In this document: positions 1 through 25,951 of the stretch, piece after piece
Position numbering within the stretch: the stretch's first letter is position 1
How the letters are laid out: every line of letters starts with the position of its first letter
Source: a virus
Virus record (IMG/VR): IMGVR_UViG_3300045413_000050
Coordinates: 1-25,951 of that record
Direction: 5' to 3' (one strand)
DNA: 25,951 bases
The notes under the pieces: generated by a model
Databases searched by the model: none
What the model saw: only the letters and a program-made list of their open reading frames with translations
What the model was told of the DNA's origin: nothing
Position numbers and translations under genes: made by a program

Positions 1-3000
1 CACTTAGAAGAATTAGGAACGAGGCAGTAAATATTGTTAAGATGGTATTCCAGTCCGACATATTCCAGAACAATGTATTCCAGATAAAAATTGATGAGGT
101 ATTACCATTATTAACTATGAATAGAGTTGTTTCTAAATCCGTATCTATTACTTCATCTACACTAAAGTATATTGGACTTGGAAGAATTATTAATGATTCC
201 ATTAGCATGGTAGAATCCAAGGCAAGATTGGGAACATTTAGAAAAGTATTGGTAGAATCTATCTCAGTACAGTCATTCAGAAGCAAGTTAGAACAACTGT
301 TGAAGATAGTATCAAGTATTGTCAATATTGCCAAGGCTGAGAACTATGTAAGAGGAAGACAAAAGGTTGTAAATAATATAGTAACAATCAACAGGTATGG
401 AGTATTCCAAAACATATTCCAATCTAATGTATTTCAAACCATTCAGAATGAGATAGTAGTGTTGATAAGATTGGGTAGGATTATTAATAATACAATTAAC
501 GTGCCAAGTACAATTAGACGATTGGGCGTATTCAGACGAATTAAGAATGAGGTGGTATCAATTATGCACTCTCATAGAACATTAATGACAATATTAAAAG
601 TGGTAACTTACTATGAACAATTAGTGGGTGTAAAGATAAGATCACTCGTAATGAAGCGTGTGTATGGTGAAAACATATCCATACAATCATTCAGAAGTAA
701 ACTTGAAATACTTAGAAGAGTGATTAATGACAGTATCAGTGTTGCAGAGAATAAGATCAAATACTCTGTATTGGTGAGACCGTTAATTGAAAATATCAAC
801 TTATCTCAAACACAGAGAAACCTGCTTGGATTTAAAAAGATAGTTAATGAATCACTATCCATTGTAGATTCTTATATAAAATATGAGGTATTGCAGAGAC
901 TGGTAAATGAAACAATTAGTATTGATGAATCATTTAGAAAGTCATGGATTAGGATATTCAGTGATATTCTTAACATTATAGATAGTAGAGTGAGATATGG
1001 TATATTTAGGCGTATTATTAACAATGATGTATCCATACAGTCATTTAGAAGTAAACTGGAGATAATCAGACGTGTAATTAATGAGTCTATTAGTATGACA
1101 GAATCCAAATTCAGATCACTCATTATGTCTAGAATACAAACTAATTCAATCAATATGGTAGATAGTAGAATTAAATATCAAATATTGAACCGTATAATAA
1201 GCAAATTCATACAAATAGAATCTACACATATAAGACGAAATACATTGAAAAGAATTATTACAGAAGTGGAAAATATAGGATTAAGAATATTCCAATCCGA
1301 TGTATTCCAGAATAACGTGTTTGCAGTATCAGAAGTAATACGATTCCTAATATTGAGAAGGATGATATTTAACAACGTTAGTATGGGTGAGAGTTTGAGA
1401 AAATCATGGGCTAGGGTATTCAGTGATACAATTAATATTGTGGATGGTAGGGTAAGATTAGGCGTACTTAAACGTATTATTGGTGAGGATGTATCAATAC
1501 AATCCTTTAGAAACAAGTTACAGATACTACGTAGGATAGTTAATGAAGGAATAAATATTGCTGAATCATTCAGAAAGTCATGGATTAGGGTATTTGGGGA
1601 AGGTATCAATATTGTAGATGATAGAGTTCCACGTCTATCTCTAAAACGTGTAATAAACAAATCTGTTGATATATTTGATTCAAGAGTGAAATTGGGATAC
1701 TTTAGAAGAATCATCACCAATTATGTCAATATGGACAGTACAATATACAGACTTGGTGTATTGAGAAGGGTGTTTGGTGAGAGTATATCTATAGAATCCA
1801 ACTATAGAAAATACCAATCATTGATGAGGGTATTAGTTAAATTTGTAGAATTGGTTGATTCACGTATCCCACGCCTATCCATTACTAGGACTATTAGCCG
1901 TATAGTAAACATATCCCACTCACATACCGTAAGACTATCATTAACTAGAGTATTACAGGAGAGTGTATCTATACAGTCATTCAGAAGTAAGCTGGAAGTA
2001 ATAAGGCGTATAATCAGTGAGGGTATGAACGTTACTGAATCATTCAGAAAGTCATGGACTAGAATATTTACAGAGTTTGTACAGATTAACCTAGCTGGTA
2101 TATTCCAAAGTATATTCCAATCCGATGTATTCCAAAAAATCTATAGAGAGACATTTGTATATCTTACAATGAAACGTGTCAGGAATGAATCAGTTGAAAT
2201 TACTGATAGTGTTAGAAAACTATCGTCATTAACAAGAGTCATAAATAAAGCTGTAAGTGTTACAGATTCATTTGTGAGAAGAATCACACTTAGACGAATC
2301 ATTAATAACACTATAAACTTGTCAGAATCATTTAGTAAGTCACAGACAATCATGAGGAGATTAATTGAGTATATGATAGTGCCATCAACACCAATAAAAT
2401 CACTAACATTAAGGCGTGTATACTCCGAGTCCATTAGTATTGTACATGGTATTAAACGAACATTAACCATACATAGATTAATCAATGAGTCGGTATCGAT
2501 ACAATCATTCAGGGGTAGATTAGAATACCTATTAAAAATCATCAATGAGGGACTAACATTGGTAGATTCACGAATATCAAAGAAGACCTTATTGAGAAGT
2601 TTGAATGAGTTCGTACAAATAGTAGATTTACAAATTAAGAGATTATCTCTAAAACGTGTAATTAATGAAGTCAGTAACATAACCTCAAATGTAATCAGAA
2701 AGTTGGTATTATTGAGAGTGATTAACAATGTAGTATCAATACAATCGTTTAGGGGTAGATTAGAATACTTACTAAAAATTATTAATGAATCAATGGAAGT
2801 AGTTGAAACCAGTATCAAATATGGTATATTTAAACGAACCATTGTGGAAGTACAGAATATAGTTCATTCATTTATATACTACTTTGTAATAGTAAAAACA
2901 GTAATTAATGGTATATCTATAAATGATAATATTGTTAGACGAATGACATTATTAAGAAGAATTAATGAGTCATTATCAATACTATCATTGTTTAGAAAAC

Positions 3001-3371
3001 ACGAATCAATACTAAGACGTGTTAGTAATTCGGTAGAGATAGGTGAATCACTTAGAAAATCATGGATTAAGGTGTTCAATGAATCTATAAATACAGTATT
3101 AATTATTAAATCATTTAAAATAATCTATATAATCATTGGTGAGTCAATATCTATTCAATCATTCAGAAATAGACGTGAAATCATATTGAGAGTGATTAAT
3201 GAGGGAGTGAGTATCGTAGAATCCTTTACTAAAATACTACTATCGGTGGTAGATGCCTTTTCACCAAAGACCAAGTTTGGTAAAGTTACACGTTCTGTAA
3301 AAGTACATGGTACGTCAAAACGTGTTAAACTTTATAAAGACGACAGGAATATAAAAGGTGAAAGCGAATGA
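1..3371 (+). CDS. giant basic 20-residue-repeat protein, 5' partial (tail fibre/adhesin-like)
   Basis: The reading frame is already open at base 3 and reads LRRIRNEAVNIVK before the first ATG at 42. That segment fits the internal repeat, so the gene begins upstream of the window and is 5'-truncated here. The visible 1,122 residues are almost entirely degenerate 20-residue units with consensus near R-R-V-I-N-E-S-I-S-I-x-E-S-x-R-x, then hydrophobics; units can be followed in register, for example from 2660 to 2840. A sub-motif SIQSFRSKLE recurs eight times and ESFRKSWIR about five times. Four units are replaced by FQ-rich segments such as VFQSDIFQNNVFQ. The last 40 residues are non-repetitive and basic. 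No signal peptide or membrane segment is seen in the visible part. The gene overlaps the next one by 4 bp (ATGA), as in a virion structural operon. Alternating hydrophobics suggest a beta-solenoid or fibre. Function is inferred; a host-like surface or adhesion protein is the alternative. Confidence 0.75.
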   Translation, partial: LRRIRNEAVNIVKMVFQSDIFQNNVFQIKIDEVLPLLTMNRVVSKSVSITSSTLKYIGLGRIINDSISMVESKARLGTFRKVLVESISVQSFRSKLEQLLKIVSSIVNIAKAENYVRGRQKVVNNIVTINRYGVFQNIFQSNVFQTIQNEIVVLIRLGRIINNTINVPSTIRRLGVFRRIKNEVVSIMHSHRTLMTILKVVTYYEQLVGVKIRSLVMKRVYGENISIQSFRSKLEILRRVINDSISVAENKIKYSVLVRPLIENINLSQTQRNLLGFKKIVNESLSIVDSYIKYEVLQRLVNETISIDESFRKSWIRIFSDILNIIDSRVRYGIFRRIINNDVSIQSFRSKLEIIRRVINESISMTESKFRSLIMSRIQTNSINMVDSRIKYQILNRIISKFIQIESTHIRRNTLKRIITEVENIGLRIFQSDVFQNNVFAVSEVIRFLILRRMIFNNVSMGESLRKSWARVFSDTINIVDGRVRLGVLKRIIGEDVSIQSFRNKLQILRRIVNEGINIAESFRKSWIRVFGEGINIVDDRVPRLSLKRVINKSVDIFDSRVKLGYFRRIITNYVNMDSTIYRLGVLRRVFGESISIESNYRKYQSLMRVLVKFVELVDSRIPRLSITRTISRIVNISHSHTVRLSLTRVLQESVSIQSFRSKLEVIRRIISEGMNVTESFRKSWTRIFTEFVQINLAGIFQSIFQSDVFQKIYRETFVYLTMKRVRNESVEITDSVRKLSSLTRVINKAVSVTDSFVRRITLRRIINNTINLSESFSKSQTIMRRLIEYMIVPSTPIKSLTLRRVYSESISIVHGIKRTLTIHRLINESVSIQSFRGRLEYLLKIINEGLTLVDSRISKKTLLRSLNEFVQIVDLQIKRLSLKRVINEVSNITSNVIRKLVLLRVINNVVSIQSFRGRLEYLLKIINESMEVVETSIKYGIFKRTIVEVQNIVHSFIYYFVIVKTVINGISINDNIVRRMTLLRRINESLSILSLFRKHESILRRVSNSVEIGESLRKSWIKVFNESINTVLIIKSFKIIYIIIGESISIQSFRNRREIILRVINEGVSIVESFTKILLSVVDAFSPKTKFGKVTRSVKVHGTSKRVKLYKDDRNIKGESE
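3..3230 (+). repeat. about fifty degenerate 60-bp (20-aa) in-frame repeats
   Basis: Conserved R-x-I-N-E and S-I-S-I positions recur every 20 codons along the whole stretch. The eight better-conserved SIQSFR sub-repeats start near 262, 676, 1030, 1492, 1966, 2493, 2735 and 3145. Their irregular spacing suggests duplication of blocks followed by divergence. Confidence 0.85.
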
Positions 3372-3721
3372 GCATGAATATGGTCGGCAGGTCAGTTGAG
3401 TTTAGGGTTAAAGTCGGTGCTAGATCTGTCATAGAGTTGACTATTACCAATGATGATGGTACAGCCAAAGACCTATCAAATACTACAAACTTTGCAACTG
3501 GTAGGTGGAAGGTCTGGAAGCCCGATGGAACTTTGATAATAGATGGTGATATATCATTCTACAGTAGGGTTAATGGAATTATAACTTATGCGTTGGGTGC
3601 AAGTGACACTACCTCAGATAAGGCTGGTGTTTGGGAGGGCGAGGTTGAAATCAAGGACACCGCAGGTAATATGACAGAACAGACGCAATCTTTTAATTTC
3701 ACCATTGAAGAATCATATTAA
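3368..3721 (+). CDS. Ig-like/BppU-like virion structural protein
   Basis: This 117-aa protein is beta-strand rich, with an early segment RSVEFRVKVGARSVIELTI, a central GRWKVWKPDGTLIIDGDI and a GVWEGEVEIKDTAGN near the end. That pattern is typical of the Ig-like N-terminal domain of phage baseplate upper proteins (BppU/DUF2479) and other tail accessory proteins. It would act in the virion, probably at the tail tip with the upstream repeat protein. The ATG overlaps the upstream stop (ATGA), and a GGTGA Shine-Dalgarno-like sequence lies about 8 nt before it, so the pair looks translationally coupled. The start could also be the second Met (MNMVG). The family assignment rests on pattern recognition only. 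Confidence 0.6.
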   Translation: MSMNMVGRSVEFRVKVGARSVIELTITNDDGTAKDLSNTTNFATGRWKVWKPDGTLIIDGDISFYSRVNGIITYALGASDTTSDKAGVWEGEVEIKDTAGNMTEQTQSFNFTIEESY

Positions 3722-3722
3722 C

Positions 3723-3869
3723 ATGGCGAATATAATATTTGTTGCATCTGGGGCATGTGCTAATTGTGGACATGGACAGGAAGCACACGAAGGAAATCAG
3801 GGTTGTACTGCACCATCAAATAATGATCCAACACAACCTTGTCAATGCACTAATATAGGAAGTTACTAA
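3723..3869 (+). CDS. mini zinc-ribbon protein (48 aa)
   Basis: A 48-aa ORF begins one base after the Ig-like gene. It carries C12-x2-C15-G-H17, H22, C28 and a closing C40-x-C42 followed by a terminal tyrosine. The spacing C..CGH..xxH....C......C.C is a recurrent layout in very small phage and archaeal proteins and would bind one zinc. No function is known to me. The tight spacing to the upstream gene and the clustered Cys/His codons argue that it is translated. It is one of ten such miniature Cys proteins in this window. Confidence 0.65.
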   Translation: MANIIFVASGACANCGHGQEAHEGNQGCTAPSNNDPTQPCQCTNIGSY

Positions 3870-3872
3870 AGA

Positions 3873-3880
3873 CTTATATG
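3873..3880 (+). promoter_or_regulatory. TATA box of the nuclease operon
   Basis: CTTATATG lies 33 nt upstream of the ATG at 3906, the leaderless spacing seen throughout the window. Confidence 0.6.
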
Positions 3881-3905
3881 TGGGATTGTGTAATCCACAC
3901 ACTGT

Positions 3906-4670
3906 ATGTTAAAATTAGAAGATATAAGTAATCACGTCTACTTTGAATTTAGACGTTCACAGGTAGAAGCTATGAAAACTGAGAGATTGGGGGTCATTCA
4001 CGTCAGTGATATTATTAAACCATGTATGAGAAATGTAATTTACAAGAAAGTGTTACCTAATACAGGAATGTCAACGGAGGATTTTAAGTCCCTCTATATA
4101 GGGCAAGCAGTTCATTCCAACTCCATGTTAGCAACACCAGAACACCATGAAATGTTTCTAGCCTATAATTATGTAAAGGATAAACCGCTTACAAAAGAAG
4201 AGGCTCTAAACATTCCAATAGAAGATCCAGAGCACTTAGATATCATTTATGGCAGTATAGATGACTTACTTCAAATAGATGGTAAGTGGGTTATTTGTGA
4301 TAAGAAAACTACTAGTTCTATTGATTATTTCCAACGTTCAACCGCAAAACCAAGTGAAAGTCACGTTGATCAAATTAATAGATATAGGGTATTGTTGAAG
4401 AAGTGTTATGGTATTGATGCCGAATTTGGTTGTGTAATATACATTAGTAATAGTATTGATAAGGAAAAACGTGATATGCCTACAGCACTATCATTCAAAT
4501 TAAAACCTATTGAGGAAACTCTTACTGATATAGTTGAGAAGGCAAGAATCATTAAAAAGAGTATGACTGATTTTACATTACCAGAAAGAACCAAATGCTA
4601 CTTATGTGATGGAATGTGTCCATATGCATCGATGTGTTTTGGTGATAACCGTAAGAGATGGCAAGAGTAG
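3906..4670 (+). CDS. Cas4/RecB-like PD-(D/E)XK nuclease with four Fe-S-type cysteines
   Basis: The 254-aa protein has the core of the Cas4/RecB-type PD-(D/E)XK nucleases: C40 in KPCMRNVIY, G66-Q-A-V-H70, D119/D120 in GSIDD, D132-K-K134 in the D-x-K signature and Q156-x3-Y160. Three more cysteines (C231, C234, C238) plus C244 near the C-terminus match the Cas4 iron-sulphur pattern of one early and three late cysteines. Family members cut DNA, often as 5'-3' exonucleases, with Mg or Mn. No cas1 or cas2 is nearby, so a CRISPR role is unlikely; recombination or genome end-processing before packaging is more plausible. It is the first gene of a leaderless operon with the Cys peptide and the TIM-barrel protein. 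Confidence 0.85.
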   Translation: MLKLEDISNHVYFEFRRSQVEAMKTERLGVIHVSDIIKPCMRNVIYKKVLPNTGMSTEDFKSLYIGQAVHSNSMLATPEHHEMFLAYNYVKDKPLTKEEALNIPIEDPEHLDIIYGSIDDLLQIDGKWVICDKKTTSSIDYFQRSTAKPSESHVDQINRYRVLLKKCYGIDAEFGCVIYISNSIDKEKRDMPTALSFKLKPIEETLTDIVEKARIIKKSMTDFTLPERTKCYLCDGMCPYASMCFGDNRKRWQE

Positions 4671-4777
4671 AATACATATCACCAGAGTGCTATACCCATG
4701 ACCACATTAAATGTCCAACTGTTAGATTGTCTATAAGATGTACATGTATGTGTCATAGGATAATTGGTTCAGGTTGA
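4658..4777 (+). CDS. mini Cys/His-rich peptide (39 aa)
   Basis: The ORF starts inside the end of the nuclease gene and ends by overlapping the next start (TTGA at 4774-4777). It encodes C11-Y-T-H14-D-H16-I-K-C19, then C28-T-C30-M-C32-H33. The C....H..C and C.C.CH layout is familiar from tiny phage proteins and suggests a zinc site. The double overlap supports coupled translation between nuclease and TIM-barrel protein. Function unknown. Confidence 0.6.
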   Translation: MARVEYISPECYTHDHIKCPTVRLSIRCTCMCHRIIGSG

Positions 4778-5544
4778 GGATATTCTATAACGGGAATAAT
4801 AAAGCACACCTAGAGGCACTTGAACAATGTCATGTAAAGAATGTTATGCTATCATTCAAGTATTCATATGCCAACATTGGTAAGTTCAAAAGCAAATTTG
4901 ATAAAATATTCGTAGTAGCTGGGACTGGTACGGAACCAGAAAGATACTATGACCTATTAAAAAAACATAGGGAGTTATATGATTATGCCACCCAATTTGA
5001 TGTATTCTATAACATGGAAGAAACTATTAAGTATTATAGGAAGGAAAGAGAACAGGGCATAGATTGGACTTTACCAGTATTACAGGAGAACTATTTAAAC
5101 CATATTAGTAGATTACAACCCCAACCAAATTCATACATATGTCTTGGTGAAATTCATGGCAGGGAAGAAACAGAAGACCAAGTTAGAAAACTTCCATCAA
5201 ATCTTAAGTTTCACGGATTGGCTAAGGGTAGGTATATAAGCAGAACTAGGTCGTTTGAATCACTTGATACTTCTGGTTGGATATCGGCAGCCATGTCAAA
5301 AAAATGTGAAGTATGGAATAACAACTCTACAAGTTTCATGTTCTTTGGTGATAAGGGTAGGGGTATGATACCAATGCTCAATCACGCATGTGAGGTTCAT
5401 AAAGAATATTTGGAAATTATAGGTGTGAATAAAAATGACATATTGGCTGGTGATTATTATGCCCTATTAAAAGCTCCATTTGCACTACTATACATGCCAA
5501 TGTGTAAACAATTAAATATAATGCAAGATAACTTTACTATATAA
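4774..5544 (+). CDS. TGT/DpdA-like TIM-barrel protein (possible 7-deazaguanine transglycosylase)
   Basis: This 256-aa protein starts with TTG, overlapping the upstream stop. Strand-like segments occur in regular succession: MRIFY (1-5), NVMLSF (23-28), KIFVVAG (44-50), FDVFYN (75-80), TLPVLQ (99-104), YICLGEI (121-127), KFHGLAKG (145-152) and ESLDTSGW (162-169). That is eight, as expected for a TIM barrel. The last two resemble the HGLG and SxDSxSW segments of queuine tRNA-ribosyltransferase (TGT) and its DNA-modifying paralogue DpdA. Family members swap guanine for a 7-deazaguanine in tRNA or DNA; in a virus this would protect the genome from host nucleases. No precursor-synthesis gene (FolE, QueC-E type) is visible here. 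Fold inference is moderate, substrate is speculative. Confidence 0.5.
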   Translation: MRIFYNGNNKAHLEALEQCHVKNVMLSFKYSYANIGKFKSKFDKIFVVAGTGTEPERYYDLLKKHRELYDYATQFDVFYNMEETIKYYRKEREQGIDWTLPVLQENYLNHISRLQPQPNSYICLGEIHGREETEDQVRKLPSNLKFHGLAKGRYISRTRSFESLDTSGWISAAMSKKCEVWNNNSTSFMFFGDKGRGMIPMLNHACEVHKEYLEIIGVNKNDILAGDYYALLKAPFALLYMPMCKQLNIMQDNFTI

Positions 5545-5547
5545 ATA

Positions 5548-5556
5548 TTTATTAAA
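5548..5556 (+). promoter_or_regulatory. TATA box of the terminase operon
   Basis: TTTATTAAA begins 29 nt before the ATG at 5577, which selects that ATG over the in-frame TTG at 5568. Confidence 0.6.
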
Positions 5557-5576
5557 TAGAGTAATAATTGGTATAT

Positions 5577-6095
5577 ATGTCTAGTGATATATTTAAAATC
5601 AAGCCTCTAGATGAACATGCATCTAAAGTTGTAGTTGACGGTCATAAAACTGTATCACCATTTAATTCCAGCAAGCATTTAAAAACCGCAAACATACCAG
5701 CATTGTGTGACCAATGTGTCTATAGGTCGATAGAGAGTGGCGGGAATGGCAAGTGCCCAAAATACGAAACTGGTGCAATATGTGCGATTAGAAAGGACTT
5801 TATAGAACTAATAAATGAATTGGACACAAGGAATCCAGAACATGTTAAAACCATGCTGGATATGTTGGCAAAACTATCATTTGAGAATGTGCTTATGGCA
5901 TTGACGGAATCCAAGTTTGATGGTAATATACCAGACAGGAATACCAAGTCCGAGGTAAACACCTTATTAAAAATTATACAGACTATAGGTGAAATCAGTA
6001 GTAAGATAGTGGTTAGTGAGGAACATATATTAAATAAACGTGGTGATATAGAAGCCATTTTTAGACAAATAAAAGCACAAAAAACTGGTGATTAA
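5577..6095 (+). CDS. probable small terminase subunit with a Cys4 site
   Basis: The 172-aa protein lies directly before the large terminase, with only one base between stop and start. An early cluster C44-x2-C47-x12-C60-x8-C69 (CDQCVYR then GKCPKYETGAICAI) suggests a bound zinc or iron-sulphur cluster. The remainder is predicted helical (residues about 72-165), as expected for a small terminase that recognises viral DNA and loads the large subunit. The Cys cluster is unlike classical TerS, so the role comes mainly from position. The start was set by TATA spacing. Confidence 0.5.
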   Translation: MSSDIFKIKPLDEHASKVVVDGHKTVSPFNSSKHLKTANIPALCDQCVYRSIESGGNGKCPKYETGAICAIRKDFIELINELDTRNPEHVKTMLDMLAKLSFENVLMALTESKFDGNIPDRNTKSEVNTLLKIIQTIGEISSKIVVSEEHILNKRGDIEAIFRQIKAQKTGD

Positions 6096-6096
6096 C

Positions 6097-7479
6097 ATGC
6101 CTACATTAACTAAGGAACAAATGGCAGAGAGGGTTAAATTCTTACAAGTCATTACCGATTGCGTTCACAAGCCAAGTGTGTTTAGTGATGTGTTTCTAAA
6201 TCATAAATTATTTGATTATAATAAGAAATACGTTGACTGTGAGGATAGATTCATAGTATATCGTAGTGGTAGACAGGTTGGTAAAACAATATCAACTGCT
6301 GTAAAGATAATACACTATGCCTTATTTGCACCATTATTATCTGATATAATTGACAGGGAATGTGTCATAGTAATAGCAGCACCCACTCAAAATCAGGCTA
6401 GTATTATGTTCAATAAGATTAGGGATTTGGTTATGATTAATGAGTTTTTAAAATCATATGTTATTAGAAACACTCAAACAGAGTTATGGATTAATTTCTT
6501 AGATAATAGCGGGATTACTAAAATCTATACTAGGGCTACAGGTGACACTGGAACTTCTTTGAGGGGCTATTCACCTAGTGTTATAGTTGCAGATGAATGT
6601 TCTTTCATAAAGACCGATATACTCCGTGCATTTCTACCTTCGGGTATGGCTAAAAAGGCTAAGGTGTGGCTTACATCTACCCCATTCAGCAAGGCTGGTT
6701 ATTTCTATGAGGCATGTATGAACTCAAAACCAAATAATCCAGAGGGCATGTGGACAGAGTTTCATGTAAAGTCCACTGATAACCCACTTGTAAAGGCAGA
6801 CCCCACGTTTGTTGAAGAGATTAAGAGGCTTACCAAGGAAGAATATGTACAGGAGATAGAAGGTGAATTCCTAGATATTGGTGATGCACTAATACCTCAT
6901 TCACTAATCAGTGAGGCGGTTGGGGATTACACGCCTCATGGTAAGATTCGTTATTATATGGGTGTAGATGTTGCTAGAACTGGTAGGGATGAAACAGTGT
7001 ATACCATAGTTGGAATAGATGATTCAGATGTAGTATTTGTAGAGGAAGTACAGAGTGAATTACAATCCAATGTTGTTCAGATAGCTGGAAGAATGGGTGA
7101 GTTTGCACGAAAGTATAACTTGGAAACCATATTTGTAGACGAGACGGGATTAGGCGGGGGATTGGTGGATCTGAGTAGGGAACAAAAATTACCAGTTAGG
7201 GGTGTGTTCTTTTCATTACAAGAGAAAGCAGATATGTATAAAAATTTGAGATTGTTATTTGAGAACCATAAGATTAAACTTAAGCAGATTAACAAATTAG
7301 TATATCAGATATCATATCTTAGAAGGGAATATACTGAAACTGGTATAATGAAAATCAAATCAGATGAACATGATGACTTTCCAGATAGCCTTGTACTTGC
7401 CTGTAAATCTATTAGTGGTGGAGATAGTTGGCATGTTCTACCTATAGGTGCTGGTATCAAGAAGGCATTATTTGGTTAA
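6097..7479 (+). CDS. terminase large subunit (TerL)
   Basis: This 460-aa protein is the DNA-packaging motor: an ATPase that pumps DNA into the prohead and a nuclease that cuts the concatemer. The ATPase half shows Walker A G58-R-Q-V-G-K-T64, Walker B SVIVADE (161-167) with E167, and the coupling motif LTSTP (192-196). The RNase H-like nuclease half shows D291 in MGVDVARTGRDE, D348-E349 in IFVDETG and a late acidic group H425-D-D-F-P-D430. Length and motif order are normal for the family, so it looks intact. A GGTGAT ribosome-binding site lies about 7 nt before the ATG; an upstream GTG (6088) is less likely. No portal or capsid gene follows, which is unusual for a tailed virus. Confidence 0.95.
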   Translation: MPTLTKEQMAERVKFLQVITDCVHKPSVFSDVFLNHKLFDYNKKYVDCEDRFIVYRSGRQVGKTISTAVKIIHYALFAPLLSDIIDRECVIVIAAPTQNQASIMFNKIRDLVMINEFLKSYVIRNTQTELWINFLDNSGITKIYTRATGDTGTSLRGYSPSVIVADECSFIKTDILRAFLPSGMAKKAKVWLTSTPFSKAGYFYEACMNSKPNNPEGMWTEFHVKSTDNPLVKADPTFVEEIKRLTKEEYVQEIEGEFLDIGDALIPHSLISEAVGDYTPHGKIRYYMGVDVARTGRDETVYTIVGIDDSDVVFVEEVQSELQSNVVQIAGRMGEFARKYNLETIFVDETGLGGGLVDLSREQKLPVRGVFFSLQEKADMYKNLRLLFENHKIKLKQINKLVYQISYLRREYTETGIMKIKSDEHDDFPDSLVLACKSISGGDSWHVLPIGAGIKKALFG

Positions 7480-7480
7480 A

Positions 7481-7488
7481 TTTAAATA
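7481..7488 (+). promoter_or_regulatory. TATA box of the 7508 operon
   Basis: TTTAAATA begins 27 nt before the ATG at 7508, just after the terL stop. Confidence 0.6.
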
Positions 7489-7507
7489 CTTTGCTTATAT
7501 TTTATAA

Positions 7508-8659
7508 ATGTTGGACTTACCATTAGACAAGAGTTGGATTAATTGGTATAAAAATGCAAAGATATGCCCACGTTGTAAACAACGAGTTACTGTAATACCA
7601 TGCCCAGAATGTGGATTTGAATATTCTCACAAGGCATCTCAGACAAAACCTCAGAATTTAGAAGTTCAAACCGAGGGTGAGTTGGAAGAAGTTACAAAGA
7701 TTTTACCAGCTATATTACCTGCTCTAAGTGGTATTGTTAGTAGTATTGCTGATAGTGGTTCTGGTAATGATGATGAAGAGGAGGATGATTTAGCTAAGGC
7801 AATAAATAGACTTGATGATATTTTAAAAAGAGAGGGTGGTGAAAGTATCGGTAAACCAAATACAGGTGGTGGAAGTAAAAGTGTTCAATCTAATGGTAGA
7901 GAGAGGGGACTTAGTAGTAATAGGATGCCACTTACAATACCAAAGGTTACTAGACAAGGTAAAAAATTCACTTTTAACCCAGCAGGTCATGGTCAAAGTG
8001 GAGATGTTTTAAGGGGTACTGAAACAAACGTTCGTGGTACGTTACCAGCTACTTCTCGTGGTACTACTTCAGCGAAAGAACAAAAAAATGAGTGGGGTTC
8101 TGGTTCTAAACATATACCTAAATACTCACCAACCACTAATATACAGAATAAAAAAACACCAAGGGCAGCTACAGGTGCAATGGGAACTGAGAATAGAAAC
8201 ATACCAACTTCTAAACCCACCACATCTGAGAAACCACGATCAATACTTCAAAGAATACGGGATAGGTTGAAAAAGTTTTCACGTGCACCAGTAGATTTGG
8301 GTGATATTACCACAGAACAGGAAGAACAAGCTAATGCTGAGTTTGCAAAAGATCCATTTCATAAAGGCGGTAAAAGTCCAATACAACACACTCCCACTGG
8401 CAAGGTTCGTCAGCCAAGAAAACCACCAAAGTATACTTCCTCAAACCCACATCCTCAGAAAAGAATAGGTTCTAGATCTGGTAAGAACCCCAATATATTT
8501 AGAAGAAAGGATGGTAGTGGATATGGAAACCTATTTGTAACTAACGTAATATCTGATGGAATAGTGGATGATGATACGTTTGTCGGCAAACCAGTAGAAG
8601 ACCCAACTAAACACGAAACTTATATATACGATAAGCGTAGGAAAAAACAAGATGAATAA
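7508..8659 (+). CDS. zinc-ribbon protein with long disordered basic tail
   Basis: The 383-aa protein begins with a short segment and a classical zinc ribbon (C20-P-R-C23 and C32-P-E-C35). Next come a helix near 57-82 with a mildly hydrophobic stretch, a very acidic run near 87-95, and a short predicted helix. About 240 residues of Gly/Ser/Pro/Lys/Arg-rich low-complexity sequence follow, ending in a more ordered tail around FRRKDGSGYGNLFVTNVI. It sits right after TerL but has none of the features of a portal or protease. It could be a scaffold, a DNA-binding virion protein or a packaging accessory. I do not recognise the family. The next gene overlaps its end by 8 bp. Confidence 0.6.
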   Translation: MLDLPLDKSWINWYKNAKICPRCKQRVTVIPCPECGFEYSHKASQTKPQNLEVQTEGELEEVTKILPAILPALSGIVSSIADSGSGNDDEEEDDLAKAINRLDDILKREGGESIGKPNTGGGSKSVQSNGRERGLSSNRMPLTIPKVTRQGKKFTFNPAGHGQSGDVLRGTETNVRGTLPATSRGTTSAKEQKNEWGSGSKHIPKYSPTTNIQNKKTPRAATGAMGTENRNIPTSKPTTSEKPRSILQRIRDRLKKFSRAPVDLGDITTEQEEQANAEFAKDPFHKGGKSPIQHTPTGKVRQPRKPPKYTSSNPHPQKRIGSRSGKNPNIFRRKDGSGYGNLFVTNVISDGIVDDDTFVGKPVEDPTKHETYIYDKRRKKQDE

Positions 8660-9203
8660 GATAACAAAAACCAACATTGGTGACGAAATTCATTTCTATA
8701 CAAACGGTGTTGAGGGTAGGGGTATAGTTGCAAAGATGAGTAGTACATATATTACAGTGTTTAAGGAGGATGGTAAATTTTATGATATTCCAATCAATGA
8801 CACATTCTATGTTAGTGATATTCTAATTAACAAGACTTGGAATAATATGAGTATGGAGGAGAGATCTGAGATATTACAAAGAGTTCATTCATATTCTCCA
8901 CGATTACTGATAAAGTCTTGGGAAGAACTACCGTTTGAACTTAGAGATGTATTAAAACTAGATGGTAAGAAACCTAAAAAGATATTAACTTCTGATGAAA
9001 AAAATACTGAAGAAATGAAAGAGTATCAGAGAACAAATATGAACACCCCAGCAAATCAAATAGAATCACAACGTGCTAGGATGCAAACATATCATGACAC
9101 TAAAGATGAAAAACACTTGAATAAAGTTCCAGAGGGTGTACAAAGTTCTGACCCACAATATAATACAAAAATACCAAGTGGTAAAGCACCGAAAATAAAT
9201 TAG
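8652..9203 (+). CDS. hypothetical protein with N-terminal SH3-like barrel and disordered tail
   Basis: The 183-aa product opens with an SH3/KOW-like beta pattern (GDEIHFYTNGVEGRGIVAKM, then TYITVFKEDGKFYDIP; residues 10-48). A helical middle contains ERSEILQRVHSYSPRLLIKSWEELP (about 75-100). The last 80 residues are Lys/Asn/Gln-rich and probably disordered. The 8-bp overlap with the preceding gene suggests joint translation. Small SH3-like domains occur in viral DNA-binding and virion assembly proteins, but no specific family is recognised. Confidence 0.55.
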   Translation: MNKITKTNIGDEIHFYTNGVEGRGIVAKMSSTYITVFKEDGKFYDIPINDTFYVSDILINKTWNNMSMEERSEILQRVHSYSPRLLIKSWEELPFELRDVLKLDGKKPKKILTSDEKNTEEMKEYQRTNMNTPANQIESQRARMQTYHDTKDEKHLNKVPEGVQSSDPQYNTKIPSGKAPKIN

Positions 9204-9209
9204 ATTATC

Positions 9210-9464
9210 TTGAATCGTTCAAAAACAAAGGGTGAGGGTGGAAATGGTGGAATGACCACAATTTCATCCAATTTTAATGCGTTGTATGGTAATGTTGATC
9301 GTAAAAAACTTGGTAAAAAAATAAACAGGTTAAAGAAATCAATTGATAATCTTAACATATTATTGAAAGAGGGATTCACATATGAGGATGGAATCACTAG
9401 GGATTCGGAACACACTTCTACTGAAGATAGAAAAGACGTAATTCAGAAGAACCCAAAGGTTTAA
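9210..9464 (+). CDS. hypothetical small coiled-coil protein
   Basis: An 84-aa frame starts with TTG six bases after the previous stop; an ATG at 9252 would give 70 aa and is preceded by Gly/purine-rich GGTGG that could serve as a ribosome site. The core (about 30-55, RKKLGKKINRLKKSIDNLNILLKE in fragments) is a short basic amphipathic helix, followed by an acidic tail. It is read in line with its neighbours and ends at the next promoter. Function unknown. Confidence 0.45.
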   Translation: MNRSKTKGEGGNGGMTTISSNFNALYGNVDRKKLGKKINRLKKSIDNLNILLKEGFTYEDGITRDSEHTSTEDRKDVIQKNPKV

Positions 9465-9467
9465 ATA
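9460..9467 (+). promoter_or_regulatory. TATA box before the zinc finger/RNase H pair
   Basis: TTTAAATA begins 30 nt before the ATG at 9490. Confidence 0.6.
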
Positions 9468-9489
9468 TTTAAAATATAGAAAAGTTTAT

Positions 9490-9627
9490 ATGCGTAATGA
9501 TGAGCAAAAGAGATGCATAGAGTGCGATGCATATCTTCCTTGGCGTTATAAAGGAAGACAGAAAATCTACTGTTCTGACTTTTGTAGGAAAAGTTATAAC
9601 CTAAAGAAAAAACAACAGGTTAATTGA
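9490..9627 (+). CDS. mini zinc-finger protein (45 aa)
   Basis: The ORF encodes C9-I-E-C12 and, after an aromatic linker, C28-S-D-F-C32-R-K-S-Y, a treble-clef-like finger of the kind common in short phage ORFs, then a Lys-rich tail. The start sits at leaderless distance from a TATA box. The stop overlaps the next start in a TTGA, so RNase H translation is probably coupled to this peptide. Confidence 0.65.
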   Translation: MRNDEQKRCIECDAYLPWRYKGRQKIYCSDFCRKSYNLKKKQQVN

Positions 9628-9968
9628 AAATATACATAGATGGTGGAACTAGAAACTCTAACATATGTCTAGTTGATGGTACTCATACAATTGTAAAATA
9701 TAGGGGTGGCTCACCAACAAATAATGAGTTAGAATACTTGGCATTAATGTATGCATTGGGTTATATTCGTGACAAGTATAGATGTATGGAAGTTCAAATA
9801 TGTTCTGATTCAATGCTGGTAGTAAATCAAATGAGTGGTAGGTGGAGAGTTACTACAGAGTCGTTAGTTCCATTGTATGAGAAATGCAAATCAATGATGA
9901 CTAGTAAGATAAAAATAAGTTGGATTCCACGCAAGTTTAACCTTGCTGGGCATGTGTTGGAGAAGTAA
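9624..9968 (+). CDS. rnhA: ribonuclease H (RNase HI family)
   Basis: The 114-aa protein is a minimal RNase HI domain, which removes RNA from RNA-DNA hybrids such as primers. Visible catalytic positions are D6 (YIDGG), E35 (NNELEYLAL) and D62 (CSDSMLVVNQM). The C-terminal RKFNLAGHVLEK aligns with the last motif, but the usual final Asp is not obvious; Asn/Gly/His occupy the area, as I recall for some viral and archaeal members. It starts with TTG overlapping the upstream Cys peptide and is followed by a T8 run. It would serve the replication module further right. Confidence 0.85.
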   Translation: MKIYIDGGTRNSNICLVDGTHTIVKYRGGSPTNNELEYLALMYALGYIRDKYRCMEVQICSDSMLVVNQMSGRWRVTTESLVPLYEKCKSMMTSKIKISWIPRKFNLAGHVLEK

Positions 9969-10188
9969 ACTTTTTTTTAGGATATGTATTTTTTGGTTTC
10001 TCTTCTGGATTAATATGATTGTTTGTGATGTATAGGTCTAACATCTTTCTAAATAGAGATGAATCACTTTCAAACATATCTCCATTCTTTGTCTTTTTGA
10101 CAAACTTTGCATACTTTCTAAATTCATCCTTGTCTTTCCAAAGGACAGAAATAGTTGTATAGACAGTTCCTACTTTTCTATTAACCAT
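9937..10188 (-). CDS. ribbon-helix-helix-like candidate regulator
   Basis: The 83-aa product has a strand TVYTTISVLW, a helix DKDEFRKYAKFV and, after a loop, a helix SSLFRKMLDLYI. This beta-alpha-alpha order resembles Arc/CopG/MetJ repressors, so DNA binding is possible. A Lys/Pro-rich tail follows. The longer start at 10212 would place the start inside the promoter; ATG 10188 lies 29 nt from TTTATATG and is preferred. The gene converges on and overlaps the end of RNase H by 32 bp. RHH assignment is a pattern judgement only. Confidence 0.5.
   Translation of the reverse strand: MVNRKVGTVYTTISVLWKDKDEFRKYAKFVKKTKNGDMFESDSSLFRKMLDLYITNNHINPEEKPKNTYPKKKFTSPTHAQQG
9971..9978 (+). terminator. T8 archaeal-type terminator
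   Basis: Eight consecutive T lie 2 nt after the RNase H stop, as in archaeal intrinsic termination, which needs no strong hairpin. Confidence 0.5.
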
Positions 10189-10209
10189 GCAATAAATAAT
10201 TATATGTAT

Positions 10210-10226
10210 CATATAAATGTTTATTC
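10210..10226 (-). promoter_or_regulatory. TATA-containing promoter element, 17-bp identical to one at 25843
   Basis: Minus strand reads GAATAAACATTTATATG, 29 nt from the start at 10188. The same 17 bases precede the gene at 25819. Confidence 0.6.
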
Positions 10227-10235
10227 TGAGATAGA

Positions 10236-10243
10236 TTTAAATA
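10236..10243 (+). promoter_or_regulatory. TATA box of the 10266 gene
   Basis: TTTAAATA begins 30 nt before ATG 10266. Confidence 0.6.
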
Positions 10244-10265
10244 GGGAATTAATATGTAATTATGT

Positions 10266-10643
10266 ATGGGTTCAAAAATATCTGCCAAGTTTGTAGGTGG
10301 ATGTAAAACATGTGGTAATGAATGGCGTGTGGGAGAACAGCTATTCTATCAAAAGAATCCCAAAGCCATATGTTCTGATGAACAGTGCTTTAAATCTCAG
10401 GGCGGGGCAGTTAAGGAATTTGTAGTTCATAAGGATGATGTTATAGTAACCAAACTACCTGATGTGGAAGTCAGTGACTCTGTTAAACAAGTAGCCGAAA
10501 TACTACAACAATTCATAGTGGTGGCACACCATCTAACCAAGTCAATGTATCCTGACTTAGATATAAATACTCATACATTCGGACAGATACGTTCCAAGAT
10601 GATAGATCAATTATTATACTGTACCGATATTCAAAAGCAGTAA
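10266..10643 (+). CDS. zinc-finger hypothetical protein
   Basis: The 125-aa protein has an N-terminal finger C13-K-T-C16 and C36-x4-C41, with GNEWRVGEQLFYQKNPKAI between the pairs. This arrangement resembles small beta zinc domains that bind nucleic acid. Residues about 62-122 are helical. It is a single-gene leaderless unit. TATA spacing selects 10266 rather than the out-of-frame ATG at 10262. No family recognised. Confidence 0.6.
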   Translation: MGSKISAKFVGGCKTCGNEWRVGEQLFYQKNPKAICSDEQCFKSQGGAVKEFVVHKDDVIVTKLPDVEVSDSVKQVAEILQQFIVVAHHLTKSMYPDLDINTHTFGQIRSKMIDQLLYCTDIQKQ

Positions 10644-10644
10644 A

Positions 10645-10860
10645 CTAGAATCTGTTAAAGAATCTACGAAATACAAATGACCTTAGCATTGATATTACCG
10701 TAAATACTATACTAATTATTATTGAGGTTTGAATTAGTGAGTGTTCCAATCCATCTATCATATGTGGTAGTAATACAATGTTAAGTACGAATGATATAAT
10801 TGCACCACTACCAACATTTATAATGGTTTCATACATTGAATGTGTTATTTTCTGTGACAT
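10645..10860 (-). CDS. DUF7220-like small membrane protein
   Basis: This 71-aa protein has two hydrophobic segments (about 16-34 and 43-59) and ends RSFVFRRFFNRF. The layout, with a glycine-containing first helix ending in VLLP and a closing T-x-I-S-x2-RS-x-V-x-RR-x-FN motif, fits the DUF7220 family found in phages and integrated elements. The role is unknown; a membrane location is expected. ATG 10860 is preferred over TTG 10869. The gene overlaps the end of the tiny zinc ORF upstream, which probably carries the promoter. It converges on the 10266 gene with no gap. Confidence 0.65.
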   Translation of the reverse strand: MSQKITHSMYETIINVGSGAIISFVLNIVLLPHMIDGLEHSLIQTSIIISIVFTVISMLRSFVFRRFFNRF

Positions 10861-10940
10861 GTTTTGCAATATACATATGATGTGTGTTCATTATTAAGGT
10901 TACTCTCAATACCGCATATAATACAATGTAAGTTTTTCAT
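10845..10940 (-). CDS. mini zinc-ribbon protein (31 aa)
   Basis: The frame reads a complete four-cysteine ribbon, C6-I-I-C9 and C25-K-T-C28-H, in only 31 residues. Its ATG is about 28 nt from a TTTTTATC box. It overlaps the membrane-protein start by 16 bp, so the two probably form one transcript. Function unknown. Confidence 0.6.
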   Translation of the reverse strand: MKNLHCIICGIESNLNNEHTSYVYCKTCHRK

Positions 10941-10959
10941 TCATATCATCCTATTAAAT

Positions 10960-10967
10960 GATAAAAA
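10960..10967 (-). promoter_or_regulatory. TATA-like box for the zinc ribbon/membrane gene pair
   Basis: Minus strand TTTTTATC is 27 nt upstream of the start at 10940. Confidence 0.4.
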
Positions 10968-10971
10968 GAGT

Positions 10972-11253
10972 TTAGATGATATCGAACTCATCATCCCAAC
11001 CAGCACCACGCCATTGGGAATCGTAAGCTCGTATCTTTAACTTGGCTTTACCTCTAATGGAATGGTCTTTTCTCTTTAGAAGGATTTCCTTATCATTGTC
11101 TCCCGCTTCTGTTTGGAAGGCAATTACTGGAAATCCATTCTGATAGACTGCGCCACTGAAAAAGTGAGCACCATCTACTCTAATAGTTAGAATAGAGCCT
11201 TCCTTAGCTGCATTTCCTTCTTTTCCTTTTATGAAATTTGCTGAGTATTTCAT
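10972..11253 (-). CDS. hypothetical beta-rich protein
   Basis: The 93-aa product is probably all-beta (SILTIRVDGAHFFSG, FPVIAFQTEA, KAKLKIRAYDS) with a conserved-looking end WRGAGWDDEFDII. Base composition is visibly richer in G+C than its neighbours, which may mean recent transfer or high expression. It has a leaderless promoter in a 37-bp divergent spacer shared with the gene at 11291. I do not recognise the family. Confidence 0.6.
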   Translation of the reverse strand: MKYSANFIKGKEGNAAKEGSILTIRVDGAHFFSGAVYQNGFPVIAFQTEAGDNDKEILLKRKDHSIRGKAKLKIRAYDSQWRGAGWDDEFDII

Positions 11254-11290
11254 AGATAATTATAAATACCCATATTATATAAATGTTGCT
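11254..11290. promoter_or_regulatory. 37-bp divergent double promoter
   Basis: A plus TATA box (TTATAAATA from 11260) lies 31 nt before ATG 11291. A minus box (TTTATATAAT from 11283) lies 30 nt before ATG 11253. The boxes sit face to face, each near the other gene's start. Confidence 0.7.
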
Positions 11291-11512
11291 ATGTATATAT
11301 TATTGATAGCTCTTATAGGTGCAATCATTGGACTATCATTACACATACTACACACTGATTCAGATACTGAATATGTTCCACCACCAATAAATAACAAATC
11401 AATGACTGAAAATGGTAGTGGTAACTGGGATTGGACTAATGATTATTGTCTAATAAAATATTATAGTAAAAAAACAAACACCATTATTTATATTCCATTC
11501 TGTAAATTTTAG
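11291..11512 (+). CDS. small single-pass membrane protein
   Basis: From ATG 11291 the 73-aa product has one N-terminal membrane helix (YILLIALIGAIIGLSLHIL, 2-20). A polar, probably extracytoplasmic part with a proline-rich linker and two cysteines (in NDYCLIKYY and near the end in PFCKF) follows. A frame extending up to 11231 exists, but TATA spacing and the hydrophobic start favour 11291. It could be a virion membrane or cell-surface protein, or a signal-anchor peptide; no family is recognised. Confidence 0.6.
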   Translation: MYILLIALIGAIIGLSLHILHTDSDTEYVPPPINNKSMTENGSGNWDWTNDYCLIKYYSKKTNTIIYIPFCKF

Positions 11513-11517
11513 TAACG

Positions 11518-11526
11518 TTTATATTA
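11518..11526 (+). promoter_or_regulatory. TATA box of the 11549 gene
   Basis: TTTATATTA begins 31 nt before ATG 11549. The surrounding AACGTTTATATTA is identical to the box of the putative RNA at 17801. Confidence 0.65.
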
Positions 11527-11548
11527 TTACTCTTGTATAATATTCACA

Positions 11549-11881
11549 ATGCGTGTAAGTGATGTATTAGACATTGAAACCTCACATGGTAATTCTACTC
11601 CACTAAAGGTTGGGGAAAAAATAACCATTCAAGGATTTAAAGTAAAGCATGTTGATGGTGTAGGTTCAGATGTCGCAGAAATAAAAACTACCAATGGCAT
11701 GAGACACTCTTTTGGTAAAACCATAGTTGGTCAGGCAAAGAGTGAATATTGGCAGGAAGTAGTTAAAAAGTGTTTAGAAAAGGATGCGAGTGACGGACTA
11801 GATTGTTGGGTTGTTGAGAAAGAAGCCGAAGGCACTCATAGATCAATGTTAAGTTTGTCAATGTTTCCACCTAAACAATAA
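11549..11881 (+). CDS. hypothetical protein, OB-fold-like candidate
   Basis: The 110-aa product has a beta-rich first half (GEKITIQGFKVKHVDGVGSDVAEIKTTNGMRHSFGK in pieces, about 22-58), a helix (SEYWQEVVKKCLE) and a closing strand CWVVEKEA. The run from KVGEKITIQGFKV to an ATTGMRHSFGK-like turn resembles small single-strand DNA-binding or OB-type proteins of viruses, but the match is loose. It is a monocistronic leaderless gene followed by a T8 run. Confidence 0.5.
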   Translation: MRVSDVLDIETSHGNSTPLKVGEKITIQGFKVKHVDGVGSDVAEIKTTNGMRHSFGKTIVGQAKSEYWQEVVKKCLEKDASDGLDCWVVEKEAEGTHRSMLSLSMFPPKQ

Positions 11882-11883
11882 TC

Positions 11884-11891
11884 TTTTTTTT
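11884..11891 (+). terminator. T8 archaeal-type terminator
   Basis: T8 lies 2 nt after the stop of the 11549 gene, just before the next ATG at 11895. Confidence 0.45.
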
Positions 11892-11894
11892 ACT

Positions 11895-12158
11895 ATGGAA
11901 ACCTTTCATCGTGATTTAAAAAAGGGAAACTTAATAGAAGAAAAAACAAAAATAAATAGACAAAAATGGTTAGAAGAATTATCATCTGAACAGAAAAAGC
12001 GCATGAATAATATTAATAAAAGTTCTAGATCAAAACATAGATTCGAATATAAGAAAGCTGTTATATTTCATTATTTAGGTGGTATTAATTTATGTATTTG
12101 TAATAATTGTAATTTATCATATGGTTTTTTTGGGTGTTGTTCTCATGAAGTGTCTTAG
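11895..12158 (+). CDS. hypothetical protein, truncated HNH-like finger possible
   Basis: The 87-aa product is charged and helical up to about residue 50. It then has YKKAVIFHYLGGINLCICNNC and an ending with two more cysteines (GCCSH). Many free-standing HNH nucleases have a similar A-V-x-x-Y-x-G-G-x-x-C-x-x-C run before the catalytic His, but here the protein ends before any HNH core. It may be a remnant or an independent zinc protein. Composition is extremely AT-rich. No good TATA box was found, so the start is uncertain. Confidence 0.45.
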   Translation: METFHRDLKKGNLIEEKTKINRQKWLEELSSEQKKRMNNINKSSRSKHRFEYKKAVIFHYLGGINLCICNNCNLSYGFFGCCSHEVS

Positions 12159-12252
12159 ATGTGGATTTATTATGAATGATATAACTATATGTCATAAATT
12201 ATGTCCTAACTGTGGATCTGTAGTAGACTGTTCTGACGGTGTATTTGATTAA
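12145..12252 (+). CDS. mini zinc-ribbon protein (35 aa)
   Basis: It overlaps the preceding gene by 14 bp and encodes C3-L-R-C6, C16 and C20-P-N-C23-G-S, a ribbon of the RPB9/TFIIS-like short type. A further Cys follows (VDCSDG). It ends at a run of nine A that is the terminator of the opposing gene. Function unknown. Confidence 0.6.
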   Translation: MKCLRCGFIMNDITICHKLCPNCGSVVDCSDGVFD

Positions 12253-12259
12253 AAAAAAA
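12251..12259 (-). terminator. T9 terminator on the minus strand
   Basis: Nine A on the plus strand give T9 on the minus strand 15 nt after the stop of the 12274-12489 gene. Confidence 0.45.
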
Positions 12260-12273
12260 TAGTTTAAAATAAA

Positions 12274-12489
12274 TTACTTTAGGTAACTGTCTTTTAAACC
12301 TTTATAATACTCGATTGATTTTTTAGAGATAGCAATACTGTTACTTATTGTTTCTCTAAACTGTGCGAACATGACATCACTATACAATTTCAGCTCTGTT
12401 TCATATGTGTCAATTTGTTTTGTCAAGAAACTTAGAATGTTGTCTATAGCAGATGATGTGTCTTTTGTTAGGGTATCATTGTGATACAT
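12274..12489 (-). CDS. hypothetical helical protein
   Basis: The 71-aa product is probably one or two long amphipathic helices (AIDNILSFLTKQIDTYETELKLY and FRETISNSIAISKKSIEYYKGL in pieces). It has no cysteines and no recognised motif. ATG 12489 lies 31 nt from TTTAATATAT. It could be a coiled-coil adaptor or inhibitor; nothing further can be said. Confidence 0.5.
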   Translation of the reverse strand: MYHNDTLTKDTSSAIDNILSFLTKQIDTYETELKLYSDVMFAQFRETISNSIAISKKSIEYYKGLKDSYLK

Positions 12490-12510
12490 AAGTTATATGA
12501 TAACTTTCAA

Positions 12511-12520
12511 ATATATTAAA
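12511..12520 (-). promoter_or_regulatory. TATA box of the 12489 gene
   Basis: Minus strand TTTAATATAT begins 31 nt from the start. Confidence 0.55.
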
Positions 12521-12555
12521 GTTTCTAAATATTTTAATGATTTTGATTAATAACA

Positions 12556-12564
12556 CTTATATTA
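12556..12564 (+). promoter_or_regulatory. TATA box deciding the 12586 start
   Basis: CTTATATTA begins 30 nt before ATG 12586 but only 18 nt before ATG 12574, so the second ATG fits the window's leaderless rule. Confidence 0.55.
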
Positions 12565-12585
12565 AACTTTAGTATGGGAATTCAT

Positions 12586-12984
12586 ATGATAGATTGGGAA
12601 CAAAAGGCTACGGTGGGTAAAAAATGTAATAGGTGTGGTAGGACTGGGCTTAACTGGGATAATAGATTCCACGATAAGACTGGAAAGTGGAAGTTGGAAG
12701 ATCATAGAGTGTCTAATGGTGATTGGTGTAATAAAGCACCAGAAGTAATGATGATGAGAACTAGGGAGGAGTGTAGATTATGTTCATTGTGTGCCGATAG
12801 TTCATTCGGATTAATTAAATCGACCAACCCAATAGACATGGATAAACATATGAACTTACTTCACCCGAATGGTGAAATAATGACCGAGTTAGATTATAAG
12901 ATGAGTTGTTATATGCCACTGGTATATTTAAATTACTGGACAAATGACCCACACTTTTCCAAGTATCAACATCTACTAAAGTAA
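12586..12984 (+). CDS. two-zinc-finger hypothetical protein
   Basis: The 132-aa product has a first finger C14-N-R-C17 with H40 and C48, around GLNWDNRFHDKTGKWKLEDH. A second finger of C2H2 type uses C66-S-L-C69 and H88-x4-H93 in DKHMNLLHPNGE. Such HPNGE-containing fingers are familiar in archaeal viral and mobile-element proteins. It may bind DNA or RNA. The longer ORF from 12574 adds MGIH. It is a single transcription unit ending just before the phosphoesterase promoter. Confidence 0.6.
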   Translation: MIDWEQKATVGKKCNRCGRTGLNWDNRFHDKTGKWKLEDHRVSNGDWCNKAPEVMMMRTREECRLCSLCADSSFGLIKSTNPIDMDKHMNLLHPNGEIMTELDYKMSCYMPLVYLNYWTNDPHFSKYQHLLK

Positions 12985-12987
12985 AAG

Positions 12988-12996
12988 TTAATATAA
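12988..12996 (+). promoter_or_regulatory. TATA box supporting a leaderless GTG start
   Basis: TTAATATAA begins 30 nt before GTG 13018. Confidence 0.6.
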
Positions 12997-13017
12997 CTCT
13001 CATAATAATATCTCATC

Positions 13018-13818
13018 GTGTTCTGTGTTAAAAAAACAATAGAAATGCCAAGTGAAAAAGCACTGATGCATATGCGACCTCTTGGTGATATACATCTTGG
13101 TAATCTTGGTTGTGATGTTGACAAGTACCTTAAAAATGTTAAATATATAGCAGATAATGAGAATTATTTTACTATAGGCATGGGTGATTACATTGATAAT
13201 GTGATGGCTTATGCGAATGGTACAATAGACAGGCGTTGGAATCCAGAAACAGTTGATAGAAGAATGTTAACTACGGAAGAACAAACAGAAATGTTTTTAG
13301 AGTCATGGAAACCAATAGCCCATAAAACTATTGGACTCCACGCTGGTAACCACGAGTGGAAAACAATCAATCAAAAGAGATTCATAACTGATTTTTGTAA
13401 ACCATTAAACTTACCATATATGGGAAGACTTGCCTATACTTATCTCACATTTAAATATAAACGTAAAAAAATTAGAAGTTTCTTAATATTATCAATGCAT
13501 GGTGGTTATTCTGGAATGGCTGCTGGTGGTGCAGTTAATAGAATGAAGGCTATCACTGGTGACTTTGACTGTGATGTAGTGTTGATGGGTCATAACCATG
13601 ATACTTGGGTTAGACCAATAGTGAGAACTGGTTATAATGTAGGAAAAAATATACCTAGTGAAAAGAAAGTCTTAATGGGTAACACAGGTACATTCCTTAG
13701 AGGATATGAGAAAAATGTAGATTCTTACGTTGAAATTAATCCAAAGGAAGCTAAACGTGTGGGAACTATAACGATTACATTCGATCCAGCGGGGAATGAT
13801 ATATTCGGACATGACTAG
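13018..13818 (+). CDS. calcineurin-like metallophosphoesterase
   Basis: The 266-aa protein carries all five signature blocks of the calcineurin-like fold: D24-x-H26 (GDIHLG), G56-D57 (GMGDYID), G110-N-H112-E (GNHEW), H161 (SMHGG) and G191-H-N-H194. These bind a two-metal centre that hydrolyses phosphoesters; substrates in the family range from nucleic acids (Mre11) to nucleotides and proteins. The short basic insert KYKRKK (147-152) and lack of a Mre11-type cap leave the substrate open. Similar stand-alone phosphoesterases are frequent in phages. The start is GTG, supported by TATA spacing; an internal ATG (13045) is the alternative. The winged-helix gene overlaps its end. Confidence 0.88.
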   Translation: MFCVKKTIEMPSEKALMHMRPLGDIHLGNLGCDVDKYLKNVKYIADNENYFTIGMGDYIDNVMAYANGTIDRRWNPETVDRRMLTTEEQTEMFLESWKPIAHKTIGLHAGNHEWKTINQKRFITDFCKPLNLPYMGRLAYTYLTFKYKRKKIRSFLILSMHGGYSGMAAGGAVNRMKAITGDFDCDVVLMGHNHDTWVRPIVRTGYNVGKNIPSEKKVLMGNTGTFLRGYEKNVDSYVEINPKEAKRVGTITITFDPAGNDIFGHD

Positions 13819-14083
13819 ATATAGTGGAAAATTATTAAGTGTCAGTAAAATTAATCTGGAAGAAATAAAAGTATTAATGCAACCAAAGGATACACTTAGA
13901 TATAGAGTATATAAATATGTTAAACAGAGTAAGAAACCACTTACTCTAAATGAGATACATAAAGCAATAAGTCCAGACTCAGTAAGGCGAGTCTTTGAAA
14001 GAATCTTAAGTGATTTATCCAATGCAAAATATATAACAAGATATAAATGTCAGTGTGGCTGTTCATATATTTACCATCCATAG
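13811..14083 (+). CDS. winged-helix protein with C-terminal Cys cluster
   Basis: The 90-aa product shows helix-turn-helix order DTLRYRVYKYVKQ, LTLNEIHKAI, SVRRVFERILSDL, and a wing-like YITRYKC. That is the layout of winged-helix regulators (MarR/TFIIE-like), with C80-x-C82-x-C84 at the end for a possible zinc. It probably binds DNA, perhaps to control early genes. It overlaps the phosphoesterase by 8 bp from ATG 13811; ATG 13796 would give a 23-bp overlap and is less likely. Confidence 0.55.
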   Translation: MTRYSGKLLSVSKINLEEIKVLMQPKDTLRYRVYKYVKQSKKPLTLNEIHKAISPDSVRRVFERILSDLSNAKYITRYKCQCGCSYIYHP

Positions 14084-14111
14084 TTTTTATATTTCTCATA
14101 TATCAGTATAA

Positions 14112-14119
14112 TTTAAATA
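14112..14119 (+). promoter_or_regulatory. TATA box of the 14144 gene
   Basis: TTTAAATA begins 32 nt before ATG 14144. Confidence 0.6.
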
Positions 14120-14143
14120 TGGGGTAGTATTTTAGAATGTTCC

Positions 14144-14293
14144 ATGTTTGTAAATATTTTCTGGAAAACAAATGATGAAGTAAAAAAGGCAGTAATACCA
14201 GCAGATAAAACAGACTTAATTCTAAAAGAGTTTGAAAAGCGTGGTGTAGAGGCTTGGTTTGAATTTGAAAAGCCAACATCTTTAATACAATGA
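14144..14293 (+). CDS. hypothetical 49-aa protein
   Basis: This short gene is identified by its leaderless TATA spacing and clean ORF rather than by length. The product has a strand FVNIFW, a helix region (DEVKKAVI, DLILKEFEKR) and a closing strand AWFEFEKPT, so a small alpha/beta fold is likely. The longer frame on the opposite strand over the same bases has no promoter and is considered a shadow. T5 and T6 runs follow (14300-14318). No family recognised. Confidence 0.55.
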   Translation: MFVNIFWKTNDEVKKAVIPADKTDLILKEFEKRGVEAWFEFEKPTSLIQ

Positions 14294-14299
14294 ATTAAG

Positions 14300-14318
14300 T
14301 TTTTCCCCATACTTTTTT
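14300..14318 (+). terminator. T-rich terminator region
   Basis: T5 and T6 runs lie 7-25 nt after the stop at 14293 and before the next TATA box. Confidence 0.4.
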
Positions 14319-14337
14319 CTCAAAAAAATAGCAACGT

Positions 14338-14346
14338 TTTAATTAT
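14338..14346 (+). promoter_or_regulatory. TATA box of the replication operon
   Basis: TTTAATTAT begins 29 nt before ATG 14367, the first gene of the MCM-RadA operon. Confidence 0.55.
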
Positions 14347-14366
14347 AGTTAATACAACTACTATCT

Positions 14367-14681
14367 ATGAAATTTAATGTTGGAATTAAGACATTCTCAA
14401 TCTCTGAAAATACAAGAGTTGTCTTTGAAAGATTGGATAAAGTTAGACCTTTGCAGATGTCATTCAGTTCATTCCTAGCATATGTTGGTGAGGATTATCT
14501 AAATCGCCACCATATATTAAATATTACCGAGTCAGGCACACTACCGCCCATAATGGATGACATTTTTAAATGGAAAGAGAAAATATCTACAATGCCAAAT
14601 GAAGAAACCACTCAATTACAGGCACGTTTATCACAGTTACAGAATATATTAAACTATAGGATGAGAAATCTTCTATGTTAA
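14367..14681 (+). CDS. hypothetical protein upstream of MCM (possible replication partner)
   Basis: The 104-aa product starts with a strand-helix (FNVGIKTFSISENTRVVFERLDKVRPLQMSFSSFLAYVGEDYL in pieces) and ends in a coiled coil (TTQLQARLSQLQNILNYRM). It overlaps the MCM start by 7 bp. By position it could be a helicase loader, a GINS-like partner or a regulator, but no motif confirms this. Confidence 0.5.
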   Translation: MKFNVGIKTFSISENTRVVFERLDKVRPLQMSFSSFLAYVGEDYLNRHHILNITESGTLPPIMDDIFKWKEKISTMPNEETTQLQARLSQLQNILNYRMRNLLC

Positions 14682-16651
14682 GAACCCACTCTGCAATCGT
14701 CGATATGTTTGTAAATTCAAATGGAACTGGTATTTTTCAACAGAAAAAGTATGTTGATATAATAGACAGATTACATCCAAACAGCGTATTCACTGTAAGT
14801 TGTCTGGATGACAAGATATACGAGATAGTATATGACATGATACCATCACTTGTAACAAGTGTAATGAAGGAGGCGGTTATCAGGGTATTGGCTGATAGAT
14901 TTGGAAGTCAGATGGATGTGAATTCCGTCTACAAGAATCTTACTATTAGAGTTGTTACTGATACATTGGTAAGTATGCATGATTTAAATGCAAGAGATCA
15001 TGAGAATACGTTAGTTATGTTCGATTGTGAAGTTATTGCTATAGAAAGGGAAAAAACATATGTAAAAAAGGCAGATGCATATTGCCCACTGTGTGGGTTT
15101 GATTATAGTATTACAGTCAATGATGATAGAAAGATAGAGGTTGTAACGTGCTCAAAAACCACATGTCATAGGGCTAAACTAGTATTGAAGAAACAATCAC
15201 TGCTAACTGATAACATTCAAACTATCTACTTTCAAGAGCCAATGCAATTATCTAGAAATAATTCGCCCGTAATACTTAAGGGATTATTAATAGGTAATCT
15301 GTGTGGGAAATTATACATAGGGCAGAAAAAACGCATAGTCGGCATATTCAAATCCGATATTGATTTGAAAACAAATGTTAATGATATAATAATTGAAGTC
15401 ATATCTGAACAGGATAGAGAGGAAAAACAAGTAGTTACATTAACTGATGAGCAGATTAAGAATTATGCTTTGGAAGCTAAGGATGAGGTAAAATTCGTTG
15501 AAAAATTGACTAACAGTTTCGCACCATTCATTATAGGATATCATGATATCAAGTTATCACTACTACTTATGCTAGTTGGTGGTAACTCTACAATAAAACG
15601 TGAGGATATTAACGTATTATTGGTAGGTGACCCAAGTATGGCAAAGTCAGAACTCTTAAAATTCGCACACAGTATAACTCCCAAGTCAATGTACACCAGT
15701 GGAAAAGGTTCATCGGCAGCTGGTCTAACGATAGGTCTTGTAAAGATGGAGAATGGTAACTTTGTGGCTCAGGCTGGCGTTCTTCCACTCTGTAATGGAA
15801 GTTTTGCCTTTATAGATGAGTTCGATAAAATGTCAACCGAGGATAGGAGTTCTTTGCATGAGGCGATGGAACAGAGAACTGTAAGTATTGCAAAGGCTGG
15901 ATTTAAAATGACATTACCAGCAAAGACACCAATATTGGCAGCCGCAAATCCAAAGTATGGTAAGTATGATATTGACCAAACATTATTAGATAATATAGAC
16001 ATACCTCCACCATTAATTAGTCGATTTGATCTAATATGGCTCATTAGGGATATTATTAATAAGGACAATGATTTACAAAAAGCGAAATTCATACTTGATA
16101 CATTTACTGGTACAATTGTAAATAATAATAACATGATGAGTTCAGTAGAGTTATCATCATACCTTAGTTATGTTAGAACATTATCCGTAATAATATCAGA
16201 AGATACCAAGCGTGAACTTATTGAGATATATAGTAAGATGAGAGACTTGTCTGCAACTGGAATATTTGTGGGCACTAGACAATTAGAGGCATTAGTTAGA
16301 TTAACTATGGCTCATGCCAAGTTATTACAGAAACCCATAACTGATTTAAACGATGTCAAGTGTGTAAAGAATATAATAGATAACATGTTCAAACAGTTTA
16401 ATATTAATACTAATGAACCATACTCACAAGATATGGTTGTGATTACGAGGAAGCAAACTAAGGAACACACTGCCGATACTGCGTGGAATTCATGTAAGGG
16501 GTATAATGGTGAGGTAAAATATTCTGACTTTATCAAAAAATTGATAGAGAGTGGCAAGTTTGACAGGGATAGTGCAGCCGAATACTTTACAAAGATGGAA
16601 AGAGAGTGCATAGTAAAACATTTAGGAGATAATATATATGTCAAAATCTAA
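14675..16651 (+). CDS. mcm: MCM replicative DNA helicase
   Basis: The 658-aa protein is a full minichromosome-maintenance helicase, the archaeal and eukaryotic replicative motor. The N-terminal part holds a zinc site (C137-P-L-C140 and C159-x4-C164) and OB-fold strands. The AAA+ core has Walker A G318-D-P-S-M-A-K-S325, Walker B FAFIDEFDK (377-385), sensor 1 N425 in AAANP and the arginine finger R450 in PPPLISRFD. A C-terminal winged-helix-like region (about 590-655) closes it. Length is normal, so the virus or element probably forms its own MCM hexamer instead of borrowing the host's. It is translated between the 104-aa gene and RadA with overlaps on both sides. Confidence 0.95.
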   Translation: MLRTHSAIVDMFVNSNGTGIFQQKKYVDIIDRLHPNSVFTVSCLDDKIYEIVYDMIPSLVTSVMKEAVIRVLADRFGSQMDVNSVYKNLTIRVVTDTLVSMHDLNARDHENTLVMFDCEVIAIEREKTYVKKADAYCPLCGFDYSITVNDDRKIEVVTCSKTTCHRAKLVLKKQSLLTDNIQTIYFQEPMQLSRNNSPVILKGLLIGNLCGKLYIGQKKRIVGIFKSDIDLKTNVNDIIIEVISEQDREEKQVVTLTDEQIKNYALEAKDEVKFVEKLTNSFAPFIIGYHDIKLSLLLMLVGGNSTIKREDINVLLVGDPSMAKSELLKFAHSITPKSMYTSGKGSSAAGLTIGLVKMENGNFVAQAGVLPLCNGSFAFIDEFDKMSTEDRSSLHEAMEQRTVSIAKAGFKMTLPAKTPILAAANPKYGKYDIDQTLLDNIDIPPPLISRFDLIWLIRDIINKDNDLQKAKFILDTFTGTIVNNNNMMSSVELSSYLSYVRTLSVIISEDTKRELIEIYSKMRDLSATGIFVGTRQLEALVRLTMAHAKLLQKPITDLNDVKCVKNIIDNMFKQFNINTNEPYSQDMVVITRKQTKEHTADTAWNSCKGYNGEVKYSDFIKKLIESGKFDRDSAAEYFTKMERECIVKHLGDNIYVKI

Positions 16652-17690
16652 AAAGGCTAATATGGAAGATGATTCTATAGAAGATGTCTTGGAAGAAACA
16701 GCCGTTGAACCAACAATGAATAAAGTGGGAGAAGTAGATTTATCAATTACACAAATAAAGGGTATAGGTGAAAAGACTTCTGAAAAACTGAATAATTTTG
16801 GCGTAATATCATTGTATGATATTTGTGTTCGTGGTGCTAAGGAAATCAGTGAAATTACTGGGGTCGACAAGTCAACCGCAAGTAATTGGGTATTTAAATC
16901 ACAAAAGATATTGGAAGATAACAACCTTGTAAGACCTACAGACATGACTACTAAGGATTTACTCACCTATCATTCAAATTTACCCAGATTGAAAACCCAT
17001 TGTACCGAGATAGATAACCTTTTTGGCGGGGGGTTAGTACCAGAATCAGTATATGAGATTTATGGTGAATTTGGGAGTGGTAAAACCCAGTTCTGCCTTT
17101 CTCTAACTGCTGAATGTTTGGCAAAAGATGAAAAGATTATTTGGATTGACTGTGAAGATACATTCAGACCCAACAGATTGGTAGAAATAATGGTGGCTAG
17201 AGGACTTGTACCAGAAGCCAGTGTTGCCATAGATAAACTTGATAATATCAAGTATTTCCATTGTCCTACGACGGAACAAATGCTGGGTGTAGTAAACTCT
17301 CTAAGTAAGATGTTATTAGAATTTAGACCTAGGTTGGTAGTATTGGATGGTGCTATAGGTCAGTTTAGGGAAGAGTATTTGGGTAGGGGCACTTTATCAG
17401 AGAGACAAAATGAGATTGCTAGACTTATGACCCACATAAAAAACATATCATACTACTTTAGATGTACCGTTCTATTCACCAATCAAGTTCAATCAGACCC
17501 AAGTGTGATGTTTGGTGACCCAATCAAGCCAATAGGTGGTAACGTGGTGGCTCATGCCTCAACATACAGAATCTATTTTAAGAAGTCAGGGAAAAACAGG
17601 TTAGCTAAAATGATAGACTCACCCGAACATAAAAATAGAGAAGCAAGTTATATCTTGAATGAAAAAGGTATAGACAACGTTGAATTATAA
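16638..17690 (+). CDS. radA: RadA/Rad51-family recombinase
   Basis: The 350-aa protein has an N-terminal acidic region and a helix-hairpin-helix domain (ITQIKGIGEKTSEKLNNFG, about 37-55). The RecA core follows, with Walker A G143-E-F-G-S-G-K-T150, TFRPNR (175-180), Walker B L233-V-V-L-D237, a GRGTLSERQ segment (249-257), TNQVQ (281-285) and KPIGGNVVAHAST (297-309). RadA forms filaments on single-stranded DNA and drives strand exchange. Residue 238 after the Walker B Asp is Gly where Ser is usual, a small deviation. A GGAGAT ribosome site precedes the ATG, which overlaps the MCM end by 14 bp, so both are expressed together. Confidence 0.95.
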   Translation: MSKSKKANMEDDSIEDVLEETAVEPTMNKVGEVDLSITQIKGIGEKTSEKLNNFGVISLYDICVRGAKEISEITGVDKSTASNWVFKSQKILEDNNLVRPTDMTTKDLLTYHSNLPRLKTHCTEIDNLFGGGLVPESVYEIYGEFGSGKTQFCLSLTAECLAKDEKIIWIDCEDTFRPNRLVEIMVARGLVPEASVAIDKLDNIKYFHCPTTEQMLGVVNSLSKMLLEFRPRLVVLDGAIGQFREEYLGRGTLSERQNEIARLMTHIKNISYYFRCTVLFTNQVQSDPSVMFGDPIKPIGGNVVAHASTYRIYFKKSGKNRLAKMIDSPEHKNREASYILNEKGIDNVEL

Positions 17691-17766
17691 ATGTGTGTGT
17701 TGTGGCAAAGAAACTACTCATACTATTTGCTCATTACACTGTTATGATCTATTCTTTAAGAAATAA
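17680..17766 (+). CDS. mini zinc-finger protein (28 aa)
   Basis: The frame begins with TTG inside the last codons of radA and encodes C5-V-C-C8-G and C17-S-L-H-C21-Y, a treble-clef-like pair in 28 residues. TTG starts at overlapping junctions also occur at 4774 and 9624. It is the last cistron of the replication operon if real. Its very small size and non-ATG start lower confidence. Confidence 0.45.
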   Translation: MNYKCVCCGKETTHTICSLHCYDLFFKK

Positions 17767-17771
17767 TAACG

Positions 17772-17780
17772 TTTATATTA
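17772..17780 (+). promoter_or_regulatory. TATA box without an ORF downstream
   Basis: TTTATATTA in the context AACGTTTATATTA, identical to the promoter of the 11549 gene. By the same spacing, transcription should begin near 17803, where no start codon gives more than a few residues. Confidence 0.6.
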
Positions 17781-17800
17781 CCGTATAACGTAATACCGTT

Positions 17801-17864
17801 TGGGGGCTAGAACCTGATTGAGAGGTCAGGCAAAGGTTAAATGTTCCTTTCGTTGATGCCCTCA
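17801..17864 (+). ncRNA. putative structured RNA with three helices
   Basis: A closing helix TGGGGGC (17801-17807) pairs with GCCCTCA (17858-17864), seven pairs including one G-U. Inside it are hairpin CCTGA/TCAGG (17813-17830) and hairpin AAAGG/CCTTT (17832-17850). The predicted transcription start falls at the first base of the outer helix. No tRNA T-arm is present, and no ORF. It overlaps the stop codon of the opposing HNH gene. It could be a viral small RNA, a decoy or an untranslated leader; the class is not recognised. Confidence 0.45.
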
Positions 17865-18182
17865 TTTACTCTCTTTAACTACTTTAATCAACCTATCAAG
17901 TGTTTCAGGCTTGAACATTTTTAATACTTCTACTGTCTTATGATGCTTTTTACAAAGAAGTGTGAATCTATTAGGGTCTTTCCTAATTATTGGTAGGACA
18001 TATTCATTATAAGCATACGTATCTGCAAAATCGGAATATATCTTATCACCGTTAATATATCTCTTATGATGAAACGTAAAGTATTTACCAAACTTTCTAT
18101 GACAGACATAGCATTTTAAATCAAACTGTGGTAGTGCAGCAACATCATGTTTTAACTTTTCTACTATCTCTTTTCTACCCAC
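17862..18182 (-). CDS. HNH endonuclease-like protein
   Basis: The 106-aa product has C24-Y-V-C27, H38-H39 in FTFHHKRY, and a late L-L-C77-K-K-H80-H81. This matches the Cys-Cys/HH/Cys-His pattern of HNH (beta-beta-alpha metal) nucleases, which nick or cut DNA. A longer open frame continues to 18416, but that part is antisense to the divergent gene. GTG 18182 lies 28 nt from TAATATATTT and is chosen. It could be a homing-type nuclease or a virus-encoded packaging or restriction nuclease; target unknown. Confidence 0.75.
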   Translation of the reverse strand: MGRKEIVEKLKHDVAALPQFDLKCYVCHRKFGKYFTFHHKRYINGDKIYSDFADTYAYNEYVLPIIRKDPNRFTLLCKKHHKTVEVLKMFKPETLDRLIKVVKESK

Positions 18183-18219
18183 AAATAAGTTTATATCTGT
18201 AAATATATTAGTTTTATTG
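18183..18219. promoter_or_regulatory. 37-bp divergent double promoter
   Basis: Plus TTTATATC (from 18190) is 30 nt before ATG 18220. Minus TAATATATTT (from 18210) is 28 nt before GTG 18182. Length and geometry match the spacer at 11254-11290. Confidence 0.65.
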
Positions 18220-18621
18220 ATGAGAAAGGATAAAAACGGTAACATTATCGGGTATGGTGAGGATTCTGCCTTAGAGATTCTTATACAATTATTCCCCAAT
18301 AGGTCAATATCTCGCCAAGTACCCCTAGCTAATTTGTTGGCAGAGGATTGGGTAAGTGACTTGTCAGAAAAACAACAGAAGGAAACCATTGACCTCGTAT
18401 TATTTGGTACTCCCAATATAGCTGTAAGAATACAGGATGCACATCACAGAGGTAAGATTACAACCATGCGTGACACAGTTCAAAGAAAGACTTTGGAGTG
18501 GAATGGTGTAGTAGTAGTAGACCTATTAGATATAGAGTGTCATGAGTTAATGAAGGAGAGAGTTAATAAGAAAAGTATTAGTGAAGTTCTAAGAGCCTTT
18601 GAAAGGAACGGAATTACCTAA
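18220..18621 (+). CDS. PD-(D/E)XK-like (VSR/DUF559 type) protein, altered active site
   Basis: The 133-aa protein has the order of the VSR/DUF559 nucleases: E19-x-L-x-Q-L-F-P with a later RQVPL, D58 in IDLVLFG, then IAVRIQDAHHR (67-77), R84-D85 with QRKTLEWNGVVVVDL, and ECHELMKE. In active relatives the core reads like I-E-I-D-G-x-x-H; here Arg and Gln replace the expected acidic residues (R70, Q72). It may therefore be inactive, use D73, or be a DNA-binding derivative. ATG 18220 fits the TATA spacing; TTG 18217 directly precedes it. Pairing with a divergent HNH gene suggests a DNA-processing role. Confidence 0.45.
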   Translation: MRKDKNGNIIGYGEDSALEILIQLFPNRSISRQVPLANLLAEDWVSDLSEKQQKETIDLVLFGTPNIAVRIQDAHHRGKITTMRDTVQRKTLEWNGVVVVDLLDIECHELMKERVNKKSISEVLRAFERNGIT

Positions 18622-18762
18622 TATTATATTTGTTATCATATTCATATAACACTCTCTACAATATTTATTATTCGACACTGACAGTGACTCCCTTCTACAA
18701 AGTTTGCAGGGAATATTAATATTATCTGTAAAAGTCCTTTGGGGGTCTTGAAACAGGGTCAT
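18589..18762 (-). CDS. mini zinc-ribbon protein (57 aa)
   Basis: It starts inside the 3' end of the preceding minus gene and encodes C19-K-L-C22 and C35-R-E-C38-Y, a complete ribbon. Its last codons overlap the convergent plus gene by 33 bp. Coupled translation with the 87-aa protein is likely. Function unknown. Confidence 0.55.
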   Translation of the reverse strand: MTLFQDPQRTFTDNINIPCKLCRRESLSVSNNKYCRECYMNMITNIILGNSVPFKGS

Positions 18763-18985
18763 TTATCTCATCCATATACATCTCATTCAGTATTCTATGC
18801 TTTTCTTGCAATATCTTCTCCGTAACCATATATAATGAAATATCAATCTCTAGGAAACTCATATTCTGTTTAAGTATTCCATCATCTATCACTTTGTCAA
18901 GTTCGGTGGATAGATTCATGATTTTTTCCCAGTTAGGTGCTGGGTTTTTTTCTTCTTCAGGCATGATTTCTATAATATTGCTCAT
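18722..18985 (-). CDS. hypothetical acidic helical protein
   Basis: The 87-aa product is acidic and mainly helical (NWEKIMNLSTELDKVIDDGIL, FLEIDISLYMVTEKILQEKHRILNEMY in pieces), ending DPVSRPPKDFYR. No motif or family is recognised. A weak CTAAATTAA box lies about 27 nt upstream. It overlaps the zinc-ribbon ORF downstream. Confidence 0.55.
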   Translation of the reverse strand: MSNIIEIMPEEEKNPAPNWEKIMNLSTELDKVIDDGILKQNMSFLEIDISLYMVTEKILQEKHRILNEMYMDEINDPVSRPPKDFYR

Positions 18986-19070
18986 AGTATTAAAATTTAT
19001 GCCTTAATTTAGCAATTTTCGCATCAATCGTACAAAGTGAATTCCAAGTTATATGCGATTACCGCTTGGT

Positions 19071-19187
19071 CTAGGTTATCTCCTTGCCTTCAAGCCTAGC
19101 ATAACATTTACTGCAAGCACCTTTTTGTTTCTTGCCTACGAATTTATGACCGCAACCACATTTGAATAAAAAGTAGGTTTGAGGCAT
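19071..19187 (-). CDS. mini zinc-ribbon protein (38 aa)
   Basis: It encodes C10-G-C12-G-H and C25-S-K-C28 in 38 residues. Its ATG overlaps the stop of the upstream gene in TAATG, a clear coupling signal. It closes the methyltransferase operon and shares its higher G+C content. Function unknown. Confidence 0.65.
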   Translation of the reverse strand: MPQTYFLFKCGCGHKFVGKKQKGACSKCYARLEGKEIT

Positions 19188-19486
19188 TAAGACATCATCC
19201 TGTATCTTTGGCTATGTGCCCTTGCGAATTTATGTGCCTCATTTCTGTTTTTAAACTCATATCTTGCACCAGAACAATCATTATACGTTGTAGTTCTTCC
19301 ATCACTCCAATGTCGCACATACATTTCATAGCCATATCTGTATTCTTTGACTAGTTTGGCATCTTTTTGTTCTGACTCGTTTCTTTCAAGTTTTTTGGCT
19401 GATGTTGTCATAGACTGTGCAACATCATATTGATCATCTAGTGATTGCTCGTATACTTGAAGTTCTTGTTTTTGTAATTCATTCAT
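19187..19486 (-). CDS. hypothetical protein of the methyltransferase operon
   Basis: The 99-aa product has a helical Gln/Glu-rich first half (about 3-48). A second half, KEYRYGYEMYVRHWSDGRTTTYNDCSGARYEFKNRNEAHKFARAHS in pieces, looks like three strands and a helix. Such small alpha-beta units can bind nucleic acid or partner proteins, but no family is recognised. It lies 39 nt after the methyltransferase on the same strand and is probably co-transcribed, since only a weak TATA box precedes it. Confidence 0.55.
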   Translation of the reverse strand: MNELQKQELQVYEQSLDDQYDVAQSMTTSAKKLERNESEQKDAKLVKEYRYGYEMYVRHWSDGRTTTYNDCSGARYEFKNRNEAHKFARAHSQRYRMMS

Positions 19487-19525
19487 GCTATATTATAGTA
19501 AATGACGTTTTTGTAAGCAAATTGG

Positions 19526-20455
19526 TCAATTAGCGAACTTCTCTACAATAGCCTGAACGACATTCACTGTAACTGCATTACCCATCTGCCTGTAACGCTG
19601 CGTCTTGCTTACACCATCTGTCCAGCCATCAGGAAAACCTTGCAGTCTTTCACATTCTAACGGTGTGAGCATCCTTAGTTTCTCATTGATCTGGTAAACG
19701 CCAGTCTTTGAACCCATGCCACCAGAGTTTGCCCTAATTGTTCTTGCAATTCCATCAGGCGAATAAATTCGATATGTGTCCTTGTCTGTATACTGTACCA
19801 TCTTGATCATTGTCCTTGATCCAGCCCATCCTTTCCAGTAGGTTGATACGAGTGTTCCACTAAGTGGAGTTTGAACGGAGTTCCCTTGTCCTTGTGCTTC
19901 TGAAAGTGTGCATACATCGACTTGACTGCCTTCTCCGATAGGAAATATTGCCTGTCGGGATTTTCCTCTAAGATGTCCAATAATGAAGATCCTTTCCCTG
20001 TTCTGCGGAACTCCGAAGTCCTTGCTGTTAAGCACTTGCCATTCGTACCAATACCCCAACTCATCCAGCGTTTTGAGGATGGTTTCAAAGGTTCTTCCAC
20101 TATCGTGGTTAAGCAATCCCTTGACATTTTCAAGGAGTAGAATTTCAGGTCGCTTTTCTTTTGCAATCCTAGCGATTTCAAAAAAGAGCGTGCCTCTGGT
20201 ATCTTCAAAGCCTCGTCTTGTTCCAACAACACTAAAACTTTGGCAAGGAAACCCTGCACAGAGAAGGTCGAAGTCTGGAAGTCTGCTTGGCTCGATTCTT
20301 GTAGCATCCAATTCAGAAGGGTAACACCCGAAGTTTTTTCTGTATGTTTCTCTAGCGTACTTGTCAATCTCACACGCACCTACCACTTCGTGACCTAATC
20401 TTGTCAATGCTAGATCGAAGCCACCCACACCACAGAACAATGAAAAACATTTCAT
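19526..20455 (-). CDS. DNA (cytosine-5-)-methyltransferase
   Basis: The 309-aa protein transfers a methyl group from S-adenosylmethionine to C5 of cytosine. Motifs in order are I FCGVGGFD (7-14), IV F69-P-C71-Q with the catalytic Cys71, VI E109-N-V, VIII Q151-N-R-E-R155, IX near LTPLECERLQGFPDGW (263-278) and X G292-N-A-V. The target-recognition region (about 170-255) is short, so it is a compact monospecific enzyme; the sequence recognised cannot be read. No cognate restriction endonuclease lies beside it, which fits an orphan viral enzyme that protects DNA from host restriction. Base composition is clearly richer in G+C than most neighbours, suggesting recent transfer. A 21-aa leader ORF is ATGA-coupled upstream. 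Confidence 0.95.
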   Translation of the reverse strand: MKCFSLFCGVGGFDLALTRLGHEVVGACEIDKYARETYRKNFGCYPSELDATRIEPSRLPDFDLLCAGFPCQSFSVVGTRRGFEDTRGTLFFEIARIAKEKRPEILLLENVKGLLNHDSGRTFETILKTLDELGYWYEWQVLNSKDFGVPQNRERIFIIGHLRGKSRQAIFPIGEGSQVDVCTLSEAQGQGNSVQTPLSGTLVSTYWKGWAGSRTMIKMVQYTDKDTYRIYSPDGIARTIRANSGGMGSKTGVYQINEKLRMLTPLECERLQGFPDGWTDGVSKTQRYRQMGNAVTVNVVQAIVEKFAN

Positions 20456-20517
20456 GCTGACTCCAACAAACGCTTGTTAGATTTTATTTGTTCTTCTGTT
20501 ATTTGTTGTGTTTGCAT
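20452..20517 (-). CDS. 21-aa leader ORF of the methyltransferase
   Basis: The ORF MQTQQITEEQIKSNKRLLESA ends in an ATGA overlap with the methyltransferase start. Its own ATG lies 31 nt from TATATACT, so it is probably the leaderless first cistron, with the enzyme read by reinitiation. The peptide may have no role beyond setting translation level. Confidence 0.5.
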   Translation of the reverse strand: MQTQQITEEQIKSNKRLLESA

Positions 20518-20519
20518 CT

Positions 20520-20564
20520 GTTATAGATGTAACATATCTTAGTATATATGTGTTATGGTATAAC
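20520..20564. promoter_or_regulatory. promoter with imperfect inverted repeat before the methyltransferase
   Basis: GTTATA and TAACATAT on the left are mirrored by ATATGTGTTA and TATAAC on the right, around the minus TATA box at 20541-20548. The arrangement could be an operator for a repressor or for the methyltransferase itself. Confidence 0.4.
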
Positions 20565-20668
20565 AAAAACAGTGTTTTGAAGGTATAATATAATGGTTGT
20601 AATTAGTATGGATTATGTTATATGTCGTTCATACCAGTCAAAAAATCCCATATAAGGAAATCCAAATC
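20565..20668. other. non-coding gap between divergent genes
   Basis: No convincing gene is seen. A small palindrome AAAACAGTGTTTT (20567-20579) and a 20-codon plus ORF from 20593 with poor TATA spacing are the only structures. Confidence 0.4.
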
Positions 20669-20676
20669 TTTATTAT
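20669..20676 (+). promoter_or_regulatory. TATA box of the 20699 gene
   Basis: TTTATTAT begins 30 nt before ATG 20699. Confidence 0.55.
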
Positions 20677-20698
20677 TTTAGTGTTTCCATCTTAGGAT

Positions 20699-20929
20699 AT
20701 GGTAACAATTGATTTAAAGACAACTTCGGGGGAAACAGATGGTATATTTTACCATAATTCAGAACGTATAGTAGTATACTTGGCAAACCATGAGACTTTA
20801 ACCGATATTTTGAGCACTATTAGACATGAGTTAATTCATCATGCGATATTTAGATGTGGAGAAGATATGGATGATGATCAAGAAGAGAAACTTGTGTTCT
20901 TTATGAGTTGGGCAGAAGAGTTCTTATAA
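20699..20929 (+). CDS. minimal zincin-like metallopeptidase (HExxH)
   Basis: The 76-aa product consists of strands (TIDLKTTSG, GIFYHNSERIVVYLA), a helix with H43-E-L-I-H47-H (from TIRHELIHHAIF), and a C-terminal acidic helix where a third metal ligand could lie. This is the core of SprT/ImmA-like and other minimal zincins. The size is very small, so it may be a stand-alone peptidase or a metal-binding remnant. The much larger HELGH protein at 21449-23401 has the same kind of core. Confidence 0.6.
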   Translation: MVTIDLKTTSGETDGIFYHNSERIVVYLANHETLTDILSTIRHELIHHAIFRCGEDMDDDQEEKLVFFMSWAEEFL

Positions 20930-21072
20930 ATCTTAATTTTAGTCCTAAGTAAACCATTACAACACCCACACCTTCTTCTTTGTAACTTTTTATTTTCTAT
21001 ACATATATGTGACTCTGGAATATATCTTTCACAGTGCTGACAGTATCTAGTTATACCATTTCTACCAAACAT
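20878..21072 (-). CDS. mini zinc-ribbon protein (64 aa)
   Basis: It carries C11-Q-H-C14, H22/C24 and C35-G-C-C38, with a basic C-terminal tail. ATG 21072 is 28 nt from a TATATTTATG box, so the longer start at 21093 (adding MCNGICS) is not preferred. It converges on and overlaps the zincin gene by 52 bp. Function unknown. Confidence 0.55.
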   Translation of the reverse strand: MFGRNGITRYCQHCERYIPESHICIENKKLQRRRCGCCNGLLRTKIKIYKNSSAQLIKNTSFSS

Positions 21073-21091
21073 ACTACATATACCATTACAC

Positions 21092-21101
21092 ATAAATATA
21101 C
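21092..21101 (-). promoter_or_regulatory. TATA box of the 21072 gene
   Basis: Minus strand GTATATTTAT, with the first T 28 nt from the start. Confidence 0.5.
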
Positions 21102-21161
21102 TGAGGTGAATAGATAAAATTCCATATAAAAAGTTATTCTAGAAAAAAGTCATTTTTTCAA

Positions 21162-21211
21162 TTTAAAATTGTGTACAAATCCTATGGATTTTTTTTAAAT
21201 AGTGTACAAAT
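21162..21211. repeat. 18-19 bp imperfect direct repeats with TGTACA cores
   Basis: TTTAAAATTGTGTACAAAT (21162-21180) and TTTAAATAGTGTACAAAT (21194-21211) have GTGTACAAAT in common, 31 bp apart, about three helical turns. They sit in a non-coding segment between gene blocks and could be operator or origin sites. Confidence 0.55.
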
Positions 21212-21253
21212 GTTAGATTAAAGTGCCTAGTCCTAGGTTCGTAATCTAATATA
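21210..21253. other. long hairpin in a gene-poor segment
   Basis: TTAGATTA and TAATCTAA form an 8-bp perfect stem, with an inner CCTA/TAGG stem and a four-base loop. It overlaps the 3' end of the 58-aa gene and may be a transcript end or a protein site. The T-run on its flank lies on the wrong side for a minus-strand terminator. Confidence 0.45.
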
Positions 21254-21409
21254 TAAGTCCTTATTAGCTTTATAGTAATAGAATAGCTTATTATCATTCA
21301 AGCTAGATAAGTAGTCTATAGTATCAATGTGTGTGGGTATAAATAATATAGTTTGATATCTAATTATTTCATTAATAAAATAACGTCTATCATCTGCGGT
21401 TAAAATCAT
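21233..21409 (-). CDS. hypothetical 58-aa protein
   Basis: This short ORF has a leaderless start 31 nt from TTTATTAATA. The product is Tyr/Ile/Asp-rich (DDRRYFINEIIRY, TILFIPTHIDTIDYL) and probably folds as alternating helices and strands. Its neighbour 39 nt upstream is the VWA protein on the same strand. No family recognised. Confidence 0.5.
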   Translation of the reverse strand: MILTADDRRYFINEIIRYQTILFIPTHIDTIDYLSSLNDNKLFYYYKANKDLYIRLRT

Positions 21410-21430
21410 TAGAGTATTTAAATAACTTTG

Positions 21431-21440
21431 TATTAATAAA
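21431..21440 (-). promoter_or_regulatory. TATA box of the 58-aa gene
   Basis: Minus strand TTTATTAATA begins 31 nt from the start at 21409. Confidence 0.55.
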
Positions 21441-21448
21441 GGTATTGA

Positions 21449-23401
21449 CTAACGTAATTCGTCAACTATTATCTTTCTGAACTTTCGCATTAATACATCT
21501 ACCATATTATCTCCATCAACATTTATAACATTCTTGAATAATTTATGCATTACTGAATCATCATCACCTATGAATATTGGAACTATGTTTCCAATAGTTT
21601 TAATCTGCTTAATCTCAGAAGCGCACATTTGTATTGTTTCTTTTTGTTGGGTTTTAATAGAACCTATCATCAAATTCGATGGGGAACCATCTGTCAAGAA
21701 TATAATTATCTTCTTCCTACCTCTCATATTATGTAATATTGTTTTTGATTTCCTTAATGCTTGAACCGTGGGTGTTTGCTCATACGCAGAATAAACCTTC
21801 AATCTATCTATCTTGCTTAGATCATCAATTAGGGTGTATCCCATTTCAGCATCTCTCCCCCCCCATGATATTGCTTTTATTTCTATTTCTTTCTTATCCT
21901 TTACAGACCGCATCATTGTCTTAACTATTGTGTGGACAACATCCATCTTTTTAAAACTCTTATCCTTCACCCAATTATCCATAGAGCCACTCGCATCTAC
22001 AGATAATAGTATTGATAGTTTTATCTTGTTCAACTTTCTATTGAATATCTTTGTGCCACGCTCTTGTATGCTGTTTAGATATGCTCTGAGATTCACACCA
22101 TCCCCACTATTCATTAGTCTATTCTTTCTATTAGTTACTGTATCTACAGTCTTTCGTATTTCGTTTCTAACCTTAAGTGGTAAAACCATTTCGTGGATTG
22201 AAGAAGAAAGGAGGTCTAGATTATTGGTTATATCAATTTCAGTTGCATTATTCTTCATGGTTGAGATGCCTAATTTAGTATTTAACTCTTTAATCTCGTT
22301 TTGTTTTTCCTCACTCAAATCAACCCCATCTATTTCATCTTTGTCAAACCCCTCACTAATTGATATTGGGTTTAACATCGTTGAATCAATGCCACCATTA
22401 ATATTCTCTTTTTGGTCTTTAAACATATTCTCAATATTATTTTGTATGTTTTTTATCTTTTTCTTATTTCTATATTCCTTAGCCTTTAATGCTTTCATTT
22501 TCTTTTTATAGTCACTATTTATCGAAGCTCTTTTCATTTGTCGGTCTTGTTCTAATTTATTAACCTCGTCTTCGTTTTTACATTTAGATACTGCTTCTCT
22601 AAACTCATCACGCATATTATCTATTTCGTGGTTAGTCTGTGTAGTTTGATTCATTCCCTCTGTTCTAATATCCCGTATATTTTGTTCATGCTTATCAATC
22701 TTATCATTATCACTCTTTAATTTATCCAACATGTTATCTAGATATGGGTGATAGTAGTTTTTACAAAATTCTCTAAATATTTTAATCATGCCTTTATGTG
22801 ATTGCATGTTAAGACTCTCATGTATATTCATGTATGTATCCTGTTCAGCTTCGGGCAGCAGTTCATTATCAAAGAATCTAGTAGCAAGTAGTTTAGATGC
22901 TGGATCATCCAGTGTCTTCGTGCTACCTTTCATACTCTTTCTAACTTTTATATATCCATCAGCTCTTCCAATCCTGCCATAACCATCCTTACTTTCCATC
23001 CTCACATCCTCCATTATATTAAAAAGCGATATATGTGCATTTATAATTCCTTTACCTATAAACGTGTCTGCAAAATCGCTTGTTAAATATAACTCATTGG
23101 GGTGTAGCTTGCTACATACTTTATCTAGATATTCAGTCGTCACCATTTTCAGCGATGCTAGGAAGCTACGTTTAAAACTTTCTTGTACTATATGCCCAAG
23201 CTCATGCTTTAATATTGTTAGTATTTGTTCAGTAGACATACTCATATTGACATAGACATTATATATTTCACCACGTTTATCATTTACTTTAACGGTGTAT
23301 CCCTTTACGTTATCTTTAGCATGAAATAGAATTATATCACATCCTGTCTTTTCCCTAGCAATCTGTATGTAGTCATTCATTATATTATCGATTGATCTCA
23401 T
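21449..23401 (-). CDS. zincin/coiled-coil/VWA protein (CobT- or DUF2201-like)
   Basis: The 650-aa protein has three parts. Residues 1-140 hold a zincin-type site, H66-E-L-G-H70, with a downstream LFNIMEDVRME (127-137) that could supply the third ligand, as in putative-metallopeptidase (DUF2201_N-like) and CobT-type proteins. Residues about 220-340 are highly charged coiled coil. Residues about 462-640 form a VWA domain with an intact MIDAS: D469-A-S471-G-S473, a Thr near 543-545 and D571 in LTDGSPS. Such VWA proteins work with MoxR/CobS AAA+ partners in chelatase or chaperone machines; the ATPase is the gene just upstream. A strong GGAGGT site (23411-23416) precedes the ATG by 9 nt. The substrate is unknown. 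Confidence 0.85.
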   Translation of the reverse strand: MRSIDNIMNDYIQIAREKTGCDIILFHAKDNVKGYTVKVNDKRGEIYNVYVNMSMSTEQILTILKHELGHIVQESFKRSFLASLKMVTTEYLDKVCSKLHPNELYLTSDFADTFIGKGIINAHISLFNIMEDVRMESKDGYGRIGRADGYIKVRKSMKGSTKTLDDPASKLLATRFFDNELLPEAEQDTYMNIHESLNMQSHKGMIKIFREFCKNYYHPYLDNMLDKLKSDNDKIDKHEQNIRDIRTEGMNQTTQTNHEIDNMRDEFREAVSKCKNEDEVNKLEQDRQMKRASINSDYKKKMKALKAKEYRNKKKIKNIQNNIENMFKDQKENINGGIDSTMLNPISISEGFDKDEIDGVDLSEEKQNEIKELNTKLGISTMKNNATEIDITNNLDLLSSSIHEMVLPLKVRNEIRKTVDTVTNRKNRLMNSGDGVNLRAYLNSIQERGTKIFNRKLNKIKLSILLSVDASGSMDNWVKDKSFKKMDVVHTIVKTMMRSVKDKKEIEIKAISWGGRDAEMGYTLIDDLSKIDRLKVYSAYEQTPTVQALRKSKTILHNMRGRKKIIIFLTDGSPSNLMIGSIKTQQKETIQMCASEIKQIKTIGNIVPIFIGDDDSVMHKLFKNVINVDGDNMVDVLMRKFRKIIVDELR

Positions 23402-23425
23402 TGTTGTACTACCTCCAAGATATGT

Positions 23426-24379
23426 TTAAAGTGTAACTCCAAACACATCTGCTATCTTATCCTTTACTATCGTTCTTTGCTCTTCAGTTGGCATTTTAAA
23501 TACTACTGCCATCTCTAATGCCATTCGTATTGCCATGTCATGTGCGCTATTAGCGGTATCTACTGTAGGGTTTGGATTGCGTAGGGCATATATGTTCGCA
23601 AACTGTTGCAAACTCCTAGTAGATAGTGAGTAGTCAAGTGAGCCATTATTACGCAGGTTTCGTATATCATTTGCCAGCAATAATATCCTATCTATGTCGC
23701 CAGCACTCATGGTCTTCCAATTTACTATTGCCTTGATTATATTGTCGGGAGGTAGCTTGATTATTTTTCCCATAATCCTATCTGCCAAATCCTCGTTCAA
23801 TGAGTTGACACCACTATATGATAGTGGATTCATTGTGCCTATTAAGGTCAACACACATCCATGATTCACCCTAAATATATGGGAGTTTGCTACACACATT
23901 CTTCTATCATCTGTCACACTATTAATTAACTTCTGCGTGTCTGTGGGCAGGGCGTTTATCTCATCCAAGTATATCACTGCATTACCAAACTTATTGGCAC
24001 ACATTATTCCAATAGGTAATATACCTAATTGAAATGCAAACGTTCCATCTTTCCTAATTACTGTGTGACCCAATAGGTCAGAATCACTAGTGGAACTAGA
24101 ACAATTGTATGGAATCATGTGGGTTTTCAGGACTGTACATAGGTCATTAATTAGTAGCGTCTTACCTAATCCCTTATCTCCCTCCAATATGAAATGGAAT
24201 CCAGCCTTAATCATAGACTCACATTCACTGGCTTCTCCGTTAATGTCCCTATATTCTATACCATAGTTCCTAGGTTCATACAATTCATAGTTAACCTCTA
24301 CGAATGGTGTGCCATTTACATTTGAATTAAAATTCTCAGATGTATTTGACGATTCTTTTATTTGATTTTGCTTTGTCAT
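23426..24379 (-). CDS. MoxR/CobS-like AAA+ ATPase
   Basis: The 317-aa protein has a variable N-terminus (1-30), Walker A G67-D-K-G-L-G-K-T74, Walker B V135-I-Y-L-D-E140, sensor 1 G181-T-M-N184-P and an arginine finger in DLADR201. The long loop between Walker A and B (DLLGHTVIRKDG) is typical of the MoxR/CobS/GvpN group. These ATPases form hexamers that remodel proteins or insert metals with a VWA partner, here the zincin-VWA protein 24 nt downstream. Cobalt insertion for cobalamin (CobS) is possible but cannot be separated from other MoxR roles. It has its own promoter, nearly identical to that at 25371. Confidence 0.88.
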   Translation of the reverse strand: MTKQNQIKESSNTSENFNSNVNGTPFVEVNYELYEPRNYGIEYRDINGEASECESMIKAGFHFILEGDKGLGKTLLINDLCTVLKTHMIPYNCSSSTSDSDLLGHTVIRKDGTFAFQLGILPIGIMCANKFGNAVIYLDEINALPTDTQKLINSVTDDRRMCVANSHIFRVNHGCVLTLIGTMNPLSYSGVNSLNEDLADRIMGKIIKLPPDNIIKAIVNWKTMSAGDIDRILLLANDIRNLRNNGSLDYSLSTRSLQQFANIYALRNPNPTVDTANSAHDMAIRMALEMAVVFKMPTEEQRTIVKDKIADVFGVTL

Positions 24380-24417
24380 GCCGTGCCTAACCCCACCAAA
24401 GGATATAAGTCTTTTGG
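24375..24417 (-). promoter_or_regulatory. ATPase promoter with duplicated 43-bp element
   Basis: On the plus strand GTCATGCCGTGCCTAAC, 12 variable bases, then TATAAGTCTTTTGG. The minus TATA box (CTTATATCC) is 30 nt from ATG 24379. The block from the TATA box to the start codon matches 25367-25409. Confidence 0.75.
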
Positions 24418-24421
24418 GACA

Positions 24422-24823
24422 TTATTCTATTACCTTAGTTTGTATATGTTCTTCTCTATTATTGTCTAGTTGAAAGTCTTTAATCAGACCCGTATCTATG
24501 TTGATTACTGCATCACATCCTATTGGTATATCATATACCTTATCATCATTTCTAATAGTAACTATTGGATTACCGCCCAACTTGATATTTTCTACACATC
24601 CTCTTCTTAATGTCCTTATACTCCTACCATGTATTACATGACGTAATGCCTTAGTAGTTGTAATAGATCTCCAACCAGCGGGGGTAATATACACATTACC
24701 CATACTCCACCATGCTATTCTATTGGTGAATAGTAATAGTTCATCACCAGTAGATATATAATTCCCTGAATGTTTGACACCACCATCTAGAAATGCATCT
24801 ATTACATCATGACGGTTTATCAT
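24422..24823 (-). CDS. conserved phage-type hypothetical protein
   Basis: The 133-aa product has a first half with FTNRIAWWSMGNVYITPAGWRSITTTKALRH in pieces (about 32-62). This resembles small phage proteins that have an I-A-W, gly, strand, G-W-x-(S/T)-x-T-T run, function unknown. The second half is beta-rich (KLGGNPIVTIRN, VYDIPIGCDAVINI). A GGAGGA site lies 6 nt before the ATG, which overlaps the upstream stop (ATGA). It is co-transcribed with the MoxR operon genes. Confidence 0.6.
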   Translation of the reverse strand: MINRHDVIDAFLDGGVKHSGNYISTGDELLLFTNRIAWWSMGNVYITPAGWRSITTTKALRHVIHGRSIRTLRRGCVENIKLGGNPIVTIRNDDKVYDIPIGCDAVINIDTGLIKDFQLDNNREEHIQTKVIE

Positions 24824-25128
24824 TTATAATCCTCCATTCTATAGGGTTTTAGACTCCTATATATCCTCAATGTGCTTTCTACAGTGGCTATCATCTTAAT
24901 AGTATCCACATTCAATGTCCTATTTAGACAATCAAAAATATCTAGTTGTATGTTTTGTTTTTTATTTAAGAGTTGCTGGATTGATCTAGTTAGTACGTGC
25001 ATTGTTTTCTCGAAGTTTGCATCATCCTTTATAAGATTACCAGATACACACATAAGGTATCCAGTAACTAGACACTCTAGTTCACTCTTACTCAGGTCAC
25101 TATGTTCAGGTATATCGGGAGTATTCAT
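24820..25128 (-). CDS. hypothetical helical protein of the MoxR operon
   Basis: From ATG 25128 the 102-aa product is helical (KSELECLVTGYLMCVSGNLI, ANFEKTMHVLTRSIQQLLNKK in pieces). It starts one base after the stop of the zinc peptide. Its first 12 bases, ATGAATACTCCC, are identical to those of that peptide gene, which supports this start over the longer frame to 25164. Partner or adaptor role is possible; no family recognised. Confidence 0.55.
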   Translation of the reverse strand: MNTPDIPEHSDLSKSELECLVTGYLMCVSGNLIKDDANFEKTMHVLTRSIQQLLNKKQNIQLDIFDCLNRTLNVDTIKMIATVESTLRIYRSLKPYRMEDYK

Positions 25129-25129
25129 C

Positions 25130-25285
25130 TTACCATTCCTCTCCATCCTGATTAAATTCATCATACTTCATATATGAAACTCCCTCAGAATCATACTTTA
25201 TTCGTTGATGATAGACACATCCATCTTCATCTTGTGGTGTTTCATATCCGCATATATTGCAGTATGCTTTATTGGGAGTATTCAT
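25130..25285 (-). CDS. mini zinc-finger protein (51 aa) of the MoxR operon
   Basis: It encodes C9-N-I-C12 and C23-V-Y-H26, a CCCH-type finger, followed by an acidic tail. It is ATGA-coupled to a 29-aa leader upstream and is followed directly by the 102-aa gene. As the first real cistron it may regulate the operon. Function unknown. Confidence 0.65.
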   Translation of the reverse strand: MNTPNKAYCNICGYETPQDEDGCVYHQRIKYDSEGVSYMKYDEFNQDGEEW

Positions 25286-25371
25286 AATACCACTCCATTA
25301 TACATGTATATATCCGTAGTTGAAACAATGGAATATACACATATATTTATCATATATGTTGTTTCGGTCAT
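25282..25371 (-). CDS. 29-aa leader ORF of the MoxR operon
   Basis: The peptide starts MTETTYM and is Tyr/Val/Ile-rich with no clear motif. ATG 25371 is 30 nt from TTTATAAC and the stop overlaps the zinc-finger start (ATGA). Like the leader before the methyltransferase, it puts a short leaderless cistron ahead of a coupled gene. Confidence 0.5.
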   Translation of the reverse strand: MTETTYMINICVYSIVSTTDIYMYNGVVL

Positions 25372-25409
25372 ACCGTGCCTAACACATGCATCCGTTATAA
25401 ATCTTTTGG
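25367..25409 (-). promoter_or_regulatory. operon promoter with the same 43-bp element
   Basis: Plus strand GTCATACCGTGCCTAAC, 12 variable bases, then TATAAATCTTTTGG. It matches 24375-24417 at 16 of 17 and 13 of 14 positions in the two blocks, with the same spacing. Confidence 0.75.
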
Positions 25410-25418
25410 TGCAATATG

Positions 25419-25559
25419 TTATTTATTGATATGATATAGTATACGTTCTAATATATCAAGCACATGGTCAAGCTCTGCAATTCTATCATCATTATCTAAT
25501 AAACCCATCACATCTTGTATTCTACCTTGTGCATCTTTTATAGAACTAATTACATCCAT
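25419..25559 (-). CDS. hypothetical 46-aa helical protein
   Basis: The product is one or two acidic amphipathic helices (VISSIKDAQGRIQDVMGLL, RIAELDHVLDILERILYHI in pieces) and could be a coiled-coil dimer. Its ATG overlaps the upstream stop in TAATG, showing coupling. It ends before the MoxR operon promoter. No family recognised. Confidence 0.55.
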   Translation of the reverse strand: MDVISSIKDAQGRIQDVMGLLDNDDRIAELDHVLDILERILYHINK

Positions 25560-25819
25560 TATAAATCACCCCCCGTAATATTAACAAACATATTACCAAT
25601 ACACCCAACAGTATAATAATTGTAATATAAATGCTCACTTTGATTCATGATAGTATAGTCTAGTAGACCATTAGTATCCCCCATATAAACCTTTCCCAAT
25701 AGATTTAAATACAATGAATGGAGTTCTAACTTATTATATACTAGTTTAGTACGTAAGCTGCCCCTGTATATATACTCATCATATATACTATATAAGTACC
25801 GTACTGTGTTGCTTTTCAT
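25559..25819 (-). CDS. hypothetical 86-aa protein
   Basis: From ATG 25819 the product is Tyr/Leu-rich with alternating strands and helices (TVRYLYSIYDEYIYRGSL, LYLNLLGKVYMG, LYYNYYTVGCIGNMFVNITGG in pieces). The ORF extends to GTG 25840, but the TATA box (TTTATATG) is 31 nt from ATG 25819 and only 10 nt from that GTG. A second minus gene is TAATG-coupled downstream. No family recognised. Confidence 0.55.
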   Translation of the reverse strand: MKSNTVRYLYSIYDEYIYRGSLRTKLVYNKLELHSLYLNLLGKVYMGDTNGLLDYTIMNQSEHLYYNYYTVGCIGNMFVNITGGDL

Positions 25820-25842
25820 AACCCTTACTATATACCGCACGA

Positions 25843-25859
25843 CATATAAATGTTTATTC
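25843..25859 (-). promoter_or_regulatory. TATA-containing promoter element identical to 10210-10226
   Basis: Minus strand GAATAAACATTTATATG. The two copies lie in front of unrelated small genes about 15.6 kb apart. Confidence 0.6.
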
Positions 25860-25891
25860 GCAATAGACTATACTATTAAACTATATTATTA

Positions 25892-25951
25892 GATTAATAT
25901 ATATTAGAATAGTATATATTAAAATAATTTATATTAAATTAATTTATATTA
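25892..25951. repeat. A/T-rich 15-bp tandem repeat, continues past the window
   Basis: Four consecutive 15-bp units each end in ATATTA (ends at 25906, 25921, 25936, 25951), and the last two are almost pure A/T. The array is cut by the window end. It could be an unwinding element or iteron-like origin, or simply slippage-prone DNA. Confidence 0.6.

Follow-up and report, generated by a model that had tools for sequence, protein, structure and literature searches.

Genes of the Window and Identity of the Virus

The window analyzed here is a virus record of 25,951 bases that encodes a terminase, an MCM, RadA, a cytosine methylase, and a pair of AAA and VWA proteins. At its 5′ edge lies a gene for a long repeat protein, the stop codon of which overlaps the start codon (ATG) of the gene downstream. 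The features are collected in Table 1.

Table 1. Position and strand of the features in the 25,951-base window
Feature	Position	Strand	Remarks
Repeat protein	3..3371	+	1122 aa, truncated at the 5′ edge of the window; 43 units of 20 residues scored
FQ element 1, MVFQSDIFQNNVFQ	42..83	+	Read from translation
FQ element 2, GVFQNIFQSNVFQ	399..437	+	Read from translation
FQ element 3, IFQSDVFQNNVF	1287..1322	+	Read from translation
FQ element 4, IFQSIFQSDVFQ	2100..2135	+	Read from translation
Eight Phe-type units, F at position 12 (S-I-Q-S-F-R-x-K/R-L)	243..3188	+	Virus-specific; 60 bases each; starts at 243, 657, 1011, 1473, 1947, 2475, 2715, 3129
Lys-rich non-repeat C-terminal tail, RSVKVHGTSKRVKLYKDDRNIKGESE	3249..3368	+	About 40 residues
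117-aa beta-sandwich-type protein	3368..3721	+	62%-identical L014 orthologue passes the Pfam BppU_N cut-off
Terminase large subunit	6088..7479	+	Query that gathered related viral loci
RadA	16638..17690	+	Closest to Nitrososphaeria RadA
ORF with HNH-like Cys/His pattern	17862..18416	-	Overlaps the opposite-strand ORF below
ORF	18217..18621	+	Overlaps the ORF above
C5 cytosine DNA methylase	19526..20455	-	Pfam DNA_methylase, E 2e-89
VWA-domain protein and adjacent AAA (dynein-related) ATPase	21449..23401 and 23426..24379	-	CobT/CobS-like

RadA scores 236-252 bits against 8/8 Nitrososphaeria genomes and at most 192 bits against 10/10 other archaea. The marthaviruses are Caudoviricetes of Marine Group I Thaumarchaeota (Lopez-Perez et al. 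2019, cited in PMC7678222), and PMC7678222 names RadA, CobS, and ATPases among their typical genes. By published gene content, the window resembles them in its radA, its AAA ATPase/CobS-like gene, and its VWA gene, and it combines a CobS-like AAA gene and a terminase with a RadA of the thaumarchaeal type. On the evidence of its genes, the window is part of the genome of a head-tailed, marthavirus-like virus of Nitrososphaeria. No report of the repeat protein turned up in the papers searched.

A related terminase occurs in 3/250 genomes of the family of Nitrosotenuis chungbukensis (Nitrosopumilaceae). In one of these three, the contig L208 (G119:C199), 6.9 kb long and part of a Nitrosopumilaceae genome, encodes a terminase 50% identical to that of the window and has the same gene order (terminase, Cas4-like, BppU_N-like, and repeat genes), with an acidic repeat protein of 19-residue units in the slot of the window protein. 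It is a virus contig binned with a likely host. The host of the window virus is very likely a nitrososphaerial ammonia oxidizer, MAG binning being in itself no proof. A RadA profile scan over the genome contigs gave no match, an MCM search matched Thaumarchaeota plus other archaea, and full-length MCM failed to single out a host.

Architecture of the Repeat Protein

An initial sequence-only reading of the locus described a large basic protein, open at the window edge, with a unit of the R-x-I-N-E-S-I-S-I type. The frame is indeed strongly basic (pI 10.9, 187 K+R and 93 D+E), and its unit motif is R-[IV]-[IV]-N-E-S-[IV]-S-I. The strongest residue-identity autocorrelation falls at lag 20 (0.191, z 13.3), followed by peaks at 60, 80, 40, and 100, while lags at 58, 98, 118, and 138 point to some units of 18 residues. 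A 20-column position-specific profile trained across the viral family scores 43 units in the protein and 0 in a shuffled version of it; successive units are spaced by exactly 20 residues in 32 cases and by 18 in 4. Absence of a 20-residue period, which the sequence-only reading had given as a sign against itself, was looked for, and the lag-20 maximum and the 43 units were found instead. The period it gave therefore stands, but its estimate of about fifty units does not, given the number that can be scored, the interruptions by FQ elements, and the non-repeat end.

Identical residues in different units are encoded by differing codons at frequencies of 0.53-0.60, compared with 0.59 expected if codons were independent. 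Because the codon differences between units lie near the independent expectation, the repeat pattern is an old one, maintained by selection at the protein level, and does not stem from recent copying or slippage. Pfam matches of the repeat ORF to Swi3 and REV1_C are noise; all fall below the cut-off, with no stretch passing alone.

The fold was approached by prediction. Two AlphaFold2 runs yielded low-confidence models that are essentially all helix (pLDDT 56 and 44, pTM 0.20 and 0.26), and Foldseek and a PDB-sequence profile search for the viral repeat gave no match. In the hydrophobicity spectrum of the unit, a 3.3-residue term dominates in the viruses and a 5-residue term in the hosts, a measure that does not separate a helix from a beta-solenoid. 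The richness of the host unit in Ser/Thr and beta-branched residues would argue for a beta structure.

Relation to Host Surface Repeats

A search of archaea with the viral repeat profile, as proposed in the sequence-only reading, returned large secreted proteins in 48/200 Nitrosopumilaceae genomes (best E 9e-17) and no match in the other archaeal genomes searched (0/20 and 0/115, about 130 genomes with a few in both sets). The open frames of the matched host proteins span about 860 to 6,500 residues. Several of these proteins have a hydrophobic, signal-like stretch at the N-terminus, and all seven that were read fully or nearly so are acidic. The statement in the sequence-only reading that thaumarchaeal surface proteins carry acidic repeats of similar length was borne out: hhalign places the viral and host units in register over the same length (probability 94.5, E 7.5e-8, score 46, 14% pairwise identity), compared with a score of at most 15.4 for 40 column-permuted host-unit controls. 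No register was supplied to either the profile-profile alignment or the whole-genome searches.

Hydrophobic residues occupy positions 3, 7, and 9 in both units. At position 5, every host unit has D and 82% of viral units have E/D; at position 11, D/E is present in 99% of host units and E/D in 68% of viral units. Over positions 4-11 this agreement is in part built in, since a short motif was first used to seed the host units. By unit length and register, the viral unit belongs to the 20-residue repeat family of thaumarchaeal surface proteins. Phe at position 12 sets a group of viral units apart (172/868, 20%), with 0/247 host units having it.

It is improbable that the viral array is convergent, low-complexity periodic text, rich in Ser/Ile/Val/Arg and similar to host repeats by composition only. 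The low-complexity, beta-branched composition and the alignment identity of only 14% would be expected of such text; the equal unit length and register, far above the same-composition permuted controls, the lack of matches in about 130 other archaeal genomes, and the saturation of synonymous sites with residues kept speak against it.

A Variable Gene Slot in Related Viruses

Forty-eight related loci were collected from IMG/VR by terminase, and in about 28 related viral contigs a 20-residue repeat ORF immediately precedes the 117-aa gene. An IMG/VR scan with the window repeat as a single protein found no relatives, and a tblastn search of 50,697 phage records yielded nothing beyond one weak match, to an Aeromonas phage (E 3e-3); two further viral queries had no match. 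The slot is filled by 13-residue KTHTTDSxLAKV-type repeats in L006, L008, and L043 and by 14-residue FDIRQAITDTLTNR-type repeats in L047; searches with these found no convincing host counterpart and, being single-sequence searches, are weak negatives. The slot resembles a cassette site for long repeat proteins.

From virus to virus, the repeat type ahead of the BppU_N-like gene differs, while FQ- or SYT-type elements recur, as does a basic tail at the C-terminus. The array of the window protein is broken by four FQxxxFQ elements. Such elements (VFQSDVFQNNVFQ) begin most slot proteins and recur internally; most full-length slot proteins start with a conserved FQ block, examples being the N-termini of L004, L014, L015, L026, and L044. 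Slot proteins of other viruses have SYTxxSYT or SFTxxSFT in place of FQxxxFQ. The FQ elements may possibly act as a cap or a branching point. Basic VKT/KLYK tails like that of the window close many slot proteins, including those built of other repeat units.

Where the upstream genes can be read, they follow the order head-tail connector-like, tail-tube-like, tape-measure-like, hub-like, and fiber genes; then come, in some relatives, LamG and Gly_rich_2 genes, followed by the repeat gene and the 117-aa gene. LamG, Gly_rich_2, and BppU_N are profile matches; the names connector, tube, tape-measure, and hub were assigned from sequence and gene order. The location in the tail/fiber block is seen in relatives, the window itself starting inside the repeat gene. 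Tailed viruses commonly have long, fast-evolving fiber proteins at such a genome position. The closest relative, L044, has a repeat protein that is 443 aa longer than the open-ended one of the window and 37% identical to it, compared with 75-90% for the neighboring proteins, and the repeat gene is the fastest-changing among those compared. Rapid divergence is typical of host-range adhesins.

Inspection by eye found no signal-peptide-like N-terminus among the viral N-termini, which are those of full-length relatives, the window N-terminus being missing. The lack of an evident signal peptide fits a virion protein. The position of the gene at the distal end of the tail/fiber block, adjoining the BppU_N-like gene, makes a surface-contact role likely. 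Both features also bear on the idea that the repeat protein acts outside the virion, in the infected cell, where it would join host repeat proteins and so alter the host surface or block superinfection. A unit common to host surface proteins would suit such a role, but a gene in the late tail/fiber block and full-length N-termini without an evident signal peptide make it a rather slim prospect.

The main rival to an attachment fiber is a passive one. The repeats would form the shaft, the LamG, Gly-rich, and BppU_N-like neighbors would recognize the host, and the host-like unit would simply make a stable stalk. Units of 20, 19, 14, and 13 residues interchange in the slot while FQ-like N-termini and basic tails persist, as if only length and stiffness mattered, and adhesin-type domains are encoded next door. 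Set against this are the divergence of the repeat gene, which exceeds that of every other gene compared, and the Phe-type variant, whose absence from the 247 host units suggests more than a spacer; a purely passive shaft is a possible, if unlikely, account.

Charge of the Repeat Units

The net charge per unit is -1.45 in the host, +0.85 in the viral family, and +1.81 in the window, so the net-acidic array that characterizes the host repeat family is not what the window encodes. Arg/Lys residues at positions 15 and 17 are virus-specific and those at position 1 are much commoner in the virus; the host has neutral Q/T/A there. The sequence-only reading had proposed a charge-inverted version of the host repeat. 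The contrast between a basic window and acidic hosts holds, but a literal inversion does not, the acidic positions 5 and 11 being kept and Arg/Lys being added at 1, 15, and 17.

Nor is basic charge a rule among these viruses. The window protein is, tied with that of L005, the most basic of the 32 proteins of its slot; 27/32 are net positive, including ones with other repeat units, but 5/32 are net negative, and the Nitrosopumilaceae-binned contig has an acidic repeat protein too. Basic charge is a frequent feature of the slot proteins, not a defining one. Since related viruses have net-acidic versions, charge attraction is not a general mechanism. A freshwater origin alone was ruled out as the source of the basic charge: the window protein carries +8.4 net charges per 100 residues, compared with -0.8 for the terminase, the Cas4-like protein, and one more neighbor together, and the charge of these near-neutral neighbors correlates weakly with repeat charge (r 0.28).

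A basic array could also serve to hold viral DNA, as a nucleic-acid-binding or scaffold protein. The pI of 10.9 and the 187 Lys and Arg residues are what such a function would call for, but slot orthologues with pI 5.2-6.5 exist, no DNA-binding family matches above its cut-off, and the gene adjoins fiber genes, which leaves this function very improbable. The Nitrosopumilus S-layer is highly negative (PMC11153153), so a basic fiber would have an obvious target even without repeat-to-repeat pairing.

Proposed Role in Attachment

The reading preferred here, at a probability only somewhat above one half (about 0.55), is that the repeat protein is a long tail fiber or adhesin of a marthavirus-like virus that attaches by mimicking host surface repeats. 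Presence in the virion, an extended fiber shape, and binding to the host surface are what we infer from sequence and gene position. Most of the protein consists of tandem copies of the 20-residue unit of the hosts' giant secreted proteins, with the hydrophobic and acidic positions kept and Arg/Lys placed at fixed polar positions to give about +2 per unit. The array would most likely lie along, or weave into, the acidic surface coat of the host, held by same-fold contacts with the host repeats plus electrostatic attraction, and this contact would draw the tip of the tail to the membrane. Binding or capping points would be provided by the short Phe-type units and the FQ elements. The fiber locus is the ordinary part of this proposal; an array apparently built from the host's own surface unit with charges at fixed positions is the unusual one.

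Against attachment stand the AlphaFold2 models, which leaned helical and not toward the beta fold suggested by a surface-repeat fiber, and the 13- and 14-residue slot repeats that lack a convincing host counterpart. The true receptor binders might be encoded by the adjacent LamG and Gly-rich genes. A more specific form of the attachment fiber, in which viral arrays with positive charges at fixed positions would pair unit by unit with acidic host arrays like a zipper, the unit type being swapped between viruses as hosts change, is speculative and decidedly doubtful.

Viruses of ammonia-oxidizing archaea affect the marine nitrogen cycle, and, to our knowledge, cell recognition by the tailed viruses among them has not been established. 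A fiber of the host surface unit would name testable candidates for both sides of the contact, the viral array and the giant repeat proteins of the host, and could help explain why the hosts keep large, variable repeat proteins.

Comparison with Known Systems

The giant repeat surface proteins of Nitrosopumilaceae (unit QSLSDSITVSDNxxxSxxIT, e.g., L185-L191) have the 20-residue length and the register in common with the virus as well as Ser/Thr at positions 6 and 8. Host versions have Sec-type signals, further surface domains, and a net negative charge; the viral proteins are without an evident signal and have Arg/Lys at 1, 15, and 17, Phe-type units, and FQ elements. In lactococcal siphophages, BppU is the baseplate upper protein (Pfam BppU_N), and the window gene directly downstream of the repeat gene is of the BppU_N type, although the repeat protein itself has no match to BppU or to a receptor-binding domain. 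The Gly-rich tail-fiber adhesins of haloarchaeal hafunaviruses (PMC8651126) differ in being Gly-rich domains where the window protein is a repeat array. The two systems would be alike in having a host-range adhesin at a hypervariable fiber locus, and Gly_rich_2 genes also occur in the repeat-gene block of L014 and L015.

Follow-up and report, generated by a model that had tools for sequence, protein, structure and literature searches.

To our knowledge, only a small number of structured RNAs have been described from ammonia-oxidising archaea and the viruses that infect them. Among described structured RNAs, purine-type riboswitch aptamers form a three-way junction with conserved junction bases, and the put RNAs of phage HK022 are short structured RNAs near the transcript start of viral operons that are associated with processive transcription. 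The c4 antisense RNA and similar phage RNAs act in trans. The c4 RNA and its counterparts have been listed (PMC2864571), and the haloviruses HF1 and HF2 carry a hammerhead 13 nt upstream of the helicase start (PMC3088659).

The RNA motif described here was identified in a viral sequence of 25,951 nucleotides, the whole of which is referred to as the window. Its points of likeness to the HF1/HF2 hammerheads are a compact three-way junction, a conserved core, occurrence in archaeal tailed viruses and a position just upstream of a replication gene. However, the core sequences differ, and the new RNA has a conserved promoter on its 5' side, free-standing cellular copies and no Rfam match. Like the put RNAs it lies near the transcript start of viral operons, with two copies in one virus, but its structure and domain of life are different and it is also found in chromosomes without a downstream gene. 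With the c4-type RNAs it has in common that it is small and structured, occurs both in viruses and in the genomes of cells, and is likely to act in trans; sequence and structure, however, are unrelated. The three-way junction with conserved junction bases recalls the purine-type aptamers, although the conserved bases are not the same, a loop-loop contact is not supported overall, and there is no consistent downstream metabolic gene.

The RNA motif in the window

The motif lies between radA and a gene on the opposite strand, as a first-pass annotation made from the sequence had placed it. The features of the locus are:

16638..17690, + strand: radA (Rad51 family), upstream of the RNA; Pfam PF08423, E 7e-56; the same neighbour in about 20 relatives
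17768..17780, + strand: promoter-like box AACGTTTATATTA; the exact 13-mer also at 11514-11526
17772-17779, + strand: TATA element TTTATATT, inside the promoter-like box
17801..17864, + strand: structured RNA, the window member of a three-armed family; match to the R1 covariance model
17801..17807, + strand: P1 closing helix, 5' strand UGGGGGC; minimum free energy (MFE) fold, P1 covarying across homologs
17808..17811, + strand: junction J1/2, UAGA; no variation among viruses, in cells mostly UA[GCU]A (alignments A6 and A8)
17813..17830, + strand: P2 hairpin CCUGAUU-GAGA-GGUCAGG; MFE fold and comparison in A6
17832..17850, + strand: P3 hairpin AAAGG-UUAAAUGUU-CCUUU; MFE fold, P3 pairs covarying in homologs
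17850..17857, + strand: junction J3/1, UCGUUGAU, its first base also in the fifth P3 pair; viral consensus [GU]CAUUGAU (A6)
17858..17864, + strand: P1 closing helix, 3' strand GCCCUCA; its final 3 nt form the antisense gene's stop codon
17862..18182, - strand: HNH-like antisense gene with a GTG start; CxxC, HH and CxxHH motifs, comparison with relatives
18217..18621, + strand: DUF2726-like ORF, first sense ORF downstream of the RNA; PF10881, E 3e-4, under the curated cut-off

The MFE fold of 17801-17864 consists of the 7-bp closing helix and two hairpins, which confirms the 64-nt three-helix segment seen in the first-pass annotation. Both hairpins had been read as 5 bp; this is correct for the second, whereas the first extends to 7 bp with a GAGA tetraloop, and only its lower five pairs had been seen. 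This GNRA-type tetraloop replaces the AUAA/AAAA internal loop that is typical of P2 in the RNA family. No ORF was found within the segment, again as annotated, and the predicted overlap at its end was borne out, the final TCA (17862-17864) being the antisense gene's TGA stop codon as it appears on the + strand. The assignment of that gene to the HNH type holds by motif, but neither Pfam nor PHROGs gave a confident match for 17862-18182. ARAGORN identified no tRNA or tmRNA gene in the window, and a blastn comparison of the RNA region with known phages returned no match.

The folding energy of 17801-17864 is ordinary (z -1.39 to -1.70; 13-20 of 200 shuffles fold equally well) and TATA-like 8-mers are common in this AT-rich DNA. 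The single sequence is insufficient to decide the claim of a promoted, structured RNA.

Homologs in related viruses

With the RadA of the window as query, 34 relatives were identified in IMG/VR. Many of these carry the element GGCUAGA ... [GU]CAUUGAUGCC directly after radA, with a covarying closing helix, and pattern scans found further copies at other places. A covariance model (R1) seeded with 11 relatives, the window being excluded, matches positions 17800-17865 of the window (31.9 bits; E 7.5e-5 for 350 kb searched). This is the only significant match in the window, the next best scoring 13.6 bits; other relatives outside the seed score 33-52 bits. A second model (R2), seeded with 31 viral copies, splits the virus records into those at or above 43 bits and those at or below 16 bits, many of the scored records being members of its seed. 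In all, some 30 related tailed viruses of archaea carry a member of the family, with the RNA after radA in about 20 related contigs and before other genes in about ten more. Record-level searches located two copies at two places in one virus (G030) and a copy away from radA in another (G003).

Covariation and an Rfam search were among the checks proposed in the first-pass annotation. The former is present (see below), but Rfam 15 gave no family at the RNA, either with the gathering score in the window or with E-value thresholds for one viral and several cellular copies. A literature search of incomplete coverage found no earlier report of such an RNA. The RNA of the window is very probably real and common to viruses and cells. 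It is a new family of a known general kind, without a match in Rfam 15, and would be categorically new if it proved to have a novel role in catalysis or in an RNP.

The commonest viral gene order is MCM, radA, RNA, nuclease-like ORF and DUF2726 ORF, the last of these being conserved as the second ORF 3' of the RNA. The ORF that directly follows the RNA appears nuclease-like on reading its sequence, with no Pfam or PHROGs match. A same-strand ORF starts within 130 nt downstream of 27 of the 31 viral copies, at 9-95 nt (median 34 nt among copies with an ORF in range). At L316, L323, L331, L388 and L389 the RNA instead precedes a large ORF of the head region, which comes after a terminase-like gene and is a portal by position only. 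Other copies precede a tail-like ORF (L349), follow a 99-aa ORF (L307) or are flanked by opposite-strand genes (L060). A riboswitch dedicated to one gene was considered and rejected because the viral contexts vary and cellular copies occur without a downstream ORF.

The nuclease-like ORF is absent from the window, where the antisense HNH-like gene occupies its place, and the next sense ORF is 351 nt from the RNA with the antisense gene between them. The description of the promoter as an orphan thus holds in the window; in most relatives, however, the RNA directly precedes an ORF. Several viruses that lack the RNA have a sense-strand HNH-like gene in the slot after radA.

HNH-like genes follow radA in L009, L010, L012, L023, L028 and L029. 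Gene and RNA mostly alternate in this slot, and only the window has both, with its HNH-like gene inverted and the stop inside the RNA. The arrangement is reminiscent of free-standing homing genes that lie next to their targets. At L331, L342, L362 and L378 the region upstream of the RNA is unlike that of the close relative L323, with an inverted repeat, ACTTGAGAG...CTCTCAAGT, where L323 has a TATA-like box, as if by insertion.

Promoter position

The window contains exactly two copies of the box AACGTTTATATTA, at 17768-17780 and 11514-11526, compared with 0.01 expected from shuffles, and the annotated identity with the promoter of the ORF at 11549 is exact over the 13-mer. The TTTATATT element of the first box begins 29 nt upstream of the P1 start at 17801, and that of the second 31 nt upstream of the ATG at 11549, like a leaderless archaeal promoter. 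The degenerate TTTATATW alone shows no enrichment in the window (15 vs 13.5 expected).

Most viral copies have a TATA-like box about 29 nt upstream of P1. For the interval -36 to -26, the best TATA score averaged over the 25 distinct sequences upstream of viral copies is 5.3, compared with 1.57 after shuffling (n=300, sd 0.54, maximum 2.95), and scores outside this interval are lower. Given the fixed distance of the box in viruses, transcription is expected to begin on the first base of P1 or close to it. The promoter signal is weak in cellular copies (2.6 vs 1.14 shuffled, sd 0.47). That the box is a promoter aimed at a three-helix RNA, as first annotated, is a prediction which the homologs, their strong covariation and the conserved spacing across viruses support.

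Structure conservation

In the alignment of 31 viral sequences, 94.9% of pair cells hold standard pairs compared with 65.9% in shuffled alignments, 152 cells are changed on both sides compared with 43.7, and the covariation score is 0.649 compared with 0.165; fitting the alignments to the covariance model favours such counts, but the effects are large nonetheless. None of 500 shuffles matches the alignment in paired cells and covariation score, with 94-95% of cells paired. Compensatory variation is found in all four helices, and the signal is lost when the 3' partners are slid. With cellular copies added the score is 0.734 compared with 0.187 (41 sequences, including 13 cellular copies, a few near-identical viral sequences being left out). 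Most copies have C-G as the innermost pair of P1; six of the 41, all cellular, have A-U there. There are 35 G-U cells and only 10 A-C cells, consistent with an RNA read from this strand.

The near-invariant bases are UAGA, the AUAA and AAAA strands of the P2 internal loop, and UUGAU before the 3' strand of P1, which is replaced by UUGAC or similar in some cellular copies. The window copy retains P1, UAGA, P3 and UUGAU (17853-17857) but has a GAGA-capped stem in place of the P2 internal loop. Having lost this loop it is a shortened, divergent member of the family, to which it still belongs on the strength of its model score and its remaining features. The AUAA/AAAA loop is a common and not a defining feature, and it is altered in a few further viral copies as well.

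A pseudoknot between the P2 and P3 loops is attractive by eye but not supported by a permutation comparison, which gave p 0.49 overall, the two loops of one RNA pairing no more strongly than loops exchanged between copies. The pairing is strong only in L005/L006, and for the short types p is 0.14. A terminal U-tract was rejected: runs of at least five T occur in only 16% of viral copies and not in the cellular ones. The 10 nt around the P1 end are T-rich in viruses (0.52).

Cellular copies and host

The RNA is also present in some chromosomes of Nitrososphaeria type (soil-type ammonia-oxidising archaea), with 1 to 17 copies per genome. An assembly of Candidatus Nitrosocosmicus contains two copies at 33-35 bits. 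In families around related genomes, a third model (R3) identified copies in 14 of 40 genomes, with 17 in G363 and 6 in G139. Beyond the Nitrosocosmicus record the family names of the cellular genomes are those that we infer. An exact pattern gave 104 matches in genome contigs, mostly without the rest of the structure and chance-like, one of which led to the Nitrosocosmicus genome with its two other, model-found copies; a looser viral pattern was swamped by chance among the matches listed.

Cellular copies are intergenic, with cellular neighbours such as genes for a proteasome subunit and threonine dehydratase (recognised from sequence), and no viral hallmark genes were seen near them. An ORF lies within 130 nt downstream in only six of 42 cellular copies, which argues that a cis-linked gene is not needed. 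No match was obtained in 39 genomes of another archaeal class, represented by a Euryarchaeota bin, and none in two further families within the Nitrososphaeria set, of 11 and 4 genomes, with a limited number of candidates scored per genome; absence from these groups is therefore soft evidence.

Some loci are shared between genomes: L427/L459/L478 represent one near a threonine-dehydratase-like gene, and L451-L454/L442 another after a proteasome-beta-like gene. Part of the family thus looks stably inherited. The copies in G363 include L430, L446, L456, L460, L462, L464, L466 and L468-L477. Many have a nearly identical terminal stem with different P2 and P3 loops, which suggests recent spread.

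The RadA of the window is 37-40% identical to the best copies in Nitrososphaeria-type genomes and 30-34% identical to those elsewhere. Since these genomes are the closest among those tested, the host is likely in the same class.

Possible function of the RNA

The reading we prefer, at a probability of about one half, is a family of free-standing small structured RNA genes that act through a bound partner and are carried by viruses. It is favoured because a role common to viruses and cells cannot need a downstream gene. Its strongest rival, given that viral copies sit before ORFs, is a cis-acting 5' leader whose fold opens viral operon transcripts and controls what follows, through processive transcription like that of the HK022 put RNAs, stability of the 5' end, or translation of a nuclease or head gene downstream. 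The short distance to a same-strand ORF in 27 of 31 viral copies fits such a leader, as do an RNA that begins where transcription should begin, two copies at two places in one virus, and contexts that include both a nuclease operon and a head-gene operon. However, the downstream gene is not consistent, most cellular copies have no downstream ORF at all, the L060 copy is flanked by genes on the other strand, and in the window an antisense gene separates the RNA from a distant sense ORF. On balance we consider a leader unlikely, though worth keeping in view.

Nearly invariant junction bases with tolerant loops, together with scattered and multiple copies, leave room, as the other main rival, for a putative class of self-cleaving ribozyme comparable to the hammerhead or hatchet, with variable helices, intergenic copies and a presence in viruses. 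The haloviruses HF1 and HF2 set a precedent for hammerheads in archaeal viruses (PMC3088659). A hammerhead itself was rejected, as the junction strands are UAGA and [GU]CAUUGAU and not the core CUGAUGA and GAAA, and no Rfam ribozyme matches. Moreover, a conserved promoter just before P1 suits an RNA gene better than an embedded ribozyme. Self-cleavage seems improbable. The 17 copies in one genome, many with nearly the same terminal repeat (GTAATAGAGGA/TCCTCTATTAC), could alternatively mark a mobile or DNA-level repeat, a MITE-like hairpin and not a functional RNA. This is very improbable: P1 pairing is kept while its sequence differs between genomes, the interior is conserved, several copies are at shared loci, and the excess of G-U over A-C points to selection on RNA. 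An MFE z-score of only about -1.5 and the lack of TTTATATW enrichment would be expected of a chance structure beside a chance TATA box, but the independent model match and the covariation in dozens of relatives already contradict this, and we give it almost no credence.

If the motif is a small RNA gene, transcription from the TATA promoter would begin at about 17801, the first base of P1, and the transcript would fold as a three-way junction of P1, P2 and P3 with nearly invariant unpaired junction bases. Because the peripheral loops are free to vary, the junction would be the working part, probably binding a protein or another partner in trans. As the family occurs in both Nitrososphaeria-type chromosomes and tailed viruses, the viral RNA probably enters, imitates or competes with an RNA pathway of the host. 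Computation shows the family, its structure, its promoter position and its distribution; transcription, a partner, action in trans and mimicry of the host are what we infer. More tentatively, the family may represent a new functional class of archaeal RNA, either ribozymes or RNP RNA genes, with many copies in Nitrososphaeria and captured by their tailed viruses, which would use it to subvert or escape some process of the host. Being strongly conserved, present in several copies and common to viruses and archaea, the RNA is a defined, synthesizable target of 65-110 nt, and may give access to the interplay of viruses and hosts in organisms on which the nitrogen cycle depends.

Two further ORFs of the window deserve mention. 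The ORF at 42-3371 (+), 1109 aa long and open towards the window edge, contains repeats like RVINESISI...SFRSKLE, has no PHROG match and perhaps encodes a repetitive fibre or tail protein. The 110-aa ORF at 11549 shares the 13-nt promoter (11514-11526) with the RNA, and the two may be expressed jointly.

Follow-up and report, generated by a model that had tools for sequence, protein, structure and literature searches.

A two-gene cassette of a MoxR-type AAA+ ATPase and a zincin-VWA protein in a marthavirus-like tailed virus, a putative ATP-driven remodelling protease

Described relatives and the locus under study

Several systems combine a AAA+ ATPase with a von Willebrand factor A (VWA) protein. 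In group 2.2 jumbo phages the ATPase gene lies beside a vWA gene with an N-terminal metallopeptidase (PMC7824862), and a 'cobST' cluster has been published for tailed viruses of haloarchaea and of bacteria (PMC8651126), with HCTV-2, Hardycor1 and the "peptidase" plus CobS of Synechococcus phage syn9 as examples. The cellular activases NorQ-NorD and CbbQ-CbbO share a MoxR ATPase and a C-terminal VWA domain with a MIDAS site, and the aerobic cobaltochelatase CobNST likewise contains a AAA+ plus VWA pair. Marthaviruses of marine group I archaea are tailed and typically carry radA, ATPases and a gene called 'CobS' (PMC7678222).

We analyzed a window of 25,951 nucleotides (the whole stretch of DNA considered here) from IMGVR_UViG_3300045413_000050, a tailed caudovirus that is marthavirus-like, the likeness being drawn by description. 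Its host is probably a marine, ammonia-oxidising archaeon of marine group I (Nitrosopumilaceae). Six minus-strand open frames follow one another between 21449 and 25371, as a sequence-only reading of this DNA had listed, and their core is a two-gene cassette formed by a MoxR-class AAA+ ATPase and a zincin-VWA protein, located 4 to 5 kb from RadA and MCM. This architecture has been described before, under the name 'cobST' in tailed viruses (PMC8651126) and in jumbo phages as a MoxR-vWA pair whose vWA protein carries a metallopeptidase at its N-terminus (PMC7824862), and CobS is typical of marthaviruses (PMC7678222), so that the locus does not qualify as the new system it had been proposed to be. 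Compared by description, the jumbo-phage pair has the same genes and domain order, but here the cassette belongs to an archaeal tailed virus and has other neighbours (F8, a zinc ribbon and a second zincin, see below). The viral cobST proteins share the order HExxH, ED-motif, MIDAS beside a CobS-like ATPase, although sequence identity is about 20% or less and linker length and neighbours differ. Many other viruses have the cassette, and most of the small partners once proposed for it are not part of it.

Relatives were reached by means of the terminase and then by an ATPase alignment search of the viral collection, which yielded 37 ATPase relatives. As single-sequence queries, neither the ATPase nor the VWA protein matched anything in that collection, and an 11-sequence ATPase alignment was too diverse for searching. 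The sole ATPase match in the phage collection, MT838533, was dropped, as it is a separate MoxR/DUF58/VWA operon from gut bacteria, and the haloviruses HF2 and HGTV-1 gave no match to phrog_249 or phrog_5298. In all 36 related viral loci where the contig reached far enough to count, the ATPase gene is followed, on its own strand, by the VWA gene. Purifying selection acts on both, with dN/dS values (close pairs) of 0.07 to 0.14 for the ATPase and 0.15 to 0.25 for zincin-VWA. Beyond the archaeal-virus clade the ATPase tree has long branches, and that part was therefore not used.

The ATPase and its zincin-VWA partner

The ATPase (317 aa; 23426-24379, minus strand) matches AAA_5 in Pfam (E 5e-17) and phrog_249 (E 1e-22), and has its Walker A motif, GDKGLGKT, at 24158-24181 (minus strand). 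Residues K73, T74, D139 and R201 are invariant in the ATPase alignment and E140 nearly so. The AlphaFold2 model (pLDDT 88) has CbbQ2 (Z 25.8, 261 aligned, rmsd 2.6) and NorQ (Z 24.1) as top folds. The AAA_5-type domain, the Walker A and B motifs, the conserved arginine and a fold of the CbbQ/NorQ group place the protein in the MoxR class.

The partner (650 aa; 21449-23401, minus strand) combines an N-terminal metallopeptidase-like domain, a helical linker and a C-terminal VWA/MIDAS domain (VWA_2, E 1e-6), so the complete AAA+/VWA pair announced by the sequence-only reading was borne out. Three minus-strand motifs define it, each present in 37 of 37 zincin-VWA homologues: HELGH (residues 66 to 70; 23192-23206; HExxH in the family), which holds the predicted zinc ligands H66 and H70 and the predicted catalytic E67; NIMEDVRME (residues 128 to 136; 22994-23020; NxxEDxRxE), a second helix with the predicted third zinc ligand E131; and the MIDAS DASGS (residues 469 to 473; 21983-21997; DxSxS). 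In 34 aligned sequences H66, E67, H70, E131, D132 and the MIDAS residues are invariant, as are N128, R134 and E136 of the ED motif and T543 and D571 of the MIDAS. Its conservation makes the zincin motif meaningful; a strict HExxH falls by chance within the first 150 aa in 0.4% of shuffles of the 650-aa protein. Mean pairwise identity is 0.36 in the zincin domain, 0.37 in the VWA domain and 0.20 in the linker, that is, the zincin is as conserved as the VWA.

Six annotated proteins of phages or haloviruses, each encoded next to a CobS-like ATPase, have the same motif order. A profile comparison with the viral cobST family covered no more than the VWA part (E 5e-21). The N-domain was therefore given a test of its own: an HMM built from the N-domains of the six viral proteins, with the window excluded, gave the window 14.7 bits, whereas none of 500 shuffles exceeded 5.2 bits. 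The best folds for the VWA are NorD VWA (Z 21.0) and then Rea1-MIDAS, so that the two halves of one machine, NorQ/CbbQ for the ATPase and NorD for its partner, were retrieved independently. Structural matches over the full length were viral CobT-VWA proteins, including those of HCTV-2 and HVTV-1. The full-length model has a pTM of 0.45, and its PDB match list spans the VWA part only and is hence silent on zincin chains. We describe the N-domain as metallopeptidase-like, its zincin fold being predicted from the motifs, the HMM and weak structural matches to IrrE, lethal-factor-like and M34 proteins.

HExxH has been lost in one cellular homologue (L185) and is missing from the VWA protein of Thermus phage P23-45, which indicates that the machine can do without its peptidase. 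HHTV-2 gp09 was weighed as the absent N-terminal part of a split CobT and rejected, as its sequence has no HExxH.

Proposed mechanism and competing explanations

The reading we favour, and hold to be rather likely, is that the cassette encodes an ATP-driven, adaptor-tethered remodelling protease of tailed viruses. The ATPase would form a hexameric ring with the VWA domain docked on its pore, and the MIDAS metal may hold an acidic residue of the target protein, by analogy with NorD and Rea1. ATP hydrolysis would then pull or twist the target, and the N-terminal domain would clip it. The targets are probably proteins, of the host or the virus, that act early or during replication. A remodelling or proteolytic role had been suggested for this DNA before and is still the best reading of the predicted proteins.

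Copies of the cassette are also present in single-cell genomes of marine group I archaea, where they nest inside the viral clade; such captured copies do not support the idea of a virus-specific complex. In both cellular copies a DnaJ-domain gene lies downstream (E 5e-13 and 3e-14). These copies with their DnaJ-domain gene are a new observation, and the arrangement fits protein remodelling.

A virion-assembly chaperone and maturation protease, remodelling and cleaving structural proteins, is possible but unlikely. Such a role has been proposed for the same architecture in group 2.2 jumbo phages, where the MoxR-vWA pair of Acidianus two-tailed virus served as the analogue (PMC7824862), and the VWA protein has a weak match to phrog_15205, 'tail assembly'. 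However, in this lineage the cassette sits amid small accessory genes, and TerL and the large repeat protein are encoded on the other strand. Replication or nucleotide genes flank the pair in syn9, GMA6, Cantare and P23-45 (few records), and the host-captured copies have no virion to build.

We also regard as improbable, though credible, a metal-insertion or enzyme-activation machine of the NorQD/CbbQO type, in which the zincin-like domain would bind a target or metal without cutting. NorQ-NorD and CbbQ are the closest solved folds, NorQD acts by twisting of the NorD linker without proteolysis (PMC13036017), and NorD and CbbO carry unrelated, target-binding N-terminal domains ahead of the VWA (PMC9976466). 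These N-terminal domains differ from that of zincin-VWA, and the enzyme targets of NorD and CbbO are known; neither NO reductase nor Rubisco was found near the cassette among the annotated window genes (frames scanned in part). Against a non-cutting domain, the full H-E-H plus E131 set, E67 included, is invariant in very divergent proteins. The catalytic glutamate of a zincin is not needed for zinc binding alone.

Defence or counter-defence, with a MoxR-vWA switch and a peptidase effector, appears doubtful. Predicted conflict systems do have a MoxR-vWA core, sometimes with a metallopeptidase (PMC7159879), and the cellular copies have CARF-domain proteins nearby, one of them also a Cas4-like nuclease. 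Nevertheless, PADLOC gave no family for zincin-VWA and weak ones for the ATPase, and the third component of the ternary systems (VMAP, iSTAND, FtsH) was not recognised among the neighbours with the general models of Pfam and PADLOC. Moreover, a single genome position across the whole viral lineage looks like a core function. For the cells themselves, there is a slim chance that the captured cassette has been coupled to a membrane-anchored J-domain protein and, sited near CARF and Cas4-like genes, serves the host as a chaperone-protease in defence or stress.

That a viral CobS and CobT use the host CobN to raise cobalamin and thereby DNA synthesis is very unlikely. A cobaltochelatase role has been put forward for tailed viruses of haloarchaea and bacteria (PMC8651126), the gene name CobS is in use for marthaviruses (PMC7678222), and there is a weak match to phrog_5298, 'cobalamin biosynthesis' (E 0.005). 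However, the ATPase scores 12.9 bits with the CobS equivalog TIGR01650, whose cut-off is 558.55, and the CobT domains PF06213 and PF11775 have no match in the window at E values up to 1. CobN (PF02514) was found in 0 of 151 Nitrosopumilaceae genomes, which may be incomplete and stand for an inferred host, and in 0 of 34 related virus records, which are fragments; the same search was positive in five control genomes. The sole cellular PF06213 protein examined, Burkholderia L184, keeps the ExLEQxRxE helix but has no HExxH, setting this CobT-family protein apart from zincin-VWA. A close CobS/CobT match within a cobalamin operon, which the sequence-only reading had named as a finding that would refute it, was not found.

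Small genes around the cassette

Upstream of the ATPase lie, all on the minus strand, a 29-aa leader frame (25282-25371) whose stop overlaps the start of a 51-aa CxxC protein (25130-25285), a 114-aa frame (24820-25164; 95 aa if translation starts at the internal ATG at 25108) and a 133-aa protein (24422-24823). The leader, 51-aa and 114-aa genes were beside the cassette in none of the 36 related loci. The 51-aa protein has weak relatives in four loci, 5 to 6 kb from the ATPase, and a search for relatives of the 114-aa frame found it in no other locus. The 133-aa gene (dN/dS 0.21, with dS near saturation) adjoins the ATPase only in the closest relative, where its counterpart (L110:6654-6992) is 48% identical, and beyond it occurs only in one locus, L135, at -6.5 kb.

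The sequence-only reading had also placed two matching promoters here. We did find GTTAGGCACGGYATGAC in two exact copies in the window, at 24375 and 25367 (0.05 expected), with CAAAAGAYTTATA about 13 bp upstream of each. The promoter-proximal copy before the ATPase (24375-24391, minus strand) follows a TATA-like CAAAAGACTTATA at 24404-24416, and the copy before the leader (25367-25383, minus strand) a TATA-like CAAAAGATTTATA at 25396-25408. That part of the claim stands, but the repeat was not seen beside the module in related loci.

The small upstream genes are neighbours and not subunits, and a six-gene complex with the leader, the zinc finger and the two other small proteins as machine parts is extremely unlikely, since its tandem order, two repeat copies and the 133-aa gene kept in the closest relative are set against leader-side genes missing beside the module in the 36 other loci, which contradicts it as a general rule. 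With leader-side genes missing in 37 related loci, save for that one 133-aa gene, and with the ATPase and VWA occurring without the leader, 51-aa and 114-aa genes in 36 of 36, an outcome that the sequence-only reading itself had named as refuting it, neither the six-gene system nor its dedicated small proteins survived the neighbourhood survey.

The true small companion of the cassette is F8, which encodes a 58-aa protein (21233-21409, minus strand) and was found in 33 of 38 loci, either adjoining the VWA gene or immediately ahead of the ATPase gene. Two further families accompany the cassette, a 71-aa zinc-ribbon protein (F2; 20878-21093, minus strand) in 30 of 38 loci and a 76-aa second small zincin with the motif HELIHH (F3; 20699-20929, plus strand; SprT-like, E 0.009) in 32 of 38, the latter mostly oriented convergently to the cassette.

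Calling marthavirus-like genes 'CobS' suggests a part in the making of vitamin B12. With no CobN found in the family of the probable host, and with a conserved zincin that points instead to remodelling and cleavage of proteins, these genes should be left out of any tally of cobalamin auxiliary metabolic genes. The J-domain link in the host-captured copies and the F8 gene provide handles for finding the target of the machine. If the captured cassette did serve its host in defence or stress, virus and host would wield versions of one machine on opposing sides.

Conserved core and variable neighborhood of the locus

All six minus-strand frames that the sequence-only reading had joined into a single system (a 29-aa leader, a 51-aa CxxC protein, proteins of 114 and 133 aa, an ATPase, and a zincin-VWA protein) were present in the window. 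The ATPase (23426-24379, minus strand; 317 aa) matched the Pfam domain AAA_5 (E value of 5e-17), and the 650-aa zincin-VWA protein (21449-23401, minus strand) matched a VWA domain at residues 465 to 572 (E value of 1e-6). HELGH, the motif of the metallopeptidase-like domain noticed earlier, occupies residues 66 to 70, which places this domain at the N terminus and not within the VWA domain.

The first relatives were IMG/VR contigs found by TerL alignment (69 to 76% identity), and among 18 of them a clear ATPase homologue (33 to 40%) was present in 7 and a VWA homologue in 8. An alignment search with the ATPase yielded 37 loci, and neighbor families were built by calling genes on them followed by iterated HMM searches. 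This set includes near-duplicates (L111/L112, L137/L138, and L114/L144), and the contig of the closest relative, L110, ends inside the cassette. A same-strand VWA gene was found downstream from the ATPase in 36 of the 36 loci with enough contig, at an offset of 0.9 to 3.9 kb. The leader-side small genes were mostly missing beside the ATPase in these 37 related loci, so that the six genes are not supported as one system: the 114-aa gene and the leader-side 93-aa and 46-aa frames had family members in no other locus, weak relatives of the 51-aa protein occurred in four loci but 5 to 6 kb away, and the 133-aa protein adjoined the ATPase only in L110 (ATPase identity of 63%). The matching pair of promoter-proximal repeats was confirmed in the window, but neither was found beside the module in relatives. 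The earlier observation is confirmed in part, and the core of the locus adds a new member to a kind already known.

Other small genes did recur. A 58-aa protein, F8 (21233-21409, minus strand), was found in 33 of 38 loci, a 71-aa zinc ribbon (20878-21093, minus strand) in 30 of 38, and a second small zincin-like protein of 76 aa with HELIHH (20699-20929, plus strand) in 32 of 38, where it neighbors the cassette and is mostly convergent with it. F8 precedes the ATPase instead of following the VWA gene in L111, L112, L116, L117, and L145, a switch that ties it to the cassette and not to a genome place, and its long forms bear a C-terminal zinc ribbon. It is a candidate for a true partner of the cassette. 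The window also encodes a C5-cytosine DNA methyltransferase (19526-20455, minus strand; PADLOC MTase_II, E value of 1e-103), which, like a 99-aa gene, had family members in no other locus. An open-ended frame of ca. 1,120 aa (3-3371, plus strand), with many diverged repeats of the LRRIINESISIVES type, matched no family above the cutoff and is perhaps a fiber or tail protein.

Relationship to known viral ATPase-VWA pairs

Similar pairs are found in Synechococcus phage syn9, where a VWA protein annotated as a peptidase lies beside CobS, and in the haloviruses Hardycor1 and HCTV-2 and the phages GMA6, Cantare, and Camerico, with a CobS-like ATPase beside or near a VWA protein. In these six, the VWA protein has an N-terminal HExxH, then an E-D motif, and a C-terminal DxSxS, while the pair of Thermus phage P23-45 lacks HExxH. 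With an HMM made from the six N-domains, leaving the window out, the window protein reached 14.7 bits, versus 5.2 for the best of 500 shuffles, and profile comparison of the VWA parts gave an E value of 5e-21. Among viral structure predictions, the top full-length matches of the 650-aa model bore the names CobT-VWA or VWFA and included proteins from HCTV-2, HVTV-1, and Thermus P74-26. The window cassette is therefore a divergent member of this known module.

Two descriptions of such modules have been published. The cobST cluster is widespread in tailed viruses, with cobT mostly annotated, mistakenly according to the authors, as a peptidase, and it has been proposed to borrow the host CobN (Liu et al. 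2021, PMC8651126). The second description is of a MoxR-vWA pair in jumbo phages, in which a metallopeptidase domain forms the N-terminal part of the vWA protein; the pair was proposed to act in the assembly of virions, including proteolytic processing (Iyer et al. 2021, PMC7824862). We favor the latter description of the parts because the window proteins fail the CobS and CobT models, conservation of the zincin site is strict, and searches for CobN found it in none of 151 genomes from the likely host family and in none of 34 records of related viruses (controls were positive). HExxH, N-x-x-E-D-x-R-x-[ED], and DxSxS were each present in 37 of 37 zincin-VWA proteins. Although mean identity to the window was about 21%, H66, E67, H70, N128, E131, D132, R134, and E136 were invariant in 34 aligned sequences, as were D469, S471, S473, T543, and D571. 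Conservation was similar in the zincin region (0.36) and the VWA domain (0.37) and far lower in the linker (0.20), and dN/dS in close pairs was 0.07 to 0.14 for the ATPase and 0.15 to 0.25 for the zincin-VWA protein. Such a pattern is what a working metallopeptidase-like site would give, with zinc binding and cleavage as predicted activities.

Likely host and cellular copies

The 25,951 bases of this virus record code for TerL, MCM, and RadA. The MCM matched archaeal viruses only, the nearest TerL was from a halovirus (31%), and the G+C content was 32 to 36%. For marthaviruses, which are tailed viruses infecting marine group I archaea, a Lake Baikal paper lists radA, ATPases, and CobS among the typical genes (PMC7678222). 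TerL homologues (38 to 50%) appeared in 3 of 250 Nitrosopumilaceae genomes, possibly as binned virus contigs. From these combined data, we infer a host in marine group I (Nitrosopumilaceae).

In one scan of a genome collection, two single-cell genomes of marine group I archaea proved to carry the cassette. It lies on a 24-kb contig in AG-319-O22 and, in Ca. Nitrosopelagicus AH-558-C08, on a contig of 128 kb that also bears housekeeping-like genes. The two ATPases nest within the viral clade (10-row clade, SH-aLRT of 100), which suggests capture from viruses. These cellular loci (L168:5165-10419 and L167:2390-11227) comprise the ATPase, the zincin-VWA gene, and a downstream DnaJ-domain gene (E values of 5e-13 and 3e-14), placed directly after the VWA gene in L168 and three small frames further in L167. 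CARF-type proteins lie within a few kilobases of both, and a Cas4-like nuclease in L168 only. Few cells carry the cassette (3 of 151 genomes of the family, one of them without HExxH). The copy without the motif is on a 4-kb Nitrosopumilaceae contig (L185:1025-3810), where an ATPase accompanies a VWA protein whose N-domain lacks HExxH. A possible distant bacterial relative, in Sulfurimonas (L170:5770-8255), combines a MoxR-like ATPase with a HELAH/NLFEDARIE fragment; this locus also has a gene for a weakly J-domain-like membrane protein (E value of 9e-4).

Predicted structures and proposed mechanism

The best folds for the ATPase model (pLDDT of 88, pTM of 0.82) were CbbQ2 (Z of 25.8) and NorQ (Z of 24.1), with the next group far lower (Z of 17). 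The VWA part of the 650-aa model (pLDDT of 76, pTM of 0.45) aligned with the NorD VWA (Z of 21.0, 233 residues, rmsd of 5.4) and with Rea1-MIDAS (Z of 18.2, 198 residues, rmsd of 2.8). In NorQD, a VWA finger inserts in the ATPase pore and the NorD linker is remodeled using ATP (PMC13036017), and MIDAS residues are required for function but dispensable for ATPase binding (PMC9976466). On the basis of these folds and findings, together with homology and conservation, the ATPase and zincin-VWA protein might carry out ATP-driven remodeling of a target tethered through the MIDAS, which the metallopeptidase domain would then clip. Replication genes lie near the pair in several phages and in the window, a proximity that is at most suggestive of what the targets may be.
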